Shown here: piece after piece, positions 1-64,000 of the stretch
Position numbering within the stretch: position 1 is the first letter of the stretch
How the letters are laid out: every line of letters starts with the position of its first letter
Source: Vibrio syngnathi
GTDB taxonomy: Bacteria; Pseudomonadota; Gammaproteobacteria; Enterobacterales; Vibrionaceae
Length of the DNA: 64,000 bases
Reading direction: 5' to 3'
Assembly (NCBI RefSeq): GCF_002119525.1
Contig: NZ_CP017917.1
Location: 682,001-746,000, forward strand
The notes under the pieces: generated by a model
What the model saw: the letters and a program-made list of their open reading frames with translations, nothing else
Told to the model about the DNA's origin: nothing
Databases searched by the model: none
Program-made: the position numbers and the translations under genes

Positions 1-1
1 T

Positions 2-883
2 GCCGATAAGTTTAATGTCTTCGTTGATCGGCTCCATCAAATGATGCAAAACGTCACTCAAGTTTCTACCGCGATGAACAGCGGTGCCGAGCATGCTAAT
101 ACCAGTGCGATGAAGCGCAGTGATAGTGTAAGCAGGCAACAAGATGAGATCACGATGGTGGCAACGGCTGTGACAGAAATGGCGACAGCAACAGCGGAAA
201 TCGCCACGAATGCTGAGAGTACGGCAAAAAGTGCGACTCATTCGGTGGAGTTGAGCGAGCAAGGCTTCCAACAGATGGCTAAAAGCCAATCATCGATCAA
301 TGATCTCGCTACTGAGCTAACAAGCGCTGTGTCTATCATCAGTGAGCTTGAAGAGCATGGTCAGCAAATCGCGTCTATCTTAGCGACGATTCGTGAAATA
401 GCGGAGCAAACGAACTTACTCGCGCTCAATGCGGCCATTGAAGCGGCTAGGGCAGGCGAACAAGGTCGAGGCTTTGCAGTGGTTGCTGATGAGGTTCGTG
501 TGCTTTCTCAACGTACTCATGCTTCAACAGAAGAGATCGAAGACAAGATCAAACGCTTACAACAAGCGACCAATGGTGCGGTGAAAGTGATGACGCAAAG
601 CCATGATATGGCGAAAACAAGCGTACACGATGTGGATATGGCCGGAGAGAGCCTAGCTCAAATCCGTGAAGCGATTCAGATAATCAGTGATATGGCGACT
701 CAGATTGCTTCTGCCGCTGAAGAGCAGTCACTGGTTACTGCCGAAATCAATGCGAATACCGAATCTGTTCGTGAAGTGAGTGATGTGATGGCAGTTGATG
801 CGACCGATGCGGTTTCACAAGCCGATCAGCTAAGTCATTTAGCGAGTGACTTGAAACGAGAGTTGTCACGCTTCAAGCTTTAA
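2..883 (+). CDS. Methyl-accepting chemotaxis protein, C-terminal part
   Basis: The frame is open from the first bases of the window, so this is the 3' part of a longer gene. What remains is the cytoplasmic signalling half of a chemoreceptor, which controls the CheA kinase through CheW. The highly conserved hairpin tip is visible ([19 protein letters not shown], then [12 protein letters not shown]), flanked by long Ala/Ser/Thr/Glu-rich coiled-coil helices. The protein ends in the basic-hydrophobic tail KRELSRFKL typical of Vibrio receptors. The sensor domain and membrane segments lie upstream of the window, so the ligand cannot be inferred. An internal ATG at 41 is not the true start. A terminator follows the stop. 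Confidence 0.95.
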
Positions 884-918
884 TCGATATTGCAGAAAAC
901 AACATAGGTTTAGAAACT

Positions 919-956
919 AAAGAGCACAGACAGTAATAGGCCTGTGCTCTTTCTTT
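919..956 (+). terminator. Rho-independent terminator after the chemoreceptor gene
   Basis: An 11-bp perfect stem (AAAGAGCACAG with CTGTGCTCTTT) around a 12-base loop, followed by a T-rich run. It lies between two convergent genes and could also serve the lipase gene on the other strand because the stem starts with A residues. Confidence 0.8.
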
Positions 957-974
957 AATAGCTTCAAATGAGTC

Positions 975-1778
975 TCAGTGCTTATCAAAGAAATCCTTAT
1001 TGCGAATATATTTGCTCATTAAGTGGTAAGAGAAAGGTCTGATCAACCAACTTAAAACAGAGCGCCCAAGGCGTATAAAGGTTGGGGTGTTCTCATAGAT
1101 TCGTCCGTTATAAAGCCAAAGCACTTTACCTACATGCCAATACAACAGAGGTACGGGTGGCATGAAGGTAACGATATCGATGTCACAGCAGATACGGTAG
1201 GTTTTCTTACTCAAACGATAGTGCTTTCGAAAATTCCAATCACCAATCGCAGGTTGGCCAAAGGTCACTATTCGCCTAACACAGCCTGGATACTTTTGAT
1301 CTAGGTAATCAGCGAACACGCAACCAATTGCACCGCCAGAAGAGTGCCCGGTGATAGAAATCCTTTTCCCTTGCTCTAACAAAGGTATGAGCGTCGCTTC
1401 TAAGCGCTCGATAACGTTTAACCCGAGCTTATCTTCATTGCGGCTTGGTTGGCTTTCTTGAAACATCAAATGATAGAAACCCGCATGTATCCGGTAGTTG
1501 AGCCCAACTCTTTTGCAGCTTCTTGTCCATAGAGCAAAGGTAAGCAACCAATCTGAGATACTGTGCGATCCCTTGATAACCACAACCACTTCATCTTTGT
1601 CACTACTCCATAAAACTCGAATCATGGTTTTGCCAAACTGGTTCTTTATGATGCGCTGTCCATTAGGATCAAAACCGTAACGAGTCTGTTTAAAAACTCT
1701 CGGGTAGGCGAGGTTACAAAGAACCGCGTAGCGTTCATATTGGTATCGTTTTAGTGACTTCACGTTTTCATTTCGCAA
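975..1778 (-). CDS. Class-3 lipase-like alpha/beta hydrolase
   Basis: 267-residue protein of the fungal-lipase-like (class 3) family. The nucleophile elbow GHSSG is at residues 144-148 with Ser146 as catalytic serine. A DIV motif at 201-203 followed by PP matches the family's catalytic-Asp region, and a C-terminal His in SYHLMSKYI is a candidate third triad member. No signal peptide is evident, so it is probably cytoplasmic or membrane-associated; substrate unknown. The start is uncertain: an in-frame stop lies just upstream and no ATG is available, so TTG at 1778 or GTG at 1763 must be used. It is convergent with the chemoreceptor gene and seems to be a single-gene unit. Confidence 0.8.
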   Translation of the reverse strand: MRNENVKSLKRYQYERYAVLCNLAYPRVFKQTRYGFDPNGQRIIKNQFGKTMIRVLWSSDKDEVVVVIKGSHSISDWLLTFALWTRSCKRVGLNYRIHAGFYHLMFQESQPSRNEDKLGLNVIERLEATLIPLLEQGKRISITGHSSGGAIGCVFADYLDQKYPGCVRRIVTFGQPAIGDWNFRKHYRLSKKTYRICCDIDIVTFMPPVPLLYWHVGKVLWLYNGRIYENTPTFIRLGRSVLSWLIRPFSYHLMSKYIRNKDFFDKH

Positions 1779-2112
1779 TTTAAGTTACTTAAAACTCTAG
1801 CCTTTGAATGTGAAAAGCACATGAAAACGAAGGAGTGTTTCTTACATTCAACTGAATTAACAACATTTGTTGAATCTGAAAATTGTAATTCGGCCTTTTA
1901 ATCCCTGCGACAACTCAAGATCTACGTATAAGAACCGTACAAGCTGCACTAAATTCATTCTGTACAGTTCGATAATTAATCACTTGAATTAAATGATAAA
2001 ATTTATTGTTGACGAATTTTTTTCATCCGTTAAAGTAAACCTCGTTCTCACGGCTTCGGTCGCTGGGAGATGGTGTTTTACTCTTCAGTAATCAGCATCG
2101 CAGGTTTGCGTT
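1779..2112. other. Intergenic region with the tRNA operon promoter
   Basis: AT-rich 334-base stretch. I see no convincing coding region. The last 100 bases hold the tRNA promoter and a short leader; the first 200 bases show nothing recognisable apart from the upstream region of the lipase-like gene. Confidence 0.6.
2009..2036 (+). promoter_or_regulatory. Sigma-70 promoter of the tRNA cluster
   Basis: A TTGACG -35 hexamer at 2009-2014 and TAAAGT -10 at 2031-2036 are separated by 16 bases. The position, about 75 bases before the first tRNA, fits a strong stable-RNA promoter. Confidence 0.6.
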
Positions 2113-2199
2113 GCCCTGGTGGTGGAATTGGTAGACACAAGGGATTTAAAATCCCTCGGCGTTCGCGCTGTGCCGGTTCAAGTCCGGCCCGGGGCACCA
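2113..2199 (+). tRNA. tRNA-Leu (anticodon TAA), first copy
   Basis: 87-nt type II tRNA with encoded CCA. Acceptor GCCCTGG pairs with CCGGGGC. The anticodon loop TTTAAAA sits between AGGGA and TCCCT, giving anticodon TAA at 2147-2149, and the T-arm contains GGTTCAAGTCC. First gene of a five-tRNA transcript. Confidence 0.96.
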
Positions 2200-2283
2200 T
2201 CTATCTTGTTTCTACTTTTTAGTAGAGTGATGAACAAAGAGTGGTTCTCTTTAAACACTTCAATATATTTTTATATTGATAAA

Positions 2284-2357
2284 GGCGCCTTGGCAGAGTG
2301 GCTATGCAGCGGATTGCAAATCCGTGGACCTCGGTTCGACTCCGGGAGGCGCCTCCA
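2284..2357 (+). tRNA. tRNA-Cys (anticodon GCA), first copy
   Basis: 74-nt tRNA with encoded CCA. Acceptor GGCGCCT pairs with AGGCGCC and the loop TTGCAAA gives anticodon GCA at 2316-2318. It follows tRNA-Leu after an 84-base spacer. Confidence 0.96.
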
Positions 2358-2409
2358 TTCTCTTTCTCTCTTTTATGAACAAGAAGAGATAAGCAAGAAG
2401 AATGAAATT

Positions 2410-2485
2410 GCGATACTAGCTCAGTTGGTAGAGCGCAACCTTGCCAAGGTTGAGGTCATCGGTTCGAACCCGATGTATCGCTCCA
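2410..2485 (+). tRNA. tRNA-Gly (anticodon GCC)
   Basis: 76-nt tRNA with encoded CCA. Acceptor GCGATAC pairs with GTATCGC. The anticodon stem CAACC/GGTTG encloses TTGCCAA, giving anticodon GCC at 2443-2445. Confidence 0.95.
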
Positions 2486-2565
2486 AATTTTGTAATGTTG
2501 ATTCATTTTGACATTAAGATGGTGTTTTACTTTTCAGTAATCGGCATCGCAATAAAGAATTGCGT

Positions 2566-2652
2566 GCCCTGGTGGTGGAATTGGTAGACACAAGGGATTT
2601 AAAATCCCTCGACGTTCGCGTTGTGCCGGTTCAAGTCCGGCCCGGGGCACCA
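2566..2652 (+). tRNA. tRNA-Leu (anticodon TAA), second copy
   Basis: 87-nt tRNA nearly identical to the one at 2113; the differences are in the variable arm. It is preceded by a diverged copy of the same leader that precedes the first tRNA-Leu, so this is a duplicated cassette. Confidence 0.96.
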
Positions 2653-2716
2653 TCTATTTGATTGTTACCTTGTTTGGTAATACTCAAAAGAGTTGTTCTC
2701 TTAAAACACTATTGAA

Positions 2717-2790
2717 GGCGCCTTGGCAGAGTGGCTATGCAGCGGATTGCAAATCCGTGGACCTCGGTTCGACTCCGGGAGGCGCCTCCA
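2717..2790 (+). tRNA. tRNA-Cys (anticodon GCA), second copy
   Basis: 74-nt tRNA identical by eye to the one at 2284, with encoded CCA. Last gene of the cluster, immediately followed by a strong terminator. Confidence 0.96.
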
Positions 2791-2800
2791 TCATTTAGAA

Positions 2801-2829
2801 AGCCCGATCAGAAATGATCGGGCTTTTTT
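2801..2829 (+). terminator. Terminator of the tRNA cluster
   Basis: A 10-bp perfect stem AGCCCGATCA / TGATCGGGCT with a GAAA tetraloop, followed by a T run. Classical intrinsic terminator 10 bases after the last tRNA. Confidence 0.92.
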
Positions 2830-2870
2830 ACGTCTATAGGAAAGTGATTTGGCTTTTGAATGATTGCTAA

Positions 2871-4058
2871 TCAAAAGGTCCAAATCTGATCAGTGAACTG
2901 CACTTTTTCGATACTGGACAGTAGGTTCAAGCCGTCACGAGAAACCACGGTATCATTAAGCTGAAATTTGCCATTCCCCAGATCATGAATTTGGTATTCA
3001 CTTTTAGGACCATGGGTGATAACCGTATTTGTACCTAAATTGCCAGTCACTTTGTTATCAAATCTATTGAGCTCAACATTCGTGTTGTTGCTGCCTGTTA
3101 ACGTTAGCTTCGTTAGATACTGAGAATGATGGGTATAGGACGTTGCCGGGTCATATTTCATTTTAAATGTACCAGTGAATGTATCGGCAATGTATGCATC
3201 GTAAGTCAATGTTGGAGAGAAAATCTGTTCCACTATTGATTGCGCATCGGGATCTTCTGTCGAAAAGTCGTCACGAGTTTTCACTTGGTAGACCCCCCAC
3301 ATTCCTTTGCCGTTGTATGCACCCCAAAGACCGTAGTAGCTATCAATCACTGCCGCAAAGTACTCTTGATCAACGCTGACTTCTTCTTGCCACTCTTCTA
3401 AAATATCACGGGATGGCGTGTAAGCATGGTGTAACGCTTGTCTCTGTATTGCATTAAATTCTTTTTGAAATTCAGGTAATGCGGTGACTGCATCTTCAGG
3501 TGAGTTGAAAACGCCGATTCCATAGTCGTGGACTAGGTGAAGTATTTCTTCATAAGCGGCGTCACGATGCTCTCTATAATTTTGTTGGACATACCATTCA
3601 CCACCTTCAACTTGAATCTCTTCTTCGAACAAGGGCTGCCCGGCTAATTCATCATTGTATCGTGGATCATCGTAATAATTCATAAGCTTTAGTATTGCGC
3701 CATTGTTGGCCATCGCGTTTGCAATCTCGCGTTTTGAGTCAGTGCTCCCATACTTAGTGCCATCAACAGGGGTTAGATAGTGGTTGAGAACATTGACGGC
3801 TTTGACTATTTGATAATTGCTCAGGCGATCCATAATCAAAATATGGATAGATTTGCCATTCGGGGCATTGACCGCTACATATCGGTTGTAGCCTGCTTGA
3901 GAGTATTCAGCGAATTGAGAGGGAACGGCTTCAATCGTGACCCCATGTACAACTGACGGTGCTGCGTTTGCCTGATTGAATAGCGATTTATTTTGATTTG
4001 AACCGCATCCAATGAGAAAGATAGCTGTCGCTAAGGTAGCTAAAGATAGAGTTTTCAT
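2871..4058 (-). CDS. Lipoprotein of unknown function
   Basis: 395 residues. The start has a lipoprotein signal peptide with lipobox LIGC (Cys18), so the mature protein is probably anchored in the outer membrane. I do not recognise the central family. Around residues 165-180 the stretch EEILHLVHDYGIG resembles the region around a zinc-protease helix but does not have a plain HExxH. The last ~50 residues (ending LLSSIEKVQFTDQIWTF) resemble the beta segment found next to RTX calcium-binding repeats in secreted proteins, though no RTX nonapeptides are present. It stands alone, convergent with the tRNA cluster. Confidence 0.75.
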   Translation of the reverse strand: MKTLSLATLATAIFLIGCGSNQNKSLFNQANAAPSVVHGVTIEAVPSQFAEYSQAGYNRYVAVNAPNGKSIHILIMDRLSNYQIVKAVNVLNHYLTPVDGTKYGSTDSKREIANAMANNGAILKLMNYYDDPRYNDELAGQPLFEEEIQVEGGEWYVQQNYREHRDAAYEEILHLVHDYGIGVFNSPEDAVTALPEFQKEFNAIQRQALHHAYTPSRDILEEWQEEVSVDQEYFAAVIDSYYGLWGAYNGKGMWGVYQVKTRDDFSTEDPDAQSIVEQIFSPTLTYDAYIADTFTGTFKMKYDPATSYTHHSQYLTKLTLTGSNNTNVELNRFDNKVTGNLGTNTVITHGPKSEYQIHDLGNGKFQLNDTVVSRDGLNLLSSIEKVQFTDQIWTF

Positions 4059-4153
4059 GACACACCTTATTATTCATACGAAGTATCAATATACGGAACT
4101 GCAGTGCGTTGTTTAGTGACAGAAGTTACTGTTAGACATACTCATACAATGTC

Positions 4154-6199
4154 TTACAAAGCATTTTGTCCCCATAATTCTTTGCTGTTAGTTGTTTCTA
4201 GAAACACTAGGTAGGCCTGAAGAGTCAACGATGGTTGGTTTTCGAAATTTGCGTTTAGTTGTTTATAAACGAAATTAGCATCGAACTTAGCCAGTTGAGA
4301 GTGAAGCAATGGATCATTAAGAATCAAGCCGATTAACTTGTTACTAGAATCAGTCGCTACTTGTGTCAGTCGATAGAGAGCGGCGTGCTGAATGCCGATA
4401 TACGAATGCTTGACCAATTCTAATAATTGTTGCTCGTCATCGATGTATTTTATTAAGCCGATACTTAAAGAGAGGTTGGGTGATGATGTCAGTGACAAAT
4501 GGTTCAGTTGTATCCAATCATCACCAAGCCAGCCGAGGATGTCGTCGATGTTCTCGGATTTTTCATCTAGTAAGAGTTCTAACGCTAGCTGGCTAAAGCG
4601 TGATGTTTGTGCATCGGAAAAGCTTATATTGTGTCTACATAAGGCAAGAATTAAGGCGTGAAATGCTACTTTGGTTAGATGACTTGTTTTGTCTTCCGAG
4701 CAAAGGCTGCGCAGCCATGCTTTGTTTGAGCAAAGCTCTAGAGCGATCACTTGATTTTCGAGGTCCTCTATTTTTGCTGATCTCTTCGACCGCTTTTTTA
4801 CCGAACCAGAGCTAGATGTGGCGGTAGATATAGCGGCAGAAGTAGCCGGTGAGTGGGCTTGTTTTAATGCATCAAGCGTTGATGTAATAAGTGCTGGTTG
4901 AGGATTAGCATCATTGATTACCGCGCTAATCATTTCATTTGTAGGTGCGGTGCTCGTTGTTGTTCTACTTTTTTCTGAAGAATCCGTAACTATGGTATCC
5001 GATGTCCTTAAAGTGAGTTTTTTCAAATAGCTTTGATGGCTAGCTTTAGGATTTTTCGAAAGGTGTTCAATCAGCAGTCGCTTGATAGCGTTGCTGCAAG
5101 TGACCCGCTGAATTTGTTGACGAATAAAGGCTACGCTGAGTTGTTCGCAAGTTTCAGTCAATAGGCTGCTTAGGCAGTCGAGTTGTTCTGACTCTTCTAA
5201 CTGTGAAAACACTTGATAGAAATGGGGTATAAAACGGGCAAGTTGAAGCTGTTTGTGCTGACTTTCCAAACTGCAAATCAGCAGAAGAAGCGTTGTGGTT
5301 GAATAAGCAACATTGGGTTTATCTTGAAGTTGGTCAATGACATGCAGTTTATCTTTGTTACTCAGTAGCCCTGTGAGTGAGTAGAGCTGCATACCAGATA
5401 GCAGTAACTCAAAATTAAGGTGCTTTAAATCTACTAGGTAATTCCATTTAGCTAATTGATGTACGGAACTCTTTCTTATTGATGAATCTGAATGAGACAG
5501 GCCGTTTAAAAATACCTGCAGATATTCACGACAATCCATTTCAGATAGACGCTGAAATGCGACTTTTTGGCAGCTAATATCAGGGTGTTGTGTGGCTTTG
5601 TACAAGACTATTTTGTCTTGAGTGTTTCTCAAAAAAATCCGACTATCAGCGGTGCTTTTGAGTACGTTGTTTTCATTTAGCAGAGTCGGGGAGTGGCGTG
5701 AAAGTAAAGCAATGAGTTTGCCTTTTAGATCTGGCTCGGGGTCACTCTGAAGCCGATGCAGTAAACGCTGAGACTGTTCGTGATCTAGTTCGTGCTTGTG
5801 ATTATCTAAAATCCGCGCAGCTATCAAGCTGATGTCATCTCCATCATTCCAACCACCGTCCCAGTAGTCGTTCTCGTCGCATACCGCTTCTAATAATATC
5901 GGAACAGCGAGTAGAGAGTGTCGGTTGTTCTCAATAGCCATTAACGATGCCAACTTAATTTCGCTGTCGTCCCAGTATTGATAGCAGTTTAGGATAGGCT
6001 CAATAGGCGCTTCGTTAGCTAAAGCGAGACATTCAAGGCTAGTAAGAACAAGGTCAGGGTTATGGGACTCTAAGTTCTCAATAATCAGGTGTTTAGTGTC
6101 TTGAAAGCCGCTTAATATTTGTGCTGCTAAAACCTGTTCGGAGAGGTTTCCAGTCAAGTAGATGTGTTTAACCTTGTGAAGTAATTTATCTAGAGACAT
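4154..6199 (-). CDS. HEAT-repeat-like protein of unknown function
   Basis: 681 residues without signal peptide or membrane segment, so probably cytoplasmic. The N-terminal ~390 residues are built of repeated helical pairs with the Leu/Ala spacing of HEAT/Armadillo repeats (for example VLTSLECLALANEAPIEPIL, ASLMAIENNRHSLLAVPIL). A low-complexity Ser/Thr/Ala linker lies near residues 400-475 with a basic patch KKRSKRSAK, and more helical repeats follow. Such scaffolds bind other proteins; the partner is unknown. It is divergent from the Idr-like operon with a 135-base shared intergenic region, so a role in assembling or regulating that enzyme is possible but is only inferred from position. Confidence 0.65.
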   Translation of the reverse strand: MSLDKLLHKVKHIYLTGNLSEQVLAAQILSGFQDTKHLIIENLESHNPDLVLTSLECLALANEAPIEPILNCYQYWDDSEIKLASLMAIENNRHSLLAVPILLEAVCDENDYWDGGWNDGDDISLIAARILDNHKHELDHEQSQRLLHRLQSDPEPDLKGKLIALLSRHSPTLLNENNVLKSTADSRIFLRNTQDKIVLYKATQHPDISCQKVAFQRLSEMDCREYLQVFLNGLSHSDSSIRKSSVHQLAKWNYLVDLKHLNFELLLSGMQLYSLTGLLSNKDKLHVIDQLQDKPNVAYSTTTLLLLICSLESQHKQLQLARFIPHFYQVFSQLEESEQLDCLSSLLTETCEQLSVAFIRQQIQRVTCSNAIKRLLIEHLSKNPKASHQSYLKKLTLRTSDTIVTDSSEKSRTTTSTAPTNEMISAVINDANPQPALITSTLDALKQAHSPATSAAISTATSSSGSVKKRSKRSAKIEDLENQVIALELCSNKAWLRSLCSEDKTSHLTKVAFHALILALCRHNISFSDAQTSRFSQLALELLLDEKSENIDDILGWLGDDWIQLNHLSLTSSPNLSLSIGLIKYIDDEQQLLELVKHSYIGIQHAALYRLTQVATDSSNKLIGLILNDPLLHSQLAKFDANFVYKQLNANFENQPSLTLQAYLVFLETTNSKELWGQNAL

Positions 6200-6258
6200 T
6201 TATTCAAGCACCACTGAATTAACAAGTTTGAATAATAACTCTTATCATTTCTAATTGT

Positions 6259-6272
6259 ATGATCCTAATCAT
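6259..6272 (+). promoter_or_regulatory. FNR-like site upstream of the Idr-like operon
   Basis: The palindrome ATGAT-CCTA-ATCAT matches the FNR consensus TTGAT-N4-ATCAA except at the two outer symmetric bases. Its centre is 69.5 bases before the ATG at 6335. A TAATAA sequence at 6293-6298 is correctly placed as a -10 if the site is at -41.5, so anaerobic activation is plausible. A Fur site is an alternative reading of this AT-rich palindrome. Confidence 0.5.
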
Positions 6273-6334
6273 ATCTTTAATGTTTCATGTGTTAATAATA
6301 GGGGTAGATGATAGTAACCTCCGAAGGAATACCG

Positions 6335-7408
6335 ATGAGCATCGCACTAAAAAGCTTGGTAGGAGTGTGTTCTCTTTTTTCTGCAACTCTATACGCCGCT
6401 TTGCCTCCTATAAATATAGATACGGCGAAGGCTGAACTCGGTAAACGTCTGTTTTTTGATACGCGCTTGTCCGGGGATGACTCGATTTCGTGTTCCAGTT
6501 GCCACATTCCGGCGAATGGCTTCTCTTATCCTGAACCGTTAAGCCCGGCGTACACAGGGAGTGATGGGTTTCGTAATGCACCCACACTTATTAACACAGC
6601 CTATAAAGAGGTGTGGTTTCACGATGGTCGGATTGGCACCAACCTAAACGATGTGGTGCGGGAAAATATCACTGAAGACTGGCTGATGAATATGGACATG
6701 CGTTTGATGCAAGAACGCCTCAAACAAGACCCTATATACGTCGAGATGTTTAAAGAGGCTAATCTAGGGGAACCTTCAAATGGCGGTGTGCGCAAAGCCC
6801 TGCCTGAATATCTAAAAACACTGACTTCGAAGAACGTCCCTTTTGACAAGGGTGAGCTTAGCGACTTAGCCATCCAGGGAGAAAAGCTGTTCACAGGCAA
6901 AGCGGGGTGCAGCCAATGCCATAGCGGCTCTCTATTTACGGATGGGAAGGCACACAATACCGGAGTGCCAGAAAATCATGAGATATTTTTAGACCCAATG
7001 CGGCATCAATCTTTTCTTGCCTACAACATGTTTATGGGTGTGCAAGATTACTTAACGTTAAAGCGTGATGTTGGTGCGCATGTTCAAACTCATAAAGCGG
7101 ATGGTAGCGATCGCGGTAAATTTGTTACGCCAACGCTGCGAGAGCTGACTCAAACTGCGCCGTATATGCACAATGGCATGCTGGCCACGCTTGAAGATGT
7201 GGTTGAGTTTTATAATCAAGGCGGTGGCGAGGACTCAAATAAAGACTCTCGACTCACCACGCTTTCCTTAACGGACGATGAAAAAAAGGCACTGGTGGCC
7301 TTTTTGGAGTCGTTATCTGGAGACGTTCTCACGGGTGAAAAGTACGAATGGTTGGATTATGACTTCGACTACGAATACACGGAGGATTGGTCAAATGTTC
7401 GTAACTAA
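6335..7408 (+). CDS. Di-haem cytochrome c peroxidase-like protein (IdrP-type), first
   Basis: 357 residues from the ATG at 6335, chosen because AAGGA lies 6 bases upstream and it gives a clean Sec signal peptide ending near AALPP. It is a periplasmic di-haem protein of the MauG/bacterial cytochrome c peroxidase family with haem sites CSSCH (53-57) and CSQCH (192-196). The family reduces hydrogen peroxide. In iodate-reducing bacteria, two such proteins (IdrP1, IdrP2) accompany the molybdoenzyme and are thought to remove reactive products of iodate reduction. It is first in the operon, and the next gene starts inside its 3' end. Which of P1 or P2 it corresponds to cannot be told from order alone. 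Confidence 0.85.
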   Translation: MSIALKSLVGVCSLFSATLYAALPPINIDTAKAELGKRLFFDTRLSGDDSISCSSCHIPANGFSYPEPLSPAYTGSDGFRNAPTLINTAYKEVWFHDGRIGTNLNDVVRENITEDWLMNMDMRLMQERLKQDPIYVEMFKEANLGEPSNGGVRKALPEYLKTLTSKNVPFDKGELSDLAIQGEKLFTGKAGCSQCHSGSLFTDGKAHNTGVPENHEIFLDPMRHQSFLAYNMFMGVQDYLTLKRDVGAHVQTHKADGSDRGKFVTPTLRELTQTAPYMHNGMLATLEDVVEFYNQGGGEDSNKDSRLTTLSLTDDEKKALVAFLESLSGDVLTGEKYEWLDYDFDYEYTEDWSNVRN

Positions 7409-8561
7409 GCGCTCTGTATTAAAGATGGCACTCTTTATTCTAATTGGGATAACGGGGCTTCCTAATGTTGTTTATGCAAAGTTACAGCTTGAGCCTCTAG
7501 GGGAGGTACCTGTACCTGCGGATAATAAACAAACGCCTGAAAAAATAGAGTTGGGAAAAATCTTATTTTATGACGGTCGACTCAGCGGTGATACGACGAG
7601 CCCTTGTGCTGGTTGCCATATTCAATCTCAGGGCTGGGATTTTCCTGATGACCTTTCTATGGGGTACCCGGGAACGGTGCATTGGCGTAATAGCCAAACG
7701 ATCATTAACGCAGCTTACTACGATAAATTATTCTGGGCGGGCAGCGCTATGTCATTGGAAGCGCAAGCCAAAGATGCAGCGAAAGGTGCGGTCGCGGGGA
7801 ATGGTGAAGATGACATCATGGAAGCTCGTTTAGCATTAGTGCCAGAGTATGTTGAACGTTTTAAGCAAGTGTTTGGTGATGATACACCGAAAATACATAA
7901 CGCTTGGCGTGCTATAGCCGCCTTTGAACGTACGATGATTCAACGTGACACACCAATAGATAACTATTTACTCGGTGACAAAACCGCTTTGTCCGAGTCC
8001 CAACTGAAGGGCAAAGCACTGTTTGAAGGTAAAGCGAATTGCATTGCTTGTCACAACGGGGCTTTGGTATCTGACCAAAAATTCTACAACATTGGCGTAC
8101 CGCCAAGCCCTTGGTGGAATGATGATGGATTAGCACAGATAACGTTCCGATTTGAGCTTTATTCTAAAGGTGTCACCGAAGAGATGTACCGCACTACAAA
8201 GGCCGATCCCGGTGCTTACTTTCGTGCCAAACGCAAAGAGATGTTAGGTAAGTTCCGCACACCGAGCTTACGTTATACGAAGTACACAGCACCATATATG
8301 CACAATGGCACCATTCCTACTTTAGAAGCGGTGATCGACTTCTACGATCGAGGTGGTGTCGCAGATGACGGGCGAACGACTGGGTTTCCTCAGACCAAAT
8401 CTACTTTGATTCAACCTCTAGGTTTAACCGAGCAAGATAAAAAGAACTTACTGAGTTTTGTTGAAGCATTTTCTGGTGAACGGATTTTTATTGAAGAGCC
8501 GACCATTCCAGAATACCAAACGCTATTTACCCAAGAAGAACTTGCTGGAGCAGAAAAATGA
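7395..8561 (+). CDS. Di-haem cytochrome c peroxidase-like protein (IdrP-type), second
   Basis: 388 residues from ATG 7395, which has GGAGG 9 bases upstream and yields a signal peptide (hydrophobic residues 9-27, cleavage near VYAKL). The frame is open further upstream but that part overlaps the previous gene. Haem-binding motifs are CAGCH (71-75) and CIACH (216-220). It is a paralogue of the preceding protein: both share the RLSGD...CxxCH segment and a PYMHNG motif near the C-terminal third, typical of the peroxidase family. It overlaps the previous gene by 14 bases and the Rieske gene by 4, so translation is coupled. Proposed role: periplasmic peroxide or reactive-iodine detoxification partner of the Idr-like reductase. 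Confidence 0.85.
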   Translation: MFVTKRSVLKMALFILIGITGLPNVVYAKLQLEPLGEVPVPADNKQTPEKIELGKILFYDGRLSGDTTSPCAGCHIQSQGWDFPDDLSMGYPGTVHWRNSQTIINAAYYDKLFWAGSAMSLEAQAKDAAKGAVAGNGEDDIMEARLALVPEYVERFKQVFGDDTPKIHNAWRAIAAFERTMIQRDTPIDNYLLGDKTALSESQLKGKALFEGKANCIACHNGALVSDQKFYNIGVPPSPWWNDDGLAQITFRFELYSKGVTEEMYRTTKADPGAYFRAKRKEMLGKFRTPSLRYTKYTAPYMHNGTIPTLEAVIDFYDRGGVADDGRTTGFPQTKSTLIQPLGLTEQDKKNLLSFVEAFSGERIFIEEPTIPEYQTLFTQEELAGAEK

Positions 8562-9142
8562 TCGCCAACTCAGAGCGAAATTCGAGTAAACGACACAACA
8601 AATGCATGATGTCACGACGTGATTTTTTACTCTATTCCGGCGCGGCTACTGCCGTATCTATGGTTCCTCTTACCTTATTTGCAGGGATGGATTCTGAAAC
8701 TCAGGTTGAAGGCCGTATTGTTGGTTACCCGCGTAAGAAAATCGCAAAGTTAAGTCAACTCAGTAACCACACTCCGGTTCACTTTCAATATCCAGATGAG
8801 GGGAAAAACTCCATTGCGATGCTGGTTAAATCCGACATTGAATGTGGCGGTGGGATAGGGTTACAGCGCGATATTGTGGCGTACTCGATGACGTGTACTC
8901 ATCAAGGTGGACCTTTAACTGGAGCTTATAAAGCAAAAGGAGAGCATCGCATTGTCGGGCAGTGTCCATTCCACCTGTCTACATTTGATTTGCGTCGCCA
9001 TGGCATTATGGTGTCTGGTCAAGCCTTTGAAAGCTTACCTCAAGTACTGCTCGAGCTCGAAGGTGACGATATCTATGCGGTTGGCGTCATGGGATTGATC
9101 TTTGGTCGCGTGGAAAACCTGATTGATGTGGAGGGAAGTTAG
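8558..9142 (+). CDS. idrB: Rieske [2Fe-2S] subunit, AioB/IdrB family, Tat-exported
   Basis: 194 residues. A twin-arginine signal (SRRDFL, residues 19-24, then a hydrophobic stretch) directs folded export; the large subunit has no signal of its own and presumably travels with it. Rieske ligands are visible as C113-T-H115 and C136-PF-H139. The extra cysteines that form the usual Rieske disulfide are absent (CTHQGG and CPFH), as in some arsenite oxidase small subunits, which would affect redox potential. It passes electrons between the molybdenum subunit and periplasmic carriers. ATGA overlap with the upstream peroxidase gene, and the large subunit follows directly at 9143. Automatic annotation may call it arsenite oxidase small subunit; the two peroxidase neighbours favour IdrB. 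Confidence 0.75.
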   Translation: MIANSERNSSKRHNKCMMSRRDFLLYSGAATAVSMVPLTLFAGMDSETQVEGRIVGYPRKKIAKLSQLSNHTPVHFQYPDEGKNSIAMLVKSDIECGGGIGLQRDIVAYSMTCTHQGGPLTGAYKAKGEHRIVGQCPFHLSTFDLRRHGIMVSGQAFESLPQVLLELEGDDIYAVGVMGLIFGRVENLIDVEGS

Positions 9143-11905
9143 ATGACTCAACTTTCTTTAGCCGATAAATCGGCTTTAAACGATAAATCTGCCTTAAACG
9201 AACAGCCGGCTGTAAACAGCCAGTATCTGCAACCGACCAACACATTACTGCCACCTGCTAGCGCGGAAGTCATCACTACAGCGTGTGACTATTGTATTGT
9301 TGCGTGTGGTTATAAGGTTTATCGCTGGCCTGTGAATAGCCCTTCAGGTGGGCCAGCTGCAAGTGAAAATGCGTTTGGTGTCAATTTCCCGGCTCATGCT
9401 CTGCAAGCTTGGGTTTCGCCACAGCAACATAATATTGTTTCTCATAATGGCAAACCACACCATGTGGTTGTAGTGGCAGACAAAGACATACAGGTCGTCA
9501 ATAAAGGCGGTGATTCTTCGGTTCGTGGTGGACTGCTCGCAAGAAAGCTTTATAACCCAGAAACACCAACCAAAGATAGATTGAAGCAACCACTCGTTCG
9601 AATTAACGGTCAGTTACAACCTGTAGAATGGGATTTTGCGTTGGATATAGCAGCCCAAGTCGGCCGTCATGTGATTGATACGCACGGTTCAAACAGTTAC
9701 TGCGTAAAAACCTATTCCTATCAGTATATTGAAAACACCTATGCGATAACAAAGTATGCATTGCGTCATGTCAATACCGCGAATTTTTCGTTTCATGATA
9801 CGCCGTCAGATGTGACTGCAACCCCAGGGTTTCGAGATGCGGGTTTTGATAATTTTGCCCCAAGTTATGATGATTGGGGCGCGGCAGATACTTTGATGAT
9901 CTGCGGAACGGATCCGTATGAGACCAAAACCATCATCTTTACACAGTTTATTATGCCTGCGGTTCATCGTGGGATGAAAACCGTGATTTTGAATCCTCGT
10001 GAAACCGCAGGAATAGCGTGGCTTAAAGCTCAAGGTGGATTACACCTCGATATTAATCCCGGCAGCGATAATCTTGTGATTGGCGCAATTACGCGGGTGA
10101 TCTTAGAGCAAGGCTGGCAAGACAATGAGTGGATTGAAAACTGGGTCAATAATAAATGGGAATCGAGCTCAGGTTTTGGTCAGGGTACTCGTAATACGCC
10201 ATGGCAATGGAGAACCACTTGGGGCAAATTCCAAACGAATGGCTTTGATGATTATAAGCAATGGAATTTGGAGCAGAAAGAGTACGCACCTGAGTATGCC
10301 GCATCGATCGCGGGTATTGATGTGGAGAAGATCCACAAAGCCGCTGAGATGTTGGCAATGCCAGTCAACGGTCAACGAGTTAAAGCCTCAATTGGTATCG
10401 AGAAGGGCTTTTATTGGTCGAATAATACCGGCAATACCAACGCCATTGCCTCTCTTGCAACGATAATCGGTACTGGTGGCCGAGAAGGGCGTGTGATTGG
10501 TCGATTTGGTGGGCATCAACGTGGTGGACTAGCCGGTGGCAAACTACCAAGGAATAAGTCACCTGAAAAAGTAGCAGGTAGGCGCAGGCGCTCAATAGAC
10601 ACCGATAGATATCTCTATTCCGGGCATACCCGTATGGCCCATGTCATTGGTACAACATGGATTCAAGCTATGTGTAGCAGCTATGGGTTGAAAGAGAAAT
10701 TTACTGACTTAACGACACGTAATCCTCACCAAGCTACGCGACGTGATAAACAGCACATTATAGATACACTCAAAAAGCGTGCAGATTCCGGTGGAATGGT
10801 TGTCATCAATCAAGATATTTATTTACGCGATCCTATTGGTAAACAATTCGCTGATATCATCTTTCCGGCCGCGACTTGGGGGGAAGAGGATTTCATGCGC
10901 GCTAATGGTGAGCGTCGTCTACGTCTTTACCAAAAGTTCGCTGATGCGCCGGGTCAGGCTAAGCCGGACTGGTGGATTGTTGCTCAAATGGCTTCGCGAA
11001 TGGGGTACGACGGGTTTGATTGGCAAAACTCAAATGACGTAGCTGAAGAGTCATCACGATTTAGCCGTGGTAGCCGTAAAGATTTCAATATGATTAAAGT
11101 CGCAGCACATGCTGAAGGTAAAACGCTTCATCAAAAGCTCGCTGAATTTGGTACTGAAGGGATCCAAGGGCCTGTTTTTTATAACTATGATACCAAAAAG
11201 CTGATTGGCACTAAGCGCCTACATGACACTGAAATGAGTTGGGATGATCTGGTCGATAAAGGGCTGCAAGATGGCCCTCAAGGCGCCAATATTATGCGCA
11301 AACAGCTCACTCAATTTAATAGTCAGACGGGGAAGGTCAATCTTCAAAAACATCCTTGGGATCTGTTTAGTGATTTTCATCGTTGGCTTACCCCAAAAAA
11401 GGACGAGTTATGGTTTTCGAATGGTCGTATTAACGAAATTTGGCAGTCAGGGTTTGATGATACCGAGCGCAGGCCTTACATCACTCATCGCTGGCCTGAA
11501 AACTGGATTGAAGTTCACCCAGAAGATGCGGAAAAGCGGGGCATAGAAGCCGGAGATGAAGTGCTTGTGTACTCGGAGCGGGTGGCCAATTTTAAAGATA
11601 CGATTCTGGGTGTCGAGTCGGACGATTTTCAGTTTAGTAACCTAATGAAAAATGGTCACATTCAACTGGATTACGCGGAGATTAAAGCCGTTGCGATTGT
11701 CACCTCAGCCACGAAAAAAGGTGTGTTGTATTGCAATATGATGGACATGAAGAACCCAGCGAATGCTTTAACAACAAGGGTAGTTGACCAAATCAGTGGT
11801 AACTACAACTACAAAATGGGCGTCGCCAAAATAAAGAAAATTGGTGAATCAAAATATAAGCGTGAGTTTGAAGGGTTCTCCTTTGCACCACGTAACATTG
11901 TGTAA
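9143..11905 (+). CDS. idrA: Molybdopterin oxidoreductase large subunit, AioA/IdrA family (probable iodate reductase)
   Basis: 920 residues, DMSO-reductase superfamily. The N-terminal iron-sulfur motif C48-x2-C51-x3-C55 followed by GYKVYRWPV is the hallmark of the arsenite-oxidase-like branch ([3Fe-4S] plus bis-MGD molybdenum). No signal peptide, consistent with co-export with the Tat-tagged Rieske subunit. Downstream, R454-FGG-H458 matches the RxGGH segment of AioA, but the segment SDVTATPGF seems to have Thr where AioA carries a substrate-binding His. Combined with two adjacent di-haem peroxidases, this fits dissimilatory iodate reductase IdrA better than arsenite oxidase. The N-terminus has a small degenerate repeat (KSALNDKSALNE). 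A CopD-like gene follows after 9 bases. Substrate assignment is inference. Confidence 0.75.
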   Translation: MTQLSLADKSALNDKSALNEQPAVNSQYLQPTNTLLPPASAEVITTACDYCIVACGYKVYRWPVNSPSGGPAASENAFGVNFPAHALQAWVSPQQHNIVSHNGKPHHVVVVADKDIQVVNKGGDSSVRGGLLARKLYNPETPTKDRLKQPLVRINGQLQPVEWDFALDIAAQVGRHVIDTHGSNSYCVKTYSYQYIENTYAITKYALRHVNTANFSFHDTPSDVTATPGFRDAGFDNFAPSYDDWGAADTLMICGTDPYETKTIIFTQFIMPAVHRGMKTVILNPRETAGIAWLKAQGGLHLDINPGSDNLVIGAITRVILEQGWQDNEWIENWVNNKWESSSGFGQGTRNTPWQWRTTWGKFQTNGFDDYKQWNLEQKEYAPEYAASIAGIDVEKIHKAAEMLAMPVNGQRVKASIGIEKGFYWSNNTGNTNAIASLATIIGTGGREGRVIGRFGGHQRGGLAGGKLPRNKSPEKVAGRRRRSIDTDRYLYSGHTRMAHVIGTTWIQAMCSSYGLKEKFTDLTTRNPHQATRRDKQHIIDTLKKRADSGGMVVINQDIYLRDPIGKQFADIIFPAATWGEEDFMRANGERRLRLYQKFADAPGQAKPDWWIVAQMASRMGYDGFDWQNSNDVAEESSRFSRGSRKDFNMIKVAAHAEGKTLHQKLAEFGTEGIQGPVFYNYDTKKLIGTKRLHDTEMSWDDLVDKGLQDGPQGANIMRKQLTQFNSQTGKVNLQKHPWDLFSDFHRWLTPKKDELWFSNGRINEIWQSGFDDTERRPYITHRWPENWIEVHPEDAEKRGIEAGDEVLVYSERVANFKDTILGVESDDFQFSNLMKNGHIQLDYAEIKAVAIVTSATKKGVLYCNMMDMKNPANALTTRVVDQISGNYNYKMGVAKIKKIGESKYKREFEGFSFAPRNIV

Positions 11906-11914
11906 GGGAAGTTT

Positions 11915-12358
11915 ATGTTTGGCGTATTATTGGTTTTGCATGTATTGGCTGCCACCATTTGGACGGGAGGGCACATTATTCTCAGCGTCGTTATCCTTCC
12001 TAAAGTCTTGAAACACCGTTCTCCAGAAATGTTATTGGAATTCGAGCAAGGGTACGAAAAAGTGGGAATGCCTGCTTTGGTGATTCAAGTGGTGACCGGG
12101 TTGATGCTCGCTTATCATATGTTGCCGGACGTTAGCTTATGGTTTGATATGTCGATTCCATTGGCTCATGGCATTGCTGCTAAGTTGACGTTGCTGTCTC
12201 TGACGGTATTGCTAGCCCTAGACGCACGCTTTCGTGTGATTCCAAATCTATCGAAGGACAACTTGGTTGATATGGCACTGCACATTGTTCCTGTGACTAT
12301 TATTTCAATTTTGTTTGTGGTTGTCGGAGTTTCATTCAGAACGGGGTGGCTAGTTTGA
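11915..12358 (+). CDS. CopD-like four-helix membrane protein
   Basis: 147 residues with four hydrophobic segments (about 1-24, 50-70, 80-105, 120-145). The start MFGVLLVLHVLAATIWTGGH carries the HxxAATxWxGGH pattern of CopD-family inner-membrane proteins, whose histidines may bind copper or haem. It starts 9 bases after the large-subunit stop with GGGA as ribosome site, so it is the last gene of the Idr-like operon. It could link the periplasmic enzyme to the membrane quinone pool or handle copper for the cupredoxin encoded opposite; neither is shown by sequence. Confidence 0.75.
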   Translation: MFGVLLVLHVLAATIWTGGHIILSVVILPKVLKHRSPEMLLEFEQGYEKVGMPALVIQVVTGLMLAYHMLPDVSLWFDMSIPLAHGIAAKLTLLSLTVLLALDARFRVIPNLSKDNLVDMALHIVPVTIISILFVVVGVSFRTGWLV

Positions 12359-12404
12359 TATGTTTGTACGTTTAGTGCGGAACATTTGACCATGTCTAAG
12401 TAGA

Positions 12405-12443
12405 TAACAATAAACAGCGCTAATTCGGCGCTGTTTATTGTTA
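12405..12443. terminator. Bidirectional terminator between CopD-like and pseudoazurin genes
   Basis: A perfect 16-bp inverted repeat (TAACAATAAACAGCGC and its complement) around a 7-base loop. It lies between convergent genes; the AT-rich outer stem gives U-rich ends in both directions. Confidence 0.75.
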
Positions 12444-12524
12444 CTGACTCCCGAAAACCGTTTTCAGACAGGCATTCCTATCACACATCAACAGAGAGCT
12501 GATGCTTCAAGACAGGGACAAAGG

Positions 12525-12989
12525 TTATTGAATTTTTTGCTCTGCTTGATCGAGCAAGCCTTGCATCTTTTTCTGAGCTCTGCGACTTACACGTTTTTTG
12601 GCCGCATTGCGAGCTTCCTCTAAGTTAACACTGGGATCACCGACAACCACAAGTGCCACCATTCCGTGTCGGTGGTGCACTTTACATTTGATTCCGTACA
12701 CACCTGGCTTATCAAAAGTGACTTCCTGAGCGTTTGAACCGGATATCATAAGAGGCTTTGCGCCATCAGGAAGCATCCCTTGAATGCTATGGGCAGTATG
12801 AGAGCCAACAGTCCCTTTAAAAAGCACCTTATCCCCAGGTTCGATTTCTACGTAATCAGGAATGAATTGATACATCTTGTCGATGTTTTCAGAATTCATG
12901 TCCATCACTTGTTTGATGACTTTTGTTTCGGCAAACGCAGGAGCTGCAATAATAGATAGGATTAGTAAAAGTACGCGCATCGTATTCAC
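12525..12989 (-). CDS. Pseudoazurin-like blue copper protein
   Basis: 154 residues with a signal peptide (1-20, cleavage after AFA), so periplasmic. Type-1 copper ligands are His67 (in TAHSIQG), Cys102, His105 and Met110 in KCKVHHRHGM, with the same spacing as pseudoazurin. A charged helical C-terminal extension (about 120-154) is longer than in classical pseudoazurin. It carries single electrons between periplasmic redox enzymes. The gene converges on the Idr-like operon and is 559 bases from nirB. Arsenite-oxidase-family enzymes can exchange electrons with azurin-type proteins, so it is a reasonable redox partner; that link is inferred from position only. Confidence 0.85.
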   Translation of the reverse strand: MNTMRVLLLILSIIAAPAFAETKVIKQVMDMNSENIDKMYQFIPDYVEIEPGDKVLFKGTVGSHTAHSIQGMLPDGAKPLMISGSNAQEVTFDKPGVYGIKCKVHHRHGMVALVVVGDPSVNLEEARNAAKKRVSRRAQKKMQGLLDQAEQKIQ

Positions 12990-13083
12990 TCTCTTAAATA
13001 AGAATTATTTTCAATGATGCTAATTTATTCAGAGTTTGGTTGGAAGTTGATTTTTACATCACGCATATCAATCAAAAGGGTTC

Positions 13084-13097
13084 TTGTGTTAGATCAA
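13084..13097 (-). promoter_or_regulatory. Possible FNR-type site upstream of pseudoazurin
   Basis: TTGTG-TTAG-ATCAA has one perfect FNR half-site and one with two mismatches. It lies about 100 bases upstream of the pseudoazurin start. Low information content; a CRP-like reading is also possible. Confidence 0.35.
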
Positions 13098-13275
13098 GCA
13101 AACTAACCGATGACCAAAGCTATAAACGGAGTTGATCTCGGCATTAAAAGGGCGAAAAGCTTTGTTTACATTCCGAATAGGTAGGAGTGGTTTTCACAAT
13201 TACACATAGTTTTTCACGCAAACGGTGTTCTACATGTATTTATAGGCATCTATATATATTTATAAGAACCCAAAT

Positions 13276-13294
13276 GAAAATGATTGTCATTTAC
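13276..13294. promoter_or_regulatory. Fur-box-like palindrome
   Basis: GAAAATGATTGTCATTTAC agrees with the 19-bp Fur consensus at about 14 positions and sits in a wider palindrome AAATGA...TCATTT. It could act on either divergent gene. Confidence 0.45.
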
Positions 13295-13437
13295 TTACGT
13301 TATTGGTAACCTATTGTGAAACTTTACAACATCCCGCTAAATGCACTAAAGTGTATATAAAACCCCGCTAGACCCTATCTAAACTGTGGTTATTCGTTTG
13401 CTTTGCTCGATAATTAAGCATATCTACCTCTTTTGTT

Positions 13438-13454
13438 CTACCCCTTTAGGGTAG
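13438..13454 (+). promoter_or_regulatory. NarP/NarL-like palindrome upstream of nirB
   Basis: CTACCCCTTTAGGGTAG is an inverted repeat containing a TACCCCT heptamer, close to the 7-2-7 arrangement bound by Nar response regulators (one base short in the right half). Its centre is about 28 bases upstream of the FNR-like site, as in the E. coli nirB promoter. Confidence 0.6.
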
Positions 13455-13467
13455 TTTGTTTTCGTAA

Positions 13468-13481
13468 TTGATTTACATCAT
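13468..13481 (+). promoter_or_regulatory. FNR-like site of the nirB promoter
   Basis: TTGAT-TTAC-ATCAT differs from the FNR consensus by one base. If it is at -41.5, transcription starts near 13516, with CATTAT at 13504-13509 as a correctly placed -10. Confidence 0.7.
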
Positions 13482-13547
13482 ATTTTCATTTTCTTTCATA
13501 ATTCATTATTCGCTCAGTTAAGAAATATATAACCTTCAGGAATTCTT

Positions 13548-16106
13548 ATGAGCAAGATGAAGCTAGTCGTAATCGGTAACGGGATGGTCGGTCATCGCTA
13601 TATCGAAGATTTAGTCGAGAAGACAGATGTTGCAAACATGGACATCACGGTGTTCTGTGAAGAACCACGTGTTGCGTATGACCGTGTGCACCTTTCTTCT
13701 TACTTTTCACACCACACTGCAGATGAACTTTCTTTAGTAAAAGAAGGCTTCTACGAGAAACACGGCATCAACATGCTGATCGGTGAACGTGCTATCAACG
13801 TTAACCGTGAAAAGAAAACAGTTTACTCAAGCACGGGTCGCGAAATTCAATACGACAAACTTGTTCTTGCTACTGGTTCTTTCCCGTTTGTTCCGCCAAT
13901 CAAAGGCCACGAAGGTAAAGACTGTTTTGTTTACCGCACAATCGAAGATTTGAAAGCGATTGAAGCAACTGCTAAGAATTCTAAATCTGGTGTTGTAGTC
14001 GGTGGTGGTTTACTTGGTCTTGAAGCGGCTGGTGCATTGAAAGCATTAGGTGTGACGACTCACGTTGTAGAGTTTGCTCCCAAGCTTATGGCAGAGCAGC
14101 TTGATCTTGCTGGTGGTAATCAACTTCGTCAAAAAATCGAACGTATGGGCGTAAACGTTCATACAAGTAAGAACACGCTTGAAATTGCTCCTGAAGGCAC
14201 TGAAGCTCGTAACGTAATGCGTTTTGCAGACGGTACAGAGCTAGAAACTGATTTCATCGTATTCTCTGCTGGTATTCGCCCACAAGACAAACTTGCTCGT
14301 CAAATGGGCCTAGGTATTGCGCCTCGCGGTGGTATCGAGATTAACGATCACTGTCAAACGACAGACAAAGATATCTACGCTATCGGTGAGTGTGCATCTT
14401 GGAACCAAACGTTCTATGGTCTAGTGGCTCCTGGTTACAAAATGGCGACCGTTGCGGTTGACCACGTTGTTGGTAACGAAAGCACATTTGAAGGTGCAGA
14501 CATGTCTGCGAAGCTTAAGCTTCTTGGCGTGAAAGTAGGTTCTATCGGTGATGCTAACGGCCGCACTCCAGGTTGTAAGAGCTACGTTTACCAAAACGAA
14601 GAACAAGAAATTTACAAGCGACTAATCGTTTCTGAAGACAACAAGAAGCTGCTTGGCGCGGTAATGGTCGGTGATACGTCTGACTATGGTGATCTTCTTC
14701 AGTTAATGCTGAATGAAATCGACCTGCCAGAGCATCCAGATGCATTGATTCTTCCTGCTCACGCGGGTGCTGAAAAGCCAACACTTGGCGCTGACTCATT
14801 ACCGGAAACTGCCGTTATCTGTTCTTGTTTCGACGTAACCAAAGGCAAGATCGCTCAAGCGGTCGCTGAAGGTCACCATACCATTGGTGATATCAAAGCA
14901 GTCACTGGCGCAGGTACAGGTTGTGGTGGTTGTATTCCACTTGTAACTTCTGTGCTAAACGCTGAACTTGCAAAAGCGGGTGTAGAAGTGAAGAACGACG
15001 TATGTGAGCACTTTGCTTACTCTCGCCAAGAGCTTTTCCACTTGATTCGTATCGAAGAAATCAAAACATTCGATGAGTTACTAGAGAAATACGGTAAAGG
15101 CTACGGCTGTGAAGTATGTAAGCCTCTAGCGGGTTCTATTCTTGCTTCTTGCTGGGGTGAGCACATCCTTAAGCCTGAGCTAGTGAAACTGCATGATACC
15201 AACGATAACTTCCTAGGTAACATCCAAAAAGACGGTACTTACTCTGTTATCCCTCGTATGGCAGGTGGTGAAGTAACGCCTCAAGCACTAAGCGTTCTGG
15301 CGGATGTAGCGGCTGAATACAACCTGTACACCAAGATCACAGGTGCACAGCGTATCGGTCTATTCGGTGCTCAAAAAGATGACTTACCAGCAATCTGGAA
15401 GAAGTTAGTTGCTGCGGGCTACGAAACAGGTCAAGCGTACGCGAAGGCGCTACGTATGGCTAAGACATGTGTCGGTTCAACTTGGTGTCGTTACGGCGTT
15501 CAAGATTCAGTTGGCCTAGGTGTGATGATCGAGAACCGTTACAAAGGCATCCGTACTCCTCATAAGATGAAGTTTGGTGTGTCTGGCTGTACTCGTGAGT
15601 GTGCTGAAGCTCAAGGTAAAGATTTAGGTATTATCGCGACTGACGCAGGTTGGAACATGTACGTATGTGGTAACGGTGGTATGAAACCTCGTCACGCAGA
15701 CTTACTGGCAAGCGACCTAGACCAAGAAACGCTGATCAAATACATCGACCGTTTCATGATGTTCTACATCCGCACGGCTGCGCCACTACAACGTACTTCG
15801 GTATGGATGGACAACCTAGAAGGCGGTGTCGATTACCTACGTGAAGTGATTGTAGACAACAAGCTTGGCATCAATGACCAACTTGAAGCGGACGTAGCTG
15901 GCCTTGTGGGTAACTTTGCTTGTGAGTGGACTGACACTATCAACGACGAAGCTCAACTTAAGCGCTTCTCACACTTCATCAATGCTGATGACCGTGATGA
16001 AAACGTTGTGTTTGTTGACGATGGCCGTGAACAACACCGCCCAGCAACATTCACAGAAAAACACCCAGAAGCGAAGGGCGACATCCTTCACGTTGAACTG
16101 GTTTAA
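13548..16106 (+). CDS. nirB: NADH-dependent nitrite reductase large subunit
   Basis: 852 residues, full length for NirB. Cytoplasmic enzyme reducing nitrite to ammonium with NADH. The N-terminal FAD/NAD(P)H oxidoreductase half has the GNGMVGHR nucleotide-binding start and a second glycine-rich motif (VVVGGGLLGLEAAGALKALG). A middle BFD-like [2Fe-2S] region has CSC and CGGC near 425-465. The C-terminal siroheme/[4Fe-4S] domain has CVGSTWC and CTREC cysteines. Start ATG with AGGAAT upstream. First gene of nirBDC-cobA, behind FNR-like and Nar-like sites, so induction without oxygen in the presence of nitrate or nitrite is expected. This copy is intact. Confidence 0.97.
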   Translation: MSKMKLVVIGNGMVGHRYIEDLVEKTDVANMDITVFCEEPRVAYDRVHLSSYFSHHTADELSLVKEGFYEKHGINMLIGERAINVNREKKTVYSSTGREIQYDKLVLATGSFPFVPPIKGHEGKDCFVYRTIEDLKAIEATAKNSKSGVVVGGGLLGLEAAGALKALGVTTHVVEFAPKLMAEQLDLAGGNQLRQKIERMGVNVHTSKNTLEIAPEGTEARNVMRFADGTELETDFIVFSAGIRPQDKLARQMGLGIAPRGGIEINDHCQTTDKDIYAIGECASWNQTFYGLVAPGYKMATVAVDHVVGNESTFEGADMSAKLKLLGVKVGSIGDANGRTPGCKSYVYQNEEQEIYKRLIVSEDNKKLLGAVMVGDTSDYGDLLQLMLNEIDLPEHPDALILPAHAGAEKPTLGADSLPETAVICSCFDVTKGKIAQAVAEGHHTIGDIKAVTGAGTGCGGCIPLVTSVLNAELAKAGVEVKNDVCEHFAYSRQELFHLIRIEEIKTFDELLEKYGKGYGCEVCKPLAGSILASCWGEHILKPELVKLHDTNDNFLGNIQKDGTYSVIPRMAGGEVTPQALSVLADVAAEYNLYTKITGAQRIGLFGAQKDDLPAIWKKLVAAGYETGQAYAKALRMAKTCVGSTWCRYGVQDSVGLGVMIENRYKGIRTPHKMKFGVSGCTRECAEAQGKDLGIIATDAGWNMYVCGNGGMKPRHADLLASDLDQETLIKYIDRFMMFYIRTAAPLQRTSVWMDNLEGGVDYLREVIVDNKLGINDQLEADVAGLVGNFACEWTDTINDEAQLKRFSHFINADDRDENVVFVDDGREQHRPATFTEKHPEAKGDILHVELV

Positions 16107-16121
16107 TTGGGAGACGACATC

Positions 16122-16445
16122 ATGGCATTTACCAAAGTTTGTAAGATCGAAGACATTATTCCAGGTACCGGTGTTTGTGCGTTGGTTGGTGGTGAGCAAG
16201 TTGCTATTTTCCGCCCAACTAAAGCCGAAGAAGTGTTCGCTATTAGTAACACTGACCCGTTTTTTCAATCAAACGTTTTATCTCGCGGTTTAACGGTTGA
16301 GCACAAAGGTGAGCTTTGGGTGGCAAGCCCACTTAAGAAGCAACGCTTTAACCTAGCAACAGGTGTGTGCATGGAAGACGAGAGCTTCAGTGTAAAAGCG
16401 TATAAAGCTCGCGTTACTAAAGGTGCTGTAGAAGTTTCAGCTTAA
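16122..16445 (+). CDS. nirD: Nitrite reductase small subunit
   Basis: 107 residues from ATG 16122. This start is preferred over an in-frame TTG at 16107 because GGGAGA lies about 7 bases upstream and the protein then begins MAFTKVCKIEDI like other NirD proteins. Rieske-like fold; the canonical Rieske ligands are missing, as is normal for NirD. It partners NirB. The gene follows nirB by 15 bases. Confidence 0.93.
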   Translation: MAFTKVCKIEDIIPGTGVCALVGGEQVAIFRPTKAEEVFAISNTDPFFQSNVLSRGLTVEHKGELWVASPLKKQRFNLATGVCMEDESFSVKAYKARVTKGAVEVSA

Positions 16446-16476
16446 CGGTTTGCTTAAAAAGATCTGATAGATCAAG

Positions 16477-16522
16477 GGTTCTAGTTATCGACATTGCCTT
16501 AATTCGGCAACTAGAACCTTTT
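16477..16522 (+). terminator. Hairpin between nirD and nirC
   Basis: Outer stem GGTTCTAGTT (16477-16486) with AACTAGAACC (16509-16518), an alternative inner stem TTGCC/GGCAA, then CTTTTCC. Probably an attenuator or processing hairpin rather than a full stop, because nirC follows in the same direction. Confidence 0.5.
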
Positions 16523-16568
16523 CCTATCCGATTTCAACTTTTAATTTTAACTTTTTAAGGACAATCTT

Positions 16569-17384
16569 ATGTCTACTGATTTTAAACCAGCAGAATTCGT
16601 TCAAACGATGATCGATGTAGGTGAAGCGAAAACCAAAACGGGTACTCGTGATCTTCTGATTCGAAGCACTATGGCTGGTATCATCCTTTCTCTTGCTGTT
16701 GTTGTGGCTATCACTACTATTGTGCAAACAGGTATCGGTATTGTTGGTGCACTTGTGTTCCCTGTGGGCTTCGTCATTTTGAGTGTGATGGGTTACGACC
16801 TAGTAACGGGTGTATTTGGTCTTGCTCCGCTTGCGAAATTCGATAACCGCCCAGGCATTACTTGGGGTCGTATCCTACGTTGTTGGGGTCTTGTTGGTCT
16901 TGGTAACCTTATCGGTTCTTTAATTGTTGCAGTGTTAGTCGCAATTTCACTTACAGGTAACTTCTCTTTAGAACCAAACGCTGTTGCTCAAAAGTTCATT
17001 GCTGTTTCTACAGGTCGTAGCCTAGGGTTTGAAAACATGGGCATGGACGGCTGGATCACATGTTTCGTGCGCGGCATCTTCTGTAACCTAATGGTTTGTC
17101 TAGGTGTGATTGGTAACATGACAGCACGTACAGTCTCTGGCCGTGTCGCAATGATGTGGTTCCCAATCTTCATCTTCTTCGCACTTGTATTTGAGCACAC
17201 AGTGGTAAACATGTTCCTATTCCCACTGGGTATGATTCTTGGCGCTGACTTCGGTATCGCGACATGGTTGAACTTCAACCTTATCCCAACAATCTTAGGT
17301 AACATCGTTGGTGGCCTACTGTTAACGTGTGTTCCTCTATACCTGACTCATGCTAAAACAGCTCCTTCTCTAGGCGCGAAGTAA
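16569..17384 (+). CDS. nirC: Formate/nitrite transporter family channel, nitrite type
   Basis: 271 residues with six hydrophobic segments and the FNT-family pattern (repeated small-residue-rich helices, NLMVCLGVIGNMTARTVSG and EHTVVNMFLFPLG with the central His). Inner-membrane pentameric channel that moves nitrite, or exports it to limit toxicity. ATG 16569 has AAGGA at good spacing. Position after nirBD supports nitrite as substrate. A strong terminator follows. Confidence 0.93.
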   Translation: MSTDFKPAEFVQTMIDVGEAKTKTGTRDLLIRSTMAGIILSLAVVVAITTIVQTGIGIVGALVFPVGFVILSVMGYDLVTGVFGLAPLAKFDNRPGITWGRILRCWGLVGLGNLIGSLIVAVLVAISLTGNFSLEPNAVAQKFIAVSTGRSLGFENMGMDGWITCFVRGIFCNLMVCLGVIGNMTARTVSGRVAMMWFPIFIFFALVFEHTVVNMFLFPLGMILGADFGIATWLNFNLIPTILGNIVGGLLLTCVPLYLTHAKTAPSLGAK

Positions 17385-17413
17385 TACGGTAAACGTAAGT
17401 TAGTATGAGATTG

Positions 17414-17444
17414 AAAGCCCCAACAACGTGTTTGGGGCTTTTTT
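17414..17444 (+). terminator. Terminator after nirC
   Basis: 10-bp stem AAAGCCCCAA / TTGGGGCTTT with a short loop, then a T run. Separates nirBDC from the downstream methyltransferase gene. Confidence 0.9.
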
Positions 17445-17717
17445 AGTTTGAAAGCTGTCAGTGTATTCTCGGGCAGACAAACTCTTAGCTATCACAAACT
17501 CTTAGTTATCATAGATGGGTTGTTTGTTATTGAGCAAAGCATCCGCAATAGATTGTTTTGTTATAATTATTTCTATCTTCGTTAGTATTTAGACTGAATA
17601 TTTATTTCAACACCTGATAGTCTAAGAGGTAAGGATTTTGATAAGTCATTATGAATACAGTGACTTATCACATAGATTGAAGCTTGAGATAAAACAAGCA
17701 AACCTTCGGAGCGCAGA
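17445..17717. other. Upstream region of cobA with a 10-bp inverted repeat
   Basis: 273 bases without a gene. The clear structure is TGATAAGTCA (17639-17648) and TGACTTATCA (17661-17670), a perfect 10-bp inverted repeat with a 12-base spacer, about 50 bases before the start codon. It could be an operator for a dimeric regulator or an mRNA hairpin. Confidence 0.6.
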
Positions 17718-18494
17718 ATGTCAGAAGTATCGTCATCGAATGTTAAAGAAGTAAGCAATGGATTTGTTTCATTGGTAGGTGCAGGTCCGGGCGACCCAGA
17801 CCTACTTACACTAAAAGCCGCACGAGTGATTCAACAAGCAGACGTGTTGGTTTATGACCGCTTGGTATCAAAAGATATTTTGGCGATGGCTAACCCAGAA
17901 GCAGAAATGCTGTATGTGGGTAAAAAGCTTGATCATCATTGCGTACCACAAGATCAGATCAACCAACTGTTGGTGATCAAAGCACAAGAAAACAAGCACG
18001 TTGTGCGTCTAAAAGGTGGTGACTCGTTTATCTTTGGCCGTGGTGGCGAAGAGTGCGAAACGTTGGCCGAGAATGACGTGAGATTTGAAGTGATTCCAGG
18101 CATCACAGCAGCTGCAGGCGCAACTGCTTATGCGGGCATTCCGTTGACGCACCGTGATCACGCGCAAAGCGTGCAGTTTATTACAGGTCACTTGAAGAAA
18201 GATGGCGAAGATATTGACTGGCGTTCTCTTGCTCAACACAATCACACGATCGTGTTTTACATGGGCTTGAAAGAGAGTCCGAATATTCAAAAGAATTTAC
18301 TCGATAACGGTATGCGAGAAGACATGCCTGTTGCGATTATCGAAAACGGCACTCGCCAAGATCAGAAAGTGTTTCGAGGTGGGTTGCGTGACCTAGCTGA
18401 CCTTGCTAGCGCTGCCAAAAGCCCGGCATTGATTGTGGTTGGAAGTGTTGCTCAGCTTCATGAAAAACTGGCTTGGTTTAACAAGCAAGCATAA
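17718..18494 (+). CDS. cobA: Uroporphyrinogen-III C-methyltransferase
   Basis: 258 residues, the usual single-domain SUMT length. Makes precorrin-2 from uroporphyrinogen III using two S-adenosylmethionines, the first committed step to siroheme, the cofactor of NirB. Motifs: [15 protein letters not shown] near the N-terminus, [17 protein letters not shown], and the PGITAA segment. Start ATG with CGGAG upstream. Its place after nirBDC suggests co-supply of siroheme, though the terminator and inverted repeat before it suggest its own promoter. Confidence 0.95.
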   Translation: MSEVSSSNVKEVSNGFVSLVGAGPGDPDLLTLKAARVIQQADVLVYDRLVSKDILAMANPEAEMLYVGKKLDHHCVPQDQINQLLVIKAQENKHVVRLKGGDSFIFGRGGEECETLAENDVRFEVIPGITAAAGATAYAGIPLTHRDHAQSVQFITGHLKKDGEDIDWRSLAQHNHTIVFYMGLKESPNIQKNLLDNGMREDMPVAIIENGTRQDQKVFRGGLRDLADLASAAKSPALIVVGSVAQLHEKLAWFNKQA

Positions 18495-18583
18495 TCGATT
18501 GATGATCAAGCTTAGCTTGTTAGCTTGGTTGATCGTTGATCGTTGATGCTTGATGGTTAACCAAAGGCTTAGCTGACTAAGAA

Positions 18584-19180
18584 TCAAATACTGCAGCGGC
18601 TACTCTGTCGCTGCATTTCTTGTTGGCGCATGGGCATTTCGTCAATAATATTGGTGATTAAACGCCAATCGGTTTTACCACTCCACCTGTGTTTCTCTTT
18701 CCCGTCTTTACCAATCAACACGGCAGTGTGTGAACCTTTGGGTATTCCATAACTGTTAGTCACTGCATCCAAATTAAACTCTTCAACTAACCATGCAGGC
18801 ACGGTGTAGCCGCTTTCGGCGATGACCATGATAACAACGTCTCGTTCGTCCAATTGACAATTGTTAATCAAGACTTCATTGAGAAACTCTTTTACGATCG
18901 AATCTTCTGTTGGTGCGAAATAAATGACACTGCGGTGAGGCAGCGCTTTCGAATGAGAGTAGGCTGGGTAGGCGTGTAACGGGTTGACTGACAGAATCAT
19001 AAACATAACCGTGCTTGTTATTAGAGCGTTCAGTGGTTTGGAAATTGCGTTTTTTATCGTTGACTTAATTATCGCTGACTTAGTTATGGCAGCGTTAGTT
19101 ATCGCCGCGCAGCAACGTGTCAATACTGAGTCAAAGGTGTCGCTGCCAAGGCATGATCTGATAATTTGTTGGTACTGCAT
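18584..19180 (-). CDS. DUF4174 domain protein, probably exported
   Basis: 198 residues. The C-terminal ~115 residues match the DUF4174 pattern (RSVIYFAPTEDS..., TAVLIGKDGKEKHRWSG, then WRLITNIIDEMPMRQQEM), a thioredoxin-like fold of unknown function. A hydrophobic stretch near residues 50-70 ending HAYPAYS looks like a signal peptide. The ~55 residues before it are a degenerate Ile/Thr/Ala-rich repeat and may not be translated, so the true start may be nearer residue 59. It converges on cobA. Confidence 0.7.
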   Translation of the reverse strand: MQYQQIIRSCLGSDTFDSVLTRCCAAITNAAITKSAIIKSTIKNAISKPLNALITSTVMFMILSVNPLHAYPAYSHSKALPHRSVIYFAPTEDSIVKEFLNEVLINNCQLDERDVVIMVIAESGYTVPAWLVEEFNLDAVTNSYGIPKGSHTAVLIGKDGKEKHRWSGKTDWRLITNIIDEMPMRQQEMQRQSSRCSI

Positions 19181-19220
19181 GTTCCACCTTCCTTGATAAA
19201 CTCAGACAAGATCATAAGTT

Positions 19221-19320
19221 AATGACAACTACTTTAAGTTAACAATAGCTACGTTCAGCCAATAATAACTACGTTCAGCCAATAATAACTACGCTAAGCC
19301 AATAACAACTACGTTAAGCA
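19221..19320. repeat. Five tandem 20-bp repeats
   Basis: Five consecutive 20-base units of the type AATAATAACTACGTTCAGCC, at 19221, 19241, 19261, 19281 and 19301, each differing by one to five bases. They fill the space between the divergent DUF4174 and NYN-domain genes. Could be a regulator array or a slippage-prone minisatellite. Confidence 0.9.
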
Positions 19321-19411
19321 TAGCTAATGAGTTCATTTTTATTAAAGAAAGCGACTCGCATTTTAGAAGTGAATAGAATAGGGTATACGGAAAATCTAAA
19401 GGTATGAATTT

Positions 19412-19885
19412 ATGGAAAACATAGCAATTTTGGTCGACGTTCAGAACGTTTACTATACAACACGCGATAAATACCGTTCTAACTTCGACTATAACCAGTT
19501 TTGGTATGTTGCCACGGAAGGACGTAACGTTGTCGAAGCCAATGCTTACGCAATCTCAAGCCAAGATCCTAAACAGCGCCAATTCCACCATATCCTTCGT
19601 GGTGTTGGTTTTAATGTGAAGCTAAAACCGTTTATTCAGCGTCGTGATGGTAGCGCCAAAGGGGATTGGGATGTCGGTATCGCGTTAGATGCGATAGAGC
19701 TTGCTGAGACGGTTGATACGATTGTTTTGGTATCAGGAGACGGTGATTTTGAAATCTTGGTAGAGCGAATCAAAGAGCGCTTTGGAAAACCTGTTGAAGT
19801 GTATGGCGTTCCTGGGTTAACAGCTCAAAATCTTATCGATTCTGCCTCAAAATTTGTACCGATTGAAAAAGATTTCCTTCTATAG
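19412..19885 (+). CDS. NYN-domain (LabA/DUF88-type) putative ribonuclease
   Basis: 157 residues, a complete single-domain protein. PIN-like NYN fold with conserved acidic residues: ILVDVQNVYY at the start, KGDWDVGIALDAIE in the middle and VLVSGDGDFEILVERIKERFGK. These are the metal-binding Asp residues of the family, which suggests RNA cleavage; the target is unknown. ATG 19412 with AAAGG upstream. Stands alone. Confidence 0.85.
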   Translation: MENIAILVDVQNVYYTTRDKYRSNFDYNQFWYVATEGRNVVEANAYAISSQDPKQRQFHHILRGVGFNVKLKPFIQRRDGSAKGDWDVGIALDAIELAETVDTIVLVSGDGDFEILVERIKERFGKPVEVYGVPGLTAQNLIDSASKFVPIEKDFLL

Positions 19886-19965
19886 ATAAAATCTCGCACT
19901 TTATAATTGAAATCAATAATAACGATAATTAGAATGCAAACAGTTCTTATTTATCGGTGTGTGAA

Positions 19966-20631
19966 ATGTCACGTGTTTTAGTTGTTGATGATGATATTCA
20001 GTTGTGTGAACTACTGGGTGAAGTATTGGAAAATGAGGGGTATCACGTTGATACCGTTCATTGCGGTGAATCCGCTCTAGAGTTTATTCAATCGAATCCT
20101 GTTGATTTGGTTTTACTCGATGTGATGCTCCCCAATTTAAGTGGTTTTCAAGTCGCAAGACGTATTTGTCAGCGTTTTGCTACTCCTATCCTTATGCTAA
20201 CCGCGCTTAATGACGATGCCTCTATGCTAGATGGCTATCAAGCGGGTGCAGATCAGTACATCGCTAAGCCTTTCAATGTACCTGAACTCCTAACTCGAAT
20301 TAAGGTGATCTTGCGACGAGTTGGGTTTGAGCGCCAAAGACAGTCAATGGCTTCATCAAATCAAGGCTTGTGCGAGCAACTTACCCGTTTACCTTTAACG
20401 GGCACTGAAAAAGAGCTGCTTGATTATTTGATCAAAAATGATGGCATCGTTGTTTCAAAATCTGACTTACAAGTACATGTGTTGAAAAAAGAGCTTTGCC
20501 CCTTCGATCGTAATTTAGATATGCATATCAGCAATATACGTCGAAAATTGGTGCAGGCTGGCTTATCAAAGCAACATATTAAAACTGTGCGTGGTCAAGG
20601 CTACAGCTACCTAGAGTCGGTAGGAGTATGA
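19966..20631 (+). CDS. OmpR/PhoB-family response regulator
   Basis: 221 residues from ATG 19966; an in-frame GTG at 19957 is less likely because the receiver domain begins directly with MSRVLVVDDD. Phosphoacceptor Asp52 (LVLLDVMLP), Thr in LMLTA and Lys in IAKPF are in place. The C-terminal winged helix ends in VRGQGYSYLESVGV. DNA-binding regulator resembling CpxR. It overlaps the sensor kinase gene by 4 bases. Confidence 0.92.
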   Translation: MSRVLVVDDDIQLCELLGEVLENEGYHVDTVHCGESALEFIQSNPVDLVLLDVMLPNLSGFQVARRICQRFATPILMLTALNDDASMLDGYQAGADQYIAKPFNVPELLTRIKVILRRVGFERQRQSMASSNQGLCEQLTRLPLTGTEKELLDYLIKNDGIVVSKSDLQVHVLKKELCPFDRNLDMHISNIRRKLVQAGLSKQHIKTVRGQGYSYLESVGV

Positions 20632-22013
20632 GTGCCAGGTTGTTACGGTGTCCTGATTTCGTTATCAAGCGTAAGGATGGCTTAACGTTTCAGCTGTTCA
20701 GTTGCCTGACCGTGATCTTAGTCAGCATACTCATCCTTCAAGGTGTTGCAGAAAGAGCGCTGATGAAAGCCTTATTGAAGGTTCCTGAGTCCGTAAAAGC
20801 TGAAATGTTGGATTTGGCTTATCAAGCTAATGTATTGATCGAAGAAGGGGACATGGATGAGCTTGCCGACTGGGGCAATGCCCAACATTATTATTTATTC
20901 ATTATCGATGAAAACAACCGACCGATTACCCACCGACACATGCATCCGCATTTCGAATTTAAGTTGCAGTACCTGCGTACATTAGATCATCAACTCAGTG
21001 ATCGTGTGAGTAAGCCTATCTTCGGCTTGCCACTTGATAACGGCAATACCCTCGTAATTCAACTACCAGGCCAGTTTCATCCAGCAAAGTCCTTTGCACC
21101 GTATTCCTATGCGCTGAAAGCTGTGATTGCTTTGATCGTTTTATCGCTGTTTTCCATTATTATGGCGAAAAGCCTGCAGCAGCCACTCGATCGTTTAAGG
21201 GAGGCCAGTCGAAGGCTCGCACAAGGGGACTTTTCAGTGAGTGTGGTGTCTGAATTGGATTCAACTACACGTGAATTCAATGAGCTTGCCAATGATTTTG
21301 ACCATATGACCTTTGAGATTAAGTCTCTGGCTGAAAAGCAGCGTCGTTTGATTCGTGATGTCTCACATGAGCTACGAACACCGTTAGCAAGGCAGAATCT
21401 CGCACTGCATTTATTACGCAGCAAAGTCGATGAAAAAAGTATGGGTTTACTCGAACGAATGGAAAGCGAAACGGAAGAGATGAATAAGCTGGTGGGTGAA
21501 ATTCTTGAATTCAGCCGCCTAGAAACCTCTCGTTATGATTCTAAGTTAACTCCAATGCATTTAGAGCATTATTGCTCGATGCTGATTGCGCAGTTACAAA
21601 ACGACTTAAAGCCTAATCAAACTCTGATTTGTGATTTGGAAATCGCGACATCAATGGTCAATGTTGATGAGAGACTACTCTTAAGAGTGATAAGCAACAT
21701 TATTGGAAATGCGATTAAATACGCAGGGGACGATGCGAATATTGTCGTTAAGACCTACGGGCAGGTCAGTGATATACGTTATAGTGTCATTTCTGTGGAG
21801 GATGATGGTGAAGGGATTCCAGAGAACAAGCTTGCCGATATTTTTGATCCGTTTACTCGCATCGAGTCAGCTCGAGATAAACAATCTGGTGGTTACGGTC
21901 TTGGGCTCGCGATCGTCAAGGAAGCCATGGGAGTGATGAATGGGCATGTTACCGCTGAGAACAGAGAAGGTGGGGGGCTGAGAGTGAATCTTATGTTTCC
22001 AATCGTAGGTTAG
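20628..22013 (+). CDS. Two-component sensor histidine kinase
   Basis: 461 residues. Two membrane segments (about 23-45 and 165-185) enclose a periplasmic sensor region of ~120 residues, followed by HAMP, the H-box with His247 (RDVSHELRTPLARQN) and an ATPase domain with N-box (NIIGNAIKYA) and G-boxes (DDGEGIP, GGYGLGLAIV). CpxA-like in layout; signal unknown. ATGA overlap with the regulator gene indicates a two-gene operon. Confidence 0.92.
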   Translation: MSARLLRCPDFVIKRKDGLTFQLFSCLTVILVSILILQGVAERALMKALLKVPESVKAEMLDLAYQANVLIEEGDMDELADWGNAQHYYLFIIDENNRPITHRHMHPHFEFKLQYLRTLDHQLSDRVSKPIFGLPLDNGNTLVIQLPGQFHPAKSFAPYSYALKAVIALIVLSLFSIIMAKSLQQPLDRLREASRRLAQGDFSVSVVSELDSTTREFNELANDFDHMTFEIKSLAEKQRRLIRDVSHELRTPLARQNLALHLLRSKVDEKSMGLLERMESETEEMNKLVGEILEFSRLETSRYDSKLTPMHLEHYCSMLIAQLQNDLKPNQTLICDLEIATSMVNVDERLLLRVISNIIGNAIKYAGDDANIVVKTYGQVSDIRYSVISVEDDGEGIPENKLADIFDPFTRIESARDKQSGGYGLGLAIVKEAMGVMNGHVTAENREGGGLRVNLMFPIVG

Positions 22014-22123
22014 CTTCCTGCTGTTATCTGTCGTGCTCCATATATAACTATGACTGAAAGCGTGCTGAGAAACATTGCTGAGAAATATAGCTAAGTAATA
22101 TAGGTTAAAAACATAGCCCAATA

Positions 22124-22155
22124 AAAAACGCCACTGCATCAGCAGTGGCGTTTTT
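22124..22155. terminator. Bidirectional terminator between sensor kinase and symporter genes
   Basis: AAAAACGCCACTGC and GCAGTGGCGTTTTT flank an ATCA loop. Poly-A before and poly-T after suit termination of both convergent genes. Confidence 0.9.
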
Positions 22156-22237
22156 GTTTTTGCGCTTTGCATTATCAGCTAAGGCACAGCCATTAATTGC
22201 GCCTTGGCTTGAAAGTAAGAGCACCAGAGAAGCTAGA

Positions 22238-23542
22238 TTATGCCTGTTGGCGTGCTAGCTTTACTTCTTCTTCTTTCTCACCGGCTGCTGGGTCATTGAA
22301 GCGAGCTTCGTCAAAAGAACCTTCAGACTTCGCCACAATGATAGTTACGGCGCTATCACCTGTGATGTTTACTGCGGTACGAATCATATCAAGAAGACGG
22401 TCAACACCCATGATTAGAGCGATACCTTCAAGCGGTAGACCAACTTGGTTCAATACCATTGCTAGCATAACAAGACCAACACCAGGAACACCTGCAGTAC
22501 CAACAGACGCCAATGTCGCTGTTAGGATAACCATCAAGTAGTCACCCATAGTAAGGTCAATGTTGTAGGCTTGGGCGATAAACGCCGTTGCAACTCCCTG
22601 CATGATAGCAGTACCGTCCATGTTGACAGTTGCGCCTAGTGGAACTGTGAACGAAGCGACTTTGTTGTCTACGCCCATGCGGTTTTTAGCCGTTTCCATT
22701 GTCACTGGAATCGTTGCGTTTGAAGATGCAGTTGAGAATGCAAACATGATTGCATCTTCCATCTTACGTAGGAACGTAATTGGGCTAAGGCCAGTGAATC
22801 CTTTAAGCATCGCACTGTAAGTTACCAAACCGTGTAACAGCAGGGTACCAGCAAGCACTAAGAAGTATTCTGCAAGGTTCCAGATAGCGCCCAAGCCAAG
22901 GCCTGAGAACAGTTTAGCCATCAAGAAGAACACGCCGTAAGGAGCAAGGTTCATCAGCAGCGCAACCAGCTTCATGATTACTTCGTTCAAATCAGAGAAA
23001 ACCGCAGCGATACGCTCACCGGGTTTACCTGCAGCACTGATCGCGATACCAAACAATACTGCAAATACGATAACTTGTAGCGTTTTGCCCTCAGCCATCG
23101 CCTGAATAGGGTTGGTCGGGAACATATCGATGATGACTTGTCCCAAAGAAGGGGCATCCGCTGATTTGAAAGAACTCGCCGCCGTAAGATCCGCACCAGC
23201 CCCTGGTTGGAACAGGTTACCGATAGTCAGTGCTAGAGTGATAGCAACGGCTGTAGTACCGATATAAAGTGCAAGCGTTTTGCCCCCCATACGGCCAAGA
23301 GTTGATAAGTCTTTAAGAGAGCTTGTGCCGCACACCAGTGAAACGAAGACGAGTGGCACAACAAGCATTTTTAAACTGGCGACAAAGATCTGTCCGCCTA
23401 CTTCAAAGAGTCCGTTAACGATGTAGTTGTTAACAAATCCGCTGTCTGCAAAAAGGGATTGAATGGCAAATCCCGTGAATATACCTACGACCATACCGAG
23501 GATTACTCGGCCAGTCAGAGACATAGGTTTCTTGGTATTCAT
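22238..23542 (-). CDS. Dicarboxylate/amino acid:cation symporter (DAACS family)
   Basis: 434 residues, full length for the GltP/DctA family, about eight membrane helices plus two re-entrant loops. Signature segments: the serine-rich loop FSTASSNATIPVTM and PLGATVNMDGTAI, the Na+/H+ and substrate site, and late DRLLDMIRTAVNITGD with Asp and Asn ligands. It imports glutamate/aspartate or C4-dicarboxylates; sequence alone does not decide which. Single gene with a CRP-like site about 116 bases upstream of its start. Confidence 0.93.
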   Translation of the reverse strand: MNTKKPMSLTGRVILGMVVGIFTGFAIQSLFADSGFVNNYIVNGLFEVGGQIFVASLKMLVVPLVFVSLVCGTSSLKDLSTLGRMGGKTLALYIGTTAVAITLALTIGNLFQPGAGADLTAASSFKSADAPSLGQVIIDMFPTNPIQAMAEGKTLQVIVFAVLFGIAISAAGKPGERIAAVFSDLNEVIMKLVALLMNLAPYGVFFLMAKLFSGLGLGAIWNLAEYFLVLAGTLLLHGLVTYSAMLKGFTGLSPITFLRKMEDAIMFAFSTASSNATIPVTMETAKNRMGVDNKVASFTVPLGATVNMDGTAIMQGVATAFIAQAYNIDLTMGDYLMVILTATLASVGTAGVPGVGLVMLAMVLNQVGLPLEGIALIMGVDRLLDMIRTAVNITGDSAVTIIVAKSEGSFDEARFNDPAAGEKEEEVKLARQQA

Positions 23543-23650
23543 TTAGAACACTCCTTATTATTTATAACTTTGATACCTTTCCAAAGTGAGCAGGAGATTA
23601 GCAGTCGGTTGATTAAATCAAAAAACAAAAAATGAATTTGGGATTACAGA

Positions 23651-23666
23651 TGTGATCATAATCACT
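23651..23666 (-). promoter_or_regulatory. CRP-like site upstream of the symporter
   Basis: TGTGA-TCATAA-TCACT matches the CRP consensus TGTGA-N6-TCACA in 9 of 10 bases, centred about 116 bases before the symporter start. Suggests carbon-catabolite control. Confidence 0.65.
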
Positions 23667-23974
23667 GATAATTGTTCAAATAAAACAAAATAAAACAAAA
23701 CAATTCACCAATTATTTACATCTATCGAGTGTTTTATACAAAAATCCGTCATTCATAAGGTATTAAATAAGATAAGAAGATTTTGTTATAGATGTCTGCT
23801 CATTACATTGATTGTGCAAATGGCGGTGTTTCAAAAAATTTGGCGCAGAGAACCGATTTTTAATTCAAGTGCTCGTTAAATAACTGTATTGAATTGGTTT
23901 CTTTTAACTGCAGGTTAACGACTCGTCAGTTCGTCTTTACAAAACTTTACGAATGCAAAGAATGTAAATTTAAT

Positions 23975-23993
23975 GCAAATAGTAATAGTTATC
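23975..23993 (+). promoter_or_regulatory. Fur-box-like site upstream of the receptor
   Basis: A 19-base stretch ending ATAGTTATC agrees with the Fur consensus at about 13 positions, about 110 bases upstream of the receptor start. Suits iron-repressed expression. Confidence 0.5.
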
Positions 23994-24101
23994 ACTTATA
24001 TTCCCACTCGAAATAATTCAGTGGTACCGGAAACGGTCTAACGGACACATCGAATAAATAACAAAGTGTTCGTCTAAAAGAATAAAAGTGGAGAAAAGGA
24101 C

Positions 24102-26231
24102 ATGTTTTCAAAAAAGCCATTGGCTTTAATGATCGGCGCAGTATTAGCTTCACCAGCAGTATTGGCAGAAGCAGTAAAAACTGACGAGCATATGGTTGTT
24201 GAAGGTCGTGATTACGGTTATAAAGCCGACACGAATACAACAGCAATGCGCATGGAGGCGACTCAATTAGAGACTCCAGGACAAGTTACGATTATCAGTG
24301 AGCAAATCATTGATGAGCAACGCGCAAGCACGCTTGGCGAAGTATTAAAAAATGATGCGTCAATTTCAGCGGGTTCTAAATCAACGAACCGTGAGCGCTT
24401 CAATCTACGTGGTTTCTCTCTAGGAAGCAGTTCTGGTTACTTGCGCGATGGCGTTCAACACTGGTCTCATTACCGTCAACCGGTAGAGCTACTAGAACGT
24501 GTTGAAGTACTAAAAGGCCCTGCAGGTTTGCTCTACGGTAAATCAGCACCTGGTGGCCTTGTTAACATGGTTGCTAAGAAGCCTACGTATGAAACTCAAG
24601 TTAGCGTAAGCCAAGACATTGGTTCTGACAGCTACACACGTACTACCGCTGATGTAAGCGGTTCATTGAACGATGATCAAACTCTACGTGCTCGTCTTAT
24701 TGTTTCACAAGAAAACCAAGACTCTTACCGTACGCGTTTTGACGGCACAGATGTAGAGACTGACCGCTTTGTTGGTGGCCTATTTGTTGATTACGATATC
24801 AACGAAGATGTGATGCTATCTGCGCATTACGACCGTACTCAAGAGTTGGGTGATCTAGATAACGGCTCAAAGATTGATACAAAAACAGGTAAAGCGATTA
24901 CCCCAAATACGGTTAATGACCAACGCTTCGCACAAACAGACAACGACGTAGCAAACTACGGTGTGGCTGTTACAGCAAACTTGAGCGATACATGGGCAGT
25001 TAAATCGGGTATCAGTCGTCAGTTTTACGAACGTCGCCGTACTGAATCAGATAACGTTATTGATTCAAAGAAAGACAGAAAAACCAAGAAAACACTAGGT
25101 TATGGTTACAAAGTGTCAGACCGTCATGATGAGTGGACGTTTGATACGGCTTACGTGGATTTTACTGGTGATGTTGATGCATTTGGTGTGAATCACCGTC
25201 TGTTGGTGGGTGCAAATGGGTTGCACTACGATTACAAGCGCCTGTACGTATCAGACTACGCTTGTTTTAACGCTTCAGAAGCAGACACAATGAAAGAGTG
25301 TGGCAAAGGCTTTGATATGCCTGCAGACATTCACTATAACAACGATGATTCAGTATCACACTCGAAGAGCCAACACTACGGTCTATATCTTCAAGATTTA
25401 GTGACGTTCAGTGAGCAGTGGCAAGCACTTGCTGGTGTTCGTTTCGCTTACGATGATACGACGAGCAGTTCTGGTAAAGAAGAGAGCTACAATAACATCC
25501 TACCTAAGTTCGGTGCGATTTACTCTCCGGCGCCAAACGGTTCTATTTACGCGGTTTACTCTGAAAGTTTTGAACCTGTAAGTGAGATTTCTGATAAAGA
25601 TGATGTGAACTTCGGCCAGTCTCAAGATGCGAAGAAAGGTACACTTTATGAGCTAGGCTCAAAGTGGGAACTGTTTGATGAGCGTTTATTCGTATCAGGA
25701 GCAGTATTCCAGATCACACAAACGAACATGCAAGTTACAGAAGACCTTCCTGCATCTCATGCAAAAGATACTCGTACTACACAGGTGGGTGAGCAAGTTC
25801 ACACTGGTGTGGAGCTAGCTGCGACGGGCTACGTGACGGATGCGTTCTCTGTAAGTGCATCAACAATGTTCTTAGATGCTGAATATAAGAATGACCCTGC
25901 TCTTAATGGTAAAACACCAGCAGACGTTCCTGAATTTACTGCAAGCATCTGGTCTACTTACGCATTCAACAACGGTACTGACGTTAACCTAGGTGTGTAT
26001 CACGTAGGTGAGCGTTACACTGAAAGTGCTAACACGTTTAAGAAAGACGCTTACACTCGTGTAGATGCAGGTGTTGCACATACTATTAAGTACGATGAGA
26101 ACTTAGATTTTGTTGCACGCTTTAATGTAGAGAACCTGTTTGATACAGATTACCTAGAAGGCGGCAGCACTCGCGGCGTTGTTGTTGGCGAAGGTCGTAA
26201 CTACATGGCTACGTTACAGGTAAAATACTAA
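24102..26231 (+). CDS. TonB-dependent siderophore receptor
   Basis: 709 residues. Signal peptide (1-22, cleavage at VLAEA), TonB-box-like region near DEHMVVEG, plug domain (about 40-160; STLGEVLKNDASI, then RVEVLKGPAGLLYG and GGLVNMVAKKP), and a 22-strand beta barrel ending in Tyr (MATLQVKY). The plug motifs are those of the ferrisiderophore receptor family. It imports an iron chelate across the outer membrane using TonB energy, most likely from the TonB2-type operon that follows 166 bases downstream. The precise ligand is unknown. ATG with GGAGAAAAGGA upstream. Confidence 0.93.
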   Translation: MFSKKPLALMIGAVLASPAVLAEAVKTDEHMVVEGRDYGYKADTNTTAMRMEATQLETPGQVTIISEQIIDEQRASTLGEVLKNDASISAGSKSTNRERFNLRGFSLGSSSGYLRDGVQHWSHYRQPVELLERVEVLKGPAGLLYGKSAPGGLVNMVAKKPTYETQVSVSQDIGSDSYTRTTADVSGSLNDDQTLRARLIVSQENQDSYRTRFDGTDVETDRFVGGLFVDYDINEDVMLSAHYDRTQELGDLDNGSKIDTKTGKAITPNTVNDQRFAQTDNDVANYGVAVTANLSDTWAVKSGISRQFYERRRTESDNVIDSKKDRKTKKTLGYGYKVSDRHDEWTFDTAYVDFTGDVDAFGVNHRLLVGANGLHYDYKRLYVSDYACFNASEADTMKECGKGFDMPADIHYNNDDSVSHSKSQHYGLYLQDLVTFSEQWQALAGVRFAYDDTTSSSGKEESYNNILPKFGAIYSPAPNGSIYAVYSESFEPVSEISDKDDVNFGQSQDAKKGTLYELGSKWELFDERLFVSGAVFQITQTNMQVTEDLPASHAKDTRTTQVGEQVHTGVELAATGYVTDAFSVSASTMFLDAEYKNDPALNGKTPADVPEFTASIWSTYAFNNGTDVNLGVYHVGERYTESANTFKKDAYTRVDAGVAHTIKYDENLDFVARFNVENLFDTDYLEGGSTRGVVVGEGRNYMATLQVKY

Positions 26232-26266
26232 TTTGTTAGTAGGGTACTATTGGTAGCTTAAATATT

Positions 26267-26295
26267 AAGGGGAAGGTTTCGACTTTCCCCTTTCT
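26267..26295 (+). terminator. Probable terminator after the receptor gene
   Basis: AAGGGGAAGG...CTTTCCCCTTTC forms an 8-9 bp stem with a short loop and a weak T-rich tail. Confidence 0.55.
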
Positions 26296-26346
26296 TGATT
26301 CTGCTATTTAGTAAAAATACCCCTAGCAATGCGAGTGGTTTTTAAT

Positions 26347-26365
26347 GATAATGAGACTGCTTATC
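26347..26365 (+). promoter_or_regulatory. Fur box upstream of the TonB2-type operon
   Basis: GATAATGAGACTGCTTATC fits the Fur consensus well in the outer halves (GATAATGA...TTATC). It lies 33 bases before the first start codon, in a good place for repression. Confidence 0.7.
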
Positions 26366-26397
26366 AATAAAACTCATTTGTTCTTCTTCTAAAGTAA

Positions 26398-27177
26398 ATG
26401 ACTACAATTATGAATCTTTTAAAAACTAGCCTAGCACTTGCCATCAGTTTGGTTGCAACGTCATCGATGGCAAACAGCTTGGATCAAGCTCAATCAATTC
26501 AAAACAAGACCAATAACGCGTCGGCTTCGAGCCAAAAGGTTATTGATAAAAGCTCACAAGCAACATTATTGCTGCAAGCTGAGGTTGAGCGTCTGCAAGA
26601 AGAAGTGAAAAATTTAGAAATCTATCACGACCATCTTGCCGCATTGGTTAAGAGCCAAGATCAAGAAGCGCTGAGTATTGAAGGGCAGATCGACGAAATC
26701 AAACTAACACGTCAAGGTGTTGTGCCTTTAATGTACAAGATGATCGATGGTCTCCAGGAAGTTATTGAAAGCGATCTACCTTTCAAGACAAATAGCCGTC
26801 TGCGTCGCGTTGAAAAGCTGAAAGCGATGATGACTCGTGCTGATGTCAGTGACGCTGAAAAATATCGCCGTATTTTAGAGGCGTACCAAATTGAAGTGGA
26901 TTACGGTATTAAGCTCAGTTCTTATTCAAGCCGTGTCGAATTAAGTCAAGATAAAGTGCTTGAAGTTGATGTTTTGCATCTTGGACGTATTTCACTGGTC
27001 GCTCGTAACTTGAACGGTACTCAATATTGGTCTTGGGACCAAAACAGCGCTCAATGGCAAGAGTTGGATTCTTCGATGAAATCTGAGTTGGACAAAGCGT
27101 ACGATATCGCTAATAAGCAAGCATCTCCAAGCTTAATCACTTTACCTGTTTCTTTAACTGTTGCGGAGGTTAAGTAA
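26398..27177 (+). CDS. DUF3450 protein of the TonB2-type system (TtpB-like)
   Basis: 259 residues with a signal peptide (about 1-28, ending SSMANS), then a long coiled coil (about 45-110) and a small C-terminal domain (YWSWDQNSAQWQEL). DUF3450 proteins precede ExbB-type motor genes in Vibrio. It is periplasmic and probably helps couple the motor to receptors. A second ATG at 26410 would also give a good signal peptide; neither has a strong ribosome site. The stop overlaps the next start (TAATG). Confidence 0.88.
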   Translation: MTTIMNLLKTSLALAISLVATSSMANSLDQAQSIQNKTNNASASSQKVIDKSSQATLLLQAEVERLQEEVKNLEIYHDHLAALVKSQDQEALSIEGQIDEIKLTRQGVVPLMYKMIDGLQEVIESDLPFKTNSRLRRVEKLKAMMTRADVSDAEKYRRILEAYQIEVDYGIKLSSYSSRVELSQDKVLEVDVLHLGRISLVARNLNGTQYWSWDQNSAQWQELDSSMKSELDKAYDIANKQASPSLITLPVSLTVAEVK

Positions 27178-28553
27178 TGAACTTAAAGCCATTAGCAGCA
27201 TTGCTTTGCATTACGTCAATTTCATTTTCTGCTTTCTCTGCATCAGATACGACGGCTCAGCTTGTTAACAAAGCAAAATCAGAGAGTCGTACGCAAGCGT
27301 CTCATAACGTAATTCGTGAAGCTGATTTTAAAAAGACAGAACAACAACTCAAAGCGATCAAAGCACAGCTTGAAGCTAAACGTAGCTCTATTCAAGGTGC
27401 GACCGATGTTCTGACTCAGACATTCAGTGATAACGAAAATAAGCTTGCTCGTTTAGAAGAGAAACTGCGTTTAGAAACAGGTAGCTTAGGTGAATTGTTT
27501 GGTGTTGTAAGACAAAATGCAAAAGACCTTGAACATGAGCTATCGGATACAGTGACTAACGTAGATCGCTCAGCGTATACAGAAACTGTTTATCAAATCG
27601 TAGATGCAAAATCATTACCGTCAATGCCCCAGTTAACAGGCCTTTGGTTGAGCATGATGGAGCAAATTCAAGCAAGTTCAGAGATAAGTAAGTCGACAGT
27701 TTCACTTGTTAATAGTGAAGGGGTTACTGAAAAGGCAGAAGCTTATCGACTGGGCTCTATTGGCTTAGTCGCTGAGTCTGGTTACGTATGGTGGGATTCC
27801 AAGCACCAAGATGCGATTGTTTATTTGAAGCAGCCATCAAAAGGTCCAACACTGGCGTCACTTTCTACATTAGCTAATGGCGAAGTGTCTAACGTGGTCG
27901 TCGATCCCTCTCGTGGGTTCATGTTAGAACAATTAGCTTTGGAACCAAGCCTAGCTGATCGCCTGCAAGCGGGTGGTCTAGTTGGTAAAGTTATTCTTGG
28001 CTTGCTGGCAATTGGCTTAATCATCGCATTGGTTCGTGGTATTTCTTTGGCTATCGCTCGTCAGAAGATTCGCGCTCAACTTAAAAAACCTGAACAAGCG
28101 GGAGACAATCCTCTAGGTCGCATTCTTGCGGTTTACGACAAAGAACAAAACCAAACCGTTGAAGCATTAGAACTGCGCCTTTTAGAAGCCGTCGTTGATG
28201 AACAAACTCACCTAGAGAAAGGTTTATCGATGCTTAAGTTATTGGCGGCACTAGCACCAATGCTTGGCTTGTTGGGTACTGTAACCGGCATGATCGAAAC
28301 ATTCCAAGTGATCACACAGTTTGGTAATGGTGACCCTAAAGTCATGGCGGGCGGTATTTCGATGGCGCTTGTAACAACAGTACTTGGCCTTGTTGCAGCA
28401 ATGCCGTTGCTATTGGCACACAACATTTTGAGTACTCAGTCAGAGAACATTCGCAATATTCTTGAAAAGCAGGGTATTGGCCTTGTTGCTGAGCAGGCAG
28501 AAAAGACAGTTGAATCAAAAGCTGTTGTTTCACCAGTTGGGACTGCCGCGTAA
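27177..28553 (+). CDS. TtpC-like large ExbB/TolQ-family proton channel protein
   Basis: 458 residues. Signal peptide, periplasmic coiled-coil region (about 40-130), first membrane helix near 275-295, then a MotA/TolQ/ExbB domain with LLAALAPMLGLLGTVTGMI and a last helix TVLGLVAAMPLLLAHN. The extra periplasmic part distinguishes the TtpC component of Vibrio TonB2 systems from ordinary ExbB. Translationally coupled on both sides. Confidence 0.9.
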   Translation: MNLKPLAALLCITSISFSAFSASDTTAQLVNKAKSESRTQASHNVIREADFKKTEQQLKAIKAQLEAKRSSIQGATDVLTQTFSDNENKLARLEEKLRLETGSLGELFGVVRQNAKDLEHELSDTVTNVDRSAYTETVYQIVDAKSLPSMPQLTGLWLSMMEQIQASSEISKSTVSLVNSEGVTEKAEAYRLGSIGLVAESGYVWWDSKHQDAIVYLKQPSKGPTLASLSTLANGEVSNVVVDPSRGFMLEQLALEPSLADRLQAGGLVGKVILGLLAIGLIIALVRGISLAIARQKIRAQLKKPEQAGDNPLGRILAVYDKEQNQTVEALELRLLEAVVDEQTHLEKGLSMLKLLAALAPMLGLLGTVTGMIETFQVITQFGNGDPKVMAGGISMALVTTVLGLVAAMPLLLAHNILSTQSENIRNILEKQGIGLVAEQAEKTVESKAVVSPVGTAA

Positions 28554-29113
28554 TGGATATTTTGTCGGGTTCTCTATTACCAGCGAGTTGGTTAACGAGT
28601 AACTGGCTGCTGTCTTTATCAAACTTTATGGAGCAGGGCGGTTTCGTCCTGTGGTGGCTAGCCGCTGTCGTCCTCGTTTTTTGGGTACTTGTGGTAGAAC
28701 GCGTGCTTTATCTCGCGTTCTACTTTCCAAAGCAGCGTCAAGCTTGGATTAATCAGTGGCATGAAAGAGAAGAACACTCTTCTTGGTATGCTAAAGCCAT
28801 TCGTGAAGGTTGGTTAGGGCAAGCGAGCATCTTACTTAACCAAAACTTGAACTTTATTAAGCTGTTAGTCGCTATTTGTCCGATGTTGGGTTTGCTCGGT
28901 ACCGTAACCGGTATGATCTCCGTTTTTGATGTCATGGCGACTCAAGGAAGCAGTGACCCTAAATTGATGGCTTCAGGTATCTCGTTGGCAACACTGCCAA
29001 CCATGGCGGGTATGGTTGCTGCGTTAGCGGGCATGTTTGTTCATGCTCGTTTAGCGAAAGTCTGTAACCGCTTAGAATTGAAATTAGAAAAATCTTTAAG
29101 GAGTCAACGATGA
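28553..29113 (+). CDS. exbB: ExbB-type proton channel subunit (ExbB2-like)
   Basis: 186 residues with three membrane helices (about 30-52, 98-125, 140-165) and the ExbB/TolQ signature ICPMLGLLGTVTGMISVFD. With ExbD it converts proton flow into TonB movement. Starts in a TAATG overlap with the previous gene and overlaps exbD by 4 bases. Confidence 0.93.
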   Translation: MDILSGSLLPASWLTSNWLLSLSNFMEQGGFVLWWLAAVVLVFWVLVVERVLYLAFYFPKQRQAWINQWHEREEHSSWYAKAIREGWLGQASILLNQNLNFIKLLVAICPMLGLLGTVTGMISVFDVMATQGSSDPKLMASGISLATLPTMAGMVAALAGMFVHARLAKVCNRLELKLEKSLRSQR

Positions 29114-29514
29114 GACTCGGTCGACGTCATTCTAAAAACGAAGAGGCTCAAATAGACCTTACTTCGATGCTTGATATTGTCTTTATCATGCTTATTTTCT
29201 TTATTGTGACCAGTTCATTTGTTCGTGAATCAGGGGTTGAAGTCAATCGCCCACAAGCTTCAAACGTAGTGAGCCAAAAGGATGCGGGTATCTTTGTTGC
29301 GATTACTTCTGCGAACGACATCTTTATAGATAAACGTGTTGTGGATGTTGAACGTGTTCAAGCGACGTTAGAACACTTATTGCTAGAACAACCTGATGCT
29401 TCTTTGGTTATTCAGGCTGACGAGCATGCTTATAACGGTACGGTTGTTAAAGTGATGGACGCTGCCAAAGGTGCGGGTGTTAAAAATATTGCGCTTGCAG
29501 CTGAAAAGCGATGA
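29110..29514 (+). CDS. exbD: ExbD-type biopolymer transport protein (ExbD2-like)
   Basis: 134 residues: short cytoplasmic N-terminus, one membrane helix (about 18-40) with the essential Asp in SMLDIVFIMLIFFIVTSSF, and a periplasmic domain ending in GAGVKNIALAAEKR. Partner of ExbB. ATGA overlap with exbB. Confidence 0.94.
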   Translation: MRLGRRHSKNEEAQIDLTSMLDIVFIMLIFFIVTSSFVRESGVEVNRPQASNVVSQKDAGIFVAITSANDIFIDKRVVDVERVQATLEHLLLEQPDASLVIQADEHAYNGTVVKVMDAAKGAGVKNIALAAEKR

Positions 29515-29533
29515 TCTTGGAGGATCTTAATCA

Positions 29534-30154
29534 ATGATTCGCCTATTTCTTGCATTACCTTTAGCGGGAGCGTTGGGTTTAGCACTGTTTTCTTTCATGG
29601 CTTGGATGGTTGATAATGGACACCAACGTTCGCCAGAAAATAGTGAGACGTTAAGTTTCAACATGGTAATGGTTGAACAAGAACAAGAAGTACAGAGAAG
29701 GCAACGTGCAGTCCCGGAACAACCCGAAATGCCAGAGCCGCCACCGCAAGCGCAAACGTCTCAGTCGCAAGCTGAAGTAACGCCTCTGAATTCAATGTCT
29801 TCACTGTCTTCACTGGATTTGAATACTTCAATTGAAGGCCTAGCGATTAACGCTCCAACATTTTCTGATTTTGGGTCAAATCAACAGGTAATGCCGCTTT
29901 ATCGAGTTGAACCTCGTTATCCAGCAAAAGCGCTCAAGCGTGGCGCAGAAGGGTATGTCATTTTGTCTTTTACAATCGATGAAACAGGACGTTCTGTTGA
30001 TATTCAAGTTACGGATGCAAATCCACGTCGTATGTTTGAACGTGAAGCGATAAGAGCACTTAAAAAATGGAAGTATCAACCCAAAGTCGTCGATGGAAAA
30101 GCGGTCACTCAGGTTGGTCAAACCGTGAAACTAGAGTTTAAGTTGGCAAAATGA
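29534..30154 (+). CDS. tonB: TonB-family energy transducer (TonB2-like)
   Basis: 206 residues: N-terminal membrane anchor (about 1-26), Pro/Glu/Gln-rich linker (PEQPEMPEPPPQAQ), and a C-terminal TonB domain (YRVEPRYPAKALKRGAEGYV... through FEREAIRALKKWKYQPK). The periplasmic span is short, as in TonB2 proteins. GGAGG precedes the start. Stop overlaps the TPR gene start. Confidence 0.94.
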   Translation: MIRLFLALPLAGALGLALFSFMAWMVDNGHQRSPENSETLSFNMVMVEQEQEVQRRQRAVPEQPEMPEPPPQAQTSQSQAEVTPLNSMSSLSSLDLNTSIEGLAINAPTFSDFGSNQQVMPLYRVEPRYPAKALKRGAEGYVILSFTIDETGRSVDIQVTDANPRRMFEREAIRALKKWKYQPKVVDGKAVTQVGQTVKLEFKLAK

Positions 30155-31329
30155 TGAAACAGATATGGATATTAGTGGGCTTGTTGATAATGCCCCTCAC
30201 ATTACCGGCAAAAGAGCTTACCCAATACACCGTTATTCGTGTTCAAAAGGCGAATAAACTTGCTCAAGAGGAGCAGGTTAAACAGGCGATTGAGGTCTTG
30301 GCTAGTTTGGAGTTATCTAAAGGCTATGACAAAGCCTATGTCGCTCGCATGCTTGGTGTGTTTTACTGGCAAGATGGTAAAACAGAGACGGCAATCAAGC
30401 AGCTTACTTATGCAGTGGATAGTGGCTTATTGGTCGATGAGCAAGCTTGGGTAACGAAACGTATGTTAGCTGATTTACTGCTTAGCGAGCAGCATTTTAA
30501 AGCGGCATTACCACACTATTATGAGCTCGTTAAAGCAGCACCGGAAACTGAAAAGAAAGACACGCTTTGGATGCGAATTGCTCAAGCTGAATACCAAATT
30601 GAAAACTGGACGAAAGTACTGGCGGCTATAGGTAATCATAACAAGTTCAATTCAAAACCACAGTTGTCGCCTCTCTCGTTAAAACTGGGTGCTCAACTAC
30701 AGTTAAAACAATGGAAGCAATCAATTCCTACGTTAGAAAGTTTAGTTGAACTTCAACCCGAAAAAGACAACTGGTGGCGCCAACTCGTTGGGATTCAGTT
30801 AAGGTTAGAGCGCAGCCGAGATGCGTTAAATACTTTAGCACTTGCCGAGCTACAAGGTGTTGAATTGAATAATTCAGACCGCAGGCTACTTGCTCAACTG
30901 TACGCAAAGCGAGGCATCCCTGAGCGCGCTGCGCAAGAAATTAGTAAGTTAGATGATGCAAACAGTGATGTTCAACTTCTCGCTGAGCAAGCAACCTACT
31001 GGCAACTCGCAAAAGAGTGGGACAATGCCATTGAAGTGTGGACGTTAGCGTCGAACATGAACACTCGATACCATTGGAATGTTGCTCAATTATTGGTTCA
31101 GCAAGGTTACTACAAGCGAGCTCTGGTTGTTTTAGATAAAGTAAAAGACAAAAACAAGCAAGCCGACGTTGCATTGGCGAAAGTACGTTCATGGTATAAG
31201 TTGAAGAACTTAGATAATGCTCTCGCTCAAGCTAAGCGGGCGAACAACATTGAACCGTCTCCTGAGGCTAAAGGGTGGATCAAATATTTGACCCAGCTGA
31301 GAACGGTAAGCGAAAGTGGAAACGCCTAA
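30151..31329 (+). CDS. TPR-repeat periplasmic protein of the TonB2-type operon
   Basis: 392 residues with a signal peptide (1-20, LTLPAKE) and tetratricopeptide-like helical pairs across the length (for example ARMLGVFYWQDGKTETAIKQL, AQLLVQQGYYKRALVVLDKV). Last gene of the operon; proteins of this kind follow tonB2 in Vibrio and probably scaffold the complex. Followed by a strong terminator. Confidence 0.88.
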   Translation: MMKQIWILVGLLIMPLTLPAKELTQYTVIRVQKANKLAQEEQVKQAIEVLASLELSKGYDKAYVARMLGVFYWQDGKTETAIKQLTYAVDSGLLVDEQAWVTKRMLADLLLSEQHFKAALPHYYELVKAAPETEKKDTLWMRIAQAEYQIENWTKVLAAIGNHNKFNSKPQLSPLSLKLGAQLQLKQWKQSIPTLESLVELQPEKDNWWRQLVGIQLRLERSRDALNTLALAELQGVELNNSDRRLLAQLYAKRGIPERAAQEISKLDDANSDVQLLAEQATYWQLAKEWDNAIEVWTLASNMNTRYHWNVAQLLVQQGYYKRALVVLDKVKDKNKQADVALAKVRSWYKLKNLDNALAQAKRANNIEPSPEAKGWIKYLTQLRTVSESGNA

Positions 31330-31377
31330 TCACATATAGTTAGAAGCTAGAAAGCAGATTATCAAGATAAGATAATG

Positions 31378-31416
31378 AAGGGTGTCATTTGAACGTTCAA
31401 ATGACACCCTTTTTTG
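31378..31416 (+). terminator. Terminator of the TonB2-type operon
   Basis: A long perfect palindrome, AAGGGTGTCATTTGAA meeting its complement with almost no loop, followed by a T run. Confidence 0.92.
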
Positions 31417-31496
31417 TATTCAATATACTTAAACCTAGGTGCCTGAGCGGTGCGGTTGTTTGACTGAGGTAAGAATAAAGATAAAGAAAATTCAAG

Positions 31497-31818
31497 TTAA
31501 AGGCTGCACATCTCGCCACTGTGTGATCCCGCAATGATCACTCCGCTTTGGTCTACAATCCAGTTAATGGTGCAGTCACGATAGGGGTTTTTGAAAGAAT
31601 GTTGTATTTTCACCATTCTCGAGTGAGGTTTGAGTTTCTACCCAAGCAAATGTGCGTGACTCCCAAAATGTAACGGCTTGAGAGTGGGGCGTTAAATACA
31701 ACGCTTGAGCATCTACAATATTGGCACCGATATAACTCTCGATATGTTCGTCAGTACTAACAATCTGGTTAGTGCAAGCGGTGATAAAGATCATAGCAAT
31801 AGGAATATAAATACGCAT
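31497..31818 (-). pseudogene. Small lipoprotein gene, frameshifted in this copy
   Basis: The intact reading is in the second copy (61800-62120, 106 residues). Here one extra T near 31606 shifts the frame after ENGE, so the last ~30 residues are lost and an early stop appears at 31576. Lipobox FITAC (Cys15) marks a lipoprotein; the mature part ends with Cys-containing GSHSGEMCSL. Function unknown. Probably a sequencing error, because this is where the error-rich segment begins. Confidence 0.75.
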
Positions 31819-31985
31819 TAAAAATCCTTTTTACTGAGTATGACTTGTTCATATATGTAAACATACAATAGCATTATTTAGATTTGTAAATATGTCATTG
31901 TCGTTTCTCTATCTTAGCCATGCTTCATGATCACCTTTTTCTGAAAACGTGACTTACCGACGAACAGAAATTTAACTGCCTTGAG

Positions 31986-33078
31986 TTATCGAAGTGAAGA
32001 GTATTTTATCGCGTCTTTTTCAAACTGAACGACTTTCGATCCTACTGATTTCAGTGCTCGTTGATATGCATCAACATCATGGCCGACAATTGATAACGCC
32101 GCGTCATAAGGAGATATCGCTTTTCCAGTTGTTCTATTTTATAACCAAGTTGGTCTAATAGATAATCACCGATGCGCCGGTATTATAAAAGACACTAAAC
32201 CCAAAGTGCCACTTTACCTCTTTTTGAGTCTTGAGGTTCAAGACGGTTCCTCTTCCCTTGTCAAAGCTCAAGCTATCATTTTTATATACCTCTCTAGCGC
32301 GCAGCACCGTGATGTATTCTGCTGAGCCTTCGATACGCTCTTGTGACAGAGCCATGTTCTCAACCAGCGAAGTATTGTCATTGAGCATTTGTCTATGTCG
32401 AATGGCGACATACTGTTTCAATAGCTCACGAGCTTCCACCTTAGTCAATTTTCTAGGTAGTCCATCAAACAGCTCGGTGAGTATTAACTCGTCTTGGATA
32501 ATGCTTTTGGTTGTAGGGTAATTGTCAACGTCCTGTCGCCAATTGCTTTTGTTCGCCCAAGAGGTTTGGTAAATGTGGAACACCTCATGAGGCGCAAATA
32601 AAAGATCATTGGTAAATGGGTGTTGGTTCTTAGCGACTGCATCGGTGTATTTTTGTGCGTAGTACTTGTGACCATCAATCAGTAAGTCGAAGGTATACAG
32701 GTTGTTCGAACCGTTGTTTATCTTAGTTACCGCATCATACATTCCCTTTTTGTATTCATAGATACTCATACCACCAGATTCTGCTGAACCAATCTTGGTC
32801 GCACCTTTTAGAACTGACTGAGGATTAATGATGAATGCATTTATAGGCTGATCCTTAGCATTGACACGAATGAGGTAGTGGGGTCTTTTGGCGTAATTAT
32901 ATCCATCCCAGTAATTCAATTTCATGTACTCTCCGACCTGTTTGATCATGGCTTTGTCAGCGACATTTTCAACGCTAGCAACTGCCGTCGATGTCGTGGG
33001 TTTAGGTGAACTCGAGCTCGAATTTGAATTACAAGCAGACAGTAGAAGAATACTTACCCCTAACAATAAACTTTTCAT
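31986..33078 (-). pseudogene. HEVFH-motif lipoprotein gene, frameshifted in this copy
   Basis: Intact version at 62288-63382 (364 residues). Two single-base losses (near 32129 and 32165) cut this copy to 307 residues. See the second copy for the domain description. Confidence 0.8.
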
Positions 33079-33195
33079 GATGACCCTTTATCTAAGCAAA
33101 TATTGGTTAATACATTAACGGTATTCTCAGGTTCGTTCTGTAATAACTTGTAACTCGGTTACTTACATTAGGAGAACGTAAATAATGTAAATTGA

Positions 33196-33220
33196 ATGCC
33201 AATACGAATGATTATCAACT
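33196..33220 (+). promoter_or_regulatory. Weak Fur-box-like sequence upstream of the PepSY/metal locus
   Basis: Around ACGAATGATTATCAAC, one half of the Fur palindrome is clear and the other is poor. It is 40-60 bases upstream of the PepSY gene. Confidence 0.35.
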
Positions 33221-33255
33221 AAATTGTCGCCATAAAATTATAGGTACTGGTTTGT

Positions 33256-33884
33256 ATGTCGTTAAAAAGTAGGGCGGTTCAATCATGGGCTCGTCGACTT
33301 CATGTTTATATTTCAATGGCACTCTTGTTTGTTGTTCTCTTCTTTTCAGTGACAGGCATTACCCTTAATCGCCCTGAGTTATTTGAATCCAGCCAACCCA
33401 ATATCCAACGCTCTACGCTAACGCTTCCCGCGAGTTTGTTTACGCTCCAAGACGGTCGACTGAAAGCCGACGAGTCTGCTTTTGAAAAGTTTTTATTTGA
33501 AGAAGCAAACCTATCTGGCGTTCTTCGGGGTTAGACATCTACGCAGAAGTTGAAGACGGTGAGTTGCTCATCGGTGAAGTGTCTATGGACTTCAAAGGAC
33601 CTGGCTACAACGCTTCTGTGTTTGTCGATGTGACTTCTGAAATGGTGGAAGTCGAAACAACGAATTATGGCGTTATTGCATTGTTGAATGACCTACACAA
33701 AGGGCGTAATAGCGGTGAAGTGTGGAAGTGGTTTATCGATATCACTGCGCTGCTGATGATCTTCTTTGTACTGACTGGCGTGTGCTTACTGTTACCTAAG
33801 AAAAAGACACTCAATACTTCCATCAAATGGACGGTGTTTGGGTCTGCAATCTCACTTGCTATCTATTTTGTTGCCGTGCCTTAA
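33256..33884 (+). pseudogene. PepSY-associated membrane protein, frameshifted in this copy
   Basis: About 209 residues once one missing C near 33526 is restored; the second copy (63561 onward) reads through. N-terminal membrane helix (about 18-40, ending TLNRPELFE), periplasmic domain, DLHKGRNSGEVWKWFIDITAL and two C-terminal helices, as in short PepSY_TM proteins found beside iron and metal uptake genes. First gene of a metal-acquisition locus. Function uncertain: perhaps inner-membrane reductase or partner of periplasmic metal proteins. Confidence 0.8.
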
Positions 33885-33968
33885 CCCTCCATTAGGTTGA
33901 TGAGTCTGCTTGATGAATCAGCTCGAAGAACGAACTAAAGGTTAAACGGATTTAAAAGGTTGTTAAAC

Positions 33969-34554
33969 ATGAAAAAAATGAATTGGAGTAAGGCTCTTTT
34001 GGCTTTGTCTCTTTCTACCTAGCCTTGGAATGGCACAAGCGATTCCTGATACGGCGAAATTGGATGTGAATTTAGAGTTGCCCAAGATTGATACCTCTAT
34101 GTATGCGCGTCCTTACGTGGCGGTGTGGGTAGAAAACAGTGAACGAAAGTCAGTGAAAACCATTGAGCTTTGGGTCGGTAAAGACGAATGGCTAAAAGAC
34201 TTACGCAGTTGGTGGAGAAAAGTTGGCCGTTACGATCGTGAACTTGTTGATGCTGTGACTTCTGCAACACGCCCAGCTGGTCAATATCGTTTCGTTTGGG
34301 ATGGCAAGAGCGACAGCGGTGAAACCCTTGAACAAGGTGAGTACACGGTGCATGTCGAAGTCGTGCGTGAACACGGTGGCCGTAACTACCTTCGCCAAAA
34401 AGTATCCCTGACAGATTCAAACGCCTCTTATGAATTAAAAGCAACGGAAGAGACGGGGAAAATTATCTTGAGCTACATTGCAAATAAATTAGCACATCGG
34501 ATAACACAAGCTGTGCTTTACAAGCGACAGAAAAATCAAAGGTTGGAATCGTAG
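33969..34554 (+). pseudogene. DUF2271 periplasmic protein, frameshifted
   Basis: ATG 33969 gives MKKMNWSKALLALSLST, then an apparent extra T at about 34020 creates a stop; in the next frame the signal peptide continues SLGMAQA and the DUF2271 domain follows (YVAVWVENSERKSVKTIELW, WWRKVGRYDRELVDAVTSATRPAG, FVWDGKSDSGE). The last ~30 residues look unusual and may hide another indel. Commonly found beside PepSY and DUF4198 genes in metal-uptake loci; biochemical role unknown. Confidence 0.8.
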
Positions 34555-34601
34555 GCGCCATTGAGCGACACGGTTAAAGATTACAAATAATGGAATTGAA
34601 C

Positions 34602-35436
34602 ATGATGAAACAGACAAAAATAAAGGCGCTTGCACTTGCAGGTGTAATGGCGTTCGGTCTAGCAGCAACGACGACAGCACAAGCTCACCCTCGTTGGGTT
34701 TTGCCTTCTCATTTCACCGTTTCTAAACGGTGGTGACTGGTTAACATTTGATGTGACGGCATCCCACGGTACGTTTGTTTTTGATAAGCCAGCAGGAAGT
34801 GATAAAGCATTCGTTATCATGCCTGATGGCCGTAACGAGCGTCCTAACTTCGTTGTAAAAGGCAAGCGTCGCTCAATGTTTGATTTCTATTTTGAGGAAG
34901 AAGGTACACACAAAGTAGCAATCAACAACGAACCAACGTACTGGACACAGTACAAAGCGGGTCGTCGTGACACAGTAAAGTGGATTAAAGCGACTAAAGC
35001 TGAGCGTGATGCATTATTACCTGAAAAATCACGTGACGTGGTAACTCAAGTCGGTTTCACTCGCGCAGAAAGTTACATCACAGTAGGCAAGCCAACGGAT
35101 TCAGTTTTCAAAATTGAAGGTAAGCTTCTTGAAATGAAGCCGGTTACACATCCTTCAGACATCGTTGAAGGCGAACCAGTGACATTCCAATTCTTCTACA
35201 ACGGTGAAATCCAGAAAGACGTGAAAGCGGAAATTACTCGTGAAGGTACGCTTTACCGCAATCACCAAGAGCAGATTGATGTAGTGAGCGATGAAAACGG
35301 TGAAATCACGTTTACTCCAGACGTAGCGGGTCGTTACGTAATGAAAGCGAACTACAAAGGTGAGTTGGTTGACAACCCACTGGCAGACAAAGCAAGTACG
35401 AATGTGCATCTGACGTTCGAAGCATTGCTTCAATAG
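34602..35436 (+). pseudogene. DUF4198 periplasmic protein, frameshifted
   Basis: ATG 34602 (or 34605) opens a signal peptide ending TTTAQAHPRWVLPSHF; one missing A at about 34727 produces a false stop, after which the original frame continues GGDWLTFDVTASHGTFVFDK through to 35436. About 277 residues in total. DUF4198 proteins have Ig-like periplasmic domains and often accompany nickel, cobalt or iron TonB-dependent uptake; the mature N-terminal His may be a metal ligand. Confidence 0.82.
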
Positions 35437-35482
35437 TCGGTTTTATCGGGAGAAAGCTCCTGATTATTAGATAAAAAAAGAC

Positions 35483-35502
35483 AAGGGCTCATTAGAGCCC
35501 TT
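35483..35502. terminator. Hairpin between DUF4198 and the next gene
   Basis: AAGGGCTC-ATTA-GAGCCCTT stem-loop, preceded by a poly-A run but followed by only a short T run, so it may attenuate rather than stop forward transcription. Confidence 0.55.
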
Positions 35503-35551
35503 TAACGGTCAGTATACCACTAAAATTTGTAACGTGGCGAGGGTACGAACG

Positions 35552-35887
35552 ATGAAAATAACAATAAAAGCAAACACCATAATTGCCCCGTGCTTGGCTC
35601 TGGGGCTTGGTTTTGCGGCATTACCTGCGCAAGCACACTTCCCATTGATGAGCTGTTGGTTTGAAGGCAAAACGGTTGCCTGTGAGGCGGGTTACTCTGA
35701 TGGTAGTAAAGCGATAGATTACGCAGTCGCGATGTACGACTACGAAGATAACTTGATAGCGAAAGAGATGACGGATAAACGCTCTATTGTCGAATTTCCA
35801 AACCCAAATTCTGAGTTTTACCTTGTGTTTGATTCAGGTCACGAGTTTCCTGTTGAAGTCGACGTTGTAGAGATCAAAGAAAAATGA
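35552..35887 (+). CDS. Small periplasmic protein of the metal locus
   Basis: 111 residues from ATG 35552 (GAGGG upstream; an in-frame GTG at 35534 is less likely). Signal peptide ending LPAQAHFPLM, then ~85 residues with a Cys pair in SCWFEGKTVACEAG that could form a disulfide. I do not recognise a named family. The mature protein begins with His like its DUF4198 neighbour, suggesting metal contact at the N-terminus. Overlaps the next gene by 4 bases. Confidence 0.75.
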   Translation: MKITIKANTIIAPCLALGLGFAALPAQAHFPLMSCWFEGKTVACEAGYSDGSKAIDYAVAMYDYEDNLIAKEMTDKRSIVEFPNPNSEFYLVFDSGHEFPVEVDVVEIKEK

Positions 35888-36498
35888 TGATTCAAAGTGT
35901 ACGCGCTGACACAGGCGGAAGAGAGGGCAAGTGGGTTGGCCTAATCATTATATTCATCCTTTGTTTTGCGACGGTTGCTATTCCGTTTAATCAAGCAGAA
36001 TCTCATATCGAAGTGACCCTTGATCACCAAGTCTTAGTGACTGATGTTGAACAAGAAAACTTGGCGATGCTGTCAGAACTCCGTTTAGCTCATGAAGAGA
36101 TTCGTGATCTTCGCATGGACTTAGACGGCGAATGGCCAAGTGTTGTGTCACTTAAAGATGAATGGGTTGCGCCATTTGTTGAAGACCAGAGTTGGAAGCG
36201 CAAAGGTTCGCATGCTTGGCTATTGGACGAGCGTGGTTATTACTTTTCTACGCCAAGTGAATATGCGACACCAAGTGAAGATACTGCACCAAGTGAACAA
36301 GCTACGCCAAACACTCATGGCTTCGCGGACTCCTTTATTTTGAACGCGAACAGTGTTTCTCCGGAAATCTGGATTTTCTTTGGTGGTGTCGCAAGCCAAC
36401 CTACTCAATTTGATGAAAATACATTGGAATCTGCAGGCTGGAAACTGGTGGTGAACGAGTCAGAAGTATCTGAACAACATGACGCTGCTTCTCATTAA
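35884..36498 (+). CDS. DUF6162-like membrane-anchored protein
   Basis: 204 residues: short cytoplasmic start, one membrane helix (about 16-36), a helical stretch, then a periplasmic domain. Features WAPF-like and SHAWLLDERGYYFSTPSE segments as in DUF6162 proteins encoded beside zinc-type ABC importers. Four degenerate copies of (T/A)PSE-x-A occur near 120-140. ATGATG start overlapping the previous gene, so part of the same operon. Role unknown. Confidence 0.75.
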   Translation: MMIQSVRADTGGREGKWVGLIIIFILCFATVAIPFNQAESHIEVTLDHQVLVTDVEQENLAMLSELRLAHEEIRDLRMDLDGEWPSVVSLKDEWVAPFVEDQSWKRKGSHAWLLDERGYYFSTPSEYATPSEDTAPSEQATPNTHGFADSFILNANSVSPEIWIFFGGVASQPTQFDENTLESAGWKLVVNESEVSEQHDAASH

Positions 36499-36622
36499 GC
36501 AATGTTTCAAACCTTAGGTTCTCATCAGCAATATGTTCAAAAAGAAGATGTTCACAAAATCAAAAAGCTTACGGACTAATCAGCTCATTGACCATAAGTT
36601 CACAAATAATAAGAGATTTACT

Positions 36623-37553
36623 ATGCGATTCATGACTCTATTGATGTCGTTAATGGCGGTGCTATCGACACCCAATGCATTGGCAAAAGAATACACAGTC
36701 GACAGCGACAAGTTGACGATAGGTATTACCCTACAGCCTTACTATAGCTACGTAAAAGCTGTGGTAGGTGACAAAGTGAACATCCTTCCTTTGGTTGATG
36801 CTGGCTTTAACCCGCATAACTACTTACCACAACCGAATGACTTGAAGAGATTGAGCCAGATGGATGCAATCGTGGTAAACGGTATTGGCCACGATGACTT
36901 CGCATTAAAAGTCATTTCAGCTGCGCAACGTGATGATTTAATGGTTATTGAAGCGAACAAAGAAGTACCTCTACTTCCTGCATTAGGCCAGTCTGTTGGC
37001 CAAGGCGCGGTGAACCCACATACGTTTGTTGGACTTTCTACAACAATCCAAAAGGTGTACACCATTGCGAGTGAAGTCTCTAAGCTCGACCCAGACAACG
37101 CCACGTTTTATCGCAAGAACGCACGTAAGTACGCCAAGCAATTTCGATTTATGAAACGTGATGCGATGTTGTCATTAGGTGAACTCGATACATCAGGTAT
37201 GAAAGTGGCGACCACGCACAATGCTTATGGTTATATCCTTCAAGAGTTTGGTGTGGATGTCGCGGCGGTGATTGAGCACACACGGTGTTGAACCAAGTGC
37301 GAGCCAACTAAGATACGAGAGAAAAATCCGCGCATCGGGCATTGATGTTCTGTTCTAAGAGCTAAACATGCCAAATCGCTTTGTTGACACGATTGAAGCA
37401 GAAACAGGCGTTCAGCTTTACCGGTTCTCTCACATGACGCACGGTGAGTATCAAGACGATAAGGTAGAAGTTGAGATGAAGAAGAACTTAGAAACGTTAA
37501 TCGAAGCCATGAAATTTGCTGCGGCTAACCTGACTAAAAGCGGGAAGGCGTAA
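36623..37553 (+). pseudogene. Zn/Mn-type ABC transporter substrate-binding protein, frameshifted
   Basis: ZnuA/TroA-family periplasmic metal-binding protein. From ATG 36623 the signal peptide ends NALAKEY; metal-site histidines appear in GFNPHNYLPQP, VNPHTFVGL and THNAYGYILQEFGV. The frame breaks near 37280 (expected IEHTHGVEPSASQL), again near 37310 and 37355, and resumes as MPNRFVDTIEAETGVQLYRF to the stop at 37553, for about 310 residues in all. It delivers metal to the permease encoded downstream; whether Zn, Mn or Fe is not decided. Frameshifts are probably sequence errors. Confidence 0.85.
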
Positions 37554-38285
37554 TGCAAGGTCCATCGATTTCAATCAACCAACTCGGTCTGCAATACGAC
37601 AACAACGTGATTCTTGACGATATCACGCTAGATCTTAAAGCGGGTGAGTGCCATGTGATCATGGGGCCAAAACGGCGGTGGCAAAACCTCTTTGCTGCGT
37701 TCAGTTCTTGGTTTGACGCCTTTTTCTGGTCAAATCAATATTCATTGGCCAGAAAAGCCAAGCATTGGTTACGTTCCTCAAAAAGCGACCTTCGAATCGA
37801 GCTTACCTCTGACGGTAATGGATTTCGTCCTGCTTAACCAAACTCGAATTCCGCTGTTTTGGCGTCGTAAGTCCAAGCAATTGGATCTTGCATTAGCACA
37901 ACTCGATCGTGTTGGTATGGCGACTCGTAGCGACCGCCGTATGGGACAGCTATCGGGTGTGAGCAGCAACGTGTGTTGTTTGCACAAGCGTTATTGGATA
38001 ACCCAAGCTTACTAGTGTTGGACGAACCGACTACTGGTATGGATGAGCAGGGCGTTCGTTATCTTGAATCTCTAATTCGTGAATGTGTTGATGAAGGCCG
38101 CACGATTTTGCTGTTCACCACGATGTCACCGCAGTGCGTCGCCTTGAAGCCAATGTACATGTGTGAATCGATTCTTGGTTGATAGTGGTCCACATGAACA
38201 AGTACTGCATCCAAGTAAAATTGAAAGCTTATTCCAGCATTACAGTAGTGGTGCAGCCATCGCTAAATCGAAGGAGGTTGCGTAA
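37553..38285 (+). pseudogene. Metal ABC transporter ATPase, frameshifted
   Basis: About 245 residues if corrected. Walker A should read GPNGGGKTS but an extra A near 37670 breaks it; the ABC signature LSGGEQQR is broken by a missing G near 37960; Walker [13 protein letters not shown] is intact; the switch-His region and C-terminus need a C near 38122 and a G near 38165. Four simple indels restore a normal ZnuC-like ATPase. TAATG overlaps with both neighbours show the tight operon. Confidence 0.85.
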
Positions 38286-39159
38286 TGGAATGGTTACGAC
38301 AACTTGCCATTAGTGGCGTTGAAGCGGGTTGGTTATCTGACAGTTTCATGTATGCGTTCATGGTGAATGCGCTGGTTGCTGCATTGTTACTGGGGCCGTT
38401 ACTAGGTGGCCTGGGTACTTTGGTGATTGCCAAGCGTCTGGCTTTCTTTTCTGAAGCCGTCGGCCACGCGGCTTTAACTGGTATCGCTATCGGTGTTCTG
38501 CTTGGTGAGCCACCAGAAAACCCAATTATTGGCTTGTTTAGCTTCTGTATGATCTTTGCTTTGCTTCTTCACTTCGTAAGAAACAGAACCAACGTACATA
38601 CGATACCTTAGTCGGCGTTTTCCTTGCGCTTGCGTTAGCGGTTGGCGCGGCATTGTTGATGTACGTGGCACGTAAGATCAATATCCACATGCTTGAGAAC
38701 GTGTTGTTTGGTTCGATTCTTACGGTAACAGACCAAGATTTAGCAATTCTCGCAGGCAGTTGCGCGATCATCATTTTACTCTTGATACCGACGTTCAACC
38801 GCATTCTTCTGACTTGTATCAGCCCTGATATTGCCAAGGTGCGTGGCTATAACACCAGCTTCTACGACTACCTGTTTGTCATGATGATCACTCTAGTGAC
38901 GATTGCAGCGGTGAAAATAGTGGGTGCGGTTCTGGTTGGCGCGTTATTGCTGATCCCTGGTGCTACGGCGCGATTGCTAACTAAGCGCATGGGCAGCTTT
39001 GTTTTACTGTCCGCGTTACTGGCAACCATCGCGTGTTTGGTTGGGACTGTGTTGCCTATGGAATTAAAACTTCCAGTGCCATCAGGCGCTTCAATCATCA
39101 TCGTTTCTGCAACGTTTTTCTTAGCGGCAACGCTATACCGAATTGTAAGAAAGGCATAA
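38285..39159 (+). pseudogene. Metal ABC transporter permease (ZnuB-like), frameshifted
   Basis: About 291 residues over two frames, broken near 38560-38570 (expected SLRKKQNQRTYDTLVGVFLA). ABC-3 family membrane protein with GTLVIAKRLAFFSEAVGHAALTG at the start and multiple helices to the end (KIVGAVLVGALLLIPGATARLL). Pairs with the ATPase and binding proteins. Confidence 0.85.
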
Positions 39160-39161
39160 TC

Positions 39162-40080
39162 ATGACTTCTTTAATGAATCGTATTTCAAGTTCACTAAAA
39201 GCAACGGCTCAAGTGAGTGCAGTCAGTATGTTGTTAGGTGCTTCAATGGTGTCTTTCAACGTAAATGCAGAGGATATCCTAACCAGTACACCTGTGACTT
39301 ATGCTTTGGCGACAGAGCTAACCAAAGGCACCGACATTACGACCGAATACCTACCACCAAAACGCTACGGTATAGATCGCCTACCTAACTGGTTTGGCAC
39401 TAAGGGTGAAAGCAAGGTACTTAAGTCAGGAGAGAAGGCGACCGTTGCGTTAACGCTGTCATCCATTTGGCAAGCGGATCCTACATTTGTATACGCAAGG
39501 CAAGGCAACATCCGTTTGGTTGAGGTGGATGCCGCTCAAGCGATTACACCGCGCGCGCAAGGTGTTGCCGCGTTGACGCTATCGAGTGGTGATGTGTCTA
39601 AGTTCGCGTGGTTAAACCCAACTAACTTAACGCGCATGGCGGCAATCGTGGCTGACGACTTTAAGTTATTGTGGCCAGCGCAAGCAGAGACGATTGATAG
39701 CAACCTACAACGTGTGATGTTGGATGTGCGTGAACTGATTAACAAGCAACAAGCGGTATTATTGGATAACGACGTAGATTCAGTATTGTTGCTTTCAGAA
39801 AGCTTGGAAGATTTTGCTTCTGGTAGCCAACTGTTTGTTGAAGCACGTATGTTCAAAGCTGAACTGGAATGGACAGAACAAGACAAGGCCAAACTCAAAG
39901 CGATGTTTTGAAGATGACGCGCTATGGTTAGTTACAGCGAAAAAGCCAAGTAACTTGATTAAATCATTGGTACCGAATGAGCGTATCTTAGTGGTGGATT
40001 CTGTTGACCGTTGGGGTAGAGCAGGGATTAATGCAAAAGCGCCGTTCGCACGTTGGGAAGTTAAACCATTCAAAGGTTAA
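39162..40080 (+). pseudogene. Second ZnuA-like periplasmic protein, lacking metal histidines, frameshifted
   Basis: About 305 residues. ATG 39162 lies just after the permease stop; signal peptide ends FNVNAEDI. It resembles the ZnuA fold (WLNPTNLTRMAAIVADDFKLLWPAQAETIDSNLQ) but Phe/Trp stand where the metal His is expected and no His-rich loop is seen, so it may not bind metal alone. An extra T at about 39907 causes an early stop; the next frame continues EDDALWLVTAKKPSN to 40080. Followed by a terminator. Confidence 0.7.
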
Positions 40081-40117
40081 TTGAATAGCTAAGTCGCTAG
40101 GTTAATACGGTAGGATC

Positions 40118-40149
40118 AAAAAAGCAGCCCAAATAGAGGCTGCTTTTTT
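40118..40149. terminator. Bidirectional terminator after the metal locus
   Basis: 12-bp stem AAAAAAGCAGCC / GGCTGCTTTTTT with a short loop; serves the metal operon and the convergent DUF2986 gene. Confidence 0.92.
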
Positions 40150-40206
40150 GTTCTTGTTCGTTGCCTCTGGTCAGAGTGCCTGGCAAGAATACTGCGAGTT
40201 TAAAAC

Positions 40207-40437
40207 TTACTCTGCAGCTTTTTTTTCTTTAGTTTCGACACCAGCTTCTTCGGCTTCAACCGTTGCTTCTACTGAACCTTCAGCTTGCTCTAGAGCGGCT
40301 TTCGCTTGTTCTTCAGCTTCCATTTTTGCGCGATCAGCTTTAGAAATATAGCGAGGCTTGTTGCTACCATGCAGTTTAGAATTCGCCTGTTTCTGTCTTT
40401 TCTTTAGAATTTGATTGATTTTTTTCTTACGGTTCAT
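40207..40437 (-). CDS. DUF2986 family small basic protein
   Basis: 76 residues: a Lys/Arg-rich N-terminus (MNRKKKINQILKKRQKQANS) and an acidic Ala/Glu-rich tail. This pattern is the DUF2986 family, common in Vibrio. Function unknown. It reads without interruption although it lies in the error-rich segment. Confidence 0.82.
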   Translation of the reverse strand: MNRKKKINQILKKRQKQANSKLHGSNKPRYISKADRAKMEAEEQAKAALEQAEGSVEATVEAEEAGVETKEKKAAE

Positions 40438-40530
40438 TGCTGCATAGCCTTGTATTTAGTTTATGCGGTGGAGGATAATCATTTTAGATCTAGAACTCAA
40501 CCTGTACGGTCTCTCATTAGGTAATTAATC

Positions 40531-40550
40531 ATGTTCCAACATTCCAAACG
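40531..40550. other. Junction of the tandem repeat
   Basis: Left of 40541 is unique intergenic sequence; from 40541 (ATTCCAAACG) the sequence is that of position 10228 onward. No insertion sequence, target-site duplication or long homology is visible at the join; only ATTCC-type microhomology of a few bases could exist. Confidence 0.85.
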
Positions 40551-42219
40551 AATGGCTTTGATGATTATAAGCAATGGAATTTGGAGCAGAAAGAGTACGC
40601 ACCTGAGTATGCCGCATCGATCGCGGGTATTGATGTGGAGAAGATCCACAAAGCCGCTGAGATGTTGGCAATGCCAGTCAACGGTCAACGAGTTAAAGCC
40701 TCAATTGGTATCGAGAAGGGCTTTTATTGGTCGAATAATACCGGCAATACCAACGCCATTGCCTCTCTTGCAACGATAATCGGTACTGGTGGCCGAGAAG
40801 GGCGTGTGATTGGTCGATTTGGTGGGCATCAACGTGGTGGACTAGCCGGTGGCAAACTACCAAGGAATAAGTCACCTGAAAAAGTAGCAGGTAGGCGCAG
40901 GCGCTCAATAGACACCGATAGATATCTCTATTCCGGGCATACCCGTATGGCCCATGTCATTGGTACAACATGGATTCAAGCTATGTGTAGCAGCTATGGG
41001 TTGAAAGAGAAATTTACTGACTTAACGACACGTAATCCTCACCAAGCTACGCGACGTGATAAACAGCACATTATAGATACACTCAAAAAGCGTGCAGATT
41101 CCGGTGGAATGGTTGTCATCAATCAAGATATTTATTTACGCGATCCTATTGGTAAACAATTCGCTGATATCATCTTTCCGGCCGCGACTTGGGGGAAGAG
41201 GATTTCATGCGCGCTAATGGTGAGCGTCGTCTACGTCTTTACCAAAAGTTCGCTGATGCGCCGGGTCAGGCTAAGCCGGACTGGTGGATTGTTGCTCAAA
41301 TGGCTTCGCGAATGGGGTACGACGGGTTTGATTGGCAAAACTCAAATGACGTAGCTGAAGAGTCATCACGATTTAGCCGTGGTAGCCGTAAAGATTTCAA
41401 TATGATTAAAGTCGCAGCACATGCTGAAGGTAAAACGCTTCATCAAAAGCTCGCTGAATTTGGTACTGAAGGGATCCAAGGGCCTGTTTTTTATAACTAT
41501 GATACCAAAAAGCTGATTGGCACTAAGCGCCTACATGACACTGAAATGAGTTGGGATGATCTGGTCGATAAAGGGCTGCAAGATGGCCCTCAAGGCGCCA
41601 ATATTATGCGCAAACAGCTCACTCAATTTAATAGTCAGACGGGGAAGGTCAATCTTCAAAAAACATCCTTGGGATCTGTTTAGTGATTTTCATCGTTGGC
41701 TTACCCCAAAAAAGGACGAGTTATGGTTTTCGAATGGTCGTATTAACGAAATTTGGCAGTCAGGGTTTGATGATACCGAGCGCAGGCCTTACATCACTCA
41801 TCGCTGGCCTGAAAACTGGATTGAAGTTCACCCAGAAGATGCGGAAAAGCGGGGCATAGAAGCCGGAGATGAAGTGCTTGTGTACTCGGAGCGGGTGGCC
41901 AATTTTAAAGATACGATTCTGGGTGTCGAGTCGGACGATTTTCAGTTTAGTAACCTAATGAAAAATGGTCACATTCAACTGGATTACGCGGAGATTAAAG
42001 CCGTTGCGATTGTCACCTCAGCCACGAAAAAAGGTGTGTTGTATTGCAATATGATGGACATGAAGAACCCAGCGAATGCTTTAACAACAAGGGTAGTTGA
42101 CCAAATCAGTGGTAACTACAACTACAAAATGGGCGTCGCCAAAAATAAAGAAAATTGGTGAATCAAAATATAAGCGTGAGTTTGAAGGGTTCTCCTTTGC
42201 ACCACGTAACATTGTGTAA
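40541..42219 (+). pseudogene. 3' fragment of the idrA-like molybdopterin gene, second copy
   Basis: Corresponds to codons ~362-920 of the gene at 9143. The first 361 codons, including the [3Fe-4S] motif and the upstream subunit genes, are missing because the repeat starts here. Indels: one G lost near 41191-41195, one A gained near 41660, one A gained near 42141. Cannot encode a working enzyme as written. Confidence 0.92.
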
Positions 42220-42228
42220 GGGAAGTTT

Positions 42229-42672
42229 ATGTTTGGCGTATTATTGGTTTTGCATGTATTGGCTGCCACCATTTGGACGGGAGGGCACATTATTCTCAGC
42301 GTCGTTATCCTTCCTAAAGTCTTGAAACACCGTTCTCCAGAAATGTTATTGGAATTCGAGCAAGGGTACGAAAAAGTGGGAATGCCTGCTTTGGTGATTC
42401 AAGTGGTGACCGGGTTGATGCTCGCTTATCATATGTTGCCGGACGTTAGCTTATGGTTTGATATGTCGATTCCATTGGCTCATGGCATTGCTGCTAAGTT
42501 GACGTTGCTGTCTCTGACGGTATTGCTAGCCCTAGACGCACGCTTTCGTGTGATTCCAAATCTATCGAAGGACAACTTGGTTGATATGGCACTGCACATT
42601 GTTCCTGTGACTATTATTTCAATTTTGTTTGTGGTTGTCGGAGTTTCATTCAGAACGGGGTGGCTAGTTTGA
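42229..42672 (+). CDS. CopD-like membrane protein, second copy
   Basis: Same 147-residue protein as at 11915, intact. Confidence 0.75.
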   Translation: MFGVLLVLHVLAATIWTGGHIILSVVILPKVLKHRSPEMLLEFEQGYEKVGMPALVIQVVTGLMLAYHMLPDVSLWFDMSIPLAHGIAAKLTLLSLTVLLALDARFRVIPNLSKDNLVDMALHIVPVTIISILFVVVGVSFRTGWLV

Positions 42673-42718
42673 TATGTTTGTACGTTTAGTGCGGAACATT
42701 TGACCATGTCTAAGTAGA

Positions 42719-42757
42719 TAACAATAAACAGCGCTAATTCGGCGCTGTTTATTGTTA
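42719..42757. terminator. Bidirectional terminator, second copy
   Basis: Same 16-bp perfect palindrome as at 12405. Confidence 0.72.
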
Positions 42758-42838
42758 CTGACTCCCGAAAACCGTTTTCAGACAGGCATTCCTATCACAC
42801 ATCAACAGAGAGCTGATGCTTCAAGACAGGGACAAAGG

Positions 42839-43302
42839 TTATTGAATTTTTTGCTCTGCTTGATCGAGCAAGCCTTGCATCTTTTTCTGAGCTCTGCGAC
42901 TTACACGTTTTTTGGCCGCATTGCGAGCTTCCTCTAAGTTAACACTGGGATCACCGACAACCACAAGTGCCACCATTCCGTGTCGGTGGTGCACTTTACA
43001 TTTGATTCCGTACACACCTGGCTTATCAAAAGTGACTTCCTGAGCGTTTGAACCGGATTCATAAGAGGCTTTGCGCCATCAGGAAGCATCCCTTGAATGC
43101 TATGGGCAGTATGAGAGCCAACAGTCCCTTTAAAAAGCACCTTATCCCCAGGTTCGATTTCTACGTAATCAGGAATGAATTGATACATCTTGTCGATGTT
43201 TTCAGAATTCATGTCCATCACTTGTTTGATGACTTTTGTTTCGGCAAACGCAGGAGCTGCAATAATAGATAGGATTAGTAAAAGTACGCGCATCGTATTC
43301 AC
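42839..43302 (-). pseudogene. Pseudoazurin gene, second copy, frameshifted
   Basis: One base lost near 43058 (GGATATCAT in the first copy, GGATTCAT here) shifts the frame before the Cys-His-Met copper ligands. The true protein is the one at 12525-12989. Confidence 0.88.
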
Positions 43303-43858
43303 TCTCTTAAATAAGAATTATTTTCAATGATGCTAATTTATTCAGAGTTTGGTTGGAAGTTGATTTTTACATCACGCATATCATCAAAAGGGTTCTTGTG
43401 TTAGATCAAGCAAACTAACCGATGACCAAAGCTATAAACGGAGTTGATCTCGGCATTAAAAGGGCGAAAAGCTTTGTTTACATTCCGAATAGGTAGGAGT
43501 GGTTTTCACAATTACACATAGTTTTTCACGCAAACGGTGTTCTACATGTATTTATAGGCATCTATATATATTTATAAGAACCCAAATGAAAATGATTGTC
43601 ATTTACTTACGTTATTGGTAACCTATTGTGAAACTTTACAACATCCCGCTAAATGCACTAAAGTGTATATAAACCCCGCTAGACCCTATCTAAACTGTGG
43701 TTATTCGTTTGCTTTGCTCGATAATTAAGCATATCTACCTCTTTTGTTCTACCCCTTTAGGGTAGTTTGTTTTCGTAATTGATTTACATCATATTTTCAT
43801 TTTCTTTCATAATTCATTATTCGCTCAGTTAAGAAATATATAACCTTCAGGAATTCTT
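43303..43858. other. Divergent nirB/pseudoazurin regulatory region, second copy
   Basis: Carries the Nar-like palindrome at 43749-43765 and the FNR-like site at 43779-43792, unchanged. Two single-base losses relative to the first copy (near 43383 and 43674). Confidence 0.7.
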
Positions 43859-46411
43859 ATGAGCAAGATGAAGCTAGTCGTAATCGGTAACGGGATGGTC
43901 GGTCATCGCTATATCGAAGATTTAGTCGAGAAGACAGATGTTGCAAACATGGACATCACGGTGTTCTGTGAAGAACCACGTGTTGCGTATGACCGTGTGC
44001 ACCTTTCTTCTTACTTTTCACACCACACTGCAGATGAACTTTCTTTAGTAAAAGAAGGCTTCTACGAGAAACACGGCATCAACATGCTGATCGGTGAACG
44101 TGCTATCAACGTTAACCGTGAAAAGAAAACAGTTTACTCAAGCACGGGTCGCGAAATTCAATACGACAAACTTGTTCTTGCTACTGGTCTTTCCCGTTTG
44201 TTCCGCCAATCAAAGGCCACGAAGGTAAAGACTGTTTTGTTTACCGCACAATCGAAGATTTGAAAGCGATTGAAGCAACTGCTAAGAATTCTAAATCTGG
44301 TGTTGTAGTCGGTGGTGGTTTACTTGGTCTTGAAGCGGCTGGTGCATTGAAAGCATTAGGTGTGACGACTCACGTTGTAGAGTTTGCTCCCAAGCTTATG
44401 GCAGAGCAGCTTGATCTTGCTGGTAATCAACTTCGTCAAAAAATCGAACGTATGGGCGTAAACGTTCATACAAGTAAGAACACGCTTGAAATTGCTCCTG
44501 AAGGCACTGAAGCTCGTAACGTAATGCGTTTTGCAGACGGTACAGAGCTAGAAACTGATTTCATCGTATTCTCTGCTGGTATTCGCCCACAAGACAAACT
44601 TGCTCGTCAAATGGGCCTAGGTATTGCGCCTCGCGGTGGTATCGAGATTAACGATCACTGTCAAACGACAGACAAAGATATCTACGCTATCGGTGAGTGT
44701 GCATCTTGGAACCAAACGTTCTATGGTCTAGTGGCTCCTGGTTACAAAATGGCGACCGTTGCGGTTGACCACGTTGTTGGTAACGAAAGCACATTTGAAG
44801 GTGCAGACATGTCTGCGAAGCTTAAGCTTCTTGGCGTGAAAGTAGGTTCTATCGGTGATGCTAACGGCCGCACTCCAGGTTGTAAGAGCTACGTTTACCA
44901 AAACGAAGAACAAGAAATTTACAAGCGACTAATCGTTTCTGAAGACAACAAGAAGCTGCTTGGCGCGGTAATGGTCGGTGATACGTCTGACTATGGTGAT
45001 CTTCTTCAGTTAATGCTGAATGAAATCGACCTGCCAGAGCATCCAGATGCATTGATTCTTCCTGCTCACGCGGGTGCTGAAAAGCCAACACTTGGCGCTG
45101 ACTCATTACCGGAAACTGCCGTTATCTGTTCTTGTTTCGACGTAACCAAAGGCAAGATCGCTCAAGCGGTCGCTGAAGGTCACCATACCATTGGTGATAT
45201 CAAAGCAGTCACTGGCGCAGGTACAGGTTGTGGTGGTTGTATTCCACTTGTAACTTCTGTGCTAAACGCTGAACTTGCAAAAGCGGGTGTAGAAGTGAAG
45301 AACGACGTATGTGAGCACTTTGCTTACTCTCGCCAAGAGCTTTTCCACTTGATTCGTATCGAAGAAATCAAAACATTCGATGAGTTACTAGAGAAATACG
45401 GTAAAGGCTACGGCTGTGAAGTATGTAAGCCTCTAGCGGGTTCTATTCTTGCTTCTTGCTGGGGTGAGCACATCCTTAAGCCTGAGCTAGTGAAACTGCA
45501 TGACCAACGATAACTTCCTAGGTAACATCCAAAAAGACGGTACTTACTCTGTTATCCCTCGTATGGCAGGTGGTGAAGTAACGCCTCAAGCACTAAGCGT
45601 TCTGGCGGATGTAGCGGCTGAATACAACCTGTACACCAAGATCACAGGTGCACAGCGTATCGGTCTATTCGGTGCTCAAAAAGATGACTTACCAGCAATC
45701 TGGAAGAAGTTAGTTGCTGCGGGCTACGAAACAGGTCAAGCGTACGCGAAGGCGCTACGTATGGCTAAGACATGTGTCGGTTCAACTTGGTGTCGTTACG
45801 GCGTTCAAGATTCAGTTGGCCTAGGTGTGATGATCGAGAACCGTTACAAAGGCATCCGTACTCCTCATAAGATGAAGTTTGGTGTGTCTGGCTGTACTCG
45901 TGAGTGTGCTGAAGCTCAAGGTAAAGATTTAGGTATTATCGCGACTGACGCAGGTTGGAACATGTACGTATGTGGTAACGGTGGTATGAAACCTCGTCAC
46001 GCAGACTTACTGGCAAGCGACCTAGACCAAGAAACGCTGATCAAATACATCGACCGTTTCATGATGTTCTACATCCGCACGGCTGCGCCACTACAACGTA
46101 CTTCGGTATGGATGGACAACCTAGAAGGCGGTGTCGATTACCTACGTGAAGTGATTGTAGACAACAAGCTTGGCATCAATGACCAACTTGAAGCGGACGT
46201 AGCTGGCCTTGTGGGTAACTTTGCTTGTGAGTGGACTGACACTATCAACGACGAAGCTCAACTTAAGCGCTTCTCACACTTCATCAATGCTGATGACCGT
46301 GATGAAAACGTTGTGTTTGTTGACGATGGCCGTGAACAACACCGCCCAGCAACATTCACAGAAAAACACCCAGAAGCGAAGGGCGACATCCTTCACGTTG
46401 AACTGGTTTAA
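43859..46411 (+). pseudogene. nirB: nirB, second copy, broken by indels
   Basis: Loss of one base near 44187, of three bases (one Gly codon) near 44423 and of two bases near 45503 splits the gene into three frames (43859-44263, 44260-45513, 45500-46411). Otherwise identical to the intact gene at 13548. Confidence 0.93.
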
Positions 46412-46426
46412 TTGGGAGACGACATC

Positions 46427-46749
46427 ATGGCATTTACCAAAGTTTGTAAGATCGAAGACATTATTCCAGGTACCGGTGTTTGTGCGTTGGTTGGTGGTGA
46501 GCAAGTTGCTATTTTCCGCCCAACTAAAGCCGAAGAAGTGTTCGCTATTAGTAACACTGACCCGTTTTTTCAATCAAACGTTTTATCTCGCGGTTTAACG
46601 GTTGAGCACAAAGGTGAGCTTTGGGGGCAAGCCCACTTAAGAAGCAACGCTTTAACCTAGCAACAGGTGTGTGCATGGAAGACGAGAGCTTCAGTGTAAA
46701 AGCGTATAAAGCTCGCGTTACTAAAGGTGCTGTAGAAGTTTCAGCTTAA
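46427..46749 (+). pseudogene. nirD: nirD, second copy, frameshifted
   Basis: GGGTGGC of the first copy reads GGGGGC here (near 46625), shifting the last third of the protein. Confidence 0.9.
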
Positions 46750-46872
46750 CGGTTTGCTTAAAAAGATCTGATAGATCAAGGGTTCTAGTTATCGACATTG
46801 CCTTAATTCGGCAACTAGAACCTTTTCCTATCCGATTTCAACTTTTAATTTTAACTTTTTAAGGACAATCTT

Positions 46873-47687
46873 ATGTCTACTGATTTTAAACCAGCAGAAT
46901 TCGTTCAAACGATGATCGATGTAGGTGAAGCGAAAACCAAAACGGGTACTCGTGATCTTCTGATTCGAAGCACTATGGCTGGTATCATCCTTTCTCTTGC
47001 TGTTGTTGTGGCTATCACTACTATTGTGCAAACAGGTATCGGTATTGTTGGTGCACTTGTGTTCCCTGTGGGCTTCGTCATTTTGAGTGTGATGGGTTAC
47101 GACCTAGTAACGGGTGTATTTGGTCTTGCTCCGCTTGCGAAATTCGATAACCGCCCAGGCATTACTTGGGGTCGTATCCTACGTGTTGGGGTCTTGTTGG
47201 TCTTGGTAACCTTATCGGTTCTTTAATTGTTGCAGTGTTAGTCGCAATTTCACTTACAGGTAACTTCTCTTTAGAACCAAACGCTGTTGCTCAAAAGTTC
47301 ATTGCTGTTTCTACAGGTCGTAGCCTAGGGTTTGAAAACATGGGCATGGACGGCTGGATCACATGTTTCGTGCGCGGCATCTTCTGTAACCTAATGGTTT
47401 GTCTAGGTGTGATTGGTAACATGACAGCACGTACAGTCTCTGGCCGTGTCGCAATGATGTGGTTCCCAATCTTCATCTTCTTCGCACTTGTATTTGAGCA
47501 CACAGTGGTAAACATGTTCCTATTCCCACTGGGTATGATTCTTGGCGCTGACTTCGGTATCGCGACATGGTTGAACTTCAACCTTATCCCAACAATCTTA
47601 GGTAACATCGTTGGTGGCCTACTGTTAACGTGTGTTCCTCTATACCTGACTCATGCTAAAACAGCTCCTTCTCTAGGCGCGAAGTAA
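46873..47687 (+). pseudogene. nirC: nirC, second copy, frameshifted
   Basis: One T lost near 47184 (CGTTGTTGGG to CGTGTTGGG) divides the channel into two frames, 46873-47226 and 47166-47687. Confidence 0.9.
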
Positions 47688-47716
47688 TACGGTAAACGTA
47701 AGTTAGTATGAGATTG

Positions 47717-47747
47717 AAAGCCCCAACAACGTGTTTGGGGCTTTTTT
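47717..47747 (+). terminator. Terminator after nirC, second copy
   Basis: Same hairpin and T run as at 17414. Confidence 0.88.
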
Positions 47748-48019
47748 AGTTTGAAAGCTGTCAGTGTATTCTCGGGCAGACAAACTCTTAGCTATCACAA
47801 ACTCTTAGTTATCATAGATGGGTTGTTTGTTATTGAGCAAAGCATCCGCAATAGATTGTTTTGTTATAATTATTTCTATCTTCGTTAGTATTTAGACTGA
47901 ATATTTATTTCAACACCTGATAGTCTAAGAGGTAAGGATTTTGATAAGTCATATGAATACAGTGACTTATCACATAGATTGAAGCTTGAGATAAAACAAG
48001 CAAACCTTCGGAGCGCAGA
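47748..48019. other. Upstream region of cobA, second copy
   Basis: Same as 17445-17717, with one T lost between the two arms of the 10-bp inverted repeat (near 47952); the arms are unchanged. Confidence 0.6.
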
Positions 48020-48796
48020 ATGTCAGAAGTATCGTCATCGAATGTTAAAGAAGTAAGCAATGGATTTGTTTCATTGGTAGGTGCAGGTCCGGGCGACCCA
48101 GACCTACTTACACTAAAAGCCGCACGAGTGATTCAACAAGCAGACGTGTTGGTTTATGACCGCTTGGTATCAAAAGATATTTTGGCGATGGCTAACCCAG
48201 AAGCAGAAATGCTGTATGTGGGTAAAAAGCTTGATCATCATTGCGTACCACAAGATCAGATCAACCAACTGTTGGTGATCAAAGCACAAGAAAACAAGCA
48301 CGTTGTGCGTCTAAAAGGTGGTGACTCGTTTATCTTTGGCCGTGGTGGCGAAGAGTGCGAAACGTTGGCCGAGAATGACGTGAGATTTGAAGTGATTCCA
48401 GGCATCACAGCAGCTGCAGCGCAACTGCTTATGCGGGCATTCCGTTGACGCACCGTGATCACGCGCAAAGCGTGCAGTTTATTACAGGTCACTTGAAGAA
48501 AGATGGCGAAGATATTGACTGGCGTTCTCTTGCTCAACACAATCACACGATCGTGTTTTACATGGGCTTGAAAGAGAGTCCGAATATTCAAAAGAATTTA
48601 CTCGATAACGGTATGCGAGAAGACATGCCTGTTGCGATTATCGAAAACGGCACTCGCCAAGATCAGAAAGTGTTTCGAGGTGGGTTGCGTGACCTAGCTG
48701 ACCTTGCTAGCGCTGCCAAAAGCCCGGCATTTATTGTGGTTGGAAGTGTTGCTCAGCTTCATGAAAAAACTGGCTTGGTTTAACAAGCAAGCATAA
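48020..48796 (+). pseudogene. cobA: cobA, second copy, frameshifted twice
   Basis: One G lost near 48420 and one A gained near 48771, plus a G-to-T change near 48731. The gene at 17718 is the intact version. Confidence 0.9.
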
Positions 48797-48885
48797 TCGA
48801 TTGATGATCAAGCTTAGCTTGTTAGCTTGGTTGATCGTTGATCGTTGATGCTTGATGGTTAACCAAAGGCTTAGCTGACTAAGAA

Positions 48886-49482
48886 TCAAATACTGCAGCG
48901 GCTACTCTGTCGCTGCATTTCTTGTTGGGCCATGGGCATTTCGTCAATAATATTGGTGATTAAACGCCAATCGGTTTTACCACTCCACCTGTGTTTCTCT
49001 TTCCCGTCTTTACCAATCAACACGGCAGTGTGTGAACCTTTGGGTATTCCATAACTGTTAGTCACTGCATCCAAATTAAACTCTTCAACTAACCATGCAG
49101 GCACGGTGTAGCCGCTTTCGGCGATGACCATGATAACAACGTCTCGTTCGTCCAATTGACAATTGTTAATCAAGACTTCATTGAGAAACTCTTTTACGAT
49201 CGAATCTTCTGTTGGTGCGAAATAAATGACACTGCGGTGAGGCAGCGCTTTCGAATGAGAGTAGGCTGGGTAGGCGTGTAACGGGTTGACTGACAGAATC
49301 ATAAACATAACCGTGCTTGTTATTAGAGCGTTCAGTGGTTTGGAAATTGCGTTTTTTATCGTTGACTTAATTATCGCTGACTTAGTTATGGCAGCGTTAG
49401 TTATCGCCGCGCAGCAACGTGTCAATACTGAGTCAAAGGTGTCGCTGCCAAGGCATGATCTGATAATTTGTTGGTACTGCAT
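48886..49482 (-). CDS. DUF4174 domain protein, second copy
   Basis: Intact, 198 residues, one amino-acid difference from the first copy (MRQQ becomes MAQQ because GCGC reads GGCC near 48928). Confidence 0.7.
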   Translation of the reverse strand: MQYQQIIRSCLGSDTFDSVLTRCCAAITNAAITKSAIIKSTIKNAISKPLNALITSTVMFMILSVNPLHAYPAYSHSKALPHRSVIYFAPTEDSIVKEFLNEVLINNCQLDERDVVIMVIAESGYTVPAWLVEEFNLDAVTNSYGIPKGSHTAVLIGKDGKEKHRWSGKTDWRLITNIIDEMPMAQQEMQRQSSRCSI

Positions 49483-49522
49483 GTTCCACCTTCCTTGATA
49501 AACTCAGACAAGATCATAAGTT

Positions 49523-49622
49523 AATGACAACTACTTTAAGTTAACAATAGCTACGTTCAGCCAATAATAACTACGTTCAGCCAATAATAACTACGCTAAG
49601 CCAATAACAACTACGTTAAGCA
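49523..49622. repeat. Five tandem 20-bp repeats, second copy
   Basis: Identical to the array at 19221-19320, with the same unit number. Confidence 0.9.
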
Positions 49623-49713
49623 TAGCTAATGAGTTCATTTTTATTAAAGAAAGCGACTCGCATTTTAGAAGTGAATAGAATAGGGTATACGGAAAATCTA
49701 AAGGTATGAATTT

Positions 49714-50188
49714 ATGGAAAACATAGCAATTTTGGTCGACGTTCAGAACGTTTACTATACAACACGCGATAAATACCGTTCTAACTTCGACTATAACCAG
49801 TTTTGGTATGTTGCCACGGAAGGACGTAACGTTGTCGAAGCCAATGCTTACGCAATCTCAAGCCAAGATCCTAAACAGCGCCAATTCCACCATATCCTTC
49901 GTGGTGTTGGTTTTAATGTGAAGCTAAAACCGTTTATTCAGCGTCGTGATGGTAGCGCCAAAGGGGATTGGGGATGTCGGTATCGCGTTAGATGCGATAG
50001 AGCTTGCTGAGACGGTTGATACGATTGTTTTGGTATCAGGAGACGGTGATTTTGAAATCTTGGTAGAGCGAATCAAAGAGCGCTTTGGAAAACCTGTTGA
50101 AGTGTATGGCGTTCCTGGGTTAACAGCTCAAAATCTTATCGATTCTGCCTCAAAATTTGTACCGATTGAAAAAGATTTCCTTCTATAG
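49714..50188 (+). pseudogene. NYN-domain gene, second copy, frameshifted
   Basis: One G gained near 49970 (GATTGGGATG to GATTGGGGATG) breaks the frame before the second acidic motif. This is the last indel before the clean part of the second copy. Confidence 0.88.
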
Positions 50189-50268
50189 ATAAAATCTCGC
50201 ACTTTATAATTGAAATCAATAATAACGATAATTAGAATGCAAACAGTTCTTATTTATCGGTGTGTGAA

Positions 50269-50934
50269 ATGTCACGTGTTTTAGTTGTTGATGATGATAT
50301 TCAGTTGTGTGAACTACTGGGTGAAGTATTGGAAAATGAGGGGTATCACGTTGATACCGTTCATTGCGGTGAATCCGCTCTAGAGTTTATTCAATCGAAT
50401 CCTGTTGATTTGGTTTTACTCGATGTGATGCTCCCCAATTTAAGTGGTTTTCAAGTCGCAAGACGTATTTGTCAGCGTTTTGCTACTCCTATCCTTATGC
50501 TAACCGCGCTTAATGACGATGCCTCTATGCTAGATGGCTATCAAGCGGGTGCAGATCAGTACATCGCTAAGCCTTTCAATGTACCTGAACTCCTAACTCG
50601 AATTAAGGTGATCTTGCGACGAGTTGGGTTTGAGCGCCAAAGACAGTCAATGGCTTCATCAAATCAAGGCTTGTGCGAGCAACTTACCCGTTTACCTTTA
50701 ACGGGCACTGAAAAAGAGCTGCTTGATTATTTGATCAAAAATGATGGCATCGTTGTTTCAAAATCTGACTTACAAGTACATGTGTTGAAAAAAGAGCTTT
50801 GCCCCTTCGATCGTAATTTAGATATGCATATCAGCAATATACGTCGAAAATTGGTGCAGGCTGGCTTATCAAAGCAACATATTAAAACTGTGCGTGGTCA
50901 AGGCTACAGCTACCTAGAGTCGGTAGGAGTATGA
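50269..50934 (+). CDS. OmpR/PhoB-family response regulator, second copy
   Basis: Identical protein to 19966-20631. Confidence 0.92.
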   Translation: MSRVLVVDDDIQLCELLGEVLENEGYHVDTVHCGESALEFIQSNPVDLVLLDVMLPNLSGFQVARRICQRFATPILMLTALNDDASMLDGYQAGADQYIAKPFNVPELLTRIKVILRRVGFERQRQSMASSNQGLCEQLTRLPLTGTEKELLDYLIKNDGIVVSKSDLQVHVLKKELCPFDRNLDMHISNIRRKLVQAGLSKQHIKTVRGQGYSYLESVGV

Positions 50935-52316
50935 GTGCCAGGTTGTTACGGTGTCCTGATTTCGTTATCAAGCGTAAGGATGGCTTAACGTTTCAGCTGT
51001 TCAGTTGCCTGACCGTGATCTTAGTCAGCATACTCATCCTTCAAGGTGTTGCAGAAAGAGCGCTGATGAAAGCCTTATTGAAGGTTCCTGAGTCCGTAAA
51101 AGCTGAAATGTTGGATTTGGCTTATCAAGCTAATGTATTGATCGAAGAAGGGGACATGGATGAGCTTGCCGACTGGGGCAATGCCCAACATTATTATTTA
51201 TTCATTATCGATGAAAACAACCGACCGATTACCCACCGACACATGCATCCGCATTTCGAATTTAAGTTGCAGTACCTGCGTACATTAGATCATCAACTCA
51301 GTGATCGTGTGAGTAAGCCTATCTTCGGCTTGCCACTTGATAACGGCAATACCCTCGTAATTCAACTACCAGGCCAGTTTCATCCAGCAAAGTCCTTTGC
51401 ACCGTATTCCTATGCGCTGAAAGCTGTGATTGCTTTGATCGTTTTATCGCTGTTTTCCATTATTATGGCGAAAAGCCTGCAGCAGCCACTCGATCGTTTA
51501 AGGGAGGCCAGTCGAAGGCTCGCACAAGGGGACTTTTCAGTGAGTGTGGTGTCTGAATTGGATTCAACTACACGTGAATTCAATGAGCTTGCCAATGATT
51601 TTGACCATATGACCTTTGAGATTAAGTCTCTGGCTGAAAAGCAGCGTCGTTTGATTCGTGATGTCTCACATGAGCTACGAACACCGTTAGCAAGGCAGAA
51701 TCTCGCACTGCATTTATTACGCAGCAAAGTCGATGAAAAAAGTATGGGTTTACTCGAACGAATGGAAAGCGAAACGGAAGAGATGAATAAGCTGGTGGGT
51801 GAAATTCTTGAATTCAGCCGCCTAGAAACCTCTCGTTATGATTCTAAGTTAACTCCAATGCATTTAGAGCATTATTGCTCGATGCTGATTGCGCAGTTAC
51901 AAAACGACTTAAAGCCTAATCAAACTCTGATTTGTGATTTGGAAATCGCGACATCAATGGTCAATGTTGATGAGAGACTACTCTTAAGAGTGATAAGCAA
52001 CATTATTGGAAATGCGATTAAATACGCAGGGGACGATGCGAATATTGTCGTTAAGACCTACGGGCAGGTCAGTGATATACGTTATAGTGTCATTTCTGTG
52101 GAGGATGATGGTGAAGGGATTCCAGAGAACAAGCTTGCCGATATTTTTGATCCGTTTACTCGCATCGAGTCAGCTCGAGATAAACAATCTGGTGGTTACG
52201 GTCTTGGGCTCGCGATCGTCAAGGAAGCCATGGGAGTGATGAATGGGCATGTTACCGCTGAGAACAGAGAAGGTGGGGGGCTGAGAGTGAATCTTATGTT
52301 TCCAATCGTAGGTTAG
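50931..52316 (+). CDS. Two-component sensor histidine kinase, second copy
   Basis: Identical protein to 20628-22013, with the same 4-base overlap with the regulator. Confidence 0.92.
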   Translation: MSARLLRCPDFVIKRKDGLTFQLFSCLTVILVSILILQGVAERALMKALLKVPESVKAEMLDLAYQANVLIEEGDMDELADWGNAQHYYLFIIDENNRPITHRHMHPHFEFKLQYLRTLDHQLSDRVSKPIFGLPLDNGNTLVIQLPGQFHPAKSFAPYSYALKAVIALIVLSLFSIIMAKSLQQPLDRLREASRRLAQGDFSVSVVSELDSTTREFNELANDFDHMTFEIKSLAEKQRRLIRDVSHELRTPLARQNLALHLLRSKVDEKSMGLLERMESETEEMNKLVGEILEFSRLETSRYDSKLTPMHLEHYCSMLIAQLQNDLKPNQTLICDLEIATSMVNVDERLLLRVISNIIGNAIKYAGDDANIVVKTYGQVSDIRYSVISVEDDGEGIPENKLADIFDPFTRIESARDKQSGGYGLGLAIVKEAMGVMNGHVTAENREGGGLRVNLMFPIVG

Positions 52317-52426
52317 CTTCCTGCTGTTATCTGTCGTGCTCCATATATAACTATGACTGAAAGCGTGCTGAGAAACATTGCTGAGAAATATAGCTAAGTA
52401 ATATAGGTTAAAAACATAGCCCAATA

Positions 52427-52458
52427 AAAAACGCCACTGCATCAGCAGTGGCGTTTTT
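52427..52458. terminator. Bidirectional terminator, second copy
   Basis: Same GC-rich stem with poly-A and poly-T flanks as at 22124. Confidence 0.88.
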
Positions 52459-52540
52459 GTTTTTGCGCTTTGCATTATCAGCTAAGGCACAGCCATTAAT
52501 TGCGCCTTGGCTTGAAAGTAAGAGCACCAGAGAAGCTAGA

Positions 52541-53845
52541 TTATGCCTGTTGGCGTGCTAGCTTTACTTCTTCTTCTTTCTCACCGGCTGCTGGGTCATT
52601 GAAGCGAGCTTCGTCAAAAGAACCTTCAGACTTCGCCACAATGATAGTTACGGCGCTATCACCTGTGATGTTTACTGCGGTACGAATCATATCAAGAAGA
52701 CGGTCAACACCCATGATTAGAGCGATACCTTCAAGCGGTAGACCAACTTGGTTCAATACCATTGCTAGCATAACAAGACCAACACCAGGAACACCTGCAG
52801 TACCAACAGACGCCAATGTCGCTGTTAGGATAACCATCAAGTAGTCACCCATAGTAAGGTCAATGTTGTAGGCTTGGGCGATAAACGCCGTTGCAACTCC
52901 CTGCATGATAGCAGTACCGTCCATGTTGACAGTTGCGCCTAGTGGAACTGTGAACGAAGCGACTTTGTTGTCTACGCCCATGCGGTTTTTAGCCGTTTCC
53001 ATTGTCACTGGAATCGTTGCGTTTGAAGATGCAGTTGAGAATGCAAACATGATTGCATCTTCCATCTTACGTAGGAACGTAATTGGGCTAAGGCCAGTGA
53101 ATCCTTTAAGCATCGCACTGTAAGTTACCAAACCGTGTAACAGCAGGGTACCAGCAAGCACTAAGAAGTATTCTGCAAGGTTCCAGATAGCGCCCAAGCC
53201 AAGGCCTGAGAACAGTTTAGCCATCAAGAAGAACACGCCGTAAGGAGCAAGGTTCATCAGCAGCGCAACCAGCTTCATGATTACTTCGTTCAAATCAGAG
53301 AAAACCGCAGCGATACGCTCACCGGGTTTACCTGCAGCACTGATCGCGATACCAAACAATACTGCAAATACGATAACTTGTAGCGTTTTGCCCTCAGCCA
53401 TCGCCTGAATAGGGTTGGTCGGGAACATATCGATGATGACTTGTCCCAAAGAAGGGGCATCCGCTGATTTGAAAGAACTCGCCGCCGTAAGATCCGCACC
53501 AGCCCCTGGTTGGAACAGGTTACCGATAGTCAGTGCTAGAGTGATAGCAACGGCTGTAGTACCGATATAAAGTGCAAGCGTTTTGCCCCCCATACGGCCA
53601 AGAGTTGATAAGTCTTTAAGAGAGCTTGTGCCGCACACCAGTGAAACGAAGACGAGTGGCACAACAAGCATTTTTAAACTGGCGACAAAGATCTGTCCGC
53701 CTACTTCAAAGAGTCCGTTAACGATGTAGTTGTTAACAAATCCGCTGTCTGCAAAAAGGGATTGAATGGCAAATCCCGTGAATATACCTACGACCATACC
53801 GAGGATTACTCGGCCAGTCAGAGACATAGGTTTCTTGGTATTCAT
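52541..53845 (-). CDS. Dicarboxylate/amino acid:cation symporter, second copy
   Basis: Identical 434-residue protein to 22238-23542. Confidence 0.93.
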   Translation of the reverse strand: MNTKKPMSLTGRVILGMVVGIFTGFAIQSLFADSGFVNNYIVNGLFEVGGQIFVASLKMLVVPLVFVSLVCGTSSLKDLSTLGRMGGKTLALYIGTTAVAITLALTIGNLFQPGAGADLTAASSFKSADAPSLGQVIIDMFPTNPIQAMAEGKTLQVIVFAVLFGIAISAAGKPGERIAAVFSDLNEVIMKLVALLMNLAPYGVFFLMAKLFSGLGLGAIWNLAEYFLVLAGTLLLHGLVTYSAMLKGFTGLSPITFLRKMEDAIMFAFSTASSNATIPVTMETAKNRMGVDNKVASFTVPLGATVNMDGTAIMQGVATAFIAQAYNIDLTMGDYLMVILTATLASVGTAGVPGVGLVMLAMVLNQVGLPLEGIALIMGVDRLLDMIRTAVNITGDSAVTIIVAKSEGSFDEARFNDPAAGEKEEEVKLARQQA

Positions 53846-54404
53846 TTAGAACACTCCTTATTATTTATAACTTTGATACCTTTCCAAAGTGAGCAGGAGA
53901 TTAGCAGTCGGTTGATTAAATCAAAAAACAAAAAATGAATTTGGGATTACAGATGTGATCATAATCACTGATAATTGTTCAAATAAAACAAAATAAAACA
54001 AAACAATTCACCAATTATTTACATCTATCGAGTGTTTTATACAAAAATCCGTCATTCATAAGGTATTAAATAAGATAAGAAGATTTTGTTATAGATGTCT
54101 GCTCATTACATTGATTGTGCAAATGGCGGTGTTTCAAAAAATTTGGCGCAGAGAACCGATTTTTAATTCAAGTGCTCGTTAAATAACTGTATTGAATTGG
54201 TTTCTTTTAACTGCAGGTTAACGACTCGTCAGTTCGTCTTTACAAAACTTTACGAATGCAAAGAATGTAAATTTAATGCAAATAGTAATAGTTATCACTT
54301 ATATTCCCACTCGAAATAATTCAGTGGTACCGGAAACGGTCTAACGGACACATCGAATAAATAACAAAGTGTTCGTCTAAAAGAATAAAAGTGGAGAAAA
54401 GGAC
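53846..54404. other. Divergent symporter/receptor regulatory region, second copy
   Basis: Same as 23543-24101; CRP-like site at 53954-53969 and Fur-like site at 54278-54296. Confidence 0.7.
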
Positions 54405-56534
54405 ATGTTTTCAAAAAAGCCATTGGCTTTAATGATCGGCGCAGTATTAGCTTCACCAGCAGTATTGGCAGAAGCAGTAAAAACTGACGAGCATATGGTT
54501 GTTGAAGGTCGTGATTACGGTTATAAAGCCGACACGAATACAACAGCAATGCGCATGGAGGCGACTCAATTAGAGACTCCAGGACAAGTTACGATTATCA
54601 GTGAGCAAATCATTGATGAGCAACGCGCAAGCACGCTTGGCGAAGTATTAAAAAATGATGCGTCAATTTCAGCGGGTTCTAAATCAACGAACCGTGAGCG
54701 CTTCAATCTACGTGGTTTCTCTCTAGGAAGCAGTTCTGGTTACTTGCGCGATGGCGTTCAACACTGGTCTCATTACCGTCAACCGGTAGAGCTACTAGAA
54801 CGTGTTGAAGTACTAAAAGGCCCTGCAGGTTTGCTCTACGGTAAATCAGCACCTGGTGGCCTTGTTAACATGGTTGCTAAGAAGCCTACGTATGAAACTC
54901 AAGTTAGCGTAAGCCAAGACATTGGTTCTGACAGCTACACACGTACTACCGCTGATGTAAGCGGTTCATTGAACGATGATCAAACTCTACGTGCTCGTCT
55001 TATTGTTTCACAAGAAAACCAAGACTCTTACCGTACGCGTTTTGACGGCACAGATGTAGAGACTGACCGCTTTGTTGGTGGCCTATTTGTTGATTACGAT
55101 ATCAACGAAGATGTGATGCTATCTGCGCATTACGACCGTACTCAAGAGTTGGGTGATCTAGATAACGGCTCAAAGATTGATACAAAAACAGGTAAAGCGA
55201 TTACCCCAAATACGGTTAATGACCAACGCTTCGCACAAACAGACAACGACGTAGCAAACTACGGTGTGGCTGTTACAGCAAACTTGAGCGATACATGGGC
55301 AGTTAAATCGGGTATCAGTCGTCAGTTTTACGAACGTCGCCGTACTGAATCAGATAACGTTATTGATTCAAAGAAAGACAGAAAAACCAAGAAAACACTA
55401 GGTTATGGTTACAAAGTGTCAGACCGTCATGATGAGTGGACGTTTGATACGGCTTACGTGGATTTTACTGGTGATGTTGATGCATTTGGTGTGAATCACC
55501 GTCTGTTGGTGGGTGCAAATGGGTTGCACTACGATTACAAGCGCCTGTACGTATCAGACTACGCTTGTTTTAACGCTTCAGAAGCAGACACAATGAAAGA
55601 GTGTGGCAAAGGCTTTGATATGCCTGCAGACATTCACTATAACAACGATGATTCAGTATCACACTCGAAGAGCCAACACTACGGTCTATATCTTCAAGAT
55701 TTAGTGACGTTCAGTGAGCAGTGGCAAGCACTTGCTGGTGTTCGTTTCGCTTACGATGATACGACGAGCAGTTCTGGTAAAGAAGAGAGCTACAATAACA
55801 TCCTACCTAAGTTCGGTGCGATTTACTCTCCGGCGCCAAACGGTTCTATTTACGCGGTTTACTCTGAAAGTTTTGAACCTGTAAGTGAGATTTCTGATAA
55901 AGATGATGTGAACTTCGGCCAGTCTCAAGATGCGAAGAAAGGTACACTTTATGAGCTAGGCTCAAAGTGGGAACTGTTTGATGAGCGTTTATTCGTATCA
56001 GGAGCAGTATTCCAGATCACACAAACGAACATGCAAGTTACAGAAGACCTTCCTGCATCTCATGCAAAAGATACTCGTACTACACAGGTGGGTGAGCAAG
56101 TTCACACTGGTGTGGAGCTAGCTGCGACGGGCTACGTGACGGATGCGTTCTCTGTAAGTGCATCAACAATGTTCTTAGATGCTGAATATAAGAATGACCC
56201 TGCTCTTAATGGTAAAACACCAGCAGACGTTCCTGAATTTACTGCAAGCATCTGGTCTACTTACGCATTCAACAACGGTACTGACGTTAACCTAGGTGTG
56301 TATCACGTAGGTGAGCGTTACACTGAAAGTGCTAACACGTTTAAGAAAGACGCTTACACTCGTGTAGATGCAGGTGTTGCACATACTATTAAGTACGATG
56401 AGAACTTAGATTTTGTTGCACGCTTTAATGTAGAGAACCTGTTTGATACAGATTACCTAGAAGGCGGCAGCACTCGCGGCGTTGTTGTTGGCGAAGGTCG
56501 TAACTACATGGCTACGTTACAGGTAAAATACTAA
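54405..56534 (+). CDS. TonB-dependent siderophore receptor, second copy
   Basis: Identical 709-residue protein to 24102-26231. Confidence 0.93.
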   Translation: MFSKKPLALMIGAVLASPAVLAEAVKTDEHMVVEGRDYGYKADTNTTAMRMEATQLETPGQVTIISEQIIDEQRASTLGEVLKNDASISAGSKSTNRERFNLRGFSLGSSSGYLRDGVQHWSHYRQPVELLERVEVLKGPAGLLYGKSAPGGLVNMVAKKPTYETQVSVSQDIGSDSYTRTTADVSGSLNDDQTLRARLIVSQENQDSYRTRFDGTDVETDRFVGGLFVDYDINEDVMLSAHYDRTQELGDLDNGSKIDTKTGKAITPNTVNDQRFAQTDNDVANYGVAVTANLSDTWAVKSGISRQFYERRRTESDNVIDSKKDRKTKKTLGYGYKVSDRHDEWTFDTAYVDFTGDVDAFGVNHRLLVGANGLHYDYKRLYVSDYACFNASEADTMKECGKGFDMPADIHYNNDDSVSHSKSQHYGLYLQDLVTFSEQWQALAGVRFAYDDTTSSSGKEESYNNILPKFGAIYSPAPNGSIYAVYSESFEPVSEISDKDDVNFGQSQDAKKGTLYELGSKWELFDERLFVSGAVFQITQTNMQVTEDLPASHAKDTRTTQVGEQVHTGVELAATGYVTDAFSVSASTMFLDAEYKNDPALNGKTPADVPEFTASIWSTYAFNNGTDVNLGVYHVGERYTESANTFKKDAYTRVDAGVAHTIKYDENLDFVARFNVENLFDTDYLEGGSTRGVVVGEGRNYMATLQVKY

Positions 56535-56649
56535 TTTGTTAGTAGGGTACTATTGGTAGCTTAAATATTAAGGGGAAGGTTTCGACTTTCCCCTTTCTTG
56601 ATTCTGCTATTTAGTAAAAATACCCCTAGCAATGCGAGTGGTTTTTAAT

Positions 56650-56668
56650 GATAATGAGACTGCTTATC
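56650..56668 (+). promoter_or_regulatory. Fur box upstream of the TonB2-type operon, second copy
   Basis: Same 19-bp sequence as at 26347. Confidence 0.68.
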
Positions 56669-56700
56669 AATAAAACTCATTTGTTCTTCTTCTAAAGTAA

Positions 56701-57480
56701 ATGACTACAATTATGAATCTTTTAAAAACTAGCCTAGCACTTGCCATCAGTTTGGTTGCAACGTCATCGATGGCAAACAGCTTGGATCAAGCTCAATCAA
56801 TTCAAAACAAGACCAATAACGCGTCGGCTTCGAGCCAAAAGGTTATTGATAAAAGCTCACAAGCAACATTATTGCTGCAAGCTGAGGTTGAGCGTCTGCA
56901 AGAAGAAGTGAAAAATTTAGAAATCTATCACGACCATCTTGCCGCATTGGTTAAGAGCCAAGATCAAGAAGCGCTGAGTATTGAAGGGCAGATCGACGAA
57001 ATCAAACTAACACGTCAAGGTGTTGTGCCTTTAATGTACAAGATGATCGATGGTCTCCAGGAAGTTATTGAAAGCGATCTACCTTTCAAGACAAATAGCC
57101 GTCTGCGTCGCGTTGAAAAGCTGAAAGCGATGATGACTCGTGCTGATGTCAGTGACGCTGAAAAATATCGCCGTATTTTAGAGGCGTACCAAATTGAAGT
57201 GGATTACGGTATTAAGCTCAGTTCTTATTCAAGCCGTGTCGAATTAAGTCAAGATAAAGTGCTTGAAGTTGATGTTTTGCATCTTGGACGTATTTCACTG
57301 GTCGCTCGTAACTTGAACGGTACTCAATATTGGTCTTGGGACCAAAACAGCGCTCAATGGCAAGAGTTGGATTCTTCGATGAAATCTGAGTTGGACAAAG
57401 CGTACGATATCGCTAATAAGCAAGCATCTCCAAGCTTAATCACTTTACCTGTTTCTTTAACTGTTGCGGAGGTTAAGTAA
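56701..57480 (+). CDS. DUF3450 protein of the TonB2-type system, second copy
   Basis: Identical to 26398-27177. Confidence 0.88.
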   Translation: MTTIMNLLKTSLALAISLVATSSMANSLDQAQSIQNKTNNASASSQKVIDKSSQATLLLQAEVERLQEEVKNLEIYHDHLAALVKSQDQEALSIEGQIDEIKLTRQGVVPLMYKMIDGLQEVIESDLPFKTNSRLRRVEKLKAMMTRADVSDAEKYRRILEAYQIEVDYGIKLSSYSSRVELSQDKVLEVDVLHLGRISLVARNLNGTQYWSWDQNSAQWQELDSSMKSELDKAYDIANKQASPSLITLPVSLTVAEVK

Positions 57481-58856
57481 TGAACTTAAAGCCATTAGCA
57501 GCATTGCTTTGCATTACGTCAATTTCATTTTCTGCTTTCTCTGCATCAGATACGACGGCTCAGCTTGTTAACAAAGCAAAATCAGAGAGTCGTACGCAAG
57601 CGTCTCATAACGTAATTCGTGAAGCTGATTTTAAAAAGACAGAACAACAACTCAAAGCGATCAAAGCACAGCTTGAAGCTAAACGTAGCTCTATTCAAGG
57701 TGCGACCGATGTTCTGACTCAGACATTCAGTGATAACGAAAATAAGCTTGCTCGTTTAGAAGAGAAACTGCGTTTAGAAACAGGTAGCTTAGGTGAATTG
57801 TTTGGTGTTGTAAGACAAAATGCAAAAGACCTTGAACATGAGCTATCGGATACAGTGACTAACGTAGATCGCTCAGCGTATACAGAAACTGTTTATCAAA
57901 TCGTAGATGCAAAATCATTACCGTCAATGCCCCAGTTAACAGGCCTTTGGTTGAGCATGATGGAGCAAATTCAAGCAAGTTCAGAGATAAGTAAGTCGAC
58001 AGTTTCACTTGTTAATAGTGAAGGGGTTACTGAAAAGGCAGAAGCTTATCGACTGGGCTCTATTGGCTTAGTCGCTGAGTCTGGTTACGTATGGTGGGAT
58101 TCCAAGCACCAAGATGCGATTGTTTATTTGAAGCAGCCATCAAAAGGTCCAACACTGGCGTCACTTTCTACATTAGCTAATGGCGAAGTGTCTAACGTGG
58201 TCGTCGATCCCTCTCGTGGGTTCATGTTAGAACAATTAGCTTTGGAACCAAGCCTAGCTGATCGCCTGCAAGCGGGTGGTCTAGTTGGTAAAGTTATTCT
58301 TGGCTTGCTGGCAATTGGCTTAATCATCGCATTGGTTCGTGGTATTTCTTTGGCTATCGCTCGTCAGAAGATTCGCGCTCAACTTAAAAAACCTGAACAA
58401 GCGGGAGACAATCCTCTAGGTCGCATTCTTGCGGTTTACGACAAAGAACAAAACCAAACCGTTGAAGCATTAGAACTGCGCCTTTTAGAAGCCGTCGTTG
58501 ATGAACAAACTCACCTAGAGAAAGGTTTATCGATGCTTAAGTTATTGGCGGCACTAGCACCAATGCTTGGCTTGTTGGGTACTGTAACCGGCATGATCGA
58601 AACATTCCAAGTGATCACACAGTTTGGTAATGGTGACCCTAAAGTCATGGCGGGCGGTATTTCGATGGCGCTTGTAACAACAGTACTTGGCCTTGTTGCA
58701 GCAATGCCGTTGCTATTGGCACACAACATTTTGAGTACTCAGTCAGAGAACATTCGCAATATTCTTGAAAAGCAGGGTATTGGCCTTGTTGCTGAGCAGG
58801 CAGAAAAGACAGTTGAATCAAAAGCTGTTGTTTCACCAGTTGGGACTGCCGCGTAA
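57480..58856 (+). CDS. TtpC-like ExbB/TolQ-family protein, second copy
   Basis: Identical to 27177-28553. Confidence 0.9.
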   Translation: MNLKPLAALLCITSISFSAFSASDTTAQLVNKAKSESRTQASHNVIREADFKKTEQQLKAIKAQLEAKRSSIQGATDVLTQTFSDNENKLARLEEKLRLETGSLGELFGVVRQNAKDLEHELSDTVTNVDRSAYTETVYQIVDAKSLPSMPQLTGLWLSMMEQIQASSEISKSTVSLVNSEGVTEKAEAYRLGSIGLVAESGYVWWDSKHQDAIVYLKQPSKGPTLASLSTLANGEVSNVVVDPSRGFMLEQLALEPSLADRLQAGGLVGKVILGLLAIGLIIALVRGISLAIARQKIRAQLKKPEQAGDNPLGRILAVYDKEQNQTVEALELRLLEAVVDEQTHLEKGLSMLKLLAALAPMLGLLGTVTGMIETFQVITQFGNGDPKVMAGGISMALVTTVLGLVAAMPLLLAHNILSTQSENIRNILEKQGIGLVAEQAEKTVESKAVVSPVGTAA

Positions 58857-59416
58857 TGGATATTTTGTCGGGTTCTCTATTACCAGCGAGTTGGTTAACG
58901 AGTAACTGGCTGCTGTCTTTATCAAACTTTATGGAGCAGGGCGGTTTCGTCCTGTGGTGGCTAGCCGCTGTCGTCCTCGTTTTTTGGGTACTTGTGGTAG
59001 AACGCGTGCTTTATCTCGCGTTCTACTTTCCAAAGCAGCGTCAAGCTTGGATTAATCAGTGGCATGAAAGAGAAGAACACTCTTCTTGGTATGCTAAAGC
59101 CATTCGTGAAGGTTGGTTAGGGCAAGCGAGCATCTTACTTAACCAAAACTTGAACTTTATTAAGCTGTTAGTCGCTATTTGTCCGATGTTGGGTTTGCTC
59201 GGTACCGTAACCGGTATGATCTCCGTTTTTGATGTCATGGCGACTCAAGGAAGCAGTGACCCTAAATTGATGGCTTCAGGTATCTCGTTGGCAACACTGC
59301 CAACCATGGCGGGTATGGTTGCTGCGTTAGCGGGCATGTTTGTTCATGCTCGTTTAGCGAAAGTCTGTAACCGCTTAGAATTGAAATTAGAAAAATCTTT
59401 AAGGAGTCAACGATGA
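58856..59416 (+). CDS. exbB: ExbB-type proton channel subunit, second copy
   Basis: Identical to 28553-29113. Confidence 0.93.
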   Translation: MDILSGSLLPASWLTSNWLLSLSNFMEQGGFVLWWLAAVVLVFWVLVVERVLYLAFYFPKQRQAWINQWHEREEHSSWYAKAIREGWLGQASILLNQNLNFIKLLVAICPMLGLLGTVTGMISVFDVMATQGSSDPKLMASGISLATLPTMAGMVAALAGMFVHARLAKVCNRLELKLEKSLRSQR

Positions 59417-59817
59417 GACTCGGTCGACGTCATTCTAAAAACGAAGAGGCTCAAATAGACCTTACTTCGATGCTTGATATTGTCTTTATCATGCTTATTT
59501 TCTTTATTGTGACCAGTTCATTTGTTCGTGAATCAGGGGTTGAAGTCAATCGCCCACAAGCTTCAAACGTAGTGAGCCAAAAGGATGCGGGTATCTTTGT
59601 TGCGATTACTTCTGCGAACGACATCTTTATAGATAAACGTGTTGTGGATGTTGAACGTGTTCAAGCGACGTTAGAACACTTATTGCTAGAACAACCTGAT
59701 GCTTCTTTGGTTATTCAGGCTGACGAGCATGCTTATAACGGTACGGTTGTTAAAGTGATGGACGCTGCCAAAGGTGCGGGTGTTAAAAATATTGCGCTTG
59801 CAGCTGAAAAGCGATGA
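59413..59817 (+). CDS. exbD: ExbD-type protein, second copy
   Basis: Identical to 29110-29514. Confidence 0.94.
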   Translation: MRLGRRHSKNEEAQIDLTSMLDIVFIMLIFFIVTSSFVRESGVEVNRPQASNVVSQKDAGIFVAITSANDIFIDKRVVDVERVQATLEHLLLEQPDASLVIQADEHAYNGTVVKVMDAAKGAGVKNIALAAEKR

Positions 59818-59836
59818 TCTTGGAGGATCTTAATCA

Positions 59837-60457
59837 ATGATTCGCCTATTTCTTGCATTACCTTTAGCGGGAGCGTTGGGTTTAGCACTGTTTTCTTTCA
59901 TGGCTTGGATGGTTGATAATGGACACCAACGTTCGCCAGAAAATAGTGAGACGTTAAGTTTCAACATGGTAATGGTTGAACAAGAACAAGAAGTACAGAG
60001 AAGGCAACGTGCAGTCCCGGAACAACCCGAAATGCCAGAGCCGCCACCGCAAGCGCAAACGTCTCAGTCGCAAGCTGAAGTAACGCCTCTGAATTCAATG
60101 TCTTCACTGTCTTCACTGGATTTGAATACTTCAATTGAAGGCCTAGCGATTAACGCTCCAACATTTTCTGATTTTGGGTCAAATCAACAGGTAATGCCGC
60201 TTTATCGAGTTGAACCTCGTTATCCAGCAAAAGCGCTCAAGCGTGGCGCAGAAGGGTATGTCATTTTGTCTTTTACAATCGATGAAACAGGACGTTCTGT
60301 TGATATTCAAGTTACGGATGCAAATCCACGTCGTATGTTTGAACGTGAAGCGATAAGAGCACTTAAAAAATGGAAGTATCAACCCAAAGTCGTCGATGGA
60401 AAAGCGGTCACTCAGGTTGGTCAAACCGTGAAACTAGAGTTTAAGTTGGCAAAATGA
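59837..60457 (+). CDS. tonB: TonB-family energy transducer, second copy
   Basis: Identical to 29534-30154. Confidence 0.94.
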   Translation: MIRLFLALPLAGALGLALFSFMAWMVDNGHQRSPENSETLSFNMVMVEQEQEVQRRQRAVPEQPEMPEPPPQAQTSQSQAEVTPLNSMSSLSSLDLNTSIEGLAINAPTFSDFGSNQQVMPLYRVEPRYPAKALKRGAEGYVILSFTIDETGRSVDIQVTDANPRRMFEREAIRALKKWKYQPKVVDGKAVTQVGQTVKLEFKLAK

Positions 60458-61632
60458 TGAAACAGATATGGATATTAGTGGGCTTGTTGATAATGCCCCT
60501 CACATTACCGGCAAAAGAGCTTACCCAATACACCGTTATTCGTGTTCAAAAGGCGAATAAACTTGCTCAAGAGGAGCAGGTTAAACAGGCGATTGAGGTC
60601 TTGGCTAGTTTGGAGTTATCTAAAGGCTATGACAAAGCCTATGTCGCTCGCATGCTTGGTGTGTTTTACTGGCAAGATGGTAAAACAGAGACGGCAATCA
60701 AGCAGCTTACTTATGCAGTGGATAGTGGCTTATTGGTCGATGAGCAAGCTTGGGTAACGAAACGTATGTTAGCTGATTTACTGCTTAGCGAGCAGCATTT
60801 TAAAGCGGCATTACCACACTATTATGAGCTCGTTAAAGCAGCACCGGAAACTGAAAAGAAAGACACGCTTTGGATGCGAATTGCTCAAGCTGAATACCAA
60901 ATTGAAAACTGGACGAAAGTACTGGCGGCTATAGGTAATCATAACAAGTTCAATTCAAAACCACAGTTGTCGCCTCTCTCGTTAAAACTGGGTGCTCAAC
61001 TACAGTTAAAACAATGGAAGCAATCAATTCCTACGTTAGAAAGTTTAGTTGAACTTCAACCCGAAAAAGACAACTGGTGGCGCCAACTCGTTGGGATTCA
61101 GTTAAGGTTAGAGCGCAGCCGAGATGCGTTAAATACTTTAGCACTTGCCGAGCTACAAGGTGTTGAATTGAATAATTCAGACCGCAGGCTACTTGCTCAA
61201 CTGTACGCAAAGCGAGGCATCCCTGAGCGCGCTGCGCAAGAAATTAGTAAGTTAGATGATGCAAACAGTGATGTTCAACTTCTCGCTGAGCAAGCAACCT
61301 ACTGGCAACTCGCAAAAGAGTGGGACAATGCCATTGAAGTGTGGACGTTAGCGTCGAACATGAACACTCGATACCATTGGAATGTTGCTCAATTATTGGT
61401 TCAGCAAGGTTACTACAAGCGAGCTCTGGTTGTTTTAGATAAAGTAAAAGACAAAAACAAGCAAGCCGACGTTGCATTGGCGAAAGTACGTTCATGGTAT
61501 AAGTTGAAGAACTTAGATAATGCTCTCGCTCAAGCTAAGCGGGCGAACAACATTGAACCGTCTCCTGAGGCTAAAGGGTGGATCAAATATTTGACCCAGC
61601 TGAGAACGGTAAGCGAAAGTGGAAACGCCTAA
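60454..61632 (+). CDS. TPR-repeat periplasmic protein, second copy
   Basis: Identical to 30151-31329. Confidence 0.88.
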   Translation: MMKQIWILVGLLIMPLTLPAKELTQYTVIRVQKANKLAQEEQVKQAIEVLASLELSKGYDKAYVARMLGVFYWQDGKTETAIKQLTYAVDSGLLVDEQAWVTKRMLADLLLSEQHFKAALPHYYELVKAAPETEKKDTLWMRIAQAEYQIENWTKVLAAIGNHNKFNSKPQLSPLSLKLGAQLQLKQWKQSIPTLESLVELQPEKDNWWRQLVGIQLRLERSRDALNTLALAELQGVELNNSDRRLLAQLYAKRGIPERAAQEISKLDDANSDVQLLAEQATYWQLAKEWDNAIEVWTLASNMNTRYHWNVAQLLVQQGYYKRALVVLDKVKDKNKQADVALAKVRSWYKLKNLDNALAQAKRANNIEPSPEAKGWIKYLTQLRTVSESGNA

Positions 61633-61680
61633 TCACATATAGTTAGAAGCTAGAAAGCAGATTATCAAGATAAGATAATG

Positions 61681-61719
61681 AAGGGTGTCATTTGAACGTT
61701 CAAATGACACCCTTTTTTG
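61681..61719 (+). terminator. Terminator of the TonB2-type operon, second copy
   Basis: Same long palindrome and T run as at 31378. Confidence 0.9.
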
Positions 61720-61799
61720 TATTCAATATACTTAAACCTAGGTGCCTGAGCGGTGCGGTTGTTTGACTGAGGTAAGAATAAAGATAAAGAAAATTCAAG

Positions 61800-62120
61800 T
61801 TAAAGGCTGCACATCTCGCCACTGTGTGATCCCGCAATGATCACTCCGCTTTGGTCTACAATCCAGTTAATGGTGCAGTCACGATAGGGGTTTTTGAAAG
61901 AATGTTGTATTTCACCATTCTCGAGTGAGGTTTGAGTTTCTACCCAAGCAAATGTGCGTGACTCCCAAAATGTAACGGCTTGAGAGTGGGGCGTTAAATA
62001 CAACGCTTGAGCATCTACAATATTGGCACCGATATAACTCTCGATATGTTCGTCAGTACTAACAATCTGGTTAGTGCAAGCGGTGATAAAGATCATAGCA
62101 ATAGGAATATAAATACGCAT
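61800..62120 (-). CDS. Small lipoprotein of unknown function, intact copy
   Basis: 106 residues; signal peptide with lipobox FITAC (Cys15). The mature part has a compact domain with WESRTFAWVETQTSL, a CTINWIVDQSGVIIAGSHSGEMC ending and two Cys that may pair. I do not recognise the family. This copy reads through where the first copy has an extra T. Confidence 0.78.
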   Translation of the reverse strand: MRIYIPIAMIFITACTNQIVSTDEHIESYIGANIVDAQALYLTPHSQAVTFWESRTFAWVETQTSLENGEIQHSFKNPYRDCTINWIVDQSGVIIAGSHSGEMCSL

Positions 62121-62287
62121 TAAAAATCCTTTTTACTGAGTATGACTTGTTCATATATGTAAACATACAATAGCATTATTTAGATTTGTAAATATGTCAT
62201 TGTCGTTTCTCTATCTTAGCCATGCTTCATGATCACCTTTTTCTGAAAACGTGACTTACCGACGAACAGAAATTTAACTGCCTTGAG

Positions 62288-63382
62288 TTATCGAAGTGAA
62301 GAGTATTTTATCGCGTCTTTTTCAAACTGAACGACTTTCGATCCTACTGATTTCAGTGCTCGTTGATATGCATCAACATCATGGCCGACAATTGATAACG
62401 CCGCGTCATAAGGAGATATCGCTTTTTCCAGTTGTTCTATTTTATAACCAAGTTGGTCTAATAGATAAATCACCGATGCGCCGGTATTATAAAAGACACT
62501 AAACCCAAAGTGCCACTTTACCTCTTTTTGAGTCTTGAGGTTCAAGACGGTTCCTCTTCCCTTGTCAAAGCTCAAGCTATCATTTTTATATACCTCTCTA
62601 GCGCGCAGCACCGTGATGTATTCTGCTGAGCCTTCGATACGCTCTTGTGACAGAGCCATGTTCTCAACCAGCGAAGTATTGTCATTGAGCATTTGTCTAT
62701 GTCGAATGGCGACATACTGTTTCAATAGCTCACGAGCTTCCACCTTAGTCAATTTTCTAGGTAGTCCATCAAACAGCTCGGTGAGTATTAACTCGTCTTG
62801 GATAATGCTTTTGGTTGTAGGGTAATTGTCAACGTCCTGTCGCCAATTGCTTTTGTTCGCCCAAGAGGTTTGGTAAATGTGGAACACCTCATGAGGCGCA
62901 AATAAAAGATCATTGGTAAATGGGTGTTGGTTCTTAGCGACTGCATCGGTGTATTTTTGTGCGTAGTACTTGTGACCATCAATCAGTAAGTCGAAGGTAT
63001 ACAGGTTGTTCGAACCGTTGTTTATCTTAGTTACCGCATCATACATTCCCTTTTTGTATTCATAGATACTCATACCACCAGATTCTGCTGAACCAATCTT
63101 GGTCGCACCTTTTAGAACTGACTGAGGATTAATGATGAATGCATTTATAGGCTGATCCTTAGCATTGACACGAATGAGGTAGTGGGGTCTTTTGGCGTAA
63201 TTATATCCATCCCAGTAATTCAATTTCATGTACTCTCCGACCTGTTTGATCATGGCTTTGTCAGCGACATTTTCAACGCTAGCAACTGCCGTCGATGTCG
63301 TGGGTTTAGGTGAACTCGAGCTCGAATTTGAATTACAAGCAGACAGTAGAAGAATACTTACCCCTAACAATAAACTTTTCAT
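62288..63382 (-). CDS. Lipoprotein with HEVFH zinc-metalloprotease motif, intact copy
   Basis: 364 residues. Lipobox LLSAC (Cys16) followed by a Ser-rich linker, so it is probably surface- or outer-membrane-anchored. Near residue 165 the sequence APHEVFHIYQTSW contains HExxH, the zinc-binding helix of metallopeptidases. About 85 residues later a glutamate in RIEGSAEYITVLRAREV is a candidate third ligand, as in gluzincins. Otherwise I do not recognise the family. A Ser/Asn linker and a C-terminal helical region (YLLDQLGYKIEQLEKAIS) complete it. It is divergent from the PepSY/metal locus. Proteolytic activity is inferred. Confidence 0.75.
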   Translation of the reverse strand: MKSLLLGVSILLLSACNSNSSSSSPKPTTSTAVASVENVADKAMIKQVGEYMKLNYWDGYNYAKRPHYLIRVNAKDQPINAFIINPQSVLKGATKIGSAESGGMSIYEYKKGMYDAVTKINNGSNNLYTFDLLIDGHKYYAQKYTDAVAKNQHPFTNDLLFAPHEVFHIYQTSWANKSNWRQDVDNYPTTKSIIQDELILTELFDGLPRKLTKVEARELLKQYVAIRHRQMLNDNTSLVENMALSQERIEGSAEYITVLRAREVYKNDSLSFDKGRGTVLNLKTQKEVKWHFGFSVFYNTGASVIYLLDQLGYKIEQLEKAISPYDAALSIVGHDVDAYQRALKSVGSKVVQFEKDAIKYSSLR

Positions 63383-63560
63383 GATGACCCTTTATCTAAG
63401 CAAATATTGGTTAATACATTAACGGTATTCTCAGGTTCGTTCTGTAATAACTTGTAACTCGGTTACTTACATTAGGAGAACGTAAATAATGTAAATTGAA
63501 TGCCAATACGAATGATTATCAACTAAATTGTCGCCATAAAATCTATAGGTACTGGTTTGT

Positions 63561-64000
63561 ATGTCGTTAAAAAGTAGGGCGGTTCAATCATGGGCTCGTC
63601 GACTTCATGTTTATATTTCAATGGCACTCTTGTTTGTTGTTCTCTTCTTTTCAGTGACAGGCATTACCCTTAATCGCCCTGAGTTATTTGAATCCAGCCA
63701 ACCCAATATCCAACGCTCTACGCTAACGCTTCCCGCGAGTTTGTTTACGCTCCAAGACGGTCGACTGAAAGCCGACGAGTCTGCTTTTGAAAAGTTTTTA
63801 TTTGAAGAAGCAAACCTATCTGGCGTTCCTTCGGGGTTAGACATCTACGCAGAAGTTGAAGACGGTGAGTTGCTCATCGGTGAAGTGTCTATGGACTTCA
63901 AAGGACCTGGCTACAACGCTTCTGTGTTTGTCGATGTGACTTCTGAAATGGTGGAAGTCGAAACAACGAATTATGGCGTTATTGCATTGTTGAATGACCT
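63561..64000 (+). CDS. PepSY-associated membrane protein, second copy, cut by window end
   Basis: Reads through the point where the first copy is frameshifted (SGVPSGLDIYAEVEDGE) and stays open to the end of the window, so the intact gene is about 209 residues. Supports the view that the break in the first copy is an error. Confidence 0.85.
   Translation, partial: MSLKSRAVQSWARRLHVYISMALLFVVLFFSVTGITLNRPELFESSQPNIQRSTLTLPASLFTLQDGRLKADESAFEKFLFEEANLSGVPSGLDIYAEVEDGELLIGEVSMDFKGPGYNASVFVDVTSEMVEVETTNYGVIALLND

What the first reader, a model, noticed from the sequence alone, without database searches (positions are those of the whole stretch)
6335..12358. Candidate iodate reductase (idr) operon in a Vibrio-like genome
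Seen: two adjacent di-haem CxxCH peroxidase-like genes, a Tat-Rieske gene and an AioA-family molybdopterin gene, all overlapping or abutting. Known: the idrABP1P2 locus of dissimilatory iodate reducers has exactly these four components, whereas arsenite oxidase loci normally lack the peroxidase pair. Here the order is P-P-B-A plus a CopD-like gene, unlike the usual A-B-P1-P2 order. Iodate reduction matters for marine iodine cycling.
Basis: partly seen in the sequence, partly recalled or inferred. Interest (0 to 1): 0.9.

Follow-up and report, generated by a model that had tools for sequence, protein, structure and literature searches.

The report
Vibrio iodate reductase with helical partner
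This stretch of a marine Vibrio chromosome carries the gene set that other bacteria use to turn iodate into iodide, and beside it a gene for a long spiral-shaped protein that follows this enzyme from genome to genome and that the papers searched do not mention.

Summary
The four-gene set is real and is an iodate reductase (idr) operon, not an arsenite oxidase: idrP2, idrP1, idrB, idrA at 6335-11905. IdrA falls in a clade apart from AioA with full support.

New here: the divergent gene 4154-6199 encodes a HEAT-repeat protein of a family that tracks this Idr clade. Among 227 Vibrio genomes it was found in exactly the 23 with idrA; among 394 Rhodobacteraceae, in 17 of the 18 with this IdrA type and, at E <= 1e-50, in no other; 25 of 26 further genomes whose locus lacked it carry it. 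One draft has it without idrA. Its role is inferred: a dedicated maturation factor is my best guess (0.4).

The second, broken idrA copy at 40537-42161 is an assembly artefact. Iodate reduction itself is untested.

The parts
6335..7408 (+). idrP2: di-haem CCP/MauG-like periplasmic protein with Sec-type signal by inspection (ORF opens at 6308)
   Evidence: PF03150 6.7e-37; CxxCH at residues 62 and 201 of the ORF; third gene before idrA in 95 of 96 complete clade-I loci
7395..8561 (+). idrP1: second di-haem CCP/MauG-like protein (ORF opens at 7278; signal peptide seems to start at 7395)
   Evidence: PF03150 1.9e-40; CxxCH at 110 and 255 of the ORF; 36% identical to idrP2
8558..9142 (+). idrB: Tat-exported Rieske [2Fe-2S] subunit
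   Evidence: PF00355, TAT_signal; TIGR02694 115.2 bits; SRRDFLL and CXHX20CX2H
9143..11905 (+). idrA: Mo-bisPGD catalytic subunit with [3Fe-4S] motif and no visible signal peptide
11915..12358 (+). CopD-like small membrane protein, detected only in the window's nearest Vibrio relatives
   Evidence: PF05425 1.4e-07; 9 of 102 distinct clade-I loci
12525..12989 (-). pseudoazurin-like periplasmic blue-copper protein, possible electron donor to IdrB
   Evidence: PF00127 37.7 bits, above its cut-off; TIGR02375 1.7e-24, below its cut-off; near idr in 33 of 102 distinct clade-I loci
4154..6199 (-). HEAT-repeat protein, 681 aa, divergent from idrP2; member of the Idr-associated HEAT family
   Evidence: PF13646 5.4e-06, 27.0 bits against a cut-off of 27.7; profile match to the larger HEAT cluster P 99.9, E 4.5e-37; co-occurrence with idrA
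6260..6271 (.). FNR-like core TGAT-N4-ATCA between the divergent HEAT and idrP2 genes (predicted)
   Evidence: 9 in the window, 4 of them copies in the false duplication; shuffle mean 1.46; core kept in 12 of 14 loci of the window's lineage compared (two of the 14, L026 and L208, are one record)
40537..42672 (+). false second copy of the idrA 3' part and the CopD-like gene (assembly artefact, not a second operon)

Best explanation
A periplasmic iodate reductase locus of the marine 'clade I' Idr type with a dedicated cytoplasmic partner. SHOWN by sequence: operon idrP2-idrP1-idrB-idrA, IdrA apart from AioA, and a HEAT-repeat protein family that accompanies this Idr clade. INFERRED: under low oxygen an FNR-type regulator acting at 6260-6271 turns on idr and the HEAT gene. 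IdrA receives its Mo cofactor and [3Fe-4S] cluster in the cytoplasm, helped by the HEAT alpha-solenoid as a system-specific maturation or assembly factor, and leaves with IdrB on the IdrB Tat signal. [quoted passage not shown] HIO disproportionates or is reduced further to iodide, and IdrP1/IdrP2 remove peroxide-type by-products (published model). Sub-claims: idr family 0.95; iodate is a physiological substrate 0.75; HEAT functionally tied to Idr 0.9; HEAT role is maturation 0.4.
For: Gene content and motifs. Tree: AioA, clade I and clade II each one side of a branch, SH-aLRT 100; window IdrA 65-98% to clade I, 46-49% to clade II and 29-30% to AioA. P-P-B-A in 95 of 96 complete clade-I loci, in 0 of 6 AioA loci. 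AioA-invariant Glu in the substrate loop (E203, A. faecalis numbering, recalled) is Ser/Ala in 118 of 118 clade-I sequences, and a nearby AioA-invariant Glu is Arg in 118 of 118. HEAT family: found in 23 of 23 idrA+ and 0 of 204 other Vibrio genomes (limits 1e-15 and 1e-10), with two HEAT genes in the two genomes that have two idr loci; in 17 of 18 clade-I-idrA+ and 0 of 376 other Rhodobacteraceae genomes at E <= 1e-50; in 25 of 26 further genomes. FNR-like core conserved in the lineage. No chlorite-dismutase family gene found in the host genome, as in all but two of 145 idr genomes of PMC8692401 (passage). Three marine Alphaproteobacteria with idr reduce iodate (PMC11445184, abstract and passages).
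Against: No activity data for any Vibrio were found. Sequences of the characterised IdrAs (SCT, IR-12, DN11, TC-10, R. azorensis) could not be fetched, so the window was not placed directly beside them; neighbouring genes suggest the first four belong to clade II, about 48% identical. HEAT: no direct evidence of contact with IdrAB; it evolves much faster than IdrA (25-29% against 81-88% in four loci), unusual for a tight chaperone; it has a histidine kinase gene nearby in 32 of 65 distinct clade-I loci with HEAT, and in other gammaproteobacteria it heads a cluster with radical-SAM and CydA-like/cytochrome c genes, so it may serve those. It is also in 2 of 3 loci outside clade I and II. One genome (G319) has it with no idrA found and one clade-I genome (G1017) has none found. 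It was not found in 6 clade-II loci or in 4 clade-II-type Rhodobacteraceae genomes, so Idr can do without it.
Confidence: 0.75

Rival explanations
1. It is an arsenite oxidase (AioAB) with two peroxidase genes beside it by chance, as public annotation says.
For: TIGR02693 390.9 bits against a cut-off of 359 and TIGR02694 115 against 96; several relatives are named 'arsenate reductase (azurin)' in databases; Mo-proximal His and Arg-x-Gly-Gly-His are kept.
Against: Separate clade; 29-30% identity to NT-26 and T. thermophilus AioA; two peroxidase genes in 95 of 96 complete clade-I loci but in 0 of 6 AioA loci; AioA substrate-loop Glu lost in 118 of 118; no sensor kinase or regulator of the NT-26 aioSR kind among the window's neighbours.
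Confidence: 0.04
2. The enzyme is an oxyanion reductase of this family whose main natural substrate is something other than iodate (bromate, another halogen or metalloid oxyanion), iodate being incidental.
For: Clade I is only about 48% identical to the clade that probably holds the genetically proven enzymes, and active-site loop residues differ between the clades.
Against: Three marine Alphaproteobacteria with idr reduce iodate; [quoted passage not shown] IdrA of sampled Rhodobacteraceae are mostly clade I (18 of 22 IdrA-type genomes), but whether the tested species are was not shown.
Confidence: 0.15
3. The HEAT protein is part of signal reception for the island, not of enzyme maturation.
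For: HEAT and a sensor kinase gene occur together, often side by side on one strand, in 32 of 65 distinct clade-I loci with HEAT; fast divergence fits a regulatory partner.
Against: 33 of 65 HEAT loci, the window's included, show no such kinase within the stretch looked at (some stretches are short).
Confidence: 0.3
4. The HEAT gene is a linked passenger that spread with the idr island without serving it.
For: Physical linkage alone would give co-occurrence within a genus.
Against: The association holds from Alpha- to Gammaproteobacteria with different placements: divergent upstream, downstream co-directional, or 9-15 kb off and sometimes on another contig; duplicated idr loci carry duplicated HEAT genes.
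Confidence: 0.07
5. The window holds two idr loci, one decayed.
For: 99% identical idrA pieces at 40539-42152 (the three pieces are 99, 91 and 95% identical).
Against: 30.3-kb tandem unit; 42 of 49 differing alignment positions are gaps and all lie within about 10 kb of the junction 40536/40537 in one copy or the other, none between 19.7 and 31.6 kb; both copies match one and the same stretch of the 37 kb compared from the relative G019.
Confidence: 0.03

Closest known systems
idrABP1P2 iodate reductase / iodate reduction island (Pseudomonas sp. SCT, Denitromonas IR-12, Azoarcus DN11, Aromatoleum TC-10)
   Same: Four genes, order P2-P1-B-A, motif CX2CX3CX70S, Tat signal on IdrB, two di-haem peroxidase-like proteins
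   Different: No two-component system, cytochrome c551 or moaA among the neighbours here; pseudoazurin and HEAT gene instead; probably a different IdrA clade (inferred)
idr of marine aerobic Rhodobacteraceae (Roseovarius azorensis and others, PMC11445184)
   Same: Probably the same IdrA clade (18 of 22 IdrA-type genomes in a family sample); pseudoazurin and HEAT neighbours occur in Ruegeria
   Different: HEAT lies downstream of idrA and co-directional there, divergent upstream here; the tested hosts did not grow anaerobically on iodate (section 4), while Vibrio are facultative anaerobes (recalled)
Arsenite oxidase AioBA (NT-26, T. thermophilus HB8)
   Same: Domain make-up, [3Fe-4S] and Rieske motifs, B-A order
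   Different: 29-30% identity, own clade, no peroxidases, different active-site loop
NarJ/TorD/NapD-type redox enzyme maturation proteins (recalled; listings and abstracts only)
   Same: Proposed job of the HEAT protein: cytoplasmic, system-specific partner of a Tat-exported molybdoenzyme
   Different: HEAT/ARM solenoid by profile; relation to these chaperones was not tested; function unproven

Membership tests
Idr iodate reductase | IdrA in a clade separate from AioA | tested here: met
   (support 100)
Idr iodate reductase | Two adjacent di-haem peroxidase-like genes directly upstream of idrBA (order P2-P1-B-A) | tested here: met
Idr iodate reductase | IdrA [3Fe-4S] motif CX2CX3CX70S | tested here: met
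   motif as given in PMC10149662 (passage)
Idr iodate reductase | IdrB Rieske motif and Tat signal | tested here: met
   spacing X20 here against X18 reported for DN11
Idr iodate reductase | IdrA without its own signal peptide, IdrP1/P2 with Sec signals | tested here: met
   by inspection of the N-termini only; SignalP was not run
Idr iodate reductase | Published IdrA HMM score of at least 640 | not testable with these tools
   the profile of PMC8692401 is not available here
Idr iodate reductase | Direct placement beside experimentally proven IdrA sequences | not testable with these tools
   no row named SCT, IR-12, DN11, TC-10 or R. azorensis among those listed (capped lists)
Idr iodate reductase | Iodate reduction, induced by iodate at low oxygen | not testable with these tools
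   needs culture
Iodate reduction island of confirmed respirers | Two-component system, cytochrome c551 and moaA nearby (variable: missing in 2, 5 and 5 of 10 genomes, PMC8801600 section 7) | tested here: not met
   window row
Arsenite oxidase Aio | Large subunit inside the AioA clade | tested here: not met
Arsenite oxidase Aio | AioA substrate-loop Glu (E203, A. faecalis numbering, recalled) | tested here: not met
   Glu in 12 of 12 AioA; Ser or Ala in 118 of 118 clade I
Arsenite oxidase Aio | NCBIfam arsenite_ox_L and arsenite_ox_S above cut-off | tested here: met
   the models do not separate this Idr from Aio
Idr-associated HEAT family (defined here) | Profile relation between the window's HEAT protein and the larger Idr-neighbour HEAT cluster, with shared W...(G)WND/WDDWWDIQL-like and TSTLxA/I motifs | tested here: met
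   the first motif is not kept in every row (L185)

The most novel reading that the evidence does not exclude
Marine clade-I iodate reductase has an obligate fifth component: a fast-evolving cytoplasmic HEAT-repeat solenoid acting as a dedicated maturation or assembly factor for the IdrAB molybdoenzyme, a class of such factor unlike the NarJ, TorD or NapD types. The HEAT family, not idrABP1P2 alone, would then mark the marine type of iodate reducer.
Probability: 0.35. Interest if true: 0.75.

Novelty: new variant of a known kind. Interest (0 to 1): 0.55.

Why it matters
Iodide production from iodate in seawater affects iodine cycling and the ozone budget, and where it happens in surface water is open (PMC11445184). 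Vibrio are easy to grow and live on particles and animals (recalled), so a Vibrio idr locus makes the question testable by gene removal. The HEAT partner gives a concrete handle, not mentioned in the papers searched, on how this enzyme is built or regulated, and a second marker gene for surveys. The case also shows that automatic annotation names these enzymes arsenite oxidases.

Tried and rejected
Gene order as novelty: rejected (PMC10989891).

CopD-like gene as a core part: rejected, detected in only 9 of 102 distinct loci (clusters by BLASTP, so a very divergent counterpart could be missed).

A second idr locus in the window: rejected as an assembly artefact.

Ser222 (at the AioA Ala199 place near Mo, numbering recalled) as a hallmark Mo ligand of IdrA: not clean. 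Ser in 100 and Ala in 18 of 118 clade-I sequences, mixed in clade II; dropped.

Chlorite-dismutase-like step: no match to PF06778 in the host genome.

Placing proven IdrAs directly: the three homologue searches listed 120 proteins each and none of the rows that carry a name named those strains. That SCT, IR-12, DN11 and TC-10 lie in clade II is inferred from Rhodocyclaceae, Rhodocyclales and Planctomycetes names there and from sensor kinase, sigma-54 regulator, cytochrome c and moaA beside clade-II loci L107 and L108.

Structure model of the HEAT protein: not obtained, the tool was off. A PDB sequence profile search gave generic HEAT/ARM solenoids, designed alphaReps first (best 60 of 151 rows seen).

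Weak HEAT hits (41-52 bits in 6 Rhodobacteraceae genomes; at most 78 bits in the other rows) were taken as generic HEAT proteins and not counted. In the window's own lineage the A2 model also gives weak scores (62-120 bits) and misses G127, but there the window's protein as query gives E <= 4.8e-41.

Rows dropped or not sent: one search took one of each set of loci with the same idrA end (126 loci to 117) and set aside loci cut by a contig end (6 clade I, 1 clade II). The one clade-I 'other' (L196) and one clade-II 'other' (L187) arose from ORF picking; one search lists P-P-B-A for both. Of 39 clade-I loci without a HEAT hit, 26 were sent. L196 has a HEAT gene by profile that the neighbour picking left out.
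Full report
WHAT IS THERE. Pfam and motifs identify two di-haem CCP/MauG-like proteins, a Tat-signalled Rieske protein, an AioA-like molybdenum subunit with Rieske_3, Molybdopterin and Molydop_binding domains, and a small CopD-like membrane protein just at the cut-off. Likely starts are 6335 for the first and 7395 for the second peroxidase-like gene, where signal peptides seem to begin (by eye). Downstream on the other strand is a pseudoazurin-like gene, then nirB, a nirD-sized gene, a formate/nitrite-family transporter and a cobA-type methyltransferase gene on +. The host is a Vibrio: the nearest named idrA is V. tasmaniensis 1F-187 at 98%.

IDR, NOT AIO. NCBIfam calls both subunits arsenite oxidase above cut-off, and several relatives are so named. 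A tree of 50 sequences puts the window in a clade of 34 ('clade I': Vibrio, Photobacterium, Moritella, Marinomonas, Ruegeria, Sedimenticola and others), apart from clade II (Azonexus, Sulfurivermis, Halomonas, Caenispirillum, a Planctomycetes MAG and others) and from six AioA, each set with SH-aLRT 100 (quick search, LG+G4, no bootstrap; the tree warns about long branches L109 and L141). Identities to the window: clade I 65-98%, intermediate pair L138/L139 55%, L141 49%, clade II 46-49%, AioA 29-30%. Residues: His218, Arg454 and His458 are shared by all 118 clade-I and 12 AioA sequences, but the AioA-invariant Glu of the substrate loop is Ser/Ala in 118 of 118 and a second AioA-invariant Glu is Arg in 118 of 118 (AioA numbering and roles recalled).

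ORDER AND PRIOR ART. Of 102 distinct clade-I loci, 96 are complete upstream and 95 show P-P-B-A; of 5 complete clade-II loci 4, of 3 intermediate loci 2, of 6 AioA loci 0 (the clade-I and clade-II exceptions are ORF-picking artefacts). PMC10989891 (passages) gives idrP2,P1,B,A for its own genome, SCT and IR-12. PMC8692401 (passages and section 10) already names Vibrio and Moritella as holders with partly vertical descent. So operon and order are known. Idr was found in 23 of 227 Vibrio genomes held; the Vibrio sequences put in the tree fall into two lineages, and two genomes (G187, G210) hold one of each.

THE HEAT PARTNER. The divergent gene 4154-6199 gives a weak HEAT_2 match (27.0 bits, cut-off 27.7). 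Neighbour clustering showed HEAT proteins beside idr in 65 of 102 distinct clade-I loci, in two sequence clusters, related by profile comparison (P 99.9, E 4.5e-37) and sharing a W/GWND...DIQL-like and a TSTLxA motif in most rows. Co-occurrence: in Vibrio the window's protein finds 14 of 227 genomes (limit 1e-15) and a profile of the other cluster 22 (limit 1e-10); their union is exactly the 23 idrA+ genomes, none of 204 others, and the two genomes with two idr loci have two HEAT genes, one at each. In 394 Rhodobacteraceae genomes, clade-I idrA (61-69% identity, four of them partial) is in 18, and the HEAT family at E <= 1e-50 in 17, all idrA+ and directly downstream of idrA; the profile covers the whole protein in 6 and its first two thirds in 11. 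The missing one (G693) has its idrA cut at that side by the contig end. The 4 genomes with clade-II-like IdrA and the 17 AioA genomes of that sample have no hit. Of 39 clade-I loci without a HEAT hit, 26 were followed up: 25 of the 26 genomes have one at E <= 1e-118. Of the 20 such places fetched, 11 lie on a contig of the idr contig's length, about 9-15 kb from idrA, and 9 on another contig. In a class sample of 122 genomes, beside the window's own (weak with this model), two gave strong hits: G290 (idrA+) and G319, a 430-contig draft of 90% completeness in which only unrelated-looking 43-47-bit matches to IdrA were found. Shared descent makes simple probabilities meaningless, but the link holds through several gene arrangements and two classes. 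Not in print as far as searched: 'iodate' with 'HEAT repeat' gives two papers, unrelated by title and abstract; 'HEAT repeat' with 'molybdopterin oxidoreductase' or 'cytochrome c peroxidase' gave nothing relevant in the 12 of 15 papers listed; word searches of the texts of PMC8801600, PMC8692401, PMC11445184, PMC10989891 and PMC10149662 show no HEAT-repeat protein and no chaperone. Their figures, which draw neighbours, are not held and may show it unnamed; supplements were not seen.

MECHANISM. IdrA must be loaded with Mo-bisPGD and exported with IdrB by Tat (as proposed in PMC8692401, passage). A cytoplasmic alpha-solenoid tied to this enzyme clade fits a maturation factor. Against it: fast divergence (25-29% where IdrA is 81-88%) and frequent nearness to a sensor kinase (32 of 65 HEAT loci), which fit signalling; but 33 of 65 show no such kinase in the stretch looked at. 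Other neighbours are exchanged between lineages: pseudoazurin (33 of 102) or a small cytochrome c (13 of 102) as candidate electron carriers, a MobB-MoeA fusion (16 of 102), and one or more genes of a CydA-like/cytochrome c module (20 of 102). The HEAT-idrP2 gap holds a palindromic FNR-type core (TGAT-N4-ATCA) about 60 bp from either start, kept in 12 of 14 loci of the window's lineage compared; the same core begins 79 bp before nirB.

ASSEMBLY. Window 10225-40536 and what follows form a 30.3-kb tandem repeat; the 49 differing alignment positions (42 of them gaps) crowd both sides of the junction 40536/40537, with none in the 12 kb between: most simply an untrimmed contig-end overlap. The broken copies of idrA, nirB, the transporter and cobA in 40.5-49 kb are then artefacts; the operon at 6.3-12.4 kb is intact.

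VERDICT. A true idr operon of a known kind in a genus already noted for it, with a wrong novelty argument from order, but with a strongly associated HEAT-repeat partner next door that the texts searched do not mention.

Noticed in passing
window 10225-40536 and 40537-64000 (on to about 70860 in L111): 30.3-kb tandem duplication, most simply an untrimmed contig overlap; frameshifted gene copies near 40536/40537 are then artefacts.
   Followed up: yes
L229 and L232-L246 (16 of the 20 HEAT regions fetched): In these gammaproteobacteria the Idr-associated HEAT gene heads a conserved cluster: a secreted fn3-like protein, a Usp/PCP_red protein, in most a radical SAM-SPASM protein and an amine-oxidase-type flavoprotein, mostly divergent from a CydA-like protein, a cytochrome c and a cytochrome c/EB_dh protein (Pfam run on L244 only). 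Possibly an alternative electron route to Idr.
   Followed up: partly
G187 and G210 (L114-L117): Two Vibrio genomes each carry two idr loci from different lineages, each with its own type of HEAT gene.
   Followed up: partly
L188 (G572): An IdrA-like protein about 50% identical to both clades, with a B subunit but no peroxidase genes beside it: a possible intermediate between Aio and Idr.
   Followed up: no
window 2113-2790: Cluster of five tRNA genes (Leu, Cys, Gly, Leu, Cys) about 3.5 kb before the operon; a tRNA-Gly was named as a possible island insertion site in PMC8692401.
   Followed up: no
window 8558-11905; NCBIfam TIGR02693/TIGR02694: Both arsenite oxidase models accept these Idr subunits above cut-off, and several relatives are named 'arsenate reductase (azurin)' in databases.
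   Followed up: yes
window 2871-4058 (-): 395-aa protein with a lipoprotein-like N-terminus and no Pfam or NCBIfam match; relatives lie near idr in 8 clade-I loci.
   Followed up: no
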